This document shows, one piece after another, positions 1 to 49,912 of a DNA stretch of 49,912 nucleotides. The notes below the pieces were generated by a model that was not told the DNA's origin, ran no database searches, and was given only the letters and a program-made list of their open reading frames with translations. Source of the DNA: an uncultured bacterium. GTDB taxonomy: Bacteria; Bacillota; Clostridia; Lachnospirales; Lachnospiraceae. A program made the position numbers and the translations under genes. The stretch spans positions 1-49,912 of the forward strand of contig CANDBT010000033.1 in assembly GCA_947383005.1 (NCBI GenBank), read 5' to 3'. The stretch's first letter is position 1, and each line of letters begins with the position of its first letter.

Positions 1-23
1 ATGTTTTTTGTGCCGTAAATCGA

Positions 24-52
24 TTATAGGAAGCCGATTTTGCTTCCTATAA
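24..52. terminator. Perfect 11-bp hairpin before the wzt-like gene
   Basis: Arms at 24-34 and 42-52 are exact inverse complements around a 7-nt loop. There is no T-run, so it is either a weak terminator of a gene lying left of the window or a boundary structure. It lies just upstream of the promoter at 67-95. The first 18 bases end in a TAA in frame 1, but no upstream gene can be recognised. Confidence 0.45.
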
Positions 53-66
53 TATGCAGCGAGAAC

Positions 67-95
67 TTGAAACATAGTTGGTTTGATGGTATAAT
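67..95 (+). promoter_or_regulatory. Sigma-A-type promoter for the wzt-like gene
   Basis: TTGAAA at 67-72 and TATAAT at 90-95 are separated by exactly 17 bases. Transcription would begin near 101-103. That is downstream of the ATG at 98, so it supports the start codon at 128. Confidence 0.7.
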
Positions 96-127
96 TTATG
101 GCTATGAGCAGGAATGAGAGGAAAATC

Positions 128-1498
128 ATGGCAGACAAGAATACTCAATATGCTATCCGTGTGGAAGATGTAAGCAAGGTTTATCGGTTATACGAGAGAC
201 CAATAGACCGGCTGAAAGAGTCCCTGAGCATAACTCACAAGAATTATCACAAGGACTTTTTTGCGTTGAATCGGGTTTCTTTTCAGGTAAAAAAAGGAGA
301 AACGGTAGGAATTATTGGAACGAATGGTTCTGGTAAATCAACGATTTTAAAAATAATTACGGGTGTTTTGACACCTACATCTGGTTCGGTACAGGTGGAA
401 GGGGTGATTTCTGCCCTTCTTGAGCTGGGAGCAGGCTTTAACATGGATTACACGGGAATCGAGAATATTTATATGAACGGCACAATGATGGGTTTTTCAC
501 GGAAAGAGATGGAGGGAAAGCTGAAAGACATTCTTGATTTTGCCGATATTGGGGATTTTGTTTATCAACCGGTGAAAACGTATTCCAGCGGTATGTTTGT
601 ACGGCTGGCTTTTGCTCTGGCTATCAATGTGGAACCGGAAATTTTGATTGTAGATGAAGCGCTTTCGGTAGGGGATGTCTTTTTTCAATCCAAATGTTAT
701 CGAAGGATGGAGGAAATCCGCCAAAACGGGACGACGATTCTGATGGTTACTCATGATATGGGAAGCGTAATCAAATATTGCGATCGGGTGATTTTATTAA
801 ACAGGGGGAATTTTGTGGCGGAAGGCGAGGCCGGACGGATGGTGGATTTGTATAAGAAAATTTTGGCTAACCAGATGGATGAGCTGGATGAAGAATTGAT
901 GAAAATGAATGATTTTTCTGGTGATATGGATAAGAAAGAAGGAAAAAGCCCGGTTCAGAAGGACAAGCAGCCGGATTCATCTTTGGAATTGATGAAATCA
1001 CATTTGACGATCAATGCTGACCGGACAGAGTATGGGGACAGACGGGCAGAGATTTATGATTTGGGAATGTTTGATGAGCGGGGAAACCTGACTAATCTTT
1101 TGCTGAAGGGAGAGTATTTTACGATTCGGGAAAAAATCCGTTTCCATGCAGATATCCAGGCGCCGATTTTTACGTACACCATCAAAGACAAAAAGGGTAC
1201 GGACTTGTCGGGTACCAATACGATGTTCGAGGGAGCGGATATCCGGCCGGTGAAGGCCGGCGATGAATATGAAGTGGCTTTCAGGCAAAAGATGACTTTG
1301 CAAGGTGGGGAATATCTGCTGTCTATGAGCTGTACCGGATTTGAGCAGGGGGAGCATACCGTGTATCATCGCCTGTATGATGTGGCTAATATTACCGTGA
1401 TTTCCAATAAGAATACCGTCGGGGTTTACGATATGGAGTCAGATGTGGAAGCGGAATATAAACCGGCTTTATCTGTGAAACGAGGAAATGGACAATGA
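128..1498 (+). CDS. ABC transporter ATP-binding protein, polysaccharide export (Wzt/TagH type)
   Basis: This is a 456-residue ATPase that would power export of a surface polysaccharide through a Wzm-type permease, probably encoded left of the window. The Walker A motif GTNGSGKST starts near residue 64, the signature YSSGMFVRLAFA near 152, and Walker B EILIVDEAL near 171, followed by a THD switch histidine. After residue about 270 there is a linker and a C-terminal beta-rich domain like Wzt_C, which in this family recognises the modified end of the glycan. The ATG at 128 was chosen over 98 because GAGAGG lies 7 bases upstream and the promoter start point falls after 98. Its stop overlaps the next start by 4 bases (ATGA), so the two genes are translationally coupled. 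Confidence 0.88.
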   Translation: MADKNTQYAIRVEDVSKVYRLYERPIDRLKESLSITHKNYHKDFFALNRVSFQVKKGETVGIIGTNGSGKSTILKIITGVLTPTSGSVQVEGVISALLELGAGFNMDYTGIENIYMNGTMMGFSRKEMEGKLKDILDFADIGDFVYQPVKTYSSGMFVRLAFALAINVEPEILIVDEALSVGDVFFQSKCYRRMEEIRQNGTTILMVTHDMGSVIKYCDRVILLNRGNFVAEGEAGRMVDLYKKILANQMDELDEELMKMNDFSGDMDKKEGKSPVQKDKQPDSSLELMKSHLTINADRTEYGDRRAEIYDLGMFDERGNLTNLLLKGEYFTIREKIRFHADIQAPIFTYTIKDKKGTDLSGTNTMFEGADIRPVKAGDEYEVAFRQKMTLQGGEYLLSMSCTGFEQGEHTVYHRLYDVANITVISNKNTVGVYDMESDVEAEYKPALSVKRGNGQ

Positions 1499-4400
1499 AG
1501 AGAATCGATAAGGAAATCCAGATGTTTTTGCAGTCTTATGGCAAGGATATTCAAAAGGCTTTGTCAGACAACAAAAGACTGGATTATTTGTATGCTCTTT
1601 CCGAACAGCGGGAATTGCTTTTGGAGTGGTATGAATTTAAGCCGCAGGCCCGGCTTCTGCAGGTGGGGGCAGATTATGGAGCCATGACCGGGGTGTTTTG
1701 CAGGAGTGTAGCCCAGGTGACTGTGCTGGATGAGGAAAGAGAAGCGTTAAAAACGGTGGAGCTACGGTATCCGGAAAGAAAAAACTTCATTTGTTGGCAG
1801 GACTCTCTTGTTTCGTATGCGCAAAAGAGTCATCCAGATGAAAAATTTGATTATGTAGTAATAGCTGGAACATTGGAAGAGCCTTATGAGGATAATATCC
1901 GGGCGGCTAAGTTTTTGCTGAAACCGGACGGGATATTGATTGTGGCATCAGCCAATGCTTTAGGGGTGAAATACTGGGCAGGTGCATCTCATGAACCAAA
2001 TGCTTTGACGAAAAGGCAATTGGAGAGATTGCTTTGTGAAGGTGCGGATACGGAAGTACGTTTTTATTATCCGATGCCGGATTATCGGACACCGATACAC
2101 ATTTATTCTGACGGCTATTTGCCGCAAAAGGGTGATTTGACCCGTGTGATACCGGCTTATGATTATCCGAGATATCAGATGATTAATATGGGCGAAGGAT
2201 TCGATGCGGTTTGTGAGGATGGCCTTTTTGATTTATATGCGAACTCTTATCTGGTATTTTGGAGCAGGAATCCCCGTTCGCTGGAGAAGAATAATAACCA
2301 GGTATATATCAAGTATAACAAAACCAGGAAGGAATCATTTCAGTTAAAAACCTGCATTTGTCAAAAGACGGCTGAATCTTTGGGGGAAGACGGATTTTTT
2401 GTGGAAAAGGAAGCGCTCAGTCCGGAGGGGACGGGGCATATCCGGTCATTTAAGGAAAAATACGAAAAACTTACAAAACAACATAGGATACTTAAGGTGG
2501 CAGAACCCCAATATCAAGAAGGGCGAAATGCGGTTTTGTTTCCTTATTTGCGGGGATGTACATGGGCACAGCGGCTTGGGGAAGAAATCTCCGGGGGTCG
2601 GATGCCTTTGGAGGCTCTTACGAGAGCTATGGAACAGATTTATGATATTGAGCCGGATAGCCGGAGCAAATTCGTGCTGACGGGTGAATTTTCCGAAGTA
2701 TTTGGTCAGAATCTTACTGAAGACGAACTGGCGCTGGCGGGACAGGATATGGCCTGCGCCGTTTCCAATATTGATGCGTTGTTTGAAAATATTTTGCTGA
2801 CGGAAGAAGGCAGTTATTGTCTGGATTATGAATGGGTATTCGCGTTTCCGGTTCCGGAGCATTTTGTGAAATACCGGATTCTTTACTATTTCTATGAACA
2901 GTACAGCAGCCTGATGGGCCGGGTACGGCTAGAGACTATTCTGGCTTCTTTCGGCATTACGGCAGAGATGATACAAATATACGAAAAGATGGAAGCCAGC
3001 TTTCAGAATTATGTGCATGGGGAGAATCAAAAGCGGTATTTGGAAAATTATCTGGTTGACTCTATAGGGATTGTGGAAATTCACCAGACGGAAAACGATT
3101 TGGCCAGAGCCAGGGAGCGAATTGAACAGATGAAGGTTCATGCGCGGGAAAAGGATTTGACTATTCGCAAAATAACAGAGGTCCAGAGACTGACGAATAA
3201 TCATGTGGCCAATTTGGAAATAATTATCAGAGATTTGCGCCATGAAATTGATGAGATGGCCAAAACCCTGGATTATTTAAACCGCCATGAGGCTTTGTTG
3301 TTTAAACTGAAAAGACGGTTGGGAGATTGGCTTAATCATAAATATCCGCCGGGTTCTTTAGAGAGAAAACGGCTGAAATATAAGAAAGAATATGTGCTGC
3401 ATCCCTTCCATTCTCTGAAATGGTATTCCACAGAGGAGGGAAAAAACCTGCGGGATGGAGATTTTAATATCGGCGACATATATCGGCTGCATGGGAAGCT
3501 GCATTTTCAGCATTCTGCCTCGCCCAGAGTGTCTATTGTGATTCCTGTATATAATCAGATTCACTATACGTATGCCTGTCTGCTGTCTATATTGGAGCAT
3601 ACGAAGGATGTCAGTTATGAGGTGTTGATCGCGGATGATGTCTCTACGGATGCAACTTCTCATCTGTCTGATTATGCCGAAGGGCTGGTGATTTGCCGGA
3701 ACCAGGAAAATCAGGGCTTTTTGCGCAATTGTAATCAGGCAGCGGCCAAGGCGCGCGGACAGTATATTATGTTTTTGAATAATGATACCCAGGTGACGGA
3801 AGGCTGGCTCAGTTCTTTGGTAAAGTTAATCGAATCGGATTCTTCTATCGGTATGGTGGGTTCGAAACTGGTTTACCCGGACGGACGTCTGCAAGAGGCA
3901 GGCGGGATTATTTGGAGTGATGGCTCCGGGTGGAATTATGGGCGGTTGGATGATCCGGATAAGCCGGAATATAATTATGTAAAAGATGTGGATTATATTT
4001 CCGGGGCGGCGATTTTGCTGTCCAATCGGCTATGGCAGCAAATTGGTGGGTTTGATACCCGGTTTGCGCCGGCTTATTGTGAGGATTCCGATTTGGCTTT
4101 TGAGGTGAGAAAGGCCGGATACCGGGTGGTGTATCAGCCTCTTTCGCGAGTTATTCATTTTGAAGGAGTGTCTAACGGGACAGATATAGAAGGTACGGGA
4201 TTAAAACGCTACCAGGTGGAAAACAGTAAAAAACTGAAGGAAAAATGGTCGGCAGAATTGACCTTCCAGTGTGAAAACGACGGAAATCCCGATCCTTTCC
4301 GGGCCAGGGAACGAAGTATGGGGAAGAAGATAATCCTGGTTGTGGATCATTATGTGCCGACTTATGACCGGGATGCCGGTTCGAAAACGACGTTCCAGTA

Positions 4401-5445
4401 TTTGAAAATGTTTCTTAAAAAAGGCTATGTGGTTAAATTTTTAGGGGATAATTTTCAACATGAGGAGCCTTATTCCACGGTTTTGCAGCAAATGGGCATT
4501 GAGATTTTATATGGTGCGGAATATCAGTCAAAAATTTGGGACTGGCTGCGGGAACACGGAGATGACATTGCTGTGGCCTATCTGAACCGGCCTCATATTG
4601 CCACGAAATATGTGGATTATCTTTTGGATAATACCGATATCAAAATCATTTATTATGGCCATGACCTGCACTTTTTGCGGGAAGGACGAGAGTATGAGCT
4701 GACAGGAGAGTTGAAAAAGAAAGAAGATGCCGAATATTGGAAAGCGGTAGAATTGTCTCTGATGGGCAAAGCGGCCGTATCTTATTATCCTTCCTATGTA
4801 GAGCGGGATGCCATAAAAGCGATTGATCCGGCTATTCCGGTAAAGGATATTACTGCTTATGTATTTGACGAATTTCTCTCCAATATTCAGGAGGATTTTG
4901 CTCAGCGGGAGGGGCTTTTGTTTGTCGGCGGATTTGCCCATCCGCCAAATGCTGATGCGGTGTTGTGGTTTGCCCGGGATATTTATCCGCTGATTCGAAA
5001 AAATATGGAAGCCCAAGGACAAAGGCTGCCGGAATTTATTGTGGTAGGGTCTAAGGTGACGGAAGAAATCCGGGAATTAGAGCAGCCGGGAAATGGGATC
5101 GTGGTCAAGGGATTTGTGTCAGAAGAGGAATTGAGCCGGTTGTATGGACAATGCAGGATTGTCGTGGTGCCTCTTCGGTATGGCGCGGGTGTTAAAGGGA
5201 AAGTTGTGGAAGCTCTTTACTATGGAGCGCCTATTGTGACGACATCTATTGGAGCGGAAGGCATCCTCCAGGTTGAGGGAACGTTGCTGGTGGAGGATGA
5301 GGCGAAAGATTTTGCCGAGACAGTGGCCCGGCTTTATCAGGATTGCGGGGAATGTCGGAAGCTGTGTGAGAAGGCTCAGGATTATGTTCGGGGACATTTT
5401 AGTTTAGAGGCAGCATGGAGGAGAATCAAAGAAGATTTTCAATAA
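1495..5445 (+). CDS. Multidomain methyltransferase / GT2 / GT4 glycosyltransferase
   Basis: This 1316-residue cytoplasmic protein carries several glycan-building activities. Residues about 35-150 look like a SAM-dependent methyltransferase (LLQVGADYGAMTG nucleotide loop, later FDYVVIAGTLE). Residues about 270-480 weakly resemble a kinase fold (SNIDALFENIL followed by LDYEW), which is only an inference. A coiled coil spans about 535-600. A GT2 domain starts near 677 (VSIVIPVYN, with the acidic metal site in FLNNDT). A GT4-like domain runs from about 944 to the end (ILVVDHYVPTYDRDAGSKTT, then LLFVGGFAHPPNADAV). The fusion resembles enzymes that extend and methyl-cap O-antigen-like chains, which fits coupling to a Wzt exporter with a cap-recognition domain. 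Substrates cannot be predicted. Confidence 0.85.
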   Translation: MKRIDKEIQMFLQSYGKDIQKALSDNKRLDYLYALSEQRELLLEWYEFKPQARLLQVGADYGAMTGVFCRSVAQVTVLDEEREALKTVELRYPERKNFICWQDSLVSYAQKSHPDEKFDYVVIAGTLEEPYEDNIRAAKFLLKPDGILIVASANALGVKYWAGASHEPNALTKRQLERLLCEGADTEVRFYYPMPDYRTPIHIYSDGYLPQKGDLTRVIPAYDYPRYQMINMGEGFDAVCEDGLFDLYANSYLVFWSRNPRSLEKNNNQVYIKYNKTRKESFQLKTCICQKTAESLGEDGFFVEKEALSPEGTGHIRSFKEKYEKLTKQHRILKVAEPQYQEGRNAVLFPYLRGCTWAQRLGEEISGGRMPLEALTRAMEQIYDIEPDSRSKFVLTGEFSEVFGQNLTEDELALAGQDMACAVSNIDALFENILLTEEGSYCLDYEWVFAFPVPEHFVKYRILYYFYEQYSSLMGRVRLETILASFGITAEMIQIYEKMEASFQNYVHGENQKRYLENYLVDSIGIVEIHQTENDLARARERIEQMKVHAREKDLTIRKITEVQRLTNNHVANLEIIIRDLRHEIDEMAKTLDYLNRHEALLFKLKRRLGDWLNHKYPPGSLERKRLKYKKEYVLHPFHSLKWYSTEEGKNLRDGDFNIGDIYRLHGKLHFQHSASPRVSIVIPVYNQIHYTYACLLSILEHTKDVSYEVLIADDVSTDATSHLSDYAEGLVICRNQENQGFLRNCNQAAAKARGQYIMFLNNDTQVTEGWLSSLVKLIESDSSIGMVGSKLVYPDGRLQEAGGIIWSDGSGWNYGRLDDPDKPEYNYVKDVDYISGAAILLSNRLWQQIGGFDTRFAPAYCEDSDLAFEVRKAGYRVVYQPLSRVIHFEGVSNGTDIEGTGLKRYQVENSKKLKEKWSAELTFQCENDGNPDPFRARERSMGKKIILVVDHYVPTYDRDAGSKTTFQYLKMFLKKGYVVKFLGDNFQHEEPYSTVLQQMGIEILYGAEYQSKIWDWLREHGDDIAVAYLNRPHIATKYVDYLLDNTDIKIIYYGHDLHFLREGREYELTGELKKKEDAEYWKAVELSLMGKAAVSYYPSYVERDAIKAIDPAIPVKDITAYVFDEFLSNIQEDFAQREGLLFVGGFAHPPNADAVLWFARDIYPLIRKNMEAQGQRLPEFIVVGSKVTEEIRELEQPGNGIVVKGFVSEEELSRLYGQCRIVVVPLRYGAGVKGKVVEALYYGAPIVTTSIGAEGILQVEGTLLVEDEAKDFAETVARLYQDCGECRKLCEKAQDYVRGHFSLEAAWRRIKEDFQ

Positions 5446-5446
5446 G

Positions 5447-5492
5447 GGAAAATACCAATAGGGAAGATTTCTAATAGGGGAGATTTCCAATA
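5447..5492 (+). repeat. Two imperfect 16-bp direct repeats before the lipoprotein gene
   Basis: The unit AATAGGGAAGATTTCT is repeated immediately as AATAGGGGAGATTTCC. A partial copy precedes it and an AATA start of a further copy follows. It sits between the glycosyltransferase stop and the lipoprotein ribosome binding site. It may be simple slippage expansion or a regulator binding site. Confidence 0.5.
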
Positions 5493-5513
5493 TGAAAAAG
5501 AAGGGGGATATTG

Positions 5514-6296
5514 ATGAAAAAACATGGTTTTATTTTGTTGGCGTGTGTTATTATTTTGATGGCGGGGTGTTCGTCGGCGAATGTTCCGGCTGATGTAGAT
5601 ACCATGTCGGCTGAGGTGGCAGAAGGGGAACAGGATAGCGGTAAAGATGAGGAGAAGGAGCATAAAGAGGAGACTGAAAACGGGTCAGGAGAATCTTTAA
5701 AAGCGGCAGAAGAATCCTTAAAGGCAGCAGAAGAATCCATAAAAGCGGCAGAGGAATCTTTGAAAGCCGCGGAAGAGTCCATAAAAGCGGCAGAATCTTC
5801 TATGGCTGAAGAACAGGAGGAAAGTGGGATTACTTATAGCCAGTTGGTCAGCTCTCCGGAAAAATATGAGAACAAAAATGTAAGCTTCAGTGGCAAAATC
5901 ATTCGTTCGGCAGCGGTAAACACCAGTGTCATGCAGATTGTATTAGCAGTAAACGGCAGCAACAGTACCCGGTTGGTAGGGGAGTATCCCCGCAATATTA
6001 CAGGCGTCACGTTGGCTACCGGTGACCAAATCAGTATGTCCGGCTGGTATTCGGGGATAAAACGGTATCGTATGGATTCCGGCAGAGTAGAAAGCCTTCC
6101 TATGGTAGAAATTGAAGAAATAAGAGATATCGTGAAAGCGGTTCGGGAAACCCAGCCGGCAACAGAGGCAGAAACTTCGGCATATATCGAGACAACAGCG
6201 ACAATGGAAACGGCCGAACCCGAGACGGAAATTCCCGAGGAGAGCGGGAATGTTGAATCGGGAAGCTCTCCTGTGATTTCTGCTGGCGAGTCTTGA
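5514..6296 (+). CDS. Lipoprotein with heptad-repeat stalk and OB-like domain
   Basis: The 260-residue product begins with a lipoprotein signal peptide: charged start, hydrophobic core and lipobox LMAGC with Cys19. A 40-residue acidic linker follows. Then come about five copies of a 7-residue unit (ES[LI]KAAE, residues about 60-96) that should form a helical, coiled-coil-like stalk. The folded part (about residues 105-205, starting ITYSQLVSSPEKYEN) looks like a small beta-barrel/OB-type domain. The C-terminus is rich in Thr, Glu and Ser. The ATG at 5514 was preferred to the TTG at 5511 because AGGGGG lies 6 bases before it. Function is unknown; a surface-anchored binding protein is the most that can be said. 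Confidence 0.75.
   Translation: MKKHGFILLACVIILMAGCSSANVPADVDTMSAEVAEGEQDSGKDEEKEHKEETENGSGESLKAAEESLKAAEESIKAAEESLKAAEESIKAAESSMAEEQEESGITYSQLVSSPEKYENKNVSFSGKIIRSAAVNTSVMQIVLAVNGSNSTRLVGEYPRNITGVTLATGDQISMSGWYSGIKRYRMDSGRVESLPMVEIEEIRDIVKAVRETQPATEAETSAYIETTATMETAEPETEIPEESGNVESGSSPVISAGES
5691..5802 (+). repeat. 21-bp tandem repeat encoding a heptad stalk
   Basis: About five in-frame 21-bp units of the form GAA-TC(T/C)-NTA-AAA-GC-GGC-AGA code for the ES(L/I)KAAE heptads. Units differ mostly at third codon positions, so the protein sequence is kept while the DNA drifts. Copy number could vary between strains. Confidence 0.85.
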
Positions 6297-6386
6297 TGTG
6301 GATAAGCCTGCATATGCTTGGTTATGATCGTCAACAGTGCTTTTTCGAGTCTTAAGGTCAAAAATTCTTTTGTAAACAAGCCTGAG

Positions 6387-6406
6387 CCCCGTTGCCTGCA
6401 ACGGGG
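6387..6406. terminator. Convergent hairpin between lipoprotein and YhaN-like genes
   Basis: CCCCGTTGC at 6387-6395 and its exact inverse complement at 6398-6406 form a 9-bp GC-rich stem in the 118-bp gap between two genes that run toward each other. T-runs are weak on both sides. A bidirectional terminator is the likely role. Confidence 0.6.
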
Positions 6407-6414
6407 TTGTTGAC

Positions 6415-8280
6415 TTAAATGGAAATCATATGATAATTCAATTGGCTTGCAGCCATCATCCGTGCTTCTCTCTGATGGCAGGTAAACAGAATAATCTGCT
6501 CGTCGTAAGCCTGAACCAGCCATTTTAATGTTGCCTGCAAGCGATCGTCATCATATTGGACAAAGCTGTCGTCGAAAATCAAAGGCATTTGGTCATTTTC
6601 CGATTGAACCAGCTTCGCTGCGGCTAGACGGAGAGCCAGATATACCTGGTCCATAGCGCCGCTGCTGACCTGGGATACCGGTACCAGTTTGGTACGGGTG
6701 TTCATGAATAAATTCAGGTTCTCATCCACGCTGATACTGTCATAAATTCCGCCGGTAATTTCTCCGATCATATCGGAAGCTGTTTTGTTCAGATAGAGTC
6801 CGAAAGAGTCCCGGATGGTGGAAGACAGCTCGGTAAGGGTGTCCAGAGCCAGGTCAATGGCGGCGATTTCCTCCCGGATTCGGTCATTATCTTCTAATGT
6901 TTGTTTGAGAGATTCCACCTGGTCTTTACATTGGGCAAGCCGATCCAACTTCTTTTCCAATTCCCATTGAGTTCTTTGCTGTCTGGAAATCACTTCATCG
7001 CAAGAAACCGCCCGTTCCTTGAGGGAAGCGATAATTTTATCCTGCTCGTTTACAGAAGTCTCCGAACGGGCAAGTACCTGGCTTAAACGAATATACTCTT
7101 CCATGCGAAGGAGAAAAGCTTCCAGAGCTTCATCTGAAATGGAGGAATCTCCCAAGTGCCGGGAAAATACTTCCTGCAGCAGTTTGCTGGTGTAGGCTAA
7201 ATCTTTTTGGTCATGTTTTTTTGCCAGCAACAAGGCTGTTCCCAAAATCGCTAAAATCAAGGAAAAAACAGCGCAGACAGCGATAAAAGGTATATAAAAT
7301 CCGCCAGCAAACAACACAAGTAAATGTCGGGGATATTCTGCTACGGCCATAATAAAGGTGCTTACGGCAATCATGGTAGATAATATTATCGCTATAACCG
7401 CCAGAATTGGGCGGAATTTTTTTTGGCAGGCAGACTGTGCAGAACGATAAAAATTATATGTGTTTTTCGTTTCATCGCGATATTGTATTATGGAGGCTTC
7501 ATCGGAGAATTGCGCCCCTTCCAATGCCTGCCGTCCGGCAGCGATTTTTTGCAGGAGCCGTTCTTTTTCCTCTTGCCGCTGGGCTATCTGGTTATTGATT
7601 TGCGTACGTTGATCCTGATAGGTCAAAAGTTGATTTTCATATTCCGGTGCGGAAATATCTTTTTCGATATTGCGGATTTCCCCCAGCAGGGAAGTATAAT
7701 TTTTGGCGGCATCAGGATCCAGCATCCGGTCAAAATCTTTACGGCGGTTGCGCAGATGGGAGGTGGCGCGGGTGATATTCAAGGACATGCTGCCAGTGGT
7801 ATTCATGTTGGCAATATAATTGCGCAGTTCGGACACCATGCCGTTGTCGGTGGCGCTTTTTAACTGGCCGATACTGATGGTGTTGGAGTAGGAAGTTTCA
7901 CTCAAACCGCATAGCAGCTCATCCATAAAAGCCTTGGTGGGTTCGATCTGCTTTCCCAGGGTTTCATTGACAATTATCAGGGATTTGTTGTTTTTTTGAA
8001 AATTTCGTTCTATCCGATAGATTGTCCCCTTTTGTTCTACCCTCATTTGGCCGCCATAGACGGTTTTATTGTCCCATGGCTCATAATGGGAGTAAGTGTC
8101 GTTTTTGGAGGCTCGGCCACGGCCGCGTTCCAGGCCGAACAGCATGGAGCGGACAAAGTTGTGGATGGTGGATTTGCCGGCTTCATTTTTGCCGTATACG
8201 ATATTCAGACCGTCCGAAAAAGTCAGATCCCGGTCGTGAAATTTACCGAATCCGTTAATATGTAAATCCAGTAATTTCAT
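6415..8280 (-). CDS. SbcC/RecN-like AAA ATPase (YhaN family)
   Basis: This 621-residue SMC-like ATPase is the probable partner of the downstream-numbered SbcD-like nuclease. Walker A GKNEAGKST is at residues 30-38. An ABC-type signature (VSSGAMDQVYLALRL) and Walker B (MPLIFDDSF) lie in the last 90 residues, with helical and coiled-coil regions between them. Two hydrophobic segments (about residues 290-315 and 325-355) look like a transmembrane hairpin in the middle of the coiled coil, as in Bacillus YhaN-type proteins but not in E. coli SbcC, so membrane association is likely. The start MKLLDLHINGFGKF has GAGGAG upstream; a longer reading would run into repeat DNA. A 264-bp repeat-filled gap separates it from its partner gene. 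Confidence 0.82.
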   Translation of the reverse strand: MKLLDLHINGFGKFHDRDLTFSDGLNIVYGKNEAGKSTIHNFVRSMLFGLERGRGRASKNDTYSHYEPWDNKTVYGGQMRVEQKGTIYRIERNFQKNNKSLIIVNETLGKQIEPTKAFMDELLCGLSETSYSNTISIGQLKSATDNGMVSELRNYIANMNTTGSMSLNITRATSHLRNRRKDFDRMLDPDAAKNYTSLLGEIRNIEKDISAPEYENQLLTYQDQRTQINNQIAQRQEEKERLLQKIAAGRQALEGAQFSDEASIIQYRDETKNTYNFYRSAQSACQKKFRPILAVIAIILSTMIAVSTFIMAVAEYPRHLLVLFAGGFYIPFIAVCAVFSLILAILGTALLLAKKHDQKDLAYTSKLLQEVFSRHLGDSSISDEALEAFLLRMEEYIRLSQVLARSETSVNEQDKIIASLKERAVSCDEVISRQQRTQWELEKKLDRLAQCKDQVESLKQTLEDNDRIREEIAAIDLALDTLTELSSTIRDSFGLYLNKTASDMIGEITGGIYDSISVDENLNLFMNTRTKLVPVSQVSSGAMDQVYLALRLAAAKLVQSENDQMPLIFDDSFVQYDDDRLQATLKWLVQAYDEQIILFTCHQREARMMAASQLNYHMISI

Positions 8281-8308
8281 CCTTAAAGCTCCTCTCATCT
8301 TTGCATTG

Positions 8309-8321
8309 TGTAAACAGTAAC
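8309..8321 (+). repeat. Half-copy of palindromic repeat B
   Basis: TGTGTAAACAGTAAC closely matches the right arm (CCTGTGAACAGTAAC) of the perfect palindrome at 15350-15382. It lies immediately outside the left terminal repeat of element A1. Confidence 0.45.
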
Positions 8322-8324
8322 CAC

Positions 8325-8540
8325 TAGTACTACCTTGCGGAAATTTCAGTGAATTCGGCACTCGCTATTTCCGCCCTCTGCACGCCTGCAAAGCTAGACG
8401 TAGGCACCGCTACGTTGCTAAGCGCCAGTGACGCTTGTTCAGCAAGGACCGGAACGGAGTGTAGAACGTCGCTTTGCAGACGCACAGATGACGAAAATAT
8501 CAAGCACTGTATTCACTGTTATTTCCGCAAGGTAGTACTA
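8325..8540. repeat. Nested palindromic element A1 with perfect 20-bp terminal inverted repeats
   Basis: The ends at 8325-8344 and 8521-8540 are exact inverse complements (TAGTACTACCTTGCGGAAAT). Inside lies a second, imperfect inverted pair around CTGCAAAGC (about 8380-8402 and 8464-8485), and in the centre a copy of module C. The segment GTGAATTCGGCACTCGCT beside the left end is shared with copies A2 (24215) and A3 (39871). No transposase is present. It fills the space between two genes of one presumed operon, and its right end is 4 bases from the stop codon of the SbcD-like gene. Confidence 0.8.
8412..8470 (+). repeat. Module C copy C1 (centre of A1)
   Basis: The core hairpin has arms AAGCGCCA (8420-8427) and TGACGCTT (8429-8436), flanked by an outer GTTGCT/AGCAAG pairing. 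It aligns with C2 (23095), C3 (28207) and C4 (44729). Arm positions differ between copies in compensating pairs. Confidence 0.7.
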
Positions 8541-8544
8541 GGCC

Positions 8545-9615
8545 CTACATCCGCTCGTCCGTAGTGGAAAGAAGGGCATCTATGCCATAATAAAGCGCTT
8601 TTTTCTCTACCGGGCTCATTTCTTCTTTTTGCAGCGCACGGATATAAAAACCAATCATATCCCCGGGATGTTCAGCGAAAAGGCGGCTAAAATCATATTG
8701 CGGTTCCGATTCGTCAATAATTTCGATAATCTGCATTTTTTGCGCCACACTTCTTAAATCAAATTCAATGTCCGGATCTCGTTTGCCCCGGATACGAAGG
8801 CGGTAGATATGCTCGCTGCCTCGCTGGTTGATTTCGTCCAGAATACGGGCGGTCAGTTCACTGTTGGTGGTGGCCGTGGTTACATGGACGATTAAGGGGA
8901 TATAGCGCGCCTGCGACAGGGGAATAAATTCCAGCCGGGTAATCTGAGCGCTGGCAGGATTAATCTCGCCGGCGATAATGCCATGACGTCCCGTCTCTGT
9001 CTTATCTAAAGGTTCGGGGGAACCAGGATAAGCGTAAATATTGTGAGAATCAAGTTCGGGCTTGTGAATATGGCCTAAAGCTATATAAGAAAAGCCGGAC
9101 TGGGTTATCTGATTCTTGTTGATAGGAATATGGGCTTCATCGCCGCCATGTGCCAGCAAAATATGAATGCGGGGGACAGAGGGCGGCTTCAGGTTGTCAA
9201 TTTTGGCTTCGGTGATTTCCGCCGTATGATAGCTGAAGCCTGTCACGTCAATATTTTGCGCAGGGAAAACCAATGTGGTTGGCTCTTCGTCCATAATCCA
9301 GGTAACATTAGGGCACCACTGGAAACTCTTTAAAGCAGAATTGGGCCGAATGCGATCATGGTTTCCGGAGATGGCAATTATCTGGACAGAAGGGATGGTA
9401 GAGAACAGGTAGTTGAGTTCTTTCAGATCCCGCAATAAAGGCTGGCGGTGGAATAAGTCGCCGGCGATAAAGAGAAAGTCCACATCCCGGGCTTTGGCCT
9501 GACGGATAATTTCTGTGAAAGTATCTTTGATGGCCTGGGCACGATCACGGCTCCATGGCTTGTCTCTGTCCGGGTTCATGCCCCAATGGACGTCAGCGGT
9601 GTGGATAAATTTCAT
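8545..9615 (-). CDS. SbcD/YhaO-like metallophosphoesterase (DNA repair exonuclease)
   Basis: The 356-residue protein has the calcineurin-like phosphoesterase motifs of Mre11/SbcD nucleases: D-x-H in FIHTADVHWG at the N-terminus, GDLFHR, GNHDR, then HGGDE and GHIHKPE, which together bind two metal ions. The C-terminal third is less conserved, as expected for the capping and partner-binding part. It would act with the adjacent ATPase to process DNA ends. The gene begins right after the asnS region, with an AGGAGAGATCTTC-type ribosome binding site on the minus strand. Its last codon abuts repeat element A1, which may weaken co-transcription with the ATPase gene. Confidence 0.85.
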   Translation of the reverse strand: MKFIHTADVHWGMNPDRDKPWSRDRAQAIKDTFTEIIRQAKARDVDFLFIAGDLFHRQPLLRDLKELNYLFSTIPSVQIIAISGNHDRIRPNSALKSFQWCPNVTWIMDEEPTTLVFPAQNIDVTGFSYHTAEITEAKIDNLKPPSVPRIHILLAHGGDEAHIPINKNQITQSGFSYIALGHIHKPELDSHNIYAYPGSPEPLDKTETGRHGIIAGEINPASAQITRLEFIPLSQARYIPLIVHVTTATTNSELTARILDEINQRGSEHIYRLRIRGKRDPDIEFDLRSVAQKMQIIEIIDESEPQYDFSRLFAEHPGDMIGFYIRALQKEEMSPVEKKALYYGIDALLSTTDERM

Positions 9616-9649
9616 GAAGATCTCTCCTCTTATGGTTGTTGCTGTTCAT

Positions 9650-9712
9650 GGGGCTTCTTCCTGTCCGGTTCTGCCGGATAAGAAGCATCGGGTATTTTTT
9701 CTGCCCCATGAG
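9650..9712 (-). other. Nested inverted repeat between asnS and the SbcD-like gene
   Basis: Outer arms CATGGGGC and GCCCCATG enclose a second stem (CTTCTT...AAGAAG-type, with CCGG/CCGG). It follows the asnS stop on the minus strand and precedes the nuclease start. There is no T-run after it. It could be a terminator without a U-tract or an RNA processing site. Confidence 0.45.
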
Positions 9713-9719
9713 CGGTAAC

Positions 9720-11111
9720 TTATAATTCGCAGTTATTAACTGTACGTGGGAAAGGAATAACATCACGGATATTGCTCATACCGGTCAGGTACATGACGCA
9801 GCGTTCAAAACCGAGTCCGAAACCGGCGTGACGGTTGGAACCGTATTTGCGCAGATCCAGATAGAAAGAATAGTCCTCTTCCTTAAGGCCCAGCTCGTGC
9901 ATGCGCGCAAGCAACGTATCGTAATTATCTTCACGCTGGCTTCCGCCGATGATTTCGCCGATACCGGGAACCAGGCAGTCCATGGCGGCAACGGTCCGGT
10001 TGTCAGGATTCATCTTCATATAAAAAGCTTTGATTTCCTTGGGATAATCCGTGACAAAAACAGGGCGCTTAAAGATTTGTTCGGTCAGGTAGCGCTCGTG
10101 TTCGGTCTGCAGGTCGCAGCCCCAGGAAACTTTATAGTCAAATTGTTCATTGTTTTTCTCAAGAAGCCCAATCGCTTCTGTATAGGTGATATGGGCAAAT
10201 TCGGAGTTCAGGACACTGTTAAGCCGGTCCAACAGACCTTTGTCAATGAAGCTGTTGAAAAAGGCCATTTCCTCCGGAGCGTTTTCCAGCACATAACGGA
10301 TAATGTGTTTCAGCATTCCTTCGGCTAAATCCATATTGTCCTGTAAATCGGCAAAGGCCATTTCTGGTTCAATCATCCAGAATTCGGCAGCATGGCGGGT
10401 GGTATTGGAATTTTCTGCACGAAAGGTCGGTCCGAAAGTGTATACATTCCGGAAAGCCATCGCATAAGTTTCTACATTAAGCTGGCCGCTGACGGTCAGA
10501 TTGGTAGGCTTGCTGAAGAAATCCTGGGAAAAATCAACGGAGCCGTCATTATTGCGGGGCAGGTTATTCAGATCCATCGTAGTTACCTGAAACATCTCGC
10601 CGGCGCCTTCACAGTCACTTCCGGTGATAATCGGCGTATGCACATAGACAAAATTCCTTTCCTGGAAATATTGATGGATCGCATAAGCAATCAGCGAGCG
10701 AACACGGAAAACCGCCTGGAAGGTGTTGGTGCGGGCACGCAGGTGGGTGATGGTACGAAGGAATTCCAAGGTGTGGCGTTTTTTCTGCAAAGGATAGTCG
10801 GGTGCGGAAGCGCCTTCCACCGTTACCTCAACGGCCTGTATTTCAAAAGGCTGCTTGGCCTGGGGAGTAGCTACCAGGGTGCCTCTGACCAGAATAGCGC
10901 TACCCACATTAAGTTTGCTGATTTCGCTAAAATTAGCGAGGGTATCATGATAGACGATTTGTAATGGTTCAAAATAGCTGCCGTCGCTGACCACAATAAA
11001 CCCAAAAGATTTGGAATCGCGGATGCTGCGTACCCAGCCGCCAATAAAAACTTCCTTGTCCAGATATTTCCCCCTATTCTTATATAATTCTTTTACGGTG
11101 ATCAGATTCAT
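9720..11111 (-). CDS. asnS: Asparaginyl-tRNA synthetase
   Basis: The 463-residue class II aminoacyl-tRNA synthetase attaches asparagine to tRNA-Asn. An N-terminal OB-fold anticodon-binding domain ([19 protein letters not shown]) is followed by the catalytic core. Class II motif 2 appears as [22 protein letters not shown], and motif 3 as [15 protein letters not shown] near the C-terminus. Length and the ending [10 protein letters not shown] are typical of bacterial AsnRS, not AspRS, which is longer. An AAAGGAG ribosome binding site lies upstream of the ATG, and a good promoter is at 11191-11219 on the minus strand. Confidence 0.95.
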
Positions 11112-11190
11112 GAGATTCTCCTTTGCTTATCAGTATTGATTATTCCCTTTTGGGAACTATATATAGTTGTTTTACCGCTTTATTGTAACA

Positions 11191-11219
11191 ATTATACTTT
11201 ATTTTATAAAAGGATTCAA
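11191..11219 (-). promoter_or_regulatory. Promoter for asnS
   Basis: Read on the minus strand, TTGAAT and TATAAT are separated by 17 bases. The start point would be about 75 bases before the asnS start codon. The leader contains CCCAAAAGGG, a short palindrome, but no T-box signature. Confidence 0.7.
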
Positions 11220-11502
11220 GGGAAAGAAAAAAATATAGGGTGGGACACACATCAAGCCAATTCCTATTAAAAATGTCGGAAAATGCACGAAAAACATTAA
11301 GAATAGCTGTAAAATTTGTTCACTATTTTGGAAATGTGTGTTATAATAAAATCGTAATCAGCAGTGCAAATATTTTCCGCAGACAGTACAGGGATTCGGC
11401 GAGATTTTAACCCTAATGTGAACATAATTGGCAGACAAAGCGGATTCAGCAAGGCGCTGCATAAAGGACTGCATAAAAATACTACAGCGGGGTGAGGATA
11501 GC
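11220..11502. other. Intergenic region between asnS and glgC
   Basis: The divergent gap holds the asnS promoter on its left side and the glgC promoter at 11319-11347. Apart from AT-rich sequence and an untranslated glgC leader of roughly 150 bases, nothing else is recognised. Confidence 0.5.
11319..11347 (+). promoter_or_regulatory. Probable promoter for glgC-glgD-spoVG
   Basis: A perfect TATAAT at 11342-11347 is preceded after 17 bases by TTCACT; an alternative TTGTTC lies 3 bases further upstream. It is the only good match before glgC. Confidence 0.55.
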
Positions 11503-12777
11503 GTGATTAAAAAAGAAATGATTGCCATGCTTTTGGCGGGAGGACAAGGCAGCCGCCTTGGGGTTTTGACGCAAAAAGTGGCAAAACCGGCGGTTTCCTT
11601 CGGGGGGAAGTACAGGATCATAGATTTTCCTCTGAGTAATTGCATTAATTCGGGTGTGGATACGGTTGGCGTGCTTACGCAATACCAGCCTTTGCGCCTG
11701 AACGCGCATATTGGCATAGGCATTCCCTGGGATTTGGATCGTAATGTGGGCGGTGTGACGATTTTGCCGCCATATGAAAAGAGCGTTGGCAGCGATTGGT
11801 ATACAGGGACGGCCAATGCTATATTCCAAAATTTGGAATATATGGAAACATACCATCCGGATTATGTATTGATTTTGTCCGGTGATCATATTTATAAGAT
11901 GGATTACGAAGTAATGCTGGAGTATCATAAGGCGAATAATGCGGATATCACGATTGCCGCTATGCCTGTGCCTTTAAAAGAGGCGGGGCGCTTTGGCATA
12001 GTAATTACCGATGAAGCGAATCAGATCACTGAATTTGAGGAGAAACCGGAAAACCCGAGAAGCAATCTGGCTTCCATGGGGATTTATATATTTAGCTGGC
12101 CGGTATTGAAAGAAGCACTGATTCATTTGTCGAAGGAGCCGGGATGTGATTTTGGCAAACACATTATTCCTTACTGCCATAACAGCGGCAGACGGATTTT
12201 TGCATACGAGTATAACGGATACTGGAAAGATGTAGGTACTTTGGGCGCTTATTGGGAAGCCAATATGGAGCTGATTGACATTATTCCGGAATTTAATTTG
12301 TATGAAGAGTATTGGAAGATCTATACTAAGAGTGACATTATCCCTCCCCAATATGTGGCGGAGAAGGCAATCATAGACCGAAGCATCATCGGTGAAGGTA
12401 CGGAAATTTATGGTGAAGTGCATAATTCCGTGATCGGAGCCGGTGTTGAGATCCGGGCAGGAGCCGTTGTCCGGGACTCGATTATTATGCGTGACTGTGT
12501 AGTCGGAGAGGGGGCAGAAGTGACGAAGGCCATAGTGGCAGAGGAGTCTGTCATTGGGGCAGGCGCTCAGTTGGGAGTCGGAGAGTATGCGCCTAACCGA
12601 TATGATCCGAAGGTATACCAATTCGATTTGGTCACCATAGGAGAGCACAGTGTGATTCCGGATAATGTAAAGATTGGTAAGAATACCGCGATTTCCGGTG
12701 TCACGGCCGCAGAGGATTACCCGGCCGGAAGTCTGGCAGGCGGAGAATCCATTATAAAGGCAGGTGATGTGCAATGA
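11503..12777 (+). CDS. glgC: Glucose-1-phosphate adenylyltransferase, catalytic subunit
   Basis: GlgC makes ADP-glucose from ATP and glucose 1-phosphate, the committed step of bacterial glycogen synthesis. The nucleotide-binding loop [14 protein letters not shown] is at residues about 10-24. [19 protein letters not shown] and the FEEKP motif are present. The C-terminal half is a left-handed beta-helix of hexapeptide repeats (IGEGTEIYG and following). The GTG at 11503 was chosen as start because GGTGAGG is 5-6 bases upstream and it gives the family's usual N-terminus ([10 protein letters not shown], 424 residues). It overlaps glgD by 4 bases. Confidence 0.93.
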
Positions 12778-13895
12778 GAGCGATCGGTATCGTCTTGGCG
12801 GGCGGAAACAGTAAGAGAATGCGAGAGTTATCAAACAAGCGGGCCATAGCTGCTATGCCAGTTGCCGGAAGCTATCGCAGTATTGATTTTGCGTTAAGCA
12901 GCATGAGCAATTCCCACATTCAACAAGTGGCTGTATTTACTCAGTACAATTCACGCTCTTTAAATGAACATCTTAGTTCTTCTAAATGGTGGGATTTCGG
13001 CAGGAAGCAGGGCGGGCTGTATGTATTTACCCCGACAATTACCGCAGAAAACAGTGATTGGTACCGGGGAACGGCTGATGCGCTGTATCAGAACCTGGCA
13101 TTTTTGAAGAATAGCCACGAGCCTTATGTAGTGATTGCTTCTGGAGATGGTGTGTATAAATTAGACTACAATAAGGTGCTTGAGTATCATATTGCAAAAA
13201 AAGCAGATATTACTGTTGTATGCAGGGAGCTTCCGCAAGAGGAAGATGCTACCCGTTTTGGCGGAATTTCGCTCAATAGTGACGGGCGAATTGTGGAGTT
13301 TGAGGAAAAGCCGGTTATGGCGATTTCCAATATTGTATCTTGTGGGATATATGTGATCCGGCGCCGTCAGCTTATTGAATTAATTGAGCGGTGCGCGGCG
13401 GAAGATCGGGTGGATTTTGTGCGGGATATCTTGGTCCGCTATAAAAATCTAAAGAGAATATTTGGTTATAAAATGGATAGTTACTGGAGCAATATTGCTT
13501 CTGTGGATTCCTACTATCGGACAAACATGGATTTTTTGAAGCCGGAAGTGCGCAATTATTTTTTCAGAGAGTATCCGAATGTTTATTCTAAAGTAGACGA
13601 CCTGCCACCGGCTAAATATAATCCCGGCGCAGTAGTGAAAAACAGCCTGGTTTCCAGCGGCTCGATTGTCAATGGAACGGTGGAGAATTCTATCTTGTTT
13701 AAAAAGGCATATGTAGGTAATAACTGCGTGATTAGGAATTCCATTATTCTTAATGATGTTTATATCGGGGACGATACCGTCATTGAGAATTGCATTGTGG
13801 AGAGCCGCGATACCATCCGTGCCAATACAACTTATATCGGCACGCCGGAAGAAATTAAAATCGTGGTTGAAAAAAATGAAAGGTACGCATTGTAG
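12774..13895 (+). CDS. glgD: Glycogen biosynthesis protein GlgD (regulatory subunit)
   Basis: The 373-residue GlgC paralogue is the non-catalytic or regulatory partner that in Firmicutes forms a GlgC-GlgD complex with higher activity. The nucleotide-loop region is altered ([20 protein letters not shown] in place of GGQGSRL), consistent with weak or absent catalysis. [15 protein letters not shown] and the FEEKP motif remain, and a beta-helix follows from about residue 285. Its ATG overlaps the glgC stop, so translation is coupled. spoVG begins 20 bases after its stop, suggesting one transcript. Confidence 0.92.
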
Positions 13896-13915
13896 AAGAG
13901 GAAGGGGTTGCAAGC

Positions 13916-14188
13916 ATGCAGATTACAGATGTGAGAGTAAGAAGGATTGAAAAAGAAGGTAAAATGAAAGCAATCGTCTCGATTACTCTTGATAATGAGT
14001 TTGTGATTCATGATATCAAAGTAATCGAGGGAGAAAAGGGATTGTTTATCGCCATGCCGAGCAGGAAAGCGGCGGATGGCGAGTACCGCGATATCGCTCA
14101 TCCGATTAATTCGGAGACGAGAGATATGATCCAGAAAGTGATTTTAGAAAAATACGAGACTACAATGCTAGACAACCAGGAAGGATAA
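13916..14188 (+). CDS. spoVG: SpoVG family regulator
   Basis: The 90-residue protein matches SpoVG over its whole length ([11 protein letters not shown], then [21 protein letters not shown] and [13 protein letters not shown]). SpoVG is a small nucleic-acid-binding protein tied to sporulation, septation and envelope regulation in Firmicutes. It follows glgD with a GGAAGGGG ribosome binding site, so it may be made from the glycogen operon transcript. A strong hairpin closes the unit. Confidence 0.95.
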
Positions 14189-14233
14189 AGGGGATGGCGG
14201 AAGATTCGTTGAGAATCTGCCGCCATCCCCTTT
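14187..14233 (+). terminator. Terminator after spoVG
   Basis: Fourteen-base arms (AAAGGGGATGGCGG and its complement at 14220-14233) plus an inner AGATTC/GAATCT pairing make a very stable stem. Only TTT follows, so it relies on stem strength. A second hairpin (ACAAAACGTGT/ACGCGTTTTGT) lies at about 14247-14277. Confidence 0.7.
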
Positions 14234-14381
14234 GCTATGAAGTGCCCAACAAAACGTGTTAGTGACGCGTTTTGTCGGATTATGCACAGGGCTGTCTATA
14301 GGGGGTTGCTGCTGGCGCGGTATGGGAGCTAGTTTTGAAGTTGCAAAAAGAAATATAAAAATATTAAAAAGCAATATATAG

Positions 14382-14410
14382 TTGACATTATGCAAACAAT
14401 ATGATAAAAT
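14382..14410 (+). promoter_or_regulatory. Consensus promoter for the small HTH regulator
   Basis: A perfect TTGACA at 14382-14387 is followed after 17 bases by TAAAAT. The start point would be near 14417, leaving a leader of about 22 bases. Confidence 0.75.
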
Positions 14411-14438
14411 CCTTTTGTGATCAAGAGGAGGTGGCGGA

Positions 14439-14639
14439 TTGAAAAACTTAAAGCTTAAAGCAGCCCGGGCAGGTAAGGATTTGTCACAGGAAGACCTGGC
14501 GAATTTGGTAGGAGTTACCCGTCAGACGATTGGGATGATTGAGGCGGGGAAATACAATCCTACATTAAAGCTGTGCCTGGCGATTTGCAAAGTGCTGGAC
14601 AAAACATTAGATCAATTATTTTGGGAAGAGGAGATGTGA
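14439..14639 (+). CDS. Small XRE-family helix-turn-helix regulator
   Basis: The 66-residue protein consists almost entirely of one XRE/Cro-type DNA-binding domain (LSQEDLANLVGVTRQTIGMIEAGKYNPTL as the HTH, then a C-terminal DQLFWEE helix), like YozG/MrpR-type mini-regulators. Translation starts at TTG with AGGAGGTGG 6 bases upstream; no ATG exists upstream in frame. The stop overlaps the next start by one base, a common arrangement for this regulator with a membrane protein gene. It probably represses its own promoter. Confidence 0.85.
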   Translation: MKNLKLKAARAGKDLSQEDLANLVGVTRQTIGMIEAGKYNPTLKLCLAICKVLDKTLDQLFWEEEM

Positions 14640-15067
14640 TGATGGATGAGAGGATTTATCAAGGACAGCAAAAAATTTGGAGTGAGATGGGAAGGCTGAT
14701 GTATTACCTGGCGGTGTTTTCCCTGCTGATCAAAGGTTTGGCTCTGCATATGGGACTGGGACAATGCGTGACGGAATATTTGATTGTTATTGGCGTGCCG
14801 GTATATCATCTGATTCGTTCCTGGCAGTTAAAGATTTCTTTTCTCCCGGCAAAGGGGAAAGCAAGGAAAAGGGTTTGGCTGATCCGGTTTCTCGAGGTGG
14901 TGCTAATCGGTGGATATTGTATTTTCAGCAATGATTTGGATATGGAAACAGGAATAGTATTTATAATTGTTTTTGTAACTATTTTTTCTGTCACGCGGAT
15001 GCTTACGGTTTATCTGGAAGAGAAAAGAGCTAGGCGCCTGGAAAGGGAATTTGACGAAGAAGATTGA
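14639..15067 (+). CDS. Membrane protein paired with HTH regulator (DUF6773-like)
   Basis: The 142-residue protein has four hydrophobic segments (about 15-32, 40-57, 84-100 and 105-122) and charged ends. The opening (DERIYQGQQKIWSEMGRLMYYL) and the pairing with a small XRE regulator resemble DUF6773 proteins; I recognise the type only moderately well. GAGGAG sits 5 bases before the ATG at 14639. The function of the family is not known; a membrane sensor or partner controlling the HTH protein is a reasonable guess. Confidence 0.6.
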   Translation: MMDERIYQGQQKIWSEMGRLMYYLAVFSLLIKGLALHMGLGQCVTEYLIVIGVPVYHLIRSWQLKISFLPAKGKARKRVWLIRFLEVVLIGGYCIFSNDLDMETGIVFIIVFVTIFSVTRMLTVYLEEKRARRLEREFDEED

Positions 15068-15146
15068 AATGCCATGTTCTTTAAGTCATCCTATACAAAC
15101 AGAACATAAAAATCGGAAAAAAATAGGATATATTTACTATATTTGA

Positions 15147-15175
15147 TTGAAATTGTTAAATGAAAATGCTATAAT
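15147..15175 (+). promoter_or_regulatory. Strong promoter opening a long structured leader
   Basis: TTGAAA at 15147-15152 and a perfect TATAAT at 15170-15175 have 17-base spacing. Transcription would begin near 15182, about 340 bases before the next annotated gene, so it drives a long leader or a separate small RNA. Confidence 0.75.
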
Positions 15176-15180
15176 TGGAA

Positions 15181-15280
15181 ATACCATATGGCGGCGGGGA
15201 CGTTAATATCCGCAGCGGATAAGCAGCATAGGTATTCAGTGGATGCCGGGAGCGCCGCGTGTCGGTGGTATACATATGAC
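15181..15280 (+). ncRNA. Candidate structured RNA leader, class not recognised
   Basis: Right at the predicted start point, ATACC (15181-15185) can pair with GGTAT (about 15270-15275), and GCGGCG (15190-15196) with CGCCGC (about 15250-15256), enclosing about 50 bases. A block CATATG-(N)-GGCGGGGACG occurs twice (15186 and 15275). It does not match riboswitch consensus sequences I know. Two tiny reading frames (from 15188 and 15243) exist inside but lack ribosome binding sites. It could be a leader of the secreted hydrolase gene or an independent RNA. Confidence 0.4.
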
Positions 15281-15349
15281 ATTGGCGGGGACGGAGGGTG
15301 ACAAAATACACATCAGCTTGTTGCGCGATGTTTGACCAGCCGTACAATA

Positions 15350-15497
15350 GTTACTGTTCACAGGTATCCTGTGAACAGTAACCGCATATGCCCATTAGAA
15401 ATCGCCTGACGGCGATGGGGCATATGCTTTGGTTTCCTAACTGTATTAGCCTATGGCTAATCAGCGGAGTGATTAGCCATGGTATGAACAGTAACGT
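15350..15497. repeat. Composite palindromic repeat B1
   Basis: A perfect 15-base inverted repeat (GTTACTGTTCACAGG, spacer TAT, complement at 15368-15382) is followed by three more hairpins: GCATATGCCC/GGGCATATGC with an inner CGCC/GGCG, ATTAGCC/GGCTAAT, and CTAATCA/TGATTAG. The block ends with GAACAGTAAC again at 15486-15495. Related pieces are at 8309 and 24297. It lies directly before the ribosome binding site of the secreted hydrolase gene. Confidence 0.75.
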
Positions 15498-15521
15498 ACA
15501 ATTCAAATAGGAGGACTGAAA

Positions 15522-16913
15522 ATGAAGAGAAACGTAGTACCAATGATGTTGGCATGCGCAATGGCCGTGTCTATGCTGCCCGGCTTTGGGCGTATTCACG
15601 CGGAAGCCGCTTCTGATTCGGCTCAGGACACTTATCGATGCCAGTTGCATGCCAAAGTAACGGATGCCGGCGAAGTGGTAAATGAAGTAGTGATTAATTT
15701 TGGTGAAGATAAGAAAGCGGCCAATATTGATGTGGATACTTTTACGATCCATGCAGTCGGCACAGTGAAAGATTTTCTTGCGGGTACCGGCCTGGAGAGC
15801 AGCGGAGATTATGACATTGACCGTAAGGTTGTGGCTGTGGAGACGGCTGGCCAATGGGTGAGCCTGCGTATGGACCAGTCAGAAGGGGCGACCCTCGCGT
15901 ATACCTCCGGTTCCCGGAATTATCCGGCTACCCTGACTTATACGATTACCCAGAATAAGCCCTTCACGTTGACGGCGGCTGACGGAACGGTTCTGAATGA
16001 AGAGTATATGGCTGTTTTTATCTGCGATAATTCTGTTGTTAATCCGGAGACGGCTAAATTCGAATCGGTGAAGGTTCCAGGCGGTATCAATTACCAGTTC
16101 TATAATGCCGGTGAAGGCGTGGACAAGCTGGTGGTTTGGTTCCATGGAAACGGCGAAGGCGATTTATTATCTTCCGGTAACAACGTAGCGCAGATGCTGG
16201 CCAACAGAGGAACGGTTGCCTGGGCTTCCGATGAATTCCAGGAGATTTTCGGCAAGGCTCATGTTATGGCTTTCCAGGCTCCGGATACCTGGTATTATGC
16301 CCAGAGAGACGGATTGCTGGACAAAGCGGCCAATGAAATTAACGAAGTGATTCAGAAATATGGCGTGAATCCGCAGAAGGTTGTCGTTTCCGGATGTTCC
16401 GCAGGCGGCTATATGACGACGAGGATGCTGATTGCCCATCCAAACATGTTTGCGGCGGCTATGATCAACTGCCCGGCTTTGGATGTGGCTTCTGCCCGCG
16501 GCGGCGAGACCCCGACGGACGAAGAGCTGGCTTCCATCAAGGCTTCCAATACGGCAATCTGGCTGGTACAGGGTGCAACGGACAGCGTAGTGGCGACAGA
16601 TCAGTGTTCCCGGCGCCTGTTCAATATCCTGACGGACGGACAGCAGGTCAGCGAGAGCAGGATTAAGCAGGAGCTGCCGCAGAATTCCGATATGACTACT
16701 TATGAGACGGCGGATAATAAGTATAAACTGTCCCTTTATGATACTACCGAAGAGGGCAAGCTGAGATTTGCCGAAGATTATGACTGGGATGGCGTGATGA
16801 CGGAAGTACAATACAGCAATCACTGGTCCTGGATTTATACATTGAAAAATGATCCCAGGACAGCAAACGGAACACATATCGTGAACTGGGCGGCGGGATT
16901 TGTTGTTGACTAA
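15522..16913 (+). CDS. Secreted alpha/beta-hydrolase (esterase or prolyl-oligopeptidase-like)
   Basis: The 463-residue protein has a signal peptide (KR, hydrophobic core, cleavage near HAEAA, residue about 28). An N-terminal beta-sandwich of about 150 residues is followed by an alpha/beta-hydrolase domain that starts near KLVVWFHGNGEGD (oxyanion region). The nucleophile is Ser293 in SGCSAGGYM. Likely partners are the Asp in WLVQGATDSVV and the His in YSNHWSWIY. This architecture occurs in secreted clostridial feruloyl-esterase or peptidase-like hydrolases, and the substrate cannot be assigned. AGGAGG lies before the ATG. Confidence 0.8.
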   Translation: MKRNVVPMMLACAMAVSMLPGFGRIHAEAASDSAQDTYRCQLHAKVTDAGEVVNEVVINFGEDKKAANIDVDTFTIHAVGTVKDFLAGTGLESSGDYDIDRKVVAVETAGQWVSLRMDQSEGATLAYTSGSRNYPATLTYTITQNKPFTLTAADGTVLNEEYMAVFICDNSVVNPETAKFESVKVPGGINYQFYNAGEGVDKLVVWFHGNGEGDLLSSGNNVAQMLANRGTVAWASDEFQEIFGKAHVMAFQAPDTWYYAQRDGLLDKAANEINEVIQKYGVNPQKVVVSGCSAGGYMTTRMLIAHPNMFAAAMINCPALDVASARGGETPTDEELASIKASNTAIWLVQGATDSVVATDQCSRRLFNILTDGQQVSESRIKQELPQNSDMTTYETADNKYKLSLYDTTEEGKLRFAEDYDWDGVMTEVQYSNHWSWIYTLKNDPRTANGTHIVNWAAGFVVD

Positions 16914-17087
16914 CGAAATTCAGGCGTAAACAGCGTGCGCTGCTTGCCCGGGAATTGATGTGATGCTGTACTGGAGGCCGTGCAAGGTCTGGCTTGGTGA
17001 AGCGAAGTATATACTGTATTGACTATAATAACAGATAAAATTAGCCAAGTTGCCGGGCGGTACAGAAAACAGATGGGAAAAATAGCC

Positions 17088-17118
17088 TGGAGGGGGCAGT
17101 TCCTTCCAAGCTTTTTTT
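17088..17118 (+). terminator. Intrinsic terminator after the secreted hydrolase
   Basis: TGGAGGG and CCTTCCA form a 7-bp stem (one G-T pair) followed by AAGC and a run of seven T. It lies about 80 bases before the next gene, so it ends the hydrolase transcript or acts as an attenuator for the wall-binding protein. Confidence 0.65.
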
Positions 17119-17195
17119 GAGGGCGCAATTAAGGGAATTTAACTATGGAAAACAAAAAGACTGGGAAAGTTTTGCACAGGATAAGGAGAGAGATG

Positions 17196-18098
17196 ATGAT
17201 AAGCAAAGATTTGTTTCGGAAATGTTTTTTGGCCATTTTGGTAGCGGCAATGACTATGGGAGCCACTATGTCAGTTTGGGCTGGGGAGTGGCGGCAGGAT
17301 GGCACCGGTTGGTGGTGGCAGGAGGACAATGGCGGCTATCCAGTGAATACCTGGCAATGGATTGACGGGAACCGGGATGGGGTGGCCGAGTGTTACTATT
17401 TTATGCCAGACGGGTATCTGCTGGTCAATGGGGTGACGCCGGATGGTTACACCATTAACGGAGATGGCGCGTGGACGGTTGACGGTATAGTACAGCAAAA
17501 ACAGGTTGGCACAGAACAGGGAACGCCGGAGATATCGCAAAGGCAGAAGGAGGTCATGGAGTTAGTAGTGGGGGTAAGCGTACCATTGGAGAGGGATGTT
17601 TTCAGGACGAGTACGATGCGGGGGGATGATTTTGCGGTTTGCTTTAACGGGATGTTTCTCGGTGGTGCTGGTAATACGGAAAAATTGTTCCCTTCTTACC
17701 TTGGAAGAGAATATATCAAAGACGCATGGGGATATGATGCATCATACGAGGTTTTTGATATAGAAAGAAACTTGAAATGCTTGGTGGATATTTACGGCTC
17801 TGGGGTAGACAAAGAGAAGACCAGAAAAAACTGGCAGGAAGGGAATCAAGTAAATAGCCAGGATAAGCTTTATTGTTGTTATGCAGACGGAGATCCTGTT
17901 ACGGAAGCCAAACTTACGGATTTTGCTATGGAAAATGGGAAATTAGTAGCAAAGGGGACTTTTGACGGATCTTCTAATGGAGGGGATTACTGGAATGGTA
18001 CGATGACTGCCATATTCCGGCCTAATGCGGACAGTTTCTTTGGATATACATTGGAGTCGATCGAAACGACTTCCGTGAATATCGGAAGCGAATGGTAA
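17196..18098 (+). CDS. Secreted cell-wall-binding-repeat protein
   Basis: The 300-residue exported protein has signal peptide MISKDLFRKCFLAILVAAM, cleaved near VWAGEW. Residues about 28-95 contain two to three aromatic, glycine-rich segments (GWWWQEDNGGYPVNTWQWIDGN, then AECYYFMPDGYLLVNG, TPDGYTINGDGAW) typical of choline-binding or cell-wall-binding repeats. The C-terminal 190 residues match no family I know. The ATG at 17196 was chosen because AAGGAG is 7 bases upstream and the signal peptide is then well placed; 17193 and 17145 are alternatives. Confidence 0.7.
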   Translation: MISKDLFRKCFLAILVAAMTMGATMSVWAGEWRQDGTGWWWQEDNGGYPVNTWQWIDGNRDGVAECYYFMPDGYLLVNGVTPDGYTINGDGAWTVDGIVQQKQVGTEQGTPEISQRQKEVMELVVGVSVPLERDVFRTSTMRGDDFAVCFNGMFLGGAGNTEKLFPSYLGREYIKDAWGYDASYEVFDIERNLKCLVDIYGSGVDKEKTRKNWQEGNQVNSQDKLYCCYADGDPVTEAKLTDFAMENGKLVAKGTFDGSSNGGDYWNGTMTAIFRPNADSFFGYTLESIETTSVNIGSEW

Positions 18099-18222
18099 TA
18101 GTGATTGTTTTTATAAGCAGCAAATCTAAAGTTTTTCTGACAATTCATCAAACCCCCTGTTCAAAGGATTTTTTCTCTGGTAAAATAGCAGGCGAATGAA
18201 TCGTAAGAGAGGGGCGCATTTT

Positions 18223-19566
18223 ATGAAGGCTAATATTGACGGGCATTCTTTTACCGGCCTGATGGTGGCTGGTTTGCTGATGGCTGCTGTGTTTGGCGGT
18301 GCAAAACCGGATACTTTTAGCGGGATGACGGAGCTGCCGGTAAAAAAGAGTGGTATTTATCTGACGGAATACAAAAGCAGTATGTTAGCGATGTCTAATC
18401 GTGAAAAATTTGAAATTTATGCTGAAAATAACGTGGCGCAGTTTCAGTCGCCGGGGCAGCAGGCCGGTGCGGCGGATGGCCAGCAGGCATCATCCGTACA
18501 AGAAACGACTCAAACGGTAAGCCGGACGATAACTGCGGGCCAGAGAAAGTCTTCCGGCAAGGGAGAAAGCGGCAGCCGAAACCCAGGGAACCAGAATCCA
18601 GGGAACCAAAGCCCGGGGAATCAGGATTCGGGAAACCAAGGCCCAGGGAACCAGAATTCGGGAAACCAGGGTCCCGGCAGCCAGAATCCAGGAGTTCAGA
18701 ATCCCGGCGGTCAAACGGGGATTATTACCGAAGGGGAAAAGGGCGCGCAGTCGGAACCGATTTTTGGCGGCGCTACTTTGACCATGCTGAATTCCCAGAG
18801 TGACAGCCAGATGTTGTCCGTGATTATCCAGACAAGCCAGGGCAGCCTGATTGTGGTGGATGGAGGGCTGGGCAAGGACGGCGATTATCTGCGCAGCCAG
18901 ATCCAGGCCAGAGGGAATCATGTATCGGCATGGCTGATTACCCACCCGCATGGGGATCACGCAGGCGCGCTTTACCGGATTTTGCAGGATGAGGCGGAAG
19001 GAGCGCAGTCAGGCATGCAGATTGACGGGATTTATTATTCTTTTGCCGCACCGGAATGGTATACGGTTCATGACCCGTCGGAGCAGACGATGGCGCATGC
19101 GATTATCGGCACGTTTTCCGGCCTGCCGGAGACGATGCTGCATCAAGTGTCCAAAGGTCAGACGATTCAGGTGGATGATGTGACGATTCAGGTAATGAAT
19201 GACCGTTATGAGCTGAGTACGGATAAAGGGAATAATGCCGGCATTGTTTATAAGATGCTGATTAATGGAAAATCCATTTTGTTTTTGGGGGATATGGCTG
19301 AGGAAGGCGGACGCCGTTTGTTGGCAGAGGCAGGGCCGGAGGCATTGAAATCCGATATTGTGCAGATGGCGCATCATGGGCAGAACGGAGTAGGAGAGGA
19401 GGTTTATCAGGCAATTAATCCCAGTATTTGCCTATGGCCAACTCCTCAGTGGCTTTGGGAAAATTCCAGCGGGAAATACCGTACCGGAGAGACGAAAAAT
19501 TGGATGAGCCGTTTGAATGTACAGAAACATTACTGTATGAAGGATGGAGATCAAATTATCCGATAA
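18223..19566 (+). CDS. Exported metallo-beta-lactamase-fold hydrolase (ComEC C-domain-like)
   Basis: The 447-residue protein has an N-terminal hydrophobic segment (GLMVAGLLMAAVFGG) and a low-complexity linker with about eight G-N-Q-(N/S/D/G)-(P/S) units. From about residue 185 there is an MBL-fold domain: SVIIQTSQGSLIVVDGGLGKDG, then H241 in the HPHGDHAG metal motif, FLGDMAEEG and AHHGQNG. These match the MBL domain attached to ComEC DNA-uptake channels, which also occurs alone as a secreted or anchored hydrolase. Whether the substrate is nucleic acid is unknown. The ATG at 18223 (with GAGAGGGG upstream) is preferred to 18196. Confidence 0.78.
   Translation: MKANIDGHSFTGLMVAGLLMAAVFGGAKPDTFSGMTELPVKKSGIYLTEYKSSMLAMSNREKFEIYAENNVAQFQSPGQQAGAADGQQASSVQETTQTVSRTITAGQRKSSGKGESGSRNPGNQNPGNQSPGNQDSGNQGPGNQNSGNQGPGSQNPGVQNPGGQTGIITEGEKGAQSEPIFGGATLTMLNSQSDSQMLSVIIQTSQGSLIVVDGGLGKDGDYLRSQIQARGNHVSAWLITHPHGDHAGALYRILQDEAEGAQSGMQIDGIYYSFAAPEWYTVHDPSEQTMAHAIIGTFSGLPETMLHQVSKGQTIQVDDVTIQVMNDRYELSTDKGNNAGIVYKMLINGKSILFLGDMAEEGGRRLLAEAGPEALKSDIVQMAHHGQNGVGEEVYQAINPSICLWPTPQWLWENSSGKYRTGETKNWMSRLNVQKHYCMKDGDQIIR
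18580..18715 (+). repeat. Degenerate 15/30-bp repeats encoding a Gly-Asn-Gln-Pro linker
   Basis: Units such as GGGAACCAGAATCCA recur about eight times with substitutions and keep the reading frame. The encoded linker should be flexible and extended, separating the membrane segment from the catalytic domain. Confidence 0.75.
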
Positions 19567-19687
19567 ACAGAATTTCTCTGTAGATTTATCTGTTGCAGAA
19601 AAACAATTATAATGAGTGGACAAACATTGGATATAAGTCAATTTTACACTCTACTTTGCTAAAATATATAGTAAGTGGAGGAGACTT

Positions 19688-20041
19688 ATGATTATGAAGA
19701 GCAATATCAGGCAGTTGCGGAAGCAGAGAAATATTTCGCAGAAGGTATTGGGTGAAGATATCGGTTTGTCCCAGCAGGTTATCAGCCGTATGGAGCGGGA
19801 CAGAAGCAAGATTCAGGTGGATGTACTGCTGAATCTTGCCGATTATTTCCATGTATCTACGGATTGTGTGTTGGGATATCGTATGGATGGGGAGGCAAAT
19901 AATCCTATGGAGGAAGCGCTGATGCTGCAAAGCGCTGCCGATCAGGAGCTGCTGGCGGTTATTGATGATTTGGAACAGATGGATTGGGCTAAAAGGCAAA
20001 AATTATGGCGGATATTGGCGGTTTTAAAGCGGTGTCTCTGA
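19688..20041 (+). CDS. XRE-family transcriptional regulator
   Basis: The 117-residue protein has an N-terminal Cro/C1-type HTH (IRQLRKQRNISQKVLGEDIGLSQQVISRMERDRSKIQ, residues about 6-42, then a helix ending in STDCVLGY). A C-terminal helical region of about 50 residues probably dimerises. GGAGGAG precedes the ATG. It stands alone; the next gene is convergent and 21 bases away. The target is unknown. Confidence 0.85.
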   Translation: MIMKSNIRQLRKQRNISQKVLGEDIGLSQQVISRMERDRSKIQVDVLLNLADYFHVSTDCVLGYRMDGEANNPMEEALMLQSAADQELLAVIDDLEQMDWAKRQKLWRILAVLKRCL

Positions 20042-20062
20042 TGAGGCGCCGCTTTTGCGGGT

Positions 20063-21043
20063 TCAATCGGTAACAGTCAGGCCGCTGTGATAGGAGTAAC
20101 TGCCCAATTCATTTAAAAGTCGTGATATGTCCTGGTTGGGGGTCATATAGCTGGGCTGGATTAACGAATTCAGGATAGCATAGACATTGCTGCATTTTAA
20201 CAGGCACTGGTGGAAGAGATCCGGGAAGGACGCTTGGGAAGCGAGGCGGCGGTCCCAGGGGTTGCACCAGGTTTCGTGATCCAGGTTCAGGCAGACCCGG
20301 GGCTGGGATACTTTATCTGTAACCAGCTTGGGGGATGCAACGGGATTTTTGAGAAATATATTTTCAAAAAAAGCAATGCTGCTGCTTTTGCGTCCGGAAG
20401 GGTCAGCGAGGGTCCGGCATCCGAAGCGCATGGCGAGGATAGAACGATGCACCATTTGCGGAGTTACCTGGAAATTGTTGGAGTAAGTGATAGGATAATA
20501 CGCATCGTTAATACATCGGGACAGAAAGCGGGAAATAAATTGAGTTTCCATGCCGTTCAGGCATATGGTAGCCGCCTGGTTAAACTGAGACGGCTTTTTC
20601 TTTTTGTACTTGAGCAAGAGCAGAGCGTCGATGTCGTTTTCCAGGGCGGCGTGCATTCCATGAGCTTGGGTGGTAGGAGCTTTGGCATTGTAGCCAATGC
20701 GTCCATATACATAGGGATGGCAAATGGAATCACCAATATAGTGGCAAAGATAGCCGCAAAAATAGGCGAGGCCCTCCTCTCGCTGTTGCCGGGACGAGAT
20801 ATCAGCCAGATTACGCAAATAGCAGGAGAAAAAGTCCTGAATATGGTGTTCATGCATGTAAGAGGCTACGTTGCGGTAATCCCGGTGTCTCAGGATGGGT
20901 ATATTATAGAAAAACATGTCGGGCCCCTGCAGGCCAAGCTGGTAAAGCCAACGGTATTTGGAAATAATGAATTTAAGCTGATTGTTAGGCAAATCGTTGT
21001 AAGCTTTCATACCCAAAATGTAATGTGTAGTAAAACCAGGCAT
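20063..21043 (-). CDS. Zinc-dependent phospholipase C family protein
   Basis: The 326-residue protein matches the bacterial zinc-dependent phospholipase C/S1-P1 nuclease-like fold by its histidine pattern: MPGFTTHYILGMKAY at the N-terminus, YRNVASYMHEHH, then YFCGYLCHYIGDSICHPYVY and THGMH-like HGMHAALENDID. These His and Asp residues would bind zinc ions. There is no signal peptide, unlike the secreted clostridial toxins, so it is probably an intracellular or housekeeping member common in Lachnospiraceae. AAGGGGAATTCCT precedes the ATG. Confidence 0.78.
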   Translation of the reverse strand: MPGFTTHYILGMKAYNDLPNNQLKFIISKYRWLYQLGLQGPDMFFYNIPILRHRDYRNVASYMHEHHIQDFFSCYLRNLADISSRQQREEGLAYFCGYLCHYIGDSICHPYVYGRIGYNAKAPTTQAHGMHAALENDIDALLLLKYKKKKPSQFNQAATICLNGMETQFISRFLSRCINDAYYPITYSNNFQVTPQMVHRSILAMRFGCRTLADPSGRKSSSIAFFENIFLKNPVASPKLVTDKVSQPRVCLNLDHETWCNPWDRRLASQASFPDLFHQCLLKCSNVYAILNSLIQPSYMTPNQDISRLLNELGSYSYHSGLTVTD

Positions 21044-21189
21044 AGGAATTCCCCTTTTTATATATTTTTTGTAGGTTAAAATCCTCTTGCGAGCGGAGCA
21101 TGCATCGGATTTCCAACCTTTGACGATCCTAATTCATGTTAAATCCTTTGCTGTCTGAACTGTTTGCTATTGTACCATCTCCTTTGGAC

Positions 21190-21290
21190 AGGCTCCCTCA
21201 GGGGGATGCGCACAGTTCGCTTAGGAATTTGTCCTCCCTCTGGCCGGACGCGAACTGGCGCAGGTATAATCTCTGTCGAGATTATACCAT
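21190..21290. other. Three adjacent hairpins between divergent genes
   Basis: In the 350-bp gap between the phospholipase-like gene and the symporter gene, TCCC/GGGA (about 21194-21205), GCGCACAGTTCGC/GCGAACTGGCGC (21208-21220 and 21250-21261) and a perfect 11-bp stem GGTATAATCTC/GAGATTATACC (21263-21288) lie side by side. No T-run follows on either strand. It might be a leader RNA of either gene; I do not recognise the class. The rest of the gap shows nothing else. Confidence 0.5.
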
Positions 21291-21393
21291 AGGTGAGAAA
21301 AAAATGCGAGGGATATACAAGGGATAGAGGAATAGATTGCCTGTGATTGTACATAAAATACTGTAATTAAAAACTGCAGGCGGCCAGTTAAAA

Positions 21394-22776
21394 ATGGATA
21401 TGGGGGAAGTGATTCATTTTCTTGTTTGGGGGCCATGGACATTGGTATTATTTTTGGGGACAGGGTTGTGGTTCACGATAAAGTCCGGATGTTTCCAGTT
21501 TTTAGGATTTAGGTATTGGTGGAAGAACACTGCGGGAAGTTTGTGGAGAAGGAATAGGGAAGAGAATCCTCGTACAATTACTCAATTTCAGTCTGCCTGC
21601 ACAGCATTGGCGGCAACCATTGGCACGGGAAATATTGTGGGAGTGGCTACGGCTCTGACTGCCGGCGGGCCTGGTGCTTTGTTTTGGATGTGGGTATCGG
21701 CAGCGATTGGCATGATGACCGCTTATGCGGAAACCAGTCTTGGGCAGCAATATCGTTATCGGCAGAAAGACGGTCATTGGCTGTGCGGCCCGATGATCTA
21801 TATGGAGCGTGGGTTGGGATGCCCGCTTTTGGGAATCCTTTATGCGTTGTTTGCCTTTTGTGCCTCTTTGGGGATGGGGAGTATGGTACAATCAAATTCC
21901 ATGAGCGGGACGTTGCATTATTCGGTACATGTGCCCCCGTTGTTGAGTGCGTTTTTAATTACCCTGTTGGCAGGGATAGTGATTTTAGGGGGAATTGGGA
22001 GGATATCCAGGGTCTCCGAACGCTTGATGCCCATATCGGCAGGAATTTATGTAATATTCTCCGTGATGGTTATATTGTCTTATTGGGAATACCTTCCGCG
22101 GGTTTTAGCGGCGGTTTTCCGAGAGGCGTTTCGCATCGAATCGGTAGGAGGAGGAGTCAGCGGATTTTTATTGAGCCGTAGTGTGCGCTATGGTTTGTCC
22201 CGGGGAGTGTTTTCCAATGAAGCGGGCTTGGGGAGTTTGGCAGTACTTCATGGGGCGGCGGAAAAGACGACCCCAAAGGAACAAGGCATGTGGGCGATGT
22301 TTGAAGTGTTTTTTGATACGGTAGTGATTTGCACATTGACTGCATTGGTAATTTTGTGTGTAGGGTATGGGGAGAGAGATTATGCCGGAACCTTCCGTCT
22401 GCTTGGGGAAGACGGCGCGGCATTGGCGATTGCCTGTTTTCGGGTTCGTTTTGGAGGTGCGGGAGAAGCGCTGGTATCTGGCGCTATGGCAGTATTTGCC
22501 TTTGCAACCATTATTGCCTGGTATTATCTGGGGCGACAGACGTTTCATTATCTGGCGGAACGGTTGTGTCCCCGCTACTTTTCAGGAGAAAAAGGTGAGG
22601 GGCTATATTTGGTTTTATATTTACTGGCGGTATTTATCGGAGGTATTTGCCGGGTAGAGGCAGTTTGGCTGGTGTCAGATGTAGCTAACGGCCTGATGGC
22701 ATATCCGAATTTGCTGTCATTGCTTCTGCTTTCACGACAGGTGGCATTTCCCGGAATAGATATGGCTGGCGGTTAA
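21394..22776 (+). CDS. Amino acid carrier protein, AGCS family (sodium:alanine/glycine symporter)
   Basis: The 460-residue integral membrane protein imports small neutral amino acids with Na+. Family motifs are clear: FLGTGLWFTIKSG near the N-terminus, FQSACTALAATIGTGNIVGVATAL (the family's binding-site helix), GPGALFWMWVSA and FSNEAGLGSLAVLHGAA. About ten or eleven hydrophobic segments can be counted. No strong ribosome binding site precedes the ATG at 21394, only GGCGGCC, so expression may be low or the start slightly different (ATG at 21400). Confidence 0.85.
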   Translation: MDMGEVIHFLVWGPWTLVLFLGTGLWFTIKSGCFQFLGFRYWWKNTAGSLWRRNREENPRTITQFQSACTALAATIGTGNIVGVATALTAGGPGALFWMWVSAAIGMMTAYAETSLGQQYRYRQKDGHWLCGPMIYMERGLGCPLLGILYALFAFCASLGMGSMVQSNSMSGTLHYSVHVPPLLSAFLITLLAGIVILGGIGRISRVSERLMPISAGIYVIFSVMVILSYWEYLPRVLAAVFREAFRIESVGGGVSGFLLSRSVRYGLSRGVFSNEAGLGSLAVLHGAAEKTTPKEQGMWAMFEVFFDTVVICTLTALVILCVGYGERDYAGTFRLLGEDGAALAIACFRVRFGGAGEALVSGAMAVFAFATIIAWYYLGRQTFHYLAERLCPRYFSGEKGEGLYLVLYLLAVFIGGICRVEAVWLVSDVANGLMAYPNLLSLLLLSRQVAFPGIDMAGG

Positions 22777-22877
22777 GGGGCTGCGAGGACATCCCCATAT
22801 AGATTGCCTGTACGATTTGCAGATTAACAATCAACACGATTAGGCGAATAATCATAATGACAATAGGAAGAAAGCGT

Positions 22878-22906
22878 TTGACAAAGAAGGAGAAATCAAG
22901 TATACT
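22878..22906 (+). promoter_or_regulatory. Consensus promoter upstream of the riboswitch
   Basis: A perfect TTGACA at 22878-22883 and TATACT at 22901-22906 are 17 bases apart. The predicted start near 22913 coincides with the first base of the riboswitch-like leader. Confidence 0.8.
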
Positions 22907-22912
22907 AGATTC

Positions 22913-23012
22913 ACAAAAGGGAGTAGCCTGCATCTGTAAGATGTTTTGCAATATCGTCATCACGGCTGTGAGTGAAAACAGTCCGGTATGCATAGAATAA
23001 GCGAGACTTTTG
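22913..23012 (+). ncRNA. yybP-ykoY (manganese) riboswitch aptamer
   Basis: The leader starts with AAAAGGGAGTAGC, the hallmark 5' strand of the yybP-ykoY class, and ends with AGCGAGACTTTT, the matching 3' strand. AAAAG and CTTTT pair as P1. Between them are GTCATCACGGC and two further helices, consistent with the class. Known members bind Mn2+ at the junction of these two conserved loops and switch on Mn2+ efflux genes. The gene it precedes is a cation exchanger. Recognised by eye; a covariance-model search (yybP-ykoY family) would settle it. Confidence 0.78.
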
Positions 23013-23050
23013 TTGCGTGATATGAGCGCGGCAGGAGTTTCGCTTTTTTT
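23001..23050 (+). terminator. Riboswitch-controlled terminator
   Basis: GCGAGACT (23001-23008) pairs with AGTTTCGC (23036-23043), followed by seven T. The 5' arm is the same stretch that forms the 3' half of riboswitch helix P1, so ligand-stabilised P1 should block termination and let transcription reach the exchanger gene. Confidence 0.75.
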
Positions 23051-23214
23051 GTATCATAGGTAAGTACGTCCTATGATACAAAACGCTCCGCGTGGTTGCT
23101 GAGTGCCAGTGGCACTCGTTTAGCAACGGCTGAAGTGGAACGTAGAGCGCACTCCGCGCAAAGGAAGATGGCTGCTGGCGCAGCCGCGCTCCGGCGCGAG
23201 AGTCCGGCAAGCAG
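23051..23214. repeat. Repeat E1 with inserted module C2
   Basis: TATCATAGG/CCTATGATA form a hairpin at 23052-23080. A GC-rich part (AGCGCACTCCGCGCAAAGG through GAGAGTCCGGCAAGC) is shared nearly base for base with 46180-46254. Module C2 (23095-23144, hairpin arms GAGTGCCA and TGGCACTC around one G) sits inside E1 but is absent from the 46143 copy. It lies in the transcribed leader between the riboswitch and the exchanger gene. Confidence 0.75.
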
Positions 23215-23279
23215 GGAAAAACTTTCCAAATACTCGATTTGCAGGTAATTTCGGAAAACAACTCAAACAGGAGGGAAAA

Positions 23280-24203
23280 ATGAAAATTATGGTTTATGTA
23301 ATGCTGGCGGCTGGTTTTGTGCTTCTAATCAAAGGAGCGGATTTTTTTGTGGAGGCAAGCTCCTCGGTTGCCAGGAAACTTCGGATACCCAGCATAATCG
23401 TTGGGCTGACAGTTGTGGCATTTGGAACCAGCGCACCGGAGCTAGCGGTCAGTACCGCTGCTTCTCTGGCAGGAAATAATGAGATTGCAGTAAGCAATGT
23501 TATCGGATCGAATATTTTTAACTTGCTGGCAGTATTGGGGGCATGCGGCGCCATTCGTGCGTTTCCGGTCCGGCTGCGTTGGGATTTTGCTGCTGCTATT
23601 GCCGCAGCGGTGCTCCTGTTGTTTATGATCTTGCGGGATATGTTTCTCAGCCGCATAGAAGCATTTGTCCTATTGGGGATGTTCATCGCCTTTTTGGTGA
23701 TGATTGTAAAAGACGGTTTGAAGAACCGGGTTGAGGCAGAAGAAGAAAAAAAGACAATACCGTTTTTGCTGTGTTTGGTTTATGGGGCAGGTGGTTTGGC
23801 GGCGATTGTCTGTGGAGGAGATTTGGTAGTGGATTGTGCCAGCCAGATTGCGGCGAATTTTGGTTTGAGCCAAACATTGATCGGATTGACTGTGGTGGCG
23901 ATGGGAACATCCCTTCCGGAGCTGGTGACTTCTGTTGTGGCGTCCCGGAAAGGGGAAAACGCGATGGCGTTGGGAAACGTCCTTGGTTCAAACATATTTA
24001 ATGTATTGATGGTTTTGGCCATATCGGCGGCTGTAAAGCCTATAGCAGTGAATTTGTTCGCTGTTGTGGATGCGGCTTGTTTAGTGGCATTTAGTTTGAT
24101 AGCATTGATTTTGTGTCGGACGAGGGATCAGATCAGCCAGAAGGAGGGGGTGGCAATGCTGGTGATGTATACGGTATATATGGTTTATATATGTATCCGT
24201 TAA
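23280..24203 (+). CDS. CaCA-family cation exchanger (YrbG-like), probable Mn2+/Ca2+ efflux
   Basis: The 307-residue membrane protein has the two inverted alpha-repeats of the calcium/cation antiporter superfamily: VAFGTSAPELAVS (residues about 44-56) with VIGSNIFNLLAV, and VAMGTSLPELVTS (about 205-217) with VLGSNIFNVLMV. The acidic Glu in each P-E-L forms the ion site. About ten transmembrane segments are visible. Annotated relatives are called K+-dependent Na+/Ca2+ exchangers, but control by a yybP-ykoY riboswitch here points to Mn2+ export as the physiological role (inference). AGGAGGG lies before the ATG. Confidence 0.88.
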   Translation: MKIMVYVMLAAGFVLLIKGADFFVEASSSVARKLRIPSIIVGLTVVAFGTSAPELAVSTAASLAGNNEIAVSNVIGSNIFNLLAVLGACGAIRAFPVRLRWDFAAAIAAAVLLLFMILRDMFLSRIEAFVLLGMFIAFLVMIVKDGLKNRVEAEEEKKTIPFLLCLVYGAGGLAAIVCGGDLVVDCASQIAANFGLSQTLIGLTVVAMGTSLPELVTSVVASRKGENAMALGNVLGSNIFNVLMVLAISAAVKPIAVNLFAVVDAACLVAFSLIALILCRTRDQISQKEGVAMLVMYTVYMVYICIR

Positions 24204-24214
24204 TTGTATATGGT

Positions 24215-24275
24215 CAGTACTACCTTGCGAAAATTCCGGTGAATTCGGCACTCGCTATTTCCGCAAGGCAATATT
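24215..24275. repeat. Palindromic element A2
   Basis: The 61-bp copy has left end CAGTACTACCTTGCGAAAA, core GTGAATTCGGCACTCGCT and right end ATTTCCGCAAGGCAATATT. The right end has drifted from the perfect terminal inverted repeat seen in A1. It lacks the 150-bp internal block of A1. Confidence 0.75.
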
Positions 24276-24296
24276 AATGCAACGCTGTATTAGTTT

Positions 24297-24329
24297 GTTT
24301 CTGTTCACATTGTACCTGTGAACGGCAAT
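24297..24329. repeat. Palindromic repeat B2
   Basis: GTTTCTGTTCACA and its near complement TGTGAACGGCAA flank a short spacer, matching the palindrome at 15350-15382 with a few changes. It directly follows A2. Confidence 0.55.
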
Positions 24330-24344
24330 TGTTATTTCACAACG

Positions 24345-24373
24345 AAAGACCCCTCCGCAGCGGAGGGGTCTTT
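24345..24373. terminator. Perfect 13-bp terminator hairpin
   Basis: AAAGACCCCTCCG and its exact complement surround a CAG loop. The stem itself ends in TTT on both strands. It ends the exchanger transcript. The 24374-24619 stretch that follows holds no recognisable gene. Confidence 0.85.
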
Positions 24374-24483
24374 CTAAACTACAATTTATAAGAGGTTAAA
24401 AAAGGGAGGAGAGCTGATAATTCGATTACCAGCCCGAGTATTATGAAAAAAATCTTATAAGCATCTCATATTCAACGGCATCA

Positions 24484-24530
24484 ATGGTTGCTTACGATTA
24501 TAGTATACGCAGTAATCGTGAAGAAACCAT
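24484..24530. other. Long imperfect palindrome upstream of the esterase cluster
   Basis: ATGGTTGCTTACGATTA (24484-24500) pairs with TAATCGTGAAGAAACCAT (24513-24530) with one mismatch and one bulge, around TAGTATACGCAG. It lies about 90 bases before the promoter at 24620 and could be an operator or a DNA cruciform. No repeat partner was seen elsewhere in the window. Confidence 0.45.
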
Positions 24531-24619
24531 GATAATTATGTAAAAGGTTTTTGAATGATTTATGAACAGATAATGAACGCAGTCGCTATTGTTTAAAGCT
24601 TTGCAGATTTTTGCCGCTC

Positions 24620-24648
24620 TTGCTATTTAAGTTTTTTTGTGGTATATT
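24620..24648 (+). promoter_or_regulatory. Promoter for the two-esterase/ATP-grasp cluster
   Basis: TTGCTA and TATATT are 17 bases apart. The start point would be about 30 bases before the first esterase start codon. No other good promoter is seen before the downstream genes. Confidence 0.6.
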
Positions 24649-24685
24649 AGGGAATAAAGTCCATAGGGAAAGGATTGTAGTAATT

Positions 24686-25510
24686 ATGGTAGATAAATGG
24701 AGAATCACGATTCCGGAATTGACAGGAGATGACGTGAGAAACGCATATATCTATCTGCCGGAGTCTTATTTTGAAGATCCAGGTGTACGTTATCCTGTGC
24801 TTTATATGTTTGATGGGCATAATGTATTTTTTGATACAGATGCCACTTACGGCAAAAGCTGGGGGATGAAGGAATACATGGAAAGGACAGATACGCAGAT
24901 GATTATTGCTGCGGTAGAATGCAATCATAGCCCGGACCATGGGCGGCTCAGTGAATATTCTCCTTTTGATTTTCGGGAAAGAGGGTTTGGTGAAATCCAG
25001 GGCAGAGGGAAAATTACTATGGATTGGATGGTGAATACCTTCAAAGCGGGGATTGATAAGGAGTTCAGAACGCTGCCCGGGCGTGAGACTACGTTTATCG
25101 CAGGTAGCTCGATGGGGGGGCTGATGAGTCTCTATGCCGTTTTGGAATATAATTGGGTGTTTTCCCGGGCGGCGGCTTTATCGCCGTCGGTATGGCTGGC
25201 TCGCCGCCGGATTGAACAGATGATCCGCAATGCCAGATTGAATTCAAATACTGTTGTTTATATGGATTATGGTTCTGAAGAATTAACGAATCATGCCAAT
25301 ATGCTGCATCAATATGCCAATATTACTTCGCTTCTGATGGAGAAGAATGTACTGGTGGATAGTCGGATTGTTCCCGGGGGAACCCATTGTGAAGCTAGTT
25401 GGGAACGGCAGATTCCGTTTTTCATGAATACGCTGCTGTATGGCATGGAAATTGAGAATGGGTATAAAGAATCAGATTTGCAGCAGGAAAGCGGACAGTT
25501 GTCAAATTAA
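24686..25510 (+). CDS. Esterase D-like alpha/beta-hydrolase (first of cluster)
   Basis: The 274-residue cytoplasmic protein belongs to the esterase/enterochelin-esterase-like branch (YPVLYMFDGHNVFFD near residue 33). The nucleophile is Ser142 in GSSMGG, and the catalytic His is probably in PGGTHCEASW. There is no signal peptide. The ATG at 24686 is chosen because residues before it are not part of the fold; AAAGGA lies 11-12 bases upstream, a slightly long spacing. It is followed 33 bases later by another esterase gene and then an ATP-grasp gene, suggesting one pathway that makes or recycles an ester or amide. The substrate is unknown. Confidence 0.8.
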   Translation: MVDKWRITIPELTGDDVRNAYIYLPESYFEDPGVRYPVLYMFDGHNVFFDTDATYGKSWGMKEYMERTDTQMIIAAVECNHSPDHGRLSEYSPFDFRERGFGEIQGRGKITMDWMVNTFKAGIDKEFRTLPGRETTFIAGSSMGGLMSLYAVLEYNWVFSRAAALSPSVWLARRRIEQMIRNARLNSNTVVYMDYGSEELTNHANMLHQYANITSLLMEKNVLVDSRIVPGGTHCEASWERQIPFFMNTLLYGMEIENGYKESDLQQESGQLSN

Positions 25511-25543
25511 GAACACGCCGGTATCGGCGGGATTGGAGTGGCG

Positions 25544-26296
25544 ATGGAAGTACAGTATTATAAGCAGTACAGCTCTGTGCTGGAGCGGGATATGGAGTGC
25601 AAGGTCTATGGGCACGCTGGGCGTCCGGTTTTGTTTATCCCCTGTCAGGACGGGCGTTTTTACGATTTTGAGAATTTTAAAATGACCGATGTATGGGCGC
25701 CATGGATTGATTCCGGACAAGTGATGGTATTTTCTATTGATACAATAGATGCAGAAACCTGGTCCAATAAATTTGGCAATGCTGGCTGGCGGAGCTGGCG
25801 GTATGACCAGTGGATTCATTATATTGTGGATGAGTTTGTCCCATTTATGAGAGGGATGGCCAACGAGCGTAATGGATGGGAAGGGAATCCTGGCATATTG
25901 GTTTGTGGGTGCAGTCTGGGAGCAACGCATGCGGCTAATTTGTATTTCCGTTTTCCGGGGATTTTTGATCGCTTGATGGCGCTGAGTGGTATTTATACTG
26001 CTGATTATGGGTTCGGCGGGTATATGGATGATTTGTTGTATCTGAACTCCCCGGTGCATCATCTTCCCAACTTACCGTTGGATCATCCGTATATTGCCCA
26101 TTATAATCGAAATAGAGCGGTTATCTGTGTTGGGCAAGGGCCTTGGGAGATGCCGGATTCCACAAGAAAACTTCAGGAGATTTTAAACCAGAAGGGAATC
26201 CATGCCTGGGTGGATTATTGGGGATTGGACTGCGCACATGATTGGTGCTGGTGGTATAAGCAAGTAGTTTATTTCCTGCCATATTTGTTGGAATAG
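25544..26296 (+). CDS. Esterase-family alpha/beta-hydrolase (second of cluster)
   Basis: The 250-residue protein is of the same broad superfamily but different subfamily from its neighbour. It opens MEVQYYKQYSSVLERDMECKVYGHAG and has the nucleophile Ser124 in CGCSLGATHA, with a C-terminal DCAHDWCWW containing the probable catalytic His. It is rich in Trp and Tyr, suggesting an aromatic or glycosidic binding pocket. ATG at 25544 has GGAG 5 bases before it; the GTG at 25538 is a less likely start. It lies in the same direction, 33 bases after the first esterase and 68 bases before the ATP-grasp gene. Confidence 0.8.
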   Translation: MEVQYYKQYSSVLERDMECKVYGHAGRPVLFIPCQDGRFYDFENFKMTDVWAPWIDSGQVMVFSIDTIDAETWSNKFGNAGWRSWRYDQWIHYIVDEFVPFMRGMANERNGWEGNPGILVCGCSLGATHAANLYFRFPGIFDRLMALSGIYTADYGFGGYMDDLLYLNSPVHHLPNLPLDHPYIAHYNRNRAVICVGQGPWEMPDSTRKLQEILNQKGIHAWVDYWGLDCAHDWCWWYKQVVYFLPYLLE

Positions 26297-26364
26297 CTAT
26301 AAAGAATGCTGTCTGACAGTCGGATAAAAAGAAAAATCTGTGTGCATATGCGAAAGGAAAAATT

Positions 26365-27567
26365 ATGAAAAATCTTATTTTTATCTCTCCGAATTTCCCC
26401 ACAAACTATTGGCAGTTTTGCCGGGAATTGAAAAACAACGAGTTGAATGTATTGGGTATTGGAGATCAAGCCTATGACTTATTAACTCCGGAACTGAAAG
26501 ACAGTCTTACTGAGTATTACATGGTCGACAGCCTGGAAAATGAAGATGCCGTATACCGTGCCGTGGCTTTTTTTGCATTTAAATACGGCCGTATTGACTG
26601 GTTGGAATCTAATAACGAATATTGGCTGGAAAGAGATGCCAGACTGCGGACGGACTTCAATATCAAGAGCGGTTTTCAGGTGAAGGACATTCCCCGGATT
26701 AAGTATAAATCTAAAATGAAAGCTTATTATGAAAAGGCAGGTATTCCCACGGCCCGTTATCATTTGGTTGTGGATATGAAAGGATGCCTGGATTTTGCGG
26801 AAGAAGTGGGATATCCGATTGTGGCCAAGCCGGATAACGGCGTAGGGGCCTCCGATACCTGGAGAATTGAAAGTGAAGAGCAGCTTAAGGAGTTTTACCG
26901 CAGAAAAATACCTCATGTACCGTATATTATGGAAGAGTATGTGTATGCTGAGGTAAACTCTTACGATGCCATAATTGATTCACAAGGTAAGCCTATGTTT
27001 GAGACGGGCAATATTTCGCCGATTTCTATTATGGATATTGTGAACAATCAGGATAATTCCATTTACTATATTTTAAAAGAACTTTCGGAGGATACAAGAG
27101 CTGCCGGACGGGCTGTAGTTAAAAGTTTTGGCGTAAAGAGCCGCTTTATCCATTTTGAATTTTTCCGTCTGAACAGAGATCAGGAGGGGCTGGGAAAGAA
27201 AGGGGATATCGTGGGGCTGGAAGTAAATATGCGGCCTTGTGGTGGTTTTACCCCAGATATGATTAATTTTGCCCACAGTACCAATGTATATAAGATTTGG
27301 GCAGACATGATTGCTTATGACCGTTCTACGGTGCCGGTGGGCGAACATGCTTATTGTGCATTTGCCGGACGCCGCGACGGAAAGAATTTTGTCAGGAGCC
27401 ATGAAGAGATCATGGATAAGTACGGTGATCGGATGAGGATGGTGGAGCGTCTTCCGGATGTACTGTCTGGCGCTATGGGCAATCAGATGTATATGGCAGT
27501 ATTTGCTACAAACGCGGAATTGGAAGAGTTTTACAGAGACATACTGGACGTATGGAAAGAGGAATAA
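26365..27567 (+). CDS. ATP-grasp ligase of unknown substrate
   Basis: The 400-residue protein shows the ATP-grasp plan. A pre-ATP-grasp Rossmann-like part (LIFISPNFPTNYWQFCRELK) is followed by IKYKSKMKAYYEKAGIPTARYH, then the nucleotide-binding segment YPIVAKPDNGVGASDTWRI (residues about 150-170), and the metal/phosphate part VGLEVNMRPCGGFTPDMIN. Such enzymes join a carboxylate to an amine or thiol using ATP. The genetic link to two esterases suggests formation and hydrolysis of the same kind of bond, for example a peptide or cofactor conjugate. I cannot name the product. Confidence 0.82.
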   Translation: MKNLIFISPNFPTNYWQFCRELKNNELNVLGIGDQAYDLLTPELKDSLTEYYMVDSLENEDAVYRAVAFFAFKYGRIDWLESNNEYWLERDARLRTDFNIKSGFQVKDIPRIKYKSKMKAYYEKAGIPTARYHLVVDMKGCLDFAEEVGYPIVAKPDNGVGASDTWRIESEEQLKEFYRRKIPHVPYIMEEYVYAEVNSYDAIIDSQGKPMFETGNISPISIMDIVNNQDNSIYYILKELSEDTRAAGRAVVKSFGVKSRFIHFEFFRLNRDQEGLGKKGDIVGLEVNMRPCGGFTPDMINFAHSTNVYKIWADMIAYDRSTVPVGEHAYCAFAGRRDGKNFVRSHEEIMDKYGDRMRMVERLPDVLSGAMGNQMYMAVFATNAELEEFYRDILDVWKEE

Positions 27568-27624
27568 TAGTAAGGCAAAAGCCATATTAAAGGATTAGTT
27601 TGGAAAAGAATGGAGGGAATGGGA

Positions 27625-28143
27625 ATGAAAAATCCGGAGGTTACGATTACTATGGAAGATGGCGGCGTGATTCGTGCGGAGTTGTATCCGCAGACAGCGC
27701 CCAATACCGTGAGGAATTTTATCGATTTGGTAAAAAAAGGTTATTATGACGGATTGACTTTTCATCGGGTAATTGACGGTTTTATGATTCAGGGAGGATG
27801 TCCTCAGGGGAATGGCATGGGAGGACCAGGTTATTGTATCAAAGGGGAGTTTTCCCAGAACGGTTTTCCGAATGAGCTGAAGCATCTGGAAGGTGTGCTG
27901 TCCATGGCCCGTACCAATATGCCGGATTCTGCCGGCTCTCAGTTTTTTATCATGCACAAAGATGTCCCCAGTTTGGATGGGTTGTATGCAGCTTTTGGCA
28001 AAGTGGTCGAAGGGATGGAAGTAGTGGATCAAATTGCCAGGACGGCTACGGATTTCAGTGACAGGCCGTTGAAACCGCAGAGGATGCTTCGGGTTACGGT
28101 GGATACTTTCGGTGAAACATATGAGGCGCCGGAGATTGCGTGA
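27625..28143 (+). CDS. Peptidyl-prolyl cis-trans isomerase, cyclophilin type
   Basis: The 172-residue cytoplasmic cyclophilin speeds proline isomerisation during folding. Motifs FHRVIDGFMIQGGCPQGNGMGGPGY and MARTNMPDSAGSQFFIMHKD carry the active-site Arg, Phe, Met, Gln and His residues. The ATG at 27625 is chosen since GGAGGGA is 6 bases before it. The last codons and the TGA stop coincide with the left end of repeat D1 (GAGATTGCGTGAGGG), so the C-terminus seems to have been re-ended by repeat insertion. Confidence 0.92.
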   Translation: MKNPEVTITMEDGGVIRAELYPQTAPNTVRNFIDLVKKGYYDGLTFHRVIDGFMIQGGCPQGNGMGGPGYCIKGEFSQNGFPNELKHLEGVLSMARTNMPDSAGSQFFIMHKDVPSLDGLYAAFGKVVEGMEVVDQIARTATDFSDRPLKPQRMLRVTVDTFGETYEAPEIA

Positions 28144-28206
28144 GGGCAAAGCCCGGAGCAATCGGTTTTCATAGAGTGGCTGGCACAACATCAAAGGCCG
28201 CATGAA
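28132..28206 (+). repeat. Truncated module D copy D1
   Basis: From GATTGCGTGAGGGCAAAG to about TCAAAGGCCGCATGAAAG, this matches the last 75-80 bases of the tandem units at 33204-33610. AGATTGC pairs with GCAATCG and GGGC with GCCC. Its first bases lie inside the cyclophilin coding region and include its stop codon. It runs straight into module C3. Confidence 0.8.
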
Positions 28207-28250
28207 AGTCCCAGTGGCACTCGTTTAGCGCCGATCGAAGCGGAGTGGAG
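28207..28250 (+). repeat. Module C copy C3
   Basis: CCAGTGGCACTCGTTTAGCG followed by GAAGCGGAGTGGAG aligns with C2 at 23105-23150. The left arm of the hairpin is damaged. Its right end forms the GTGGAG ribosome binding site of the next gene. Confidence 0.65.
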
Positions 28251-28256
28251 AAATTT

Positions 28257-28964
28257 ATGGTTTGGGAACGGAGAATCTGGATAGATGGGGTTTGTTATCC
28301 GGTGGTGATTTCTGATGAACAGAAGGCCCTTCTTGCCGCGAAAGCAGCAGGGAGGGCTGTTGTTGGTTTGCTGCGGAAAAACGGAGAGCAGGAACTGACG
28401 GCAGCGAGGTATTTAGTGGAAACACTTGAGGCGGCAGATGAGCGGTATCTGGAACGGATAGTGCGGCGGCAGACAGGAAAGCCCTGGATTATAGGAGAAT
28501 CTGAGCGCCTTATACTCAGGGAATTTATGATGGGAGACGAAAAGCAGATTTTTCGGGAGGAAAATGACAGGGAGGATGACCAGGTTTTTTATATACCGCA
28601 AAAATTGGAAGCATATATTCGTCTGCAGTATGGGTTTTATGAGTATGGTTTGTGGGCTGTGGTCAGGAAGGAAGATAAGAAAATATTGGGAAAAGCCGGG
28701 ATTACAGCTTATGATCATGAAAGAGGGGGCTATATGCTGGCGTATCATATATTTTCGCCTTATCGCTGTCATGGCTACGGCCAGGAGGCCTGCCGCATTA
28801 TCCTGGATTATGTGAAGCAGGAAGGCGGAGGCCGGATTTATGCTCTGGCAGAAGCATCCAACAAGATTTCCGTTAGGCTGTTGGAAAAATTGGGGTTTCG
28901 GGCTATGGAGCAAAAATATAGCGGATCAGATTCATCGAGTATTCTTTTCGTTCGGAATTGCTGA
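28257..28964 (+). CDS. GNAT-family N-acetyltransferase
   Basis: The 235-residue protein has a GNAT domain in its C-terminal two thirds: RLILREFMMGDEKQIF opens it, VVRKEDKKILGKAGITAYD forms the central strands, and YRCHGYGQEACRIIL is the acetyl-CoA loop, followed by EASNKISVRLLEKLGFR. About 75 residues precede the domain and match nothing I know. The ATG at 28257 is chosen because GTGGAG, supplied by repeat C3, lies 6 bases upstream; GTG at 28245 would have no ribosome binding site. Its 3' end overlaps the convergent next gene by 62 bases. Confidence 0.82.
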   Translation: MVWERRIWIDGVCYPVVISDEQKALLAAKAAGRAVVGLLRKNGEQELTAARYLVETLEAADERYLERIVRRQTGKPWIIGESERLILREFMMGDEKQIFREENDREDDQVFYIPQKLEAYIRLQYGFYEYGLWAVVRKEDKKILGKAGITAYDHERGGYMLAYHIFSPYRCHGYGQEACRIILDYVKQEGGGRIYALAEASNKISVRLLEKLGFRAMEQKYSGSDSSSILFVRNC

Positions 28965-29628
28965 TGATACCTAACAGAGGAGGAGTGTGGCCCAGCCCGG
29001 CATTGGAAGCAAAGGCAGTACCGCTGATGTCTATAGCGTAAGCCCTTTTGGTCTGGTCTTCACCGGCAGCATAAAACAGGCGGTCTTTTACTAAAGCCAG
29101 TACGTCTGGAGGAAGTTCTGTTTCCAAGTCGACGTATCCGTTGAGGGCGGAAAAATGCTCGATGGTTGCCTGATCACCGATAATCACGTCCAGGTCTTTG
29201 GAAAATACCAAAGCGGATATTTTAGCCAGAGTAACATAGCTTAATTCTGTGGCATCATCACCATAAGTAATATATGAAGACTCCGCCGTGATGATTTCTT
29301 TTTTGCCAAGGTTTAAATATTGGGCAAAATCTTCTTCCAACAAACTTAGATTTATTTCCTGCTGTGAATAGCAGTTGATAATCATGCAGTGCATAACCGT
29401 ATTAAAAGTTCTGCTGTAAAGGGAAGTGGCCACTACCTGAAGGAGGAAGAGGGCAATAATTCCCAAAAACATATGAATCTTGTAGTATGCCCAAATATAC
29501 CAAACACGGTCTTTCCAGGTCATCGTTTTGAGTTTTTCCCACTCGCTCCGTCTAGGTGCGGGTTCCGGTTTGGGCGGCAGCTCCTGGGGATGTTCTTGCT
29601 GGTGCATAGATTCTTCAGTTATTTTCAT
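28903..29628 (-). CDS. Single-pass membrane protein of unknown function
   Basis: The 241-residue protein has a proline-rich cytoplasmic start (HPQELPPKPEPAPRR), one clear transmembrane segment (MFLGIIALFLLQVVATSLY, residues about 60-78) and an outside domain of about 160 residues with mixed strands and helices, rich in acidic residues. AAAGGA precedes the ATG at 29628 with 9-base spacing. It is divergent from the DUF624 gene, 129 bases away, and overlaps the acetyltransferase gene tail to tail. I do not recognise a family; solute sensing or envelope function would be a guess. Confidence 0.7.
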   Translation of the reverse strand: MKITEESMHQQEHPQELPPKPEPAPRRSEWEKLKTMTWKDRVWYIWAYYKIHMFLGIIALFLLQVVATSLYSRTFNTVMHCMIINCYSQQEINLSLLEEDFAQYLNLGKKEIITAESSYITYGDDATELSYVTLAKISALVFSKDLDVIIGDQATIEHFSALNGYVDLETELPPDVLALVKDRLFYAAGEDQTKRAYAIDISGTAFASNAGLGHTPPLLGIISNSERKEYSMNLIRYIFAP

Positions 29629-29709
29629 GGACTCAATCCTTTCTTTTGATGGAATACCTGTAAGTATACCATAAGATAAGGCAGAATAGGGCAAAAATTT
29701 AAAAATCTT

Positions 29710-29735
29710 ATGTACTCCTGGAGAGTACATTTTTA
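29710..29735 (+). terminator. Small terminator-like hairpin in the leader of the DUF624 gene
   Basis: ATGTACTC and GAGTACAT form an 8-bp stem followed by TTTTT, 22 bases before the start codon at 29758 and overlapping the divergent intergenic region. It could be an attenuator or a palindromic operator shared by both divergent genes. Confidence 0.45.
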
Positions 29736-29757
29736 CAAAAAAGGAGGAACGGAACAG

Positions 29758-30435
29758 ATGCTGTCCAATATTTTTAATTATGATAATCCAGTTTGGCGAT
29801 TTATAGGAAAGTTTTGTGATATATTGATTCTCAATGTTCTTTGGGTGTTATGCAGCATTCCCATTGTAACAATTGGTGCTTCTACTACGGCGGTATACTA
29901 TGTAACTTTGAAGTTGGTGCGGGATGAAGAAGGGCCGACAATTCGCTCTTTTTTTCGCTCGTTTAAAGAAAATTTTAAACAGGCTACCATTATTTGGCTT
30001 ATTTTGCTGGTGACAGGCTTGGTGATTGGATGTGATTTGTATTTTTTTCTGATGCTGCGCACAGGGGCTTCTATGTTTCGTACGGTTATGGTTGCCGTGT
30101 TTGGCGGTTTTGCATTAGTTTATTTGTTCATTGCCTTGTTTATTTTCCCTTTGCAGGCCCGTTTTTATAATCCCGTTAAGCGGACATTCTTCAACGCATT
30201 CTTTATTTCCGTGCGTCATATGCTGCATTCAATAGGATTGATTGGCATAGACATAGCGTTGCCTTTGCTGGCGTTGTTTTTCCTGCCAATCCTACAGCCG
30301 TTATTATTTATGTTTGGATTTCCGCTGTTGGCGTTTATCAATTCGTTTGCCATTGTAGGGATATTTGATAAATATATGCCTAAAGAGGCTGAGGAAGACG
30401 GTTTTTCGAAAAAGGATGTCACGGAAACGGAATAG
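29758..30435 (+). CDS. DUF624 (YesL-like) integral membrane protein
   Basis: The 225-residue protein has five hydrophobic segments and the typical DUF624 opening (MLSNIFNYDNPVWRFIGKFCDILILNVLWVLCSIPIVTIGASTTA), with FFRSFKENFKQATIIW after the second helix. Relatives such as YesL are often encoded with carbohydrate ABC transporters, but none is nearby here. AAGGAGGAACGG precedes the ATG. Its biochemical role is not established in the family as far as I know. Confidence 0.85.
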   Translation: MLSNIFNYDNPVWRFIGKFCDILILNVLWVLCSIPIVTIGASTTAVYYVTLKLVRDEEGPTIRSFFRSFKENFKQATIIWLILLVTGLVIGCDLYFFLMLRTGASMFRTVMVAVFGGFALVYLFIALFIFPLQARFYNPVKRTFFNAFFISVRHMLHSIGLIGIDIALPLLALFFLPILQPLLFMFGFPLLAFINSFAIVGIFDKYMPKEAEEDGFSKKDVTETE

Positions 30436-30609
30436 TGCCTGGATGGGAGAGAATGTTGCAATTTACCACAGCTCGTTTTATAGGGCGGCTGAACAATGCC
30501 AAAAGCTGCATGAATGTTTAGGAAAACGTTGATTAAAGCGTTTCCCGCGCCGGATTTGCGCTGCGAAGCAGCAGTTTCTCTGTAAAACCTGCGCGTCCGC
30601 CGGAGACTC

Positions 30610-30650
30610 TAAGAAAACGCTGTTACATTTAATGTAACAGCGTTTTCTTA
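30610..30650. terminator. Bidirectional terminator between DUF624 and GntR genes
   Basis: Twenty-base arms (TAAGAAAACGCTGTTACATT and its exact complement) are separated by one T, so about 18 pairs can form. Both strands end in TTTTCTTA. It lies 8 bases past the GntR stop. Between 30436 and 30609 there is a weaker hairpin (GGAAAACG/CGTTTCC) and no gene. Confidence 0.85.
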
Positions 30651-30657
30651 AAAATTA

Positions 30658-31329
30658 TCAATGTTCCTTGATGTTTTGTGAAACGGTAATCTGCTGATTG
30701 TCTATATGTTCACGCATGGCAGCTTTGGCTTCCGATACGTGGCATTCTTTTAATGCCTGAAGAATGTGGTCATGTTCAACCAGAAGGATTTGGTGTTTGG
30801 CAATATCTTTGATATATTCCAGCCGGTAACGGTACATTTGTTCCTGAAGATTGTTCAGGATTTGTACCAGGCGGATATTGCCAGTCCCCTGGTAAATGAC
30901 ATCATGGTAATGCTCATCGGTTTCGGCGATTTCCATAAAATCACCATTGTGGATGGCTTTTCGAAAAGCTTCTTGGGCTTTTTCAAGTTTTTCCAAATCT
31001 TCTTTTTCCATCCTCTGACAAGCTAGTTCGGTGGCTAATTCTTCCAGTGAACGACGGACTTCCAGCACTTCCCTCAAACTTTTTTCGGATATTTTAGCGA
31101 CTTCGGCTCCTTTTCTGGGAATCATTAGTACCAGTCCCTCTAACTCCAACTTGCGGATAGCTTCCCGGATAGGGGTGCGGCTGACACCTAAGCGTTCGGC
31201 CAATTGAATTTCCATCAGGCGTTCTCCCGGTTCCAGTTCCCCTTTTAAAATTGCCTGGCGCAGGGTGTTGAAAACTACGTCACGCAAGGGAAGATATTCG
31301 TTCATATTGACCTTTAATTCATTAATCAT
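30658..31329 (-). CDS. GntR-family regulator, FadR/FCD subfamily
   Basis: The 223-residue repressor has an N-terminal winged helix (residues about 12-78: LPLRDVVFNTLRQAILKGELEPGERLMEIQLAERLGVSRTPIREAIRKLE motif spread) and a C-terminal all-helical FCD ligand domain with the metal-binding Asp/His pattern (ETDEHYHDVI, EHDHILQAL, MREHIDNQ). FCD proteins usually sense small carboxylates. Its ATG overlaps the ispE stop by 4 bases, so it is translated with ispE. A TGTATACA palindrome at the operon promoter is a likely autoregulatory site. Confidence 0.88.
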   Translation of the reverse strand: MINELKVNMNEYLPLRDVVFNTLRQAILKGELEPGERLMEIQLAERLGVSRTPIREAIRKLELEGLVLMIPRKGAEVAKISEKSLREVLEVRRSLEELATELACQRMEKEDLEKLEKAQEAFRKAIHNGDFMEIAETDEHYHDVIYQGTGNIRLVQILNNLQEQMYRYRLEYIKDIAKHQILLVEHDHILQALKECHVSEAKAAMREHIDNQQITVSQNIKEH

Positions 31330-32243
31330 GATTGATTCTCCTTAGCACGTTCGAAAGAATTGATGTTGTAAAAATTTGTTAAGTACAATTGCTTTGCCAA
31401 TTTGGAGTCTGGTTCGGAACGGAAATGATCGTATGCTTTTTCTGCTGTTTTCAAGTCGGGAAAAAGACCGAATACCGTGGGGCCGCTTCCGCTCATCAGG
31501 GAGCCAATGGCTCCGTATTCCATCATTTTTTCTTTAATGGTGCGGATAATGGGATACTCTTTAATGGTCACGGTTTCCAATACGTTTCCCAATTTTCCGG
31601 CGATTTGACGGATATCTTGTTTGCGTATGCCATCTAAAATCCCATCGATGTCCGGATGTTGCTCCGGTTTCAGCTCATTGGCATGAAGATTGGTATAGAC
31701 AAAACGGGTGGAGACGCTGATGCCTGGTTTAGCAATGAGGACATGGCATTGGGGAACGGGCGGAAGAGGAGTCAGAATTTCTCCAATCCCTTCGGACAAA
31801 GCGGTACCACGGAGAATACAGTAAGGGACATCGGCGCCGATTTTTACTCCGCGCTCCATCAATTGATTGATACTGAGCCCCAGCCGGAACATCTTATTGA
31901 TACCGAATAGAACAGCGGCAGCATCGGAGCTGCCTCCGGCCATGCCGGCAGATACAGGAATAAATTTGCGCAAGTGGATGGAAATGCCCTCGGTAATATG
32001 AAATTCTTTCATTAGCATATCGGCGGCGCGGTAGACCAAATTGTTTTCGTTAGTGGGAAGGTAAAAAAGGTTGGTTTCTACCCGGATGCCTGGTTCTTCT
32101 TCCCGTTTAAGGCCGATTCGGTCAAAAATGCCCACGGTCTGCATAATCATTCGGACTTGATGGTATCCGTCTTCTCTTTGGCGCAGAACATCCAGCCCTA
32201 AATTGATTTTTCCATAGGCTTTTAGTCCAAGGTGTTTGATCAT
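31326..32243 (-). CDS. ispE: 4-diphosphocytidyl-2-C-methyl-D-erythritol kinase
   Basis: The 305-residue GHMP kinase phosphorylates CDP-methylerythritol in the non-mevalonate isoprenoid pathway. KAYGKINLGLDVLRQREDGYHQV at the N-terminus, the ATP loop PVSAGMAGGSSDAAA (residues about 93-107) and the C-terminal MSGSGPTVFGLF are diagnostic. It is the first gene of a two-gene operon with a GntR regulator, with promoter and operator candidates at 32337-32377. Confidence 0.95.
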   Translation of the reverse strand: MIKHLGLKAYGKINLGLDVLRQREDGYHQVRMIMQTVGIFDRIGLKREEEPGIRVETNLFYLPTNENNLVYRAADMLMKEFHITEGISIHLRKFIPVSAGMAGGSSDAAAVLFGINKMFRLGLSINQLMERGVKIGADVPYCILRGTALSEGIGEILTPLPPVPQCHVLIAKPGISVSTRFVYTNLHANELKPEQHPDIDGILDGIRKQDIRQIAGKLGNVLETVTIKEYPIIRTIKEKMMEYGAIGSLMSGSGPTVFGLFPDLKTAEKAYDHFRSEPDSKLAKQLYLTNFYNINSFERAKENQS

Positions 32244-32336
32244 AATCGTTCTTCACTCCTAATCTTATAATCGTTGACGGCAAAGATTCTTGCTTTCATT
32301 CGTTTTAGTATGTTAATCAAAATGACTTGTGTACAT

Positions 32337-32377
32337 TGTATACAGTATATTATATCCATAAAATTCCGGATTCGCAA
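32337..32377 (-). promoter_or_regulatory. ispE-gntR promoter with TGTATACA operator
   Basis: On the minus strand TTGCGA (32372-32377) and TATAAT (32349-32354) are 17 bases apart. The palindrome TGTATACA (32337-32344) lies 4 bases past the -10 box, over the transcription start, where a bound repressor would block polymerase. GTATAC-centred palindromes are typical of FadR-subfamily GntR operators. Confidence 0.6.
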
Positions 32378-32478
32378 GTCCTTTTTGAAATCTTTTTAAA
32401 AGTTCTTTTCATTTGTTTTTTGAAGCTAATTTGTGAATCTTCCATAAAGATTTATGAATATTTGGCCCAAAATCCTAT

Positions 32479-32506
32479 TTGACATTCGAAAAAAAGAGTC
32501 TATAAT
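32479..32506 (+). promoter_or_regulatory. Strong promoter for glnB
   Basis: Perfect TTGACA (32479-32484) and perfect TATAAT (32501-32506) are separated by 16 bases. Transcription would start near 32513, giving a leader of about 230 bases before glnB. Confidence 0.75.
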
Positions 32507-32509
32507 ATG

Positions 32510-32600
32510 GCTTATCGGAGGAAAGCTTAGTAAGCGGGAAAGCTCCGATAAGCAGATCAAAGAACGAGGGCGTTCCGGTATAGGGATGTCCTCGTTTTTG
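32510..32600 (+). promoter_or_regulatory. glnB leader with hairpin and attenuator-type terminator
   Basis: GCTTATCGGAG (32510-32520) and CTCCGATAAGC (32543-32553) can form an 11-bp stem around a purine-rich loop. Next, AACGAGG (32563-32569) and CCTCGTT (32590-32596) with inner CGTTCC/GGGATG form a terminator followed by TTT. A competing hairpin GAACG/CGTTC could disrupt it. This suggests premature termination controlled by nitrogen status, possibly by an ANTAR protein or ligand; the class is not recognised. The remaining 140 bases before glnB show nothing more. Confidence 0.5.
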
Positions 32601-32742
32601 GCTTCATGGGTAGTTTTGAAGCAACAGCCCTTGATAGAAGGCAGAAAAGTCTATGGCCCGGGCCGCCGGTATCAAATGGGAAAACAGGGTATAAGATCGC
32701 TTAAGTTTAATTTATGATTGTCAGGAAAAGGAGGAGAGCCAC

Positions 32743-33081
32743 ATGAAAAAGCTGGAAATTATTATCAAGCCGGAAAAGCTGGAAGAGCTGAAAGAAATTT
32801 TGGAAGCCAGCAAAGCTAATGGCATTATGATCAGCAATATTATGGGGTATGGAAATCAAAAGGGATATAAGCAGATGTACCGGGGAACGGAGTATGTGGT
32901 GAATTTGCTTCCTAAGGTAAAGGTGGAAACCGTTGTTGCGGAAGACGTGGCTGAGCAGATTATTGACCGGGTAGTGAAGGAAATCACTACGGGGAATATT
33001 GGCGACGGAAAGATCTTCCTTTATGAAGTCCAGGATGCCGTACGCATTCGTACAGGAGAGCGGGGAGAAGAAGCTTTGTAA
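32743..33081 (+). CDS. glnB: Nitrogen regulatory protein P-II
   Basis: The 112-residue PII signal protein forms a trimer that binds 2-oxoglutarate, ATP and ADP and reports nitrogen status. KKLEIIIKPEKLEELKEIL opens it. The T-loop GYKQMYRGTEY carries Tyr51, the position uridylylated in enteric GlnB. The B-loop TGNIGDGKIF is intact. Being upstream of amtB it is functionally GlnK-like and would plug the ammonium channel. AAGGAGGAG precedes the ATG. Confidence 0.93.
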   Translation: MKKLEIIIKPEKLEELKEILEASKANGIMISNIMGYGNQKGYKQMYRGTEYVVNLLPKVKVETVVAEDVAEQIIDRVVKEITTGNIGDGKIFLYEVQDAVRIRTGERGEEAL

Positions 33082-33165
33082 AGCGTCAAAAGTCATGGAA
33101 AATGGAAATTGCATAAGAATATAGTAATTGTGGAGGTATCGAGCAATTACGAAACACTTTTTATC

Positions 33166-33204
33166 AAAGGAGATAATGGCTGCCAGGTCTGTCTCCTTTT
33201 TATT
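33166..33204 (+). terminator. Terminator after glnB
   Basis: AAAGGAGA (33166-33173) and TCTCCTTT (33192-33199) form a stem followed by TTTATTTT. A second hairpin, GTAATTG/CAATTAC, is at 33124-33150. Together they would largely separate glnB and amtB transcripts, unless read-through is regulated. Confidence 0.7.
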
Positions 33205-33610
33205 TTGAAAGTCCTGGACGGCAGCCATGATGAGAGCAAGCTCGCTTGCATCGAATCATAGATATCGGCCAGGCAAGCTGGTATGAGCAAGTAGGCCGAC
33301 AGGCCGGATTGCGAATACCGGCGGCGATTGCGTGAGGGCAAGGCCCGGAGCAATCGGCTTTCATAGGGTGGCTGGTGCAACATCAAAGGTTGCATGGAGG
33401 TTTACTTTGAAAGTGCTGCATGGCAGCCATGGTGAATGCATGCTCGCATGCAATGAACCATAGATTTCGTGCAGCCAAGCCGGATGGAGTCAAGTAGGCC
33501 GATAGGCGGATTGCAAATACCGACGGCGATTGGGTGAGGGCAAAGCCCGGAGCAATCGGCTTTCATAGGGTGGTCGGTGCAACGTCAAAGGTCACATGGA
33601 AGTTTACTTT
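33205..33610 (+). repeat. Two tandem ~200-bp module D units (D2, D3)
   Basis: Unit D2 (about 33205-33404) and D3 (33405-33610) share the same order of segments: TTTGAAAGT, GGCAGCCATG, a hairpin, AAGTAGGCCGA, GCGGATTGC, CGATTG-loop-CAATCG, CTTTCATAGGGTGG, GCAAC-TCAAAGG and GAAGTTTAC. They differ at many positions. The first hairpin keeps pairing although its bases changed (ATGAT/ATCAT and GCAAGC/GCTTGC in D2; ATGGT/ACCAT and GCATGC/GCATGC in D3). A truncated third copy is at 28132. The units fill the space between glnB and amtB. Confidence 0.85.
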
Positions 33611-33636
33611 GTAGGAAATTGCGTCCTATGAAATTA
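33611..33636. repeat. Short hairpin like the head of repeat E
   Basis: TAGGAAATTGCGTCCTATGAAA resembles the TTCATAGGAAAGTACGTCCTATGAAA head of the 46143 copy. It lies between D3 and the ribosome binding site of amtB. Confidence 0.45.
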
Positions 33637-33653
33637 GCAGAGGAGATTATATT

Positions 33654-34889
33654 ATGGAAACAATTTTGAGTGAAGTATTTGGAATTTGGTACCTAATCGG
33701 AGCGGCGTTGGTATTTTTCATGCAGGCGGGTTTTGCCATGGTGGAAACCGGTTTTACAAGGGCAAAAAATGCCGGAAATATTATCATGAAAAATTTGATG
33801 GATTTTTGTATTGGTACAATTGTGTTTATGTTTCTGGGGTTTGGGATTTTATTGGGTGAGGATACTTTAGGCGGTTTTATCGGCATGCCCAATTTAGGAA
33901 TAATCAGTAATTATGCGAATTTTGACTGGTCTAATTTTGTATTCAATCTGGTCTTTTGCGCTACTGCGGCAACCATCGTGTCCGGAGCCATGGCTGAACG
34001 GACGAAGTTTATTTCCTATTGCGTATATTCCGCAATTATTTCGGCTGTTGTATATCCGATAGAAGCACACTGGATTTGGGGCGGCGGCTGGCTGTCAGCA
34101 ATGGGATTTCATGATTTTGCCGGTTCATGTGCGATTCATATGGTCGGCGGCTGCAGCGCTCTAATCGGCGCATGGATTGAAGGGCCGCGTCTTGGCAAAT
34201 ATAACGCAAACGGCACACCAAATGCGATACCTGGCCACAATGTAGTAGTCGGCGCTCTGGGATGTTTTATTCTCTGGTTTGGCTGGTACGGATTTAACGG
34301 CGCGGCTGCTACAAACGGGCCGCAGTTGGCCTCCATTTTCGCTACTACTACGATTGCCCCTGCGGTAGCTACGGTAGTTTGTATGATCTTTACCTGGATT
34401 AAATACGGCAAGCCGGATGTATCCATGTGCCTGAATGCTTCTCTGGCCGGCCTGGTGGGGATAACTGCCGGTTGTGATGTACTGGATGCCATGGGAGCTT
34501 TTGTCGTGGGAATAGTATCCGGACTTCTGGTGGTATTTGGGGTATGGTTTTGTGATTATGTTATCCATGTGGATGATCCGGTGGGAGCCGTGGCTGTTCA
34601 TTTCTGCAATGGGATTTGGGGAACATTGGCGGTTGGGCTTTTGGCGACTACCAGCGCCCCGAGCAGTACTTATACCGGCTTGCTTTATGGCGGCGGTTTT
34701 TCCCTGCTTGGCATTCAATGTTTGGGGATCTTAAGTGTCTTGGTTTGGACGGGAGTGACGATGTTTATCGTATTCAAAGTGATTGATAAAACGTTGGGTT
34801 TGCGGGTGACAGATCAGGAACAGAGGGACGGATTGGATATCCATGAGCATGGGATGAATGCATATGCGGGATTCCGTATCGACCGATAA
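33654..34889 (+). CDS. amtB: Ammonium transporter
   Basis: The 411-residue channel has eleven hydrophobic segments. The twin pore histidines appear in HDFAGSCAIHMVGG and GAVAVHFCNGIWG, and the external gate aromatic region in NLVFCATAATIVSGAMAERTKF. The N-terminus MEQTILSEVFGIWYLIGAALVFF-like start has no signal peptide, as usual in Firmicutes. GGAGAT precedes the ATG. It is probably gated by the GlnB protein encoded upstream, although about 570 bases of terminator and repeats lie between. A strong terminator follows. Confidence 0.94.
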   Translation: METILSEVFGIWYLIGAALVFFMQAGFAMVETGFTRAKNAGNIIMKNLMDFCIGTIVFMFLGFGILLGEDTLGGFIGMPNLGIISNYANFDWSNFVFNLVFCATAATIVSGAMAERTKFISYCVYSAIISAVVYPIEAHWIWGGGWLSAMGFHDFAGSCAIHMVGGCSALIGAWIEGPRLGKYNANGTPNAIPGHNVVVGALGCFILWFGWYGFNGAAATNGPQLASIFATTTIAPAVATVVCMIFTWIKYGKPDVSMCLNASLAGLVGITAGCDVLDAMGAFVVGIVSGLLVVFGVWFCDYVIHVDDPVGAVAVHFCNGIWGTLAVGLLATTSAPSSTYTGLLYGGGFSLLGIQCLGILSVLVWTGVTMFIVFKVIDKTLGLRVTDQEQRDGLDIHEHGMNAYAGFRIDR

Positions 34890-34959
34890 TGACGAACATG
34901 AAGCGATTACCGATTATTTTTGCCGGAGCTTTCGGGAAATAGAATATGGTATCATTTGC

Positions 34960-34985
34960 AAAAAACCGCCGCAGGCGGTTTTTTT
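34960..34985 (+). terminator. Terminator after amtB
   Basis: AAAAAACCGCC and GGCGGTTTTTT flank a GCA loop and the T-run continues to seven. This is a classical intrinsic terminator, also usable on the opposite strand. Confidence 0.9.
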
Positions 34986-35034
34986 GTATGCACAGCCCCA
35001 TGCAGAGGAAGTATGCCGCAGAAGCGGCACATGG

Positions 35035-35112
35035 GGGAGCGGCGAGTAGGGGAAGATGGTTCTTCCTTGCTCGATTGTACAGGCTCATGTGGAAGTTTGC
35101 TGCTGTCGCAAC
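35035..35112. repeat. Repeat F1
   Basis: GCGGCGAGTAGGGGAAGATGGTTCTTCC and, further on, TGGAAGTTTGCTGCTG-CGCA match 46318-46350 and 46283-46304 but in the opposite order, as if a tandem array had been cut at different points. AGGGGAAGA/TCTTCCTT-type pairing gives a hairpin. It lies just before the MATE promoter. Confidence 0.65.
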
Positions 35113-35119
35113 CGCACTC

Positions 35120-35148
35120 TTGTATTCTAAAAAAGAATATGATAAAAT
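35120..35148 (+). promoter_or_regulatory. Promoter for the MATE transporter
   Basis: TTGTAT and TAAAAT are 17 bases apart, with the predicted start about 50 bases before the start codon. It begins within a few bases after repeat F1. Confidence 0.6.
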
Positions 35149-35206
35149 CGGTTACATTACTTAATTTTAGAAAACAAGAGCGACCAAATAAACGAGGAGG
35201 AGAAAC

Positions 35207-36559
35207 ATGGAAGAACATCAAAAAACAGATTTATTTGAACGGATTTCTATTCCAAAGGCAGTAGCACAATTGTCTGTACCTACTATTTTAAGTTCGTTAG
35301 TAATGGTAATTTACAATATGGCAGATACTTATTTTGTAGGCATGGTAAATGATTCGGTTCAAAATGCGGCAGTAGCGTTGGCTGCCCCGGTGCTTTTGGC
35401 TTTTAATGCGGTAAATAATCTTTTTGGCGTAGGAACCTCCAGCATGATGAGCCGGGCGTTGGGGCGCCATGATTATGAAGCGGTGCGCCGCAGCTCTGCC
35501 TTTGGCTTTTACTGTTCATTATTATGTGGGATGCTATTTTCTTTGTTTTGCCTGATTTTTCAAAAAAATCTTCTGTTTTTGTTGGGAGCGGATGCCGATA
35601 CGGCCCAGGCGACCAGCGAATATCTTCATTGGACTGTTGTCTGCGGCGCTGCTCCGGCTATTCTCAATGTGGTTTTGGCTTATCTGGTGCGTTCGGAAGG
35701 AGCTTCCCTTCATGCCAGCGTGGGCACTATGAGTGGTTGTATTTTAAATATGATTCTGGATCCGATATTTATTCTGCCCCAAGGGTTTGGCATGGGAGCG
35801 GCAGGAGCAGGACTGGCAACATTTTTGTCCAATTGCGCAGCCTGCCTGTATTTTTTCCTGTTGCTGTATAAAAAGAGGAATGTTACGGTGGTTTGTATCC
35901 ATCCGAAGAAATTTGGTTTTGAGAAAGCAATTGTATTGGGAGTTTGCGGTGTTGGCATTCCGGCCTCTATCCAGAATCTTTTGAATGTGACGGGAATGAC
36001 GTTGCTGAATAATTTTACTTCTTTTCATGGCGCGGAGGCGGTTGCAGCCATAGGTATCGCCCAGAAAATCAATATGGTGCCGGTACAGATGGCATTGGGA
36101 TTTGCCCAGGGAGTTATGCCTCTGATCAGTTATAACTATGCCAGCGGGAATTATAAACGGATGAAAGAAGGAATATTGTTTGTAGCTAAAATTATGATAC
36201 CGGCAATGCTGGCGGTCACGTTGTTTTATTATTTCGGCGCCGATATGCTGATTGGGGCATTTATGAAAAATGAGATCATTATCGCTTATGGGACACGGTT
36301 TTTGCGGGGGCTTTGCCTGGCTGTCATCTGTATGCCCATCGATTTTCTGGCAGTCGGTGTATTTCAGGCAATCGGTATGGGGAAAGCTGCCTTAATGTTT
36401 GCCGTTTTGCGTAAGATTGCTTTGGAAATTCCGGCAATATATCTGTTGAATTACCTGTTCCCGCTTTATGGTCCGGTGTATTCTCAATTTGTGGCGGAGT
36501 TTGTATTGGCGATTGCCGCATTGATTATGCTGAGACGGATTTTCAGCAGGCTTCAATAG
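35207..36559 (+). CDS. MATE-family multidrug/cation antiporter
   Basis: The 450-residue protein has about twelve hydrophobic segments in two related halves, with VPTILSSLVMVIYNMADTYFVG in the first and IPASIQNLLNVTGMTLLNNF in the second. These match MATE transporters of the DinF/MepA-like branch, which extrude drugs or metabolites using Na+ or H+. GAGGAGGAG lies before the ATG. It has its own promoter and no obvious partner genes; the substrate is unknown. Confidence 0.88.
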   Translation: MEEHQKTDLFERISIPKAVAQLSVPTILSSLVMVIYNMADTYFVGMVNDSVQNAAVALAAPVLLAFNAVNNLFGVGTSSMMSRALGRHDYEAVRRSSAFGFYCSLLCGMLFSLFCLIFQKNLLFLLGADADTAQATSEYLHWTVVCGAAPAILNVVLAYLVRSEGASLHASVGTMSGCILNMILDPIFILPQGFGMGAAGAGLATFLSNCAACLYFFLLLYKKRNVTVVCIHPKKFGFEKAIVLGVCGVGIPASIQNLLNVTGMTLLNNFTSFHGAEAVAAIGIAQKINMVPVQMALGFAQGVMPLISYNYASGNYKRMKEGILFVAKIMIPAMLAVTLFYYFGADMLIGAFMKNEIIIAYGTRFLRGLCLAVICMPIDFLAVGVFQAIGMGKAALMFAVLRKIALEIPAIYLLNYLFPLYGPVYSQFVAEFVLAIAALIMLRRIFSRLQ

Positions 36560-36609
36560 AACAGGTTATCTGACAGCACAAAAATCCATATTTTTTCATA
36601 AAAAAACAA

Positions 36610-36638
36610 TTGATAATAATATGTCAATATGAGATAAT
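36610..36638 (+). promoter_or_regulatory. Promoter for the sensory hydrogenase operon
   Basis: TTGATA (36610-36615) and GATAAT (36633-36638) are 17 bases apart and give a leader of about 45 bases before the first gene. Confidence 0.6.
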
Positions 36639-36687
36639 GTTCTCATAGGCAACGAGTAAAGCAAATATTTCATTTCGGAGGAAAGTT

Positions 36688-36927
36688 ATGAAAGTAACGA
36701 TTTGTATTGGAAGTGCATGTCATTTGAGAGGGTCAAAGGAAATTATTCAGAAGATGCAGCAGTTAGTAAAAACCCACAACGTATCAGATAAGGTGGATTT
36801 AAACGGCGCGTTTTGCAGCGGAAACTGTGTCAACGGCGTTTGCGTGACGGTTGACGGGGAGCTGTTTTCCCTCTCGCCGGAAACTACGGAATCGTTTTTT
36901 GAAAAGGAAATTATGGGGAGGCTATAA
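36688..36927 (+). CDS. Thioredoxin-like [2Fe-2S] ferredoxin (NuoE/HydC type)
   Basis: The 79-residue protein has the cysteine pattern of the thioredoxin-like [2Fe-2S] fold: C6-x4-C11 (CIGSAC) and C-x3-C (FCSGNC), with a further Cys in NGVCV. It lacks the helical N-terminal domain of full-length NuoE. It would pass single electrons to or from the hydrogenase-like protein encoded 2 bases downstream. Such small subunits are typical of sensory [FeFe]-hydrogenase operons. Confidence 0.85.
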   Translation: MKVTICIGSACHLRGSKEIIQKMQQLVKTHNVSDKVDLNGAFCSGNCVNGVCVTVDGELFSLSPETTESFFEKEIMGRL

Positions 36928-36929
36928 GC

Positions 36930-38660
36930 ATGGCAGCGATAATTGACTTTAAAGCAACGAAATGCCGGCATTGTTATAAGTGTGTGAGGAATTGCGAAGT
37001 CAAGGCGATCATGGTTAAAGACGGACGTGCGGAAATTATGCCGGATAATTGTGTACTGTGTGGGCGCTGCCTGCAGATATGCCCTCAGTCAGCGAAGACA
37101 TTGGTCAGCGATTTGGGTAAGGTGAGAAGTTTTATTGCCAGAGGAGAGAAAGTCGTAGTTTCTTTGGCGCCTGCGTATATGGGACTGTTGAAATACCATA
37201 CCATTGGCCAGGTACGGTCCGCTTTGCTGGAGCTGGGTTTTGCCGATGTGCGCGAGACATCGGAAGGCGCCGCATTGGTTACAGCAGAATATGCCCGTCT
37301 GCTGGAAGAAGGGAAGATGGAAAATATTATTACCACTTGCTGTCCAAGCGTGAATGACCTGATTGAGAAATATTATCCGCAGTTGGTTACATGCCTGGCG
37401 CCGGTAGTGTCGCCGATGATTGCTCATGGCATGCTTCTGAAAAAAGAATTGGGCAAAGATGTAAAGGTGGTGTTCTTAGGTCCTTGCATTGCTAAAAAGG
37501 CGGAAGCTCAGGATGAACGTCACAGCGGTTACATAGATGCAGTATTGAATTTCAATGATATCCAGGCATGGCTGCAGAGTGAAGATATTAATATTGAAGA
37601 CTGTGAAGATAAGCCTTTTAAGAAAGACCCGAAGATTAACCGTCTTTATCCCGTGAGCAGCGGTGTAGTCAGTTCGGTGCTGGCTACCCAGAAAAAAGCT
37701 GATAGTTACCAGAAGTTCTATATTCATGGCGAGAAGAACTGCATGGAGTTATGCGACAGCCTGCTGCAGGGTGAGCTTAAGAATTGCTTTATTGAGATGA
37801 ATATGTGCTACGGCGGCTGTATAAAAGGTCCGACAGTCAACGAAAAGTCTGTTTCCCGCTTTAAAGTGAAACTGGATATGGAAAATGCCATTCCGCGTAA
37901 CCCGGTGCCGGAAGAAGAAACTGCGCCGGTGATAGAGGGCATCTCCATGCAAAAAGTATTTAAAGACCGTTCTCCCAAAGACCCGATTCCTACCGAAGCA
38001 CAGATCCGGGAGATTCTGGCTCAGACCGGAAAGAGCAAACCGGAGAATGAACTGAATTGCGGCGCCTGCGGATATCCTACCTGCCGGGAAAAGGCAATCG
38101 CGGTGTTCCAGAAAAAGGCAGAATTGAATATGTGTATTCCTTTTATGTACGAGCAGTCGGAGTCTTTGTCTAATCTGGTCATGGAGACCTCCCCCAATGT
38201 GGTTTTGCTGGTAGACGAGGAGATGAAAATTTTAGAATATTCGGCTGTCGGAGAAAAATATTTTGGCAAGACGCGGTCAGAAGCATTGAAGATGTATTTG
38301 TACGAGTTCATTGACCCGGTAGATTTCCAGTGGGTATTTGACACACATCAGAATATTCATGGTAAGAAAGTATCCTATCCGGAGTATCATATCGATACCC
38401 TTCAGAACATTGTTTATATCGAAAAGGAAAATGCCGTATTGGCTACGTTTATCGATATTACGCAGCAGGAAGAAAAATTGCGTATTGATTATGAGAAAAA
38501 ACTGGATACCATTGATCTGGCTCAGAAGGTTATCCACAAGCAGATGATGGTGGCTCAGGAAATTGCGGGCCTTTTGGGCGAGACGACAGCGGAGACAAAG
38601 ACCACCCTGACTAAGCTCTGCCATTCTCTGTTGGAGGACGGCGAAGACGGAGGTGTGTAA
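36930..38660 (+). CDS. Sensory [FeFe]-hydrogenase with PAS domain (HydS, group C type)
   Basis: The 576-residue protein starts with two [4Fe-4S] motifs (CRHCYKCVRNC, CVLCGRCLQIC). The H-cluster domain follows with L1 TTCCPS (Cys137/138), L2 FLGPCIAKKAE and L3 EMNMCYGGCIKGP. A further four-Cys cluster is at NCGACGYPTC (about residue 375). A PAS-like domain (about 410-510, VVLLVDEEMKILEYSAVGEKYFG) and a helical tail end it. This order is that of group C hydrogenases, thought to sense H2 rather than make it. The next gene, a SpoIIE-type phosphatase starting at the base after the stop, is the expected output. Confidence 0.9.
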   Translation: MAAIIDFKATKCRHCYKCVRNCEVKAIMVKDGRAEIMPDNCVLCGRCLQICPQSAKTLVSDLGKVRSFIARGEKVVVSLAPAYMGLLKYHTIGQVRSALLELGFADVRETSEGAALVTAEYARLLEEGKMENIITTCCPSVNDLIEKYYPQLVTCLAPVVSPMIAHGMLLKKELGKDVKVVFLGPCIAKKAEAQDERHSGYIDAVLNFNDIQAWLQSEDINIEDCEDKPFKKDPKINRLYPVSSGVVSSVLATQKKADSYQKFYIHGEKNCMELCDSLLQGELKNCFIEMNMCYGGCIKGPTVNEKSVSRFKVKLDMENAIPRNPVPEEETAPVIEGISMQKVFKDRSPKDPIPTEAQIREILAQTGKSKPENELNCGACGYPTCREKAIAVFQKKAELNMCIPFMYEQSESLSNLVMETSPNVVLLVDEEMKILEYSAVGEKYFGKTRSEALKMYLYEFIDPVDFQWVFDTHQNIHGKKVSYPEYHIDTLQNIVYIEKENAVLATFIDITQQEEKLRIDYEKKLDTIDLAQKVIHKQMMVAQEIAGLLGETTAETKTTLTKLCHSLLEDGEDGGV

Positions 38661-39842
38661 ATGGGAGTTACGGTAGATGTCGCTTATAAAAGCCTGAATA
38701 AATTTACTGAAATTCTGTGCGGGGATAAGGTGGAAATCCTGCAGACAGAGGATTCCCATATTATGATTCTTGCCGATGGTATGGGCAGCGGGGTAAAGGC
38801 GAATATCCTTGCTACCTTGACTTCCAAAATTTTGGGTACGATGTTTTTGAACGGAGCGACTTTGGAAGAATGTGTGGAAACCATTACCGAGACGCTGCCG
38901 ATTTGCCAGGTAAGACAAGTCGCTTATGCCACGTTCAGCATTTTACAGGTATTTCACAGTGGGGAAGCGTATTTGGTGGAATTTGACAATCCTGGCTGTA
39001 TTTTTATCCGTAACGGCAGGCTGATGACTATTCCTCAAAATATCCGGGAAGTAAAAGGGAAAAAAATCAACGAGTATCGTTTTACTGTCCAAAGAGGGGA
39101 CGCTTTGATTCTCATGAGCGACGGTACGATTCATGCCGGCGTGGGAAGCTTGTTGAATTTTGGCTGGGTTTGGGAAGATATTGCCGCATATGCAGTAAAG
39201 CAATATCCGATGACTATCTCCGCTATGCGTCTGGCTTCTGCTATTTGCCAGGCTTGTGATGAGTTGTATGAGTATCGCCCGGGTGATGATACAACGGTAG
39301 CCTGTATGCGGGTGATTAACTCCAAGCCGGTGCATTTGATGACCGGTCCGGCTCAGGATGCTTCCCGTGATACGGAAATGGTTACAAAATGGATGGGGGG
39401 CGGGGTAGATACCCGTCGTATTGTGTGCGGTGGCACCAGCGCCACGATTGTTTCCCGCGTACTGAAGCGCCGTCTGGATGTATCGCTGGATTATGTAGAT
39501 CCGGAGATTCCCCCTATCGCTTATATGGATGGCATTGATTTAGTGACAGAGGGCGTTTTGACGTTGAATCGGGTAATCCAGTTGCTGAAACGTTATGTAA
39601 AGAATGAAACCGTGTCCGAGGATTTCTTCCTGGAGTTGGATAAACCTAATGGGGCATCCATGATAGCCAAGATGTTGATTGAGGATTGCACAGAGCTTCA
39701 TATGTATGTGGGAAAGGCGATTAACAGTGCCTATCAGAATCCCGGGCTGCCTTTTGACTTGGGCATTCGGCAAAATCTGGTAGAACAATTGAAACACACC
39801 ATAGAGGAAATGGGGAAACCAGTGACGGTAACATATTACTAA
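38661..39842 (+). CDS. SpoIIE-family PP2C phosphatase
   Basis: The 393-residue protein has an N-terminal PP2C/SpoIIE domain (residues about 1-215): metal aspartates in MILADGMGSGVKA, LILMSDGTIHAG and RPGDDTTVACMRV. The remaining 180 residues are helical and may bind the upstream PAS domain. It begins directly after the sensory hydrogenase stop (TAAATG), so the two are made together. A pathway from H2 sensing to dephosphorylation of an unknown protein, perhaps an anti-sigma antagonist, is inferred from this pairing. Confidence 0.88.
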   Translation: MGVTVDVAYKSLNKFTEILCGDKVEILQTEDSHIMILADGMGSGVKANILATLTSKILGTMFLNGATLEECVETITETLPICQVRQVAYATFSILQVFHSGEAYLVEFDNPGCIFIRNGRLMTIPQNIREVKGKKINEYRFTVQRGDALILMSDGTIHAGVGSLLNFGWVWEDIAAYAVKQYPMTISAMRLASAICQACDELYEYRPGDDTTVACMRVINSKPVHLMTGPAQDASRDTEMVTKWMGGGVDTRRIVCGGTSATIVSRVLKRRLDVSLDYVDPEIPPIAYMDGIDLVTEGVLTLNRVIQLLKRYVKNETVSEDFFLELDKPNGASMIAKMLIEDCTELHMYVGKAINSAYQNPGLPFDLGIRQNLVEQLKHTIEEMGKPVTVTYY

Positions 39843-39870
39843 TGTGCTGGCCGCATTGCGGACAAACCGG

Positions 39871-39932
39871 TAATACGGCAATAGCGGAAATACGAGTGCC
39901 GAATCCGCCAGGATTTCCGTGAGACAGTACTA
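39871..39932. repeat. Palindromic element A3 (inverted orientation)
   Basis: Read on the minus strand it aligns with A2 along its whole length: AGTACTG end, GGATTCGGCACTCGTATTTCCGC core and TATTA end. It sits between the phosphatase and the group-B-like hydrogenase genes, 28 bases before the latter's start. Confidence 0.7.
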
Positions 39933-39960
39933 AGACGAGGGAAAAGAGGAGGAAAGTTTC

Positions 39961-41412
39961 ATGGTAACAAATGATGCAACAATATTGAAAGTCAAACATG
40001 ATGTCCTTTGTGAAGTGGCAAAGCTGGCGTGGGCAGGGACTTTGGAAGAAAAAAGGGAAGAGCTTCCCTACCAGATGTTCCCGGGGCCTCAGGCCCAGTT
40101 CCGCTGCTGCGTTTATAAAGAGCGTGAGATTATTAAACAGAGGGTCCGCTTGGCCGAAGGCAAGTGCCCGGTGGGCAAAGATTCCCTGAATGTGGTGCAG
40201 GTGATTAATGCTGCTTGTGAAGAGTGTCCTATCGCTTCTTATGTGGTTACGGATAATTGCCGTAAATGTATGGGAAAGGCGTGTCAGAATTCCTGTAATT
40301 TCGGCGCTATTGAAATCGGCGACAGCCGTGCTCATATTGATCCTTCCAAATGCCGGGAATGCGGCAAATGTGCCCAGGCATGTCCTTACAGCGCTATCGC
40401 TCATTTGGAGAGGCCCTGCAAAAAGGTTTGCCCGGTGGATGCCATCACTTATGATGAATACGGTATTTGTGTGATTGACGAGAAAAAATGTATCCAATGC
40501 GGCGCTTGCATCCATAGTTGTCCCTTTGGGGCAATCGGCACCAAAACGTTTATGGTAGACGTAATCCGGCTGATTAATGCAGGCAAGAAAGTAGTCGCGA
40601 TGGTAGCGCCGGCCACAGAGGGCCAGTTTGGCGCAGATATCAGTATGGCCAGTTGGAAGACCGCTCTCAAGAAAATCGGTTTTGCCGACATGATTGAAGT
40701 GGGCTTGGGCGGAGATATGACTGCGGCGGCCGAAGCTGCCGAATGGGCGGAAGCGTATAAAGAGGGAAAGAAGATGACGACATCTTGCTGTCCGGCGTTT
40801 GTCAATATGATTAAGCAGCATTTCCCGATGCTTTTAGATAATATGTCAACAACCGTATCGCCTATGTGCGCCGTATCCCGGATGGTGAAAGAGAAAGAAC
40901 CGGATGCGGTAACGGTCTTTATCGGTCCCTGCATTGCGAAAAAGAGTGAAACGTTGGATTTGAATATCAGCGGAAATGCAGATTATGCGATGACTTTTGG
41001 AGAAATCCGCGCGATGATGAGAGCAAAAGGCGTAGAACTGGAACCGGAGGATAATACTTATCAGGAGAGTTCCGTGTTTGGCAAACGTTTTGGCAATTCC
41101 GGTGGTGTGACAGCGGCGGTAGTACAGTGCTTTAAGGAAATGAACGAGGATATTGCGCCTAATGTAATGAAATGCAACGGCGCGGCTGAATGTAAGAAAG
41201 CATTATTACTGATGAAAGTAGGAAAACTTCCTGCTGATTTTGTAGAAGGCATGGTTTGCGTAGGCGGCTGCGTAGGAGGCCCAAGCAAGCATAAGACGGA
41301 AATGGAAGCCAAGAAGGCCAGGGATACTTTGATTGGCCAGGCGGATGGACGGGAAGTCCATGAGAATCTGAAAATGGTTGGCGCTGACCAGGTGGCGATG
41401 CACCGGCATTGA
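39961..41412 (+). CDS. Monomeric [FeFe]-hydrogenase, group B type
   Basis: The 483-residue protein has an N-terminal domain of about 90 residues, four Cys-rich [4Fe-4S]-type segments (CEECP with CRKCMGKACQNSC, CRECGKCAQAC, CKKVCP, CIQCGACIHSC) and an H-cluster domain with L1 TSCCPA (Cys276/277), L2 FIGPCIAKKSE and L3 EGMVCVGGCVGGP. The layout matches group B hydrogenases of fermentative clostridia, which often lie next to HydS genes. Ferredoxin is the likely electron partner. GAGGAGGAAAG precedes the ATG. It could be regulated by the H2-sensor pair upstream. A MITE-like palindrome follows. Confidence 0.88.
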   Translation: MVTNDATILKVKHDVLCEVAKLAWAGTLEEKREELPYQMFPGPQAQFRCCVYKEREIIKQRVRLAEGKCPVGKDSLNVVQVINAACEECPIASYVVTDNCRKCMGKACQNSCNFGAIEIGDSRAHIDPSKCRECGKCAQACPYSAIAHLERPCKKVCPVDAITYDEYGICVIDEKKCIQCGACIHSCPFGAIGTKTFMVDVIRLINAGKKVVAMVAPATEGQFGADISMASWKTALKKIGFADMIEVGLGGDMTAAAEAAEWAEAYKEGKKMTTSCCPAFVNMIKQHFPMLLDNMSTTVSPMCAVSRMVKEKEPDAVTVFIGPCIAKKSETLDLNISGNADYAMTFGEIRAMMRAKGVELEPEDNTYQESSVFGKRFGNSGGVTAAVVQCFKEMNEDIAPNVMKCNGAAECKKALLLMKVGKLPADFVEGMVCVGGCVGGPSKHKTEMEAKKARDTLIGQADGREVHENLKMVGADQVAMHRH

Positions 41413-41438
41413 TGAAGGATTGATGGAAGACAGCTTGT

Positions 41439-41545
41439 AAGAGGGGCTGCTGCAAAATAGCAGATTTATATGATATATAGCATAGAAGTCAGGCAAACTT
41501 CTGCCATATATTGTAGAAACACTGGATTTTGCAACAGCCCTCTTT
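41439..41545. mobile_element. MITE-like palindromic element with GGGCTGTTGCAAAAT ends
   Basis: Left end AAGAGGGGCTGCTGCAAAAT and right end ATTTTGCAACAGCCCTCTT are inverted repeats. Alignment continues inward with gaps to the centre (AGAAGT/ACTTCT), giving about 105 bases of near palindrome. GGGCTGTTGCAAAA is a common insertion-sequence terminal repeat, so this is probably a deletion derivative of such an element. As RNA it would also form a long hairpin and may end the hydrogenase transcript. From 41546 to the lac promoter no gene is seen. Confidence 0.65.
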
Positions 41546-41694
41546 ATGTGCCGGAGCGTGTGATATTCTTCCGAAGAAATGTTATTAGTTACGATTCACG
41601 GAGCAGAGTATCTTCCTGCCCGTTTTCAACGGACAAGAGGCATTGTGCGTTCGCCTGATGGGGAAAAACGGATAAAATCAGTCTTACCCTGATG

Positions 41695-41723
41695 ATGACA
41701 GAAACATAACAATATGGTAAAAT
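41695..41723 (+). promoter_or_regulatory. Promoter for lacL-lacM
   Basis: ATGACA and TAAAAT are 17 bases apart, about 50 bases before the lacL start codon. No operator palindrome or catabolite-repression site is obvious. Confidence 0.5.
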
Positions 41724-41773
41724 AGTGTATACAAAGAAGAGGATAAGACAGAATGAAAACAAGGAGGTGTCTC

Positions 41774-43690
41774 ATGAAAAACGAAACAGTGCCAGAATTG
41801 TCCTGGCTGGACGACCCAGAGGTGTTCCGGGTAGGAATGCTTCCGGCTCATTCCGACCATATATTTTATGATTCGGAAGAATCCTGCCAGAATGGCGAAA
41901 AAAGTTTATACCAGTCCCTGAACGGGGCATGGCAGTTTTGCTGGTCAAGGAATGCGGCCGTCAGGCCGGAGAAGTTTTATGAGGAAGATTTTGATTCTTC
42001 ATCTTTTTCATCAATAATTGTGCCTGGACATATAGAGCTGGCCGGGTATGACCGGATTCATTATATCAATACGATGTATCCCTGGGAGGGGCATTTATAT
42101 CGCAGGCCGGCGTATTGGCAGGAAGGGAAAGGGGGTTATCCCGGACAGTTTTCCGAAGCCGAGTACAACCCGGTTGGTTCTTATCGGTTAGAGTTTGATC
42201 TGATGAAGGAACTGTGGGGAAAGCGCGTCTGTATTTCCTTTGAGGGCGTCGAGCAGGCGATGTATCTCTGGTTAAACGGGCATTTTGTCGGATACGGAGA
42301 GGACAGCTTTACCCCATCGGATTTCGATTTGACTCCTTATATCCGGGAGAAAGGAAATGTACTGGCACTAGAAGTGCATAAAAGGTCTACTGCAGCTTAT
42401 TTGGAGGATCAGGACTTTTTCCGTTTTTCCGGTATTTTTAGAAATGTTATCTTGTATGCAAAGCCGGAAGTACATGTGGAGGATCTGTGGGTGAAGCCTG
42501 TGCTGCATGAAGATAATCATTCAGGAAGCTTCGCACTGGATTTAAAGCTGTCGGCCGCAGGAGAGGCTTTGGAGTCTTTGAAGGGCTATCAGATTTCTGT
42601 AGCATTAAGGGATAAGGCGGGGAATTTGCTTCTTGAACGGAAGATTCCGGCGGCAGATCAGATTTTCCTGGCGCCGGAGGAATTGCCAGAGCTTCATCCA
42701 TGGGAGCATAAAACGCCCTATCTGTATCATCTGGAAATCCGCATCTTGTCGGAAACAGGCATGTTGACGGAAATTGTGCCTTATGATATAGGTTTTTGCA
42801 ATCTGGAGTTGGATCATGGAGTAATGAAGCTTAATGGAAAACGTTTGATTATCAACGGGGTAAACCGGCATGAGTGGAATGCCAGAACGGGTCGGGTAAT
42901 CAACGAAGCGGATATGGCTCAGGATATAGCTTGTTTTCATGAGAACCACATCAACAGTGTGCGTACTTGCCATTATCCTAATCAGATTTCCTGGTATGGC
43001 CTATGTGACCGGGAAGGGATTTATATGATGGCAGAAACGAATCTGGAAAGCCATGGTTCCTGGCAAAAGATGGGACAGGTAGAGCCTAGCTGGAATGTAC
43101 CTGGCAGCATCGCTCAATGGAAAGAAGCTGTGGTAGACCGGATGCGCACGAATTTTGAGACGTTTAAGAATCATGTATCCATTTTGTTCTGGTCATTGGG
43201 GAATGAATCTTATGCCGGAGATAACATTCAGGCTATGCAGGAATATCTGAGAGAGAAAAAGGATCGCCGTTTTATTCATTATGAGGGCGTTTGCCGCAAC
43301 CGGGCTTATGAGGCGGTAATCTCGGATGTGGAAAGCATGATGTATGCGCCGCCGTGGGAGGTAAAAGAATATCTGGAAAATAATCCGAAAAAACCATATG
43401 TGCTTTGCGAATATATGCACGATATGGGGAATTCCCTTGGCGGGATGAAGTCATATATTGATCTTCTGGGACAATATGAAAAGTATCAGGGCGGTTTTAT
43501 TTGGGATTTTATTGATCAGGCCCTTTATGTAGAGGATCAGGTGACTGGAAAAGATGTGTTGCGATACGGAGGGGATTTTGACGATCGTCCTTCTGACTAT
43601 GAATTTTCCGGCAATGGTATTTTGTTTGCCAATCGGGAGCCAAAACCGGCAATACAGGAGGTGAGATATTACTATGGCTTATATGAATAG
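41774..43690 (+). CDS. lacL: Beta-galactosidase large subunit (LacL type, GH2)
   Basis: The 638-residue protein corresponds to the first two thirds of E. coli LacZ. A sugar-binding jelly-roll (WQFCWSRNAAVRPEKFY; NGHFVGYGEDSFTPSDFDLT), an Ig-like domain and the TIM-barrel are present. Catalytic acid/base Glu478 lies in SLGNESYAGD and nucleophile Glu546 in LCEYMHDMGNS. GVNRHEWN is also intact. The small-chain domain is missing and is encoded by the next gene, which overlaps by 17 bases, the same split as LacL/LacM of lactic acid bacteria. AGGAGG precedes the ATG at 41774; 41753 is less likely. Confidence 0.92.
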   Translation: MKNETVPELSWLDDPEVFRVGMLPAHSDHIFYDSEESCQNGEKSLYQSLNGAWQFCWSRNAAVRPEKFYEEDFDSSSFSSIIVPGHIELAGYDRIHYINTMYPWEGHLYRRPAYWQEGKGGYPGQFSEAEYNPVGSYRLEFDLMKELWGKRVCISFEGVEQAMYLWLNGHFVGYGEDSFTPSDFDLTPYIREKGNVLALEVHKRSTAAYLEDQDFFRFSGIFRNVILYAKPEVHVEDLWVKPVLHEDNHSGSFALDLKLSAAGEALESLKGYQISVALRDKAGNLLLERKIPAADQIFLAPEELPELHPWEHKTPYLYHLEIRILSETGMLTEIVPYDIGFCNLELDHGVMKLNGKRLIINGVNRHEWNARTGRVINEADMAQDIACFHENHINSVRTCHYPNQISWYGLCDREGIYMMAETNLESHGSWQKMGQVEPSWNVPGSIAQWKEAVVDRMRTNFETFKNHVSILFWSLGNESYAGDNIQAMQEYLREKKDRRFIHYEGVCRNRAYEAVISDVESMMYAPPWEVKEYLENNPKKPYVLCEYMHDMGNSLGGMKSYIDLLGQYEKYQGGFIWDFIDQALYVEDQVTGKDVLRYGGDFDDRPSDYEFSGNGILFANREPKPAIQEVRYYYGLYE

Positions 43691-44678
43691 TTCGGATAAA
43701 ATGAAGGTAGTATTTGGCGACGTGGTGCTGGGGGTGCATAGCAAAGGAGCGTTTGGCGGCGAAGGATTTGAATATCTGTTTTCTTACTCCGCAGGTGGAA
43801 TGGAGTCCTTGGCCGTGAACGGCCGGGAGTGGCTTTATCGGGCGCCGAAGCCGACTTTTTGGCGGGCGGTAACGGATAATGATCGCGGATGCGGCTTCCC
43901 TTTTCGTTCAGCGATGTGGATGGGGGCGGATATGTTCCAGCAGGTAAAGGCGATTCGGGTGTTTTTGGATGGGGAGGAAATAAAAGATTTTCTTCCGCCA
44001 GGCAATAACCGTTTTCAGGGGGAGGTCGAAGCTTCTTCGTTGGAGGTCAGCTATGCTTATCGCACGGCTACCGTGCCCGAAACACAAGTGGATGTATCTT
44101 ATGAAATAGAAAAATCGGGGCGTATACAGGTTAAGGTCCATTATTATGGCCGGGAGGGGCTTCCTCAGCTTCCGGTATTTGGCATGAGATTTGTTATGCC
44201 GACAAAAGCGGATGGCTATGTTTATCATGGTTTGTCCGGTGAGACATATCCGGACAGAATGGCGGGGGGGACAAAAGGGAGATATGAGATTAAGGGATTG
44301 CCCGTAACCCCTTATCTGGTGCCTCAGGACTGCGGCATGCATATGCAGACAGACTGGCTGACTATACGGCGCTCTTCTGTATTGGCTAATAATGTCAAAC
44401 CCGGAAAGGATTTATCGGCTGAAAGCTTCTCGATAACTTTTGAAAGCTCAGGGAATCCGTTTGCTTTTACCTGTTTGCCTTATACGGCCGAGGAGTTGGA
44501 GAATGCCACCCATCAGGAGGAGCTGCCGGCAGCCAGGAGAACAGTGGTCTGTATTTTGGGTGCGGTGCGCGGAGTGGGAGGGATTGATAGTTGGGGCAGC
44601 GATGTAGAAAAAGATTATCACATTGATGCGGCTCAGGATATTATTTACTCCTTTAATATTATTCCTTGCTTTGAGTAA
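43674..44678 (+). CDS. lacM: Beta-galactosidase small subunit (LacM type)
   Basis: The 334-residue protein is the LacZ domain-5 (Bgal_small_N) equivalent: GGEGFEYLFSYSAGGMESLAVNGREWL, then PTFWRAVTDNDRGCGF, which completes the active site. AGGAGGTGA lies 9 bases before the ATG, inside the end of lacL, so this is a true second gene and not a broken one. Together with LacL it should form a functional heteromer of about 972 residues. Confidence 0.92.
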   Translation: MAYMNSSDKMKVVFGDVVLGVHSKGAFGGEGFEYLFSYSAGGMESLAVNGREWLYRAPKPTFWRAVTDNDRGCGFPFRSAMWMGADMFQQVKAIRVFLDGEEIKDFLPPGNNRFQGEVEASSLEVSYAYRTATVPETQVDVSYEIEKSGRIQVKVHYYGREGLPQLPVFGMRFVMPTKADGYVYHGLSGETYPDRMAGGTKGRYEIKGLPVTPYLVPQDCGMHMQTDWLTIRRSSVLANNVKPGKDLSAESFSITFESSGNPFAFTCLPYTAEELENATHQEELPAARRTVVCILGAVRGVGGIDSWGSDVEKDYHIDAAQDIIYSFNIIPCFE

Positions 44679-44728
44679 CGGGACGGGTCTGGCCGGAGCA
44701 GATTTTGCGGTGGCATCGTTGACTGATG

Positions 44729-44785
44729 GTGCTGTGTGCCAGTGGCACACGTTTAGCGCGAAGCGAAGCAGAGCAGAGCGTAGAT
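44729..44785 (+). repeat. Module C copy C4
   Basis: Hairpin arms GTGTGCCA (44734-44741) and TGGCACAC (44743-44750) surround one G, followed by GTTTAGCG and GAAGCAGAGCAGAGCGTAG. Compared with C2 the second position of the arm changed from A to T and its partner from T to A. It lies between lacM and the aminotransferase-like gene. Confidence 0.7.
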
Positions 44786-44885
44786 CAGCGCAACGTAACA
44801 GCGAGTGCGGATTACTCGGGAAGATACTCGTTTAAACAGCTACGATTCGTTATGAGAATACAGATAGAGAAAGGGGAGCTTAGGT

Positions 44886-46088
44886 TTGAAGTACGATTTT
44901 GTTTCAATCATGGATCGCCATGGCAAAGATGCTATGGCAATAGACGACCTTGGCAAGGGAGGTTCTGCGCCGGAAGCGCCTAAAGAAGGTTTTGATATCA
45001 TTCCTATGTGGGTAGCTGATATGAATTTCCCTACAGTGCCGACGGTACCTGAAGCGATTATCTGCCGGGCTAAGCACCCGGCTTATGGGTATTTTCGGCC
45101 AACGGATGAGTATTTTGAGGCAATAATTGATTGGCAGGAGAAACGCAATCAGATGACCGGTCTCAGCCGGGAATGTATCGGATATGAAAATGGTGTACTG
45201 GGAGCCGTAGTGTCTGCACTGGAGGCTTTTTCGGCTCCCGGAGATGCCGTTCTGCTTCACAGCCCTACGTATATCGGTTTCACGAAAAGTATTTCCAACT
45301 GTGGGCGGAGAATCGTCCATAGCCCGCTAAGGCTGGATGGACAAGGGGTCTGGCGGATGGATTATGAGGATATGGATGCTAAAATCAAAGCGGACAAAAT
45401 CCACATTGCCGTATTTTGCAATCCTCACAACCCTTGTGGCAGGGTATGGGAAAAATGGGAACTGGAGAAAGCTATGGAAGTGTATAAAGCAAACGACTGC
45501 ATAGTGATTTCCGATGAAATATGGTCAGATATTATTCTTAACGGAAATAAGCATATCCCGCTGCAGATGGTCAGCGAGGAGGCAAGGAACAGGACGATAG
45601 GGTTGTATGCGCCTTCCAAGACCTTTAATCTGGCGGGCCTTATTGGTTCTTACCATATTATTTTTAACCGGTATTTGCGCGATCGCGTGGAAGCGCAGGC
45701 GGGAAAGTCCCATTACAATTCCTTGAATGTTTTGAGTATGCACGCACTTATCGGCGCGTATTGCCAGGAAGGCCATGAATGGGTTGACCAATTGTGTCAG
45801 GTGCTCAGTGAAAATATTAATTACGCTTGCGATTATATCGCCAGCCATTTTCCAGGCGTGCAGGTGGCAAAGCCGGAAGGCACATATATGTTGTTTTTGG
45901 ATTGCAGCGAATGGCTGCAAAAGCATGGGAAAACGATTGACCAGTTGGAGAAGGCCGGATGGGATGTCGGGGTTGCCTGGCAGGATGGACGGATGTTCCA
46001 TGGCCCGAATTCTATCCGTATGAATTTGGCGTTGCCTTTGTCCCGGGTGCGGGAGGCTTTCCGGCGTTTGGATCAATATGTGTTTTGA
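44886..46088 (+). CDS. MalY/PatB-family PLP enzyme (cystathionine beta-lyase type)
   Basis: The 400-residue aminotransferase-fold protein begins MKYDFVSIMDRHGKDAMAID, the MalY/PatB pattern. IPMWVADMNFPTVP, NPHNPCGRVW and SDEIWSDI bind the cofactor, and Lys245 in APSKTFNLAGL holds PLP. Such enzymes split cystathionine or cysteine to pyruvate and ammonia; some members also regulate. TTG is the start, with AAGGGGAG 8 bases upstream, because the first eight residues belong to the family consensus and the next ATG (44910) would remove them. A terminator follows. Confidence 0.88.
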   Translation: MKYDFVSIMDRHGKDAMAIDDLGKGGSAPEAPKEGFDIIPMWVADMNFPTVPTVPEAIICRAKHPAYGYFRPTDEYFEAIIDWQEKRNQMTGLSRECIGYENGVLGAVVSALEAFSAPGDAVLLHSPTYIGFTKSISNCGRRIVHSPLRLDGQGVWRMDYEDMDAKIKADKIHIAVFCNPHNPCGRVWEKWELEKAMEVYKANDCIVISDEIWSDIILNGNKHIPLQMVSEEARNRTIGLYAPSKTFNLAGLIGSYHIIFNRYLRDRVEAQAGKSHYNSLNVLSMHALIGAYCQEGHEWVDQLCQVLSENINYACDYIASHFPGVQVAKPEGTYMLFLDCSEWLQKHGKTIDQLEKAGWDVGVAWQDGRMFHGPNSIRMNLALPLSRVREAFRRLDQYVF

Positions 46089-46091
46089 AGA

Positions 46092-46138
46092 AAAAAGACA
46101 TTGTCCCGATTGATCAAAGAGTCGGGCAATGTCTTTTT
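46092..46138 (+). terminator. Terminator after the MalY-type gene
   Basis: AAAAAGACATTG-TCCCGA pairs with TCGGG-CAATGTCTTTTT with a single bulge region, and a T-run follows. It ends the lacLM/malY side against the convergent hydA gene. Confidence 0.85.
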
Positions 46139-46142
46139 CTTA

Positions 46143-46260
46143 TTTCATAGGAAAGTACGTCCTATGAAACAAAAACGTTCTGCGTAGAGCGCACTCCGCG
46201 CAAAGGAAGATGGCTGCTGGCGCAGCCGTGCTCCGGCGCGAGAGTCCGGCAAGCCGGACT
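46143..46260. repeat. Repeat E2 without module C
   Basis: TTTCATAGGA/TCCTATGAAA form a head hairpin, then GTAGAGCGCACTCCGCGC through GAGAGTCCGGCAAGC match E1 at 23143-23214. The 50-base module C present in E1 is absent here, so the join reads TGCGTAGAGCG. It lies between two terminating genes. Confidence 0.75.
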
Positions 46261-46263
46261 CTT

Positions 46264-46362
46264 TGTTCTGCACAGGCCCGCGTATGGAAGTTTGCTGCTG
46301 ACGCAGCACGCGGGCCGCGCGGCGAGTAGGGGAAGATGGTTCTTCCCTACCCGATTCAAATT
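46264..46362. repeat. Repeat F2
   Basis: TGGAAGTTTGCTGCTGACGCAG, then GCGGCGAGTAGGGGAAGATGG and TTCTTCCCTACCCGATT; the latter two can pair (AGGGGAAGA with TCTTCCCT). Segment order is the reverse of F1 at 35035. It ends at the hydA stop codon. Confidence 0.65.
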
Positions 46363-48104
46363 TCATTAATTTTCCGTTTTACATAAGTGGTATGCAGCAG
46401 ATGGTGAGCTTTCTGGCTACCGGGTTTCCCTAAGTAGGTGTCATACAACTCTATGATGGCCGGATTTTCATGGGACTTTCTAATCGGATTGTCTTTGTCC
46501 GAATCGTACAGCACTTTTGCCCGCAGACTGCGGATATCCACAGAGTTGCGGACATATCCCGGCTGTTGAGGCTGGCCGCCGCCGTTGACGCATCCGCCCG
46601 GGCAGCCCATGATTTCGATAAAATGGTAATTAGCCTCACCGGATTTTACTCTTTCCAAAAGTTTTTTGGCGTTGCCCAAGCCCGAAGCTACGGCAACTTT
46701 AACTTCCATACCGGCAACGGTATAGGTGGCTTCTTTGATGCCGGCAATTCCGCGGACGTCGGTAAAGTCAACGCTTTCAAGCTCTTCACCGGTAAGCGTC
46801 TCTACCGCGGTACGGAGAGCTGCTTCCATAACGCCGCCCGTGGCGCCGAAAATAACTGCAGCGCCTGTGCCAAGACCCAGAGGGGCGTCAAAACCTTCAT
46901 CGGGCAGTTCGGTAAAGCGGATACCCAATTTCTTAATCATCCGGGCCAGCTCGCGGGTAGTCAGAGAGATATCTACATCCGGTACGCCGTTAGCGTCTTG
47001 GTGAGGACGTTGTACTTCAAATTTCTTTGCGGTACAGGGCATAATCGATACGGATACGATATCTTCCGGTTTAAGACCCATCTTTTCCGCATAGTAGGAT
47101 TTGGCAATAGCGCCAAACATTTGCTGGGGAGATTTGCAGCTCGAAAGGTTTTCTGTCATATCCGGGAAATAATGTTCACAATATTTAATCCAGCCCGGTG
47201 AACAGGAAGTAATCAGCGGCAGTACGCCTTTATTTTGAACACGGTCAATAAATTCGTGTGCTTCTTCCATGATGGTCAGATCGGCACTGAAATCGGTGTC
47301 AAATACTTTATCAAAGCCAATCCGGCGCAGGGCGGCAGCCATTTTGCCTTCTACATTGGTACCGATCGGATAACCGAATTCCTCACCCAGTCCGGCACGG
47401 ACGGCAGGTGCGGTCTGTACAATCACATGTTTGGACGGATCAGCAATGGCCGCCAGGACATCATCGATCTGAGATTTTTCCTGAAGGGCGCCGGTGGGGC
47501 AAACAGCAATACATTGTCCGCAGGATACACAGCTCGTCTCGCCTAATCCCATATCGAAGGCCGATCCGATATAAGTGGAAAAGCCTCTCTTGTTTGGCCC
47601 GATGACGCCAATGCCTTGAATCTTTTCGCAGACTGCCGAGCAGCGGCGGCACAGAATACATTTGCTGTTATCCCGAAGCATATGTACAGCACTGTCATCA
47701 ATGCAGGACGGGGTACGTTCACCGTCATATTTGCCTTCATCATCCACGCCAAGTTCTTTAGCCAACTGCTGCAGTTCGCAGTTTCCGCTACGGACGCAGG
47801 ATAAACATTTGCGGTCATGATTGGATAAAAGCAGTTGCAGGGTTTTCTTGCGGGAATCCAATACTTTGGGCGTATTGGTCCATACTTCCATGTTTTCGCT
47901 GATTGGGTAGACGCAGGAAGTGACCAGGCTTCTGGCGCCTTTGACTTCTACCACACAGATACGGCATGCGGCAATCTCGTTGATCTCCTTTAAGTAACAG
48001 AGTGTAGGAATCTCGATATGTGCCAGCCGCGCAGCCTCCAATATGGTGGAACCTTTTGGAGCGCTTACTTCTATGCCGTTGATTTTAATTGTAATATTCT
48101 CCAT
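46356..48104 (-). CDS. hydA: [FeFe]-hydrogenase catalytic subunit, NADH-linked (HydA, group A type)
   Basis: The 582-residue subunit has an N-terminal [2Fe-2S] domain (CRICVVEVKGARSLVTSC), the His-Cys3 cluster (HDRKCLSCVRSGNC), two [4Fe-4S] motifs (CILCRRCSAVC, CVSCGQCIAVC) and an H-cluster domain. L2 is IMPCTAKKFE and L3 EIMGCPGGCVNGGGQP. L1 reads TSCSPGW, with Ser302 in place of the second of the usual paired cysteines. It follows hydB by 15 bases and should form the electron-bifurcating or NADH-dependent HydABC complex. GGAGGAG sits 7 bases before the ATG at 48104, so the ATG at 48110 is less likely. Confidence 0.92.
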   Translation of the reverse strand: MENITIKINGIEVSAPKGSTILEAARLAHIEIPTLCYLKEINEIAACRICVVEVKGARSLVTSCVYPISENMEVWTNTPKVLDSRKKTLQLLLSNHDRKCLSCVRSGNCELQQLAKELGVDDEGKYDGERTPSCIDDSAVHMLRDNSKCILCRRCSAVCEKIQGIGVIGPNKRGFSTYIGSAFDMGLGETSCVSCGQCIAVCPTGALQEKSQIDDVLAAIADPSKHVIVQTAPAVRAGLGEEFGYPIGTNVEGKMAAALRRIGFDKVFDTDFSADLTIMEEAHEFIDRVQNKGVLPLITSCSPGWIKYCEHYFPDMTENLSSCKSPQQMFGAIAKSYYAEKMGLKPEDIVSVSIMPCTAKKFEVQRPHQDANGVPDVDISLTTRELARMIKKLGIRFTELPDEGFDAPLGLGTGAAVIFGATGGVMEAALRTAVETLTGEELESVDFTDVRGIAGIKEATYTVAGMEVKVAVASGLGNAKKLLERVKSGEANYHFIEIMGCPGGCVNGGGQPQQPGYVRNSVDIRSLRAKVLYDSDKDNPIRKSHENPAIIELYDTYLGKPGSQKAHHLLHTTYVKRKINEI

Positions 48105-48119
48105 ATCCATTCTCCTCCA

Positions 48120-49907
48120 TTACTGTTTGTAGATTGCGCCGAATTTACATCTGTCCATACAAGCGCCGCACTTGATACATTTTTCCTGATCGATAAAGTG
48201 CGGGTTCCTGACGGTGCCGGTAATGGCATTGTTGGGGCAGTTCCGGGCGCATAAGGTACAGCCGCGGCATTTTTCGGTGTCGATATGGTAGGAAAGAAGG
48301 GCTTTACAAACACCTGCCGGACATTTCTTATCACGGATATGAGCTTCATATTCGGCACGGAAATAGCGAAGAGTGGACAGGACAGGGTTAGGTGCGGTCT
48401 GTCCCAAACCACAGGCAGAGTTTTCTTTTACATAATAGCAAAGCTCTTCCAGTTTATCCAGGTCTTCCAATGTGGCCTGGCCTTTGGTAATCTTGGTGAG
48501 GATTTCCAACATCCTTTTGGTGCCTACACGGCAAGGGGTACATTTACCACAAGATTCTTCCACGGTGAATTCCAGAAAGAACTTGGCAATATCCACCATA
48601 CAATCGTCTTCATCCATGACAATTAATCCGCCGGAACCCATCATGGAACCAATGGAAATCAGATTGTCATAGTCGATAGGAATATCGAAATGCTCGAAGG
48701 GGATACAGCCGCCGGAAGGACCGCCGGTCTGAGCCGCTTTGAACTTTTTGCCGTTGGGAATGCCGCCGCCGATTTCCTCGATGACTTCACGCAGAGTGGT
48801 GCCCATGGGGATCTCTACCAATCCGGTATTGTGGATTTTGCCGCCCAGGGCGAATACTTTGGTGCCTTTGGATTTTTCCGTACCCATGGACGCAAACCAT
48901 TCGGGCCCATTTAAGATAATCTGGGGGATATTGGCATAGGTTTCCACGTTGTTTAAAATCGTCGGCTTGTCAAACAGGCCTTTTTGGGCCGGGAAAGGAG
49001 GCCTGGGCTTTGGTTCGCCTCGGTTTCCTTCGATGGAGTGCATCAGGGCAGTCTCTTCGCCGCAGACAAAAGCGCCGGCGCCTAATCTTAAATCGATGTC
49101 AAAATCAAAGCCGGTGCCAAAGATATCTTTGCCTAAAAGTTCCATTTCCCTGGCTTGTTTGATGGCGATTTTCAGACGCTCTACGGCAATGGGATATTCG
49201 GCGCGGACATAAATATAGCCTTGGCTGGCGCCTATAGCATAACCGGCAATCGTCATGGCTTCCAGCACGGCATGAGGGTCGCCTTCCAGTACGGAACGGT
49301 CCATAAATGCGCCGGGGTCGCCTTCGTCAGCATTGCAGCATACATATTTCTGATCGGCATCATTTTGTTTGGCCAGTTTCCATTTGAGGCCTGTGGGGAA
49401 TCCGCCGCCGCCTCTGCCCCGCAGACCGGAATCCATCAGGCATTTGATGACATCGTCGGGAGTCATCTCGGTAAGTACCTTGCCTAAAGCTTCATATCCG
49501 CCGGTACCAATGTATTCTTCAATCACTTCAGGATTGATCACACCGCAATTGCGCAGGGCAATCCTGTGCTGTTTTTTGTAAAAGTCCGTGTCGATCAGGG
49601 CTTTGACCCCGGCCTGAGTGACTGTTTCCTGATACAGAAGGCGGGTTACGACACGTCCCTTTAACAGATGCTCAGAAACTATCTCCGGAATATCTTCTGC
49701 TTTGACCATGGAGTAGAAGCTGGCATCCGGATAAATAATCATAATCGGTCCTAAAGCACAAAGGCCGTGACAGCCGGTCTGGACTACGGATACTTCTTCC
49801 TGCAGACCTGCTTTTTCAATCTCTGCCTTCAGTGTTTCCATTATCTGATGGCTGCCAGAGGAAGTACATCCTGTTCCGCCGCAAACCAATACATGTGAAC
49901 GATACAT
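48120..49907 (-). CDS. hydB: NADH-dependent hydrogenase flavoprotein subunit HydB (NuoF type)
   Basis: The 595-residue protein has a thioredoxin-like [2Fe-2S] domain (CGGTGCTSSGS; QTGCHGLCALGP), the FMN and NADH-binding core (RGRGGGGFPTGLKW, CNADEGDPGAFMDRS, GAGAFVCGEETALMHSIEG), a [4Fe-4S] motif ESCGKCTPCRVG and two C-terminal ferredoxin clusters (CRGCTLCARNC, CIKCGACMDRC). It takes electrons from NADH and passes them to HydA. The gene starts 5 bases from the window end; its ribosome binding site and the expected hydC lie outside. Confidence 0.93.
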   Translation of the reverse strand: MYRSHVLVCGGTGCTSSGSHQIMETLKAEIEKAGLQEEVSVVQTGCHGLCALGPIMIIYPDASFYSMVKAEDIPEIVSEHLLKGRVVTRLLYQETVTQAGVKALIDTDFYKKQHRIALRNCGVINPEVIEEYIGTGGYEALGKVLTEMTPDDVIKCLMDSGLRGRGGGGFPTGLKWKLAKQNDADQKYVCCNADEGDPGAFMDRSVLEGDPHAVLEAMTIAGYAIGASQGYIYVRAEYPIAVERLKIAIKQAREMELLGKDIFGTGFDFDIDLRLGAGAFVCGEETALMHSIEGNRGEPKPRPPFPAQKGLFDKPTILNNVETYANIPQIILNGPEWFASMGTEKSKGTKVFALGGKIHNTGLVEIPMGTTLREVIEEIGGGIPNGKKFKAAQTGGPSGGCIPFEHFDIPIDYDNLISIGSMMGSGGLIVMDEDDCMVDIAKFFLEFTVEESCGKCTPCRVGTKRMLEILTKITKGQATLEDLDKLEELCYYVKENSACGLGQTAPNPVLSTLRYFRAEYEAHIRDKKCPAGVCKALLSYHIDTEKCRGCTLCARNCPNNAITGTVRNPHFIDQEKCIKCGACMDRCKFGAIYKQ

Positions 49908-49912
49908 TTTTG

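Follow-up and report, generated by a model that had tools for sequence, protein, structure and literature searches.

The window, i.e. the whole stretch of DNA analysed here (49,912 nucleotides from an uncultured Lachnospiraceae bacterium), contains an element of the yybP-ykoY riboswitch class upstream of a gene for a CaCA-family cation exchanger. The occurrence of such an element before a CaCA gene, first noticed in a first-pass annotation of this DNA, is confirmed. We regard it as probable that the element is a transcriptional ON switch, by which Mn2+ turns on an exchanger that most likely exports Mn2+. The switch class and a Mn2+-exporting CaCA partner are both already known from other bacteria. 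The features of the locus, with the evidence for each in brackets (models and alignments are described below), are the following:

22878..22906, + strand: sigma-70-type promoter, TTGACA-17-TATACT (consensus scan, 11 of 12 matches; weak evidence alone)
22911..23015, + strand: aptamer of the yybP-ykoY class without P4 and with an L-type loop (leave-one-out covariance model R2)
22913..22919, + strand: 5' strand of P1.1, the switch helix, partner 23007-23013 (helix 1, covariation on A2)
22920..22925, + strand: L1 loop GGAGTA (conservation in family elements)
22926..22927, + strand: 5' strand of P1.2, partner 23001-23002 (helix 2, 92.6% paired)
22930..22944, + strand: P2 hairpin (helices 3 and 4, 89.9 and 91.4% paired)
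22947..22992, + strand: P3 arm, P3.1 22947-22955/22985-22992 and P3.2 22964-22969/22978-22983 (helices 5 and 6)
22955..22964, + strand: L3 metal-binding loop CGTCATCACG (sequence; metal role by comparison)
22993..22998, + strand: six-base joiner replacing helix P4 (R2 alignment)
22999..23050, + strand: intrinsic terminator, stem 22999-23045, T7 23044-23050 (scan, folding, recurrence)
23007..23013, + strand: 3' strand of P1.1, common to the terminator (folding, R2 alignment)
23047..23215, + strand: multi-copy repeat, inverted arms 23047-23060/23070-23083 (genome matches; arms seen)
23269..23275, + strand: ribosome binding site AGGAGGG (sequence)
23280..24203, + strand: CaCA-family cation exchanger, 307 aa (Pfam, NCBIfam, NCX_Mj alignment)

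The promoter is the best of five promoter-like sites found by the consensus scan within 22300-24500; as shuffles already average 3.5 sites, the scan by itself proves little. It is followed by the conserved ends of the class, AAAAGGGAGTAGC at 22915-22927 and AGCGAGACTTTT at 23000-23011, separated by 72 bases, which is the succession that the first-pass annotation had described. The aptamer spans 105 bases and lies at the predicted transcript start. The gene upstream (21394-22776) encodes an AgcS amino-acid carrier.

The Rfam covariance model of the class (RF00080), by which the annotation expected the element to be recognized, does not match the window at its gathering score or at any other threshold tried, even at E 5. 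At E 1 it matches none of 20 loci, the window's own included, nor the stretch with E. coli alx; E. coli mntP scores 41.6 bits, below the cut-off of 45. In 120 genomes of the window's family no match exceeds the cut-off, and the four matches found at E 0.01 all lie before mntP genes. The absent Rfam match is an outcome by which the annotation would have been refuted, but since RF00080 also misses E. coli alx, it does not decide membership; the model is blind to the loop type of the window, and so overlooks one of the two loop types of the class described below.

Relatives were collected from 299 family genomes with a pattern of three short motifs, the reversed pattern serving as a chance control. 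The pattern gives 55 matches in 52 genomes and the reversed pattern five in four, so that chance may explain a few of the 55. Fifty-three of them were searched with the model built from those rows, and each scores at least 44.5 bits. In the alignment A2 (54 rows including the window; L075, whose loop is of the other type, was omitted) 82.7% of the cells are paired, compared with 67.5% in shuffles, and 266 cells are changed on both sides, compared with 102.5 (none of 500 shuffles as high). Both-side change is seen in 24 of 29 pairs (20.2 in shuffles), and when the partners are slid out of register, only 35-45% of the cells are paired. Two covariance models of the relatives were used: R1, which includes the window row, and R2, built from 55 rows with the window left out. 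R2 scores 82.7 bits (E 6.6e-21) on the window, at 22911-23015, E-values of this model being rough by the tool's own warning, and it recovers both E. coli leaders upstream of their genes (alx 30.7 bits, mntP 27.7 bits). The leave-one-out match and the covariation bear out the class that had been assigned, and the window element is an ordinary, well-supported new member of it.

Helix 1 (P1.1) is paired in 90.5% of the A2 cells, with both-side change in five of its seven pairs, while helices 5 and 6 (P3.1 and P3.2), paired in 69.6 and 77.9%, are the least supported part of the alignment. L1 (GGGAGUA at 22919-22925 and GAGA at 23003-23006) and the L3 adenosine, by which the class is recognized, are both conserved; GGGAGTA is present in 125 of 126 family elements, all of them found by a model expecting that motif. 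The L3 loop of the window reads CGUCAUCACG, and base five, A22959, corresponds to A41 of L. lactis, an adenosine described as contacting Mn2+ through N7 (PMC6754395); by sequence comparison, the CGUCA of the window thus keeps the equivalent of the Mn2+ contact. The four-way junction with P4 is absent from the window element, in which the six-base joiner takes the place of P4. Among 55 relatives the joiner measures 5-11 nt in 49 (6 nt in 33) and 13-20 in six, and a small hairpin can be folded in four of these longer joiners. A three-way junction has already been published for S. pneumoniae mgtA, where it precedes a Mn2+/Ca2+ transporter (PMC9495176), so P4 is not required and its absence is not new; the mgtA gene encodes a P-type ATPase, and the likeness is one of description. 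Folded alone, the aptamer part of the window does not exceed what chance would give (z -0.98; 29 of 200 shuffles do as well), and its support is therefore comparative, coming from the covariance model and the covariation.

The terminator hairpin (61 nt, -29.8 kcal/mol) has a z of -7.03, with none of 200 shuffles as good. The annotation had the 3' end of the element pairing alternatively into a terminator with seven T, and this holds for the stem at 22999-23045 with its T-run at 23044-23050. The 3' strand of P1.1 sits inside the 5' arm of the terminator, as is expected of transcriptional members of the class, and the two structures compete for it. This design is conserved in the family elements: a downstream strand pairing with the end of the aptamer and followed by T is found in 109 of 125, compared with 35 of 625 shuffled downstream stretches (one of the 126 elements was omitted, its flank being too short).

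For the L. lactis yybP-ykoY riboswitch (yoaB) it is reported that Mn2+ stabilises P1.1 and that termination is thereby prevented (PMC11087558). This element resembles that of the window in L1, in L3 with A41, in the opposition of P1.1 and terminator and in the transcriptional ON control proposed here (PMC6754395, PMC11087558), and its loop, as quoted in PMC6754395, is of the window's type; unlike the window, it has a four-way junction and precedes a P-type ATPase gene. By analogy, RNA polymerase would begin at about 22913 and transcribe the aptamer first. At high Mn2+ the ion would bridge L1 and L3 and stabilise the weak P1.1 (22913-22919/23007-23013), so that the terminator would be deprived of a strand it needs and transcription would read through into the CaCA gene. 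At low Mn2+ the shared strand would enter the terminator, and transcription would end at about 23050. Accumulation of Mn2+ would in this way very probably switch the exchanger gene on, and the exchanger would most likely export Mn2+, perhaps Ca2+ too.

The gene itself was expected to be of the Na+/Ca2+ exchanger type, which the Pfam match to Na_Ca_ex (E 1.4e-62) confirms. The protein also matches NCBIfam TIGR00367 with 235.9 bits (curated cut-off 179.65), contains two Na_Ca_ex stretches with scores above the curated cut-offs, as members of the CaCA family do, and aligns with the solved NCX_Mj at 6.5e-34. In this alignment the GTS-PE motif is kept in both halves and asparagine 241 corresponds to aspartate 240 of NCX_Mj; we take the GTS-PE residues and position 241 (NCX_Mj 240) to be ion-binding residues. 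The only mntP gene of the genome (in L233) has no visible aptamer in its upstream stretch.

Mn2+ export by a CaCA protein under a yybP-ykoY riboswitch has been published for B. pertussis, and is a precedent for the step from switch to export. There the riboswitch stands, as in the window, before a calcium:cation antiporter family gene (BP3410); Mn2+ is reported to induce the gene and the protein to export Mn2+, calcium being described as without effect on expression (PMC8546581). B. pertussis is, however, a beta-proteobacterium, and the likeness is one of riboswitch class and gene family. V. vulnificus YrbG is presumably a CaCA exchanger as well. Its gene, like that of the window, is assigned to yybP-ykoY control, there by prediction (PMC13274385), in a source that also includes Mn2+ exporters in the TerC family. 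One Mn2+ riboswitch, before a P-type ATPase gene, is described in C. difficile (PMC11477304), and UPF0016 genes are reported to be under this riboswitch in 328 of 333 screened strains having UPF0016 (PMC7380456). Matches to 'CACA' in passages of PMC8754126 are letters of primers.

Searching 120 family genomes with R1 yields 126 elements in 79 of them, the window's own included. Judged by their coordinates, 30 of them precede mntP, 18 CaCA, four mntP with CaCA following it, and 74 neither; CaCA is thus downstream of 22 of the 126, and on the remaining sides of the listed CaCA and mntP genes no element occurs within 1500 bases. The first downstream gene, with labels resting on one or two reference proteins per kind, encodes a P-type ATPase in 38 cases, mntP in 34, CaCA in 19, OAD_beta in nine and a small unknown protein in nine, with eight none or other and the last nine divided among six further kinds. 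The family set includes eight listed mntP-CaCA pairs, six of them with a model match upstream, and there are two CaCA-UPF0016 pairs (L030 and L031); the one UPF0016 protein checked is Pfam GDT1. In a phylum set the model matches 70 of 199 genomes, and 29 of the 92 matches were examined (CaCA 10, P-type ATPase 7, UPF0016 5, OAD_beta 2, CitMHS 1, others 4, two of the latter TerC-like, one checked in Pfam). When named genomes were scanned for the exact loop of the window, at least 117 stretches were obtained, 80 of them listed. Among the matches listed, 40 precede CaCA genes, including loci of Roseburia inulinivorans, Diplocloster agilis, a Blautia and several Oscillibacter records, and seven precede P-type ATPases; 26 are unlabelled, and by eye 21 of these have TerC-like starts, mostly in Dyella and relatives, while four start like Na+/Pi cotransporters (one protein of each kind was checked in Pfam). 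Many CaCA exchangers of gut and environmental Bacillota hence join the genes behind this riboswitch class, and their substrate becomes testable.

Some of the downstream genes are worth recording separately. OAD_beta, the beta subunit of a Na+-pump decarboxylase, is unexpected for a Mn2+ switch and comes first behind the elements at L045, L081, L103, L111 and others. The small protein of about 150 residues that is first behind nine of the 126 elements (e.g. L042, L062, L070) has no Pfam match in the one member searched. SPFH/Band 7 proteins stand behind two of the 126. The genes resembling Na+/Pi cotransporters behind the window's loop (L272, L281, L305, L312) belong to three Erysipelotrichaceae and one Firmicutes record.

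Two types of metal-binding loop occur, and the type goes with the gene: one is found in mntP leaders, the other, which the window has (L-type), in CaCA and ATPase leaders. The loop of the mntP leaders is similar to the E. coli mntP loop (CAACA, then UGG). E. coli alx, found by R2, has the window's loop type (CGUCAUUACG..CCGG), but carries about 37 more bases at the place of P4 and precedes a TerC-family gene. Typed by script, with three of the 126 elements unclassified and dropped, the mntP-type loop is present in 32 of 34 mntP-first elements and in 18 of 89 others (Fisher p 2e-14, by a rule devised with the loops already in view and on rows that are not independent, a leader being passed on together with its gene). 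The other two mntP leaders, with the loops CGACAUAAUGG and CGACAUACUGG, are by eye of the same mntP type; by eye, the window's type is absent from all 34 mntP leaders in the family set. In the phylum set (one of 29 loci from the window's family), typing by eye finds the mntP-type loop in all five UPF0016 leaders and in none of the 24 others. CaCA-first leaders are by script 14 of L-type and five of the other type; one of the five, the G037 leader with the loop CGUCAACACG, is L-like by eye. Both types occur among P-type ATPase leaders (26 L-type, 11 other type, one unclassified). No published report that loop type and gene are linked was met in a limited literature search.

The mntP-CaCA operons were considered as proof of Mn2+ export by the window's exchanger, a role that the CaCA tree weakens. 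In the tree of 59 proteins (eight of 67 rows, with no matched stretch longer than 250 residues, were dropped; bootstrap is unsettled and long branches meet), a clade of 13 (100/99) holds all seven mntP-operon rows, three of the five other-loop rows and three unlinked proteins. The exchanger of the window belongs to another clade, made up of 12 L-type and seven unlinked rows (97/89), so the operons say less about it than seems.

Mn2+ is the likely ligand of the window element by analogy: E. coli alx and L. lactis share its loop type, TerC genes carry its exact loop, and the B. pertussis CaCA protein is a Mn2+ exporter. Counted against the proposed Mn2+ riboswitch as a whole are the silence of RF00080, the chance-level fold of the aptamer, the lack of the window's loop among the mntP leaders, the position of the mntP-operon CaCA proteins in another clade, the genome's own mntP without a visible aptamer, and the tighter binding of Ca2+ than of Mn2+ reported for S. 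pneumoniae mgtA (PMC9495176). An alternative is an element of the same class and mechanism in which this loop type in Bacillota reads Ca2+, or Ca2+ and Mn2+, and the exchanger exports Ca2+. That loop type follows the gene, with the other loop in mntP and UPF0016 leaders, that genomes G008, G102 and G118 have CaCA genes under both types, and that the exchanger keeps the CaCA motifs would fit this, as would the reported action of both Mn2+ and Ca2+ on S. pneumoniae mgtA (PMC9495176, PMC11434433) and the expectation in PMC7266159 of yybP variants with other divalent ligands. We nevertheless consider a Ca2+-reading element unlikely, since the Mn2+-contacting adenosine is kept in the window, alx and L. 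lactis have the same loop type, the exact loop precedes TerC genes in Dyella among the matches listed, and the B. pertussis CaCA gene is reported to answer Mn2+ and not calcium (PMC8546581). It is similarly doubtful that the loops define two functional subclasses, with the mntP/UPF0016 type reading Mn2+ and the window's type, in many Bacillota, reading Ca2+ or Ca2+/Mn2+ and controlling CaCA and Ca2+-type ATPases. The link of loop type to gene offers a concrete test of an issue raised in PMC7266159, namely that yybP RNAs responding to divalent ions besides Mn2+ may exist.

The locus would be a relic if the multi-copy repeat, which sits between the terminator and the start codon, had cut the gene off from its leader, or if the leader had lost its ability to switch. 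Searching 23046-23250 in the same genome gives 64 match pieces (own and split copies counted), the best other copy having 93% identity across 167 bases. The 11 copies compared agree from around TATCATAGG onwards and have different flanks ahead of it, so the repeat starts at the T-tract or just behind it, and the aptamer and terminator are whole. With the ribosome site also intact, the annotation was right that the repeat had not broken the switch; as the element is in addition among the best-scoring members (R1 83.6 bits; best of 55 others 88.2), a relic is quite improbable. A simple terminator with a chance likeness to the class would account for the missing RF00080 match, but is scarcely credible given the leave-one-out match, by a model that also recovers both E. 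coli members, and the recurrence of the element before transporter genes.

Both here and in copy L235, a terminator-like hairpin with a T-tract precedes the repeat, which may prefer such sites. At L156 (G046:C1:2069179-2069280), before the small unknown protein mentioned above, an element has CGUCU in place of CGUCA, and hence U at the Mn2+-contacting position; it is a possible ligand variant. Two further matches in the window, one to Rfam MIR868 and a weak second match of R2 at 10864 (E 0.41), were taken as chance. The Rfam family SSRC10 (Streptococcus sRNA 10, RF02617) overlaps aptamer and terminator, below its cut-off, in four of 20 loci (L037 1497-1612, L038 1461-1585, L056 1469-1591, L058 1494-1613), and possibly describes a yybP-ykoY leader that has been named separately. 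Elsewhere in the window, two adjoining Clostridiales-1 RNAs (RF01699) lie at 33206-33363 and 33408-33565, with 113.9 and 73.7 bits.
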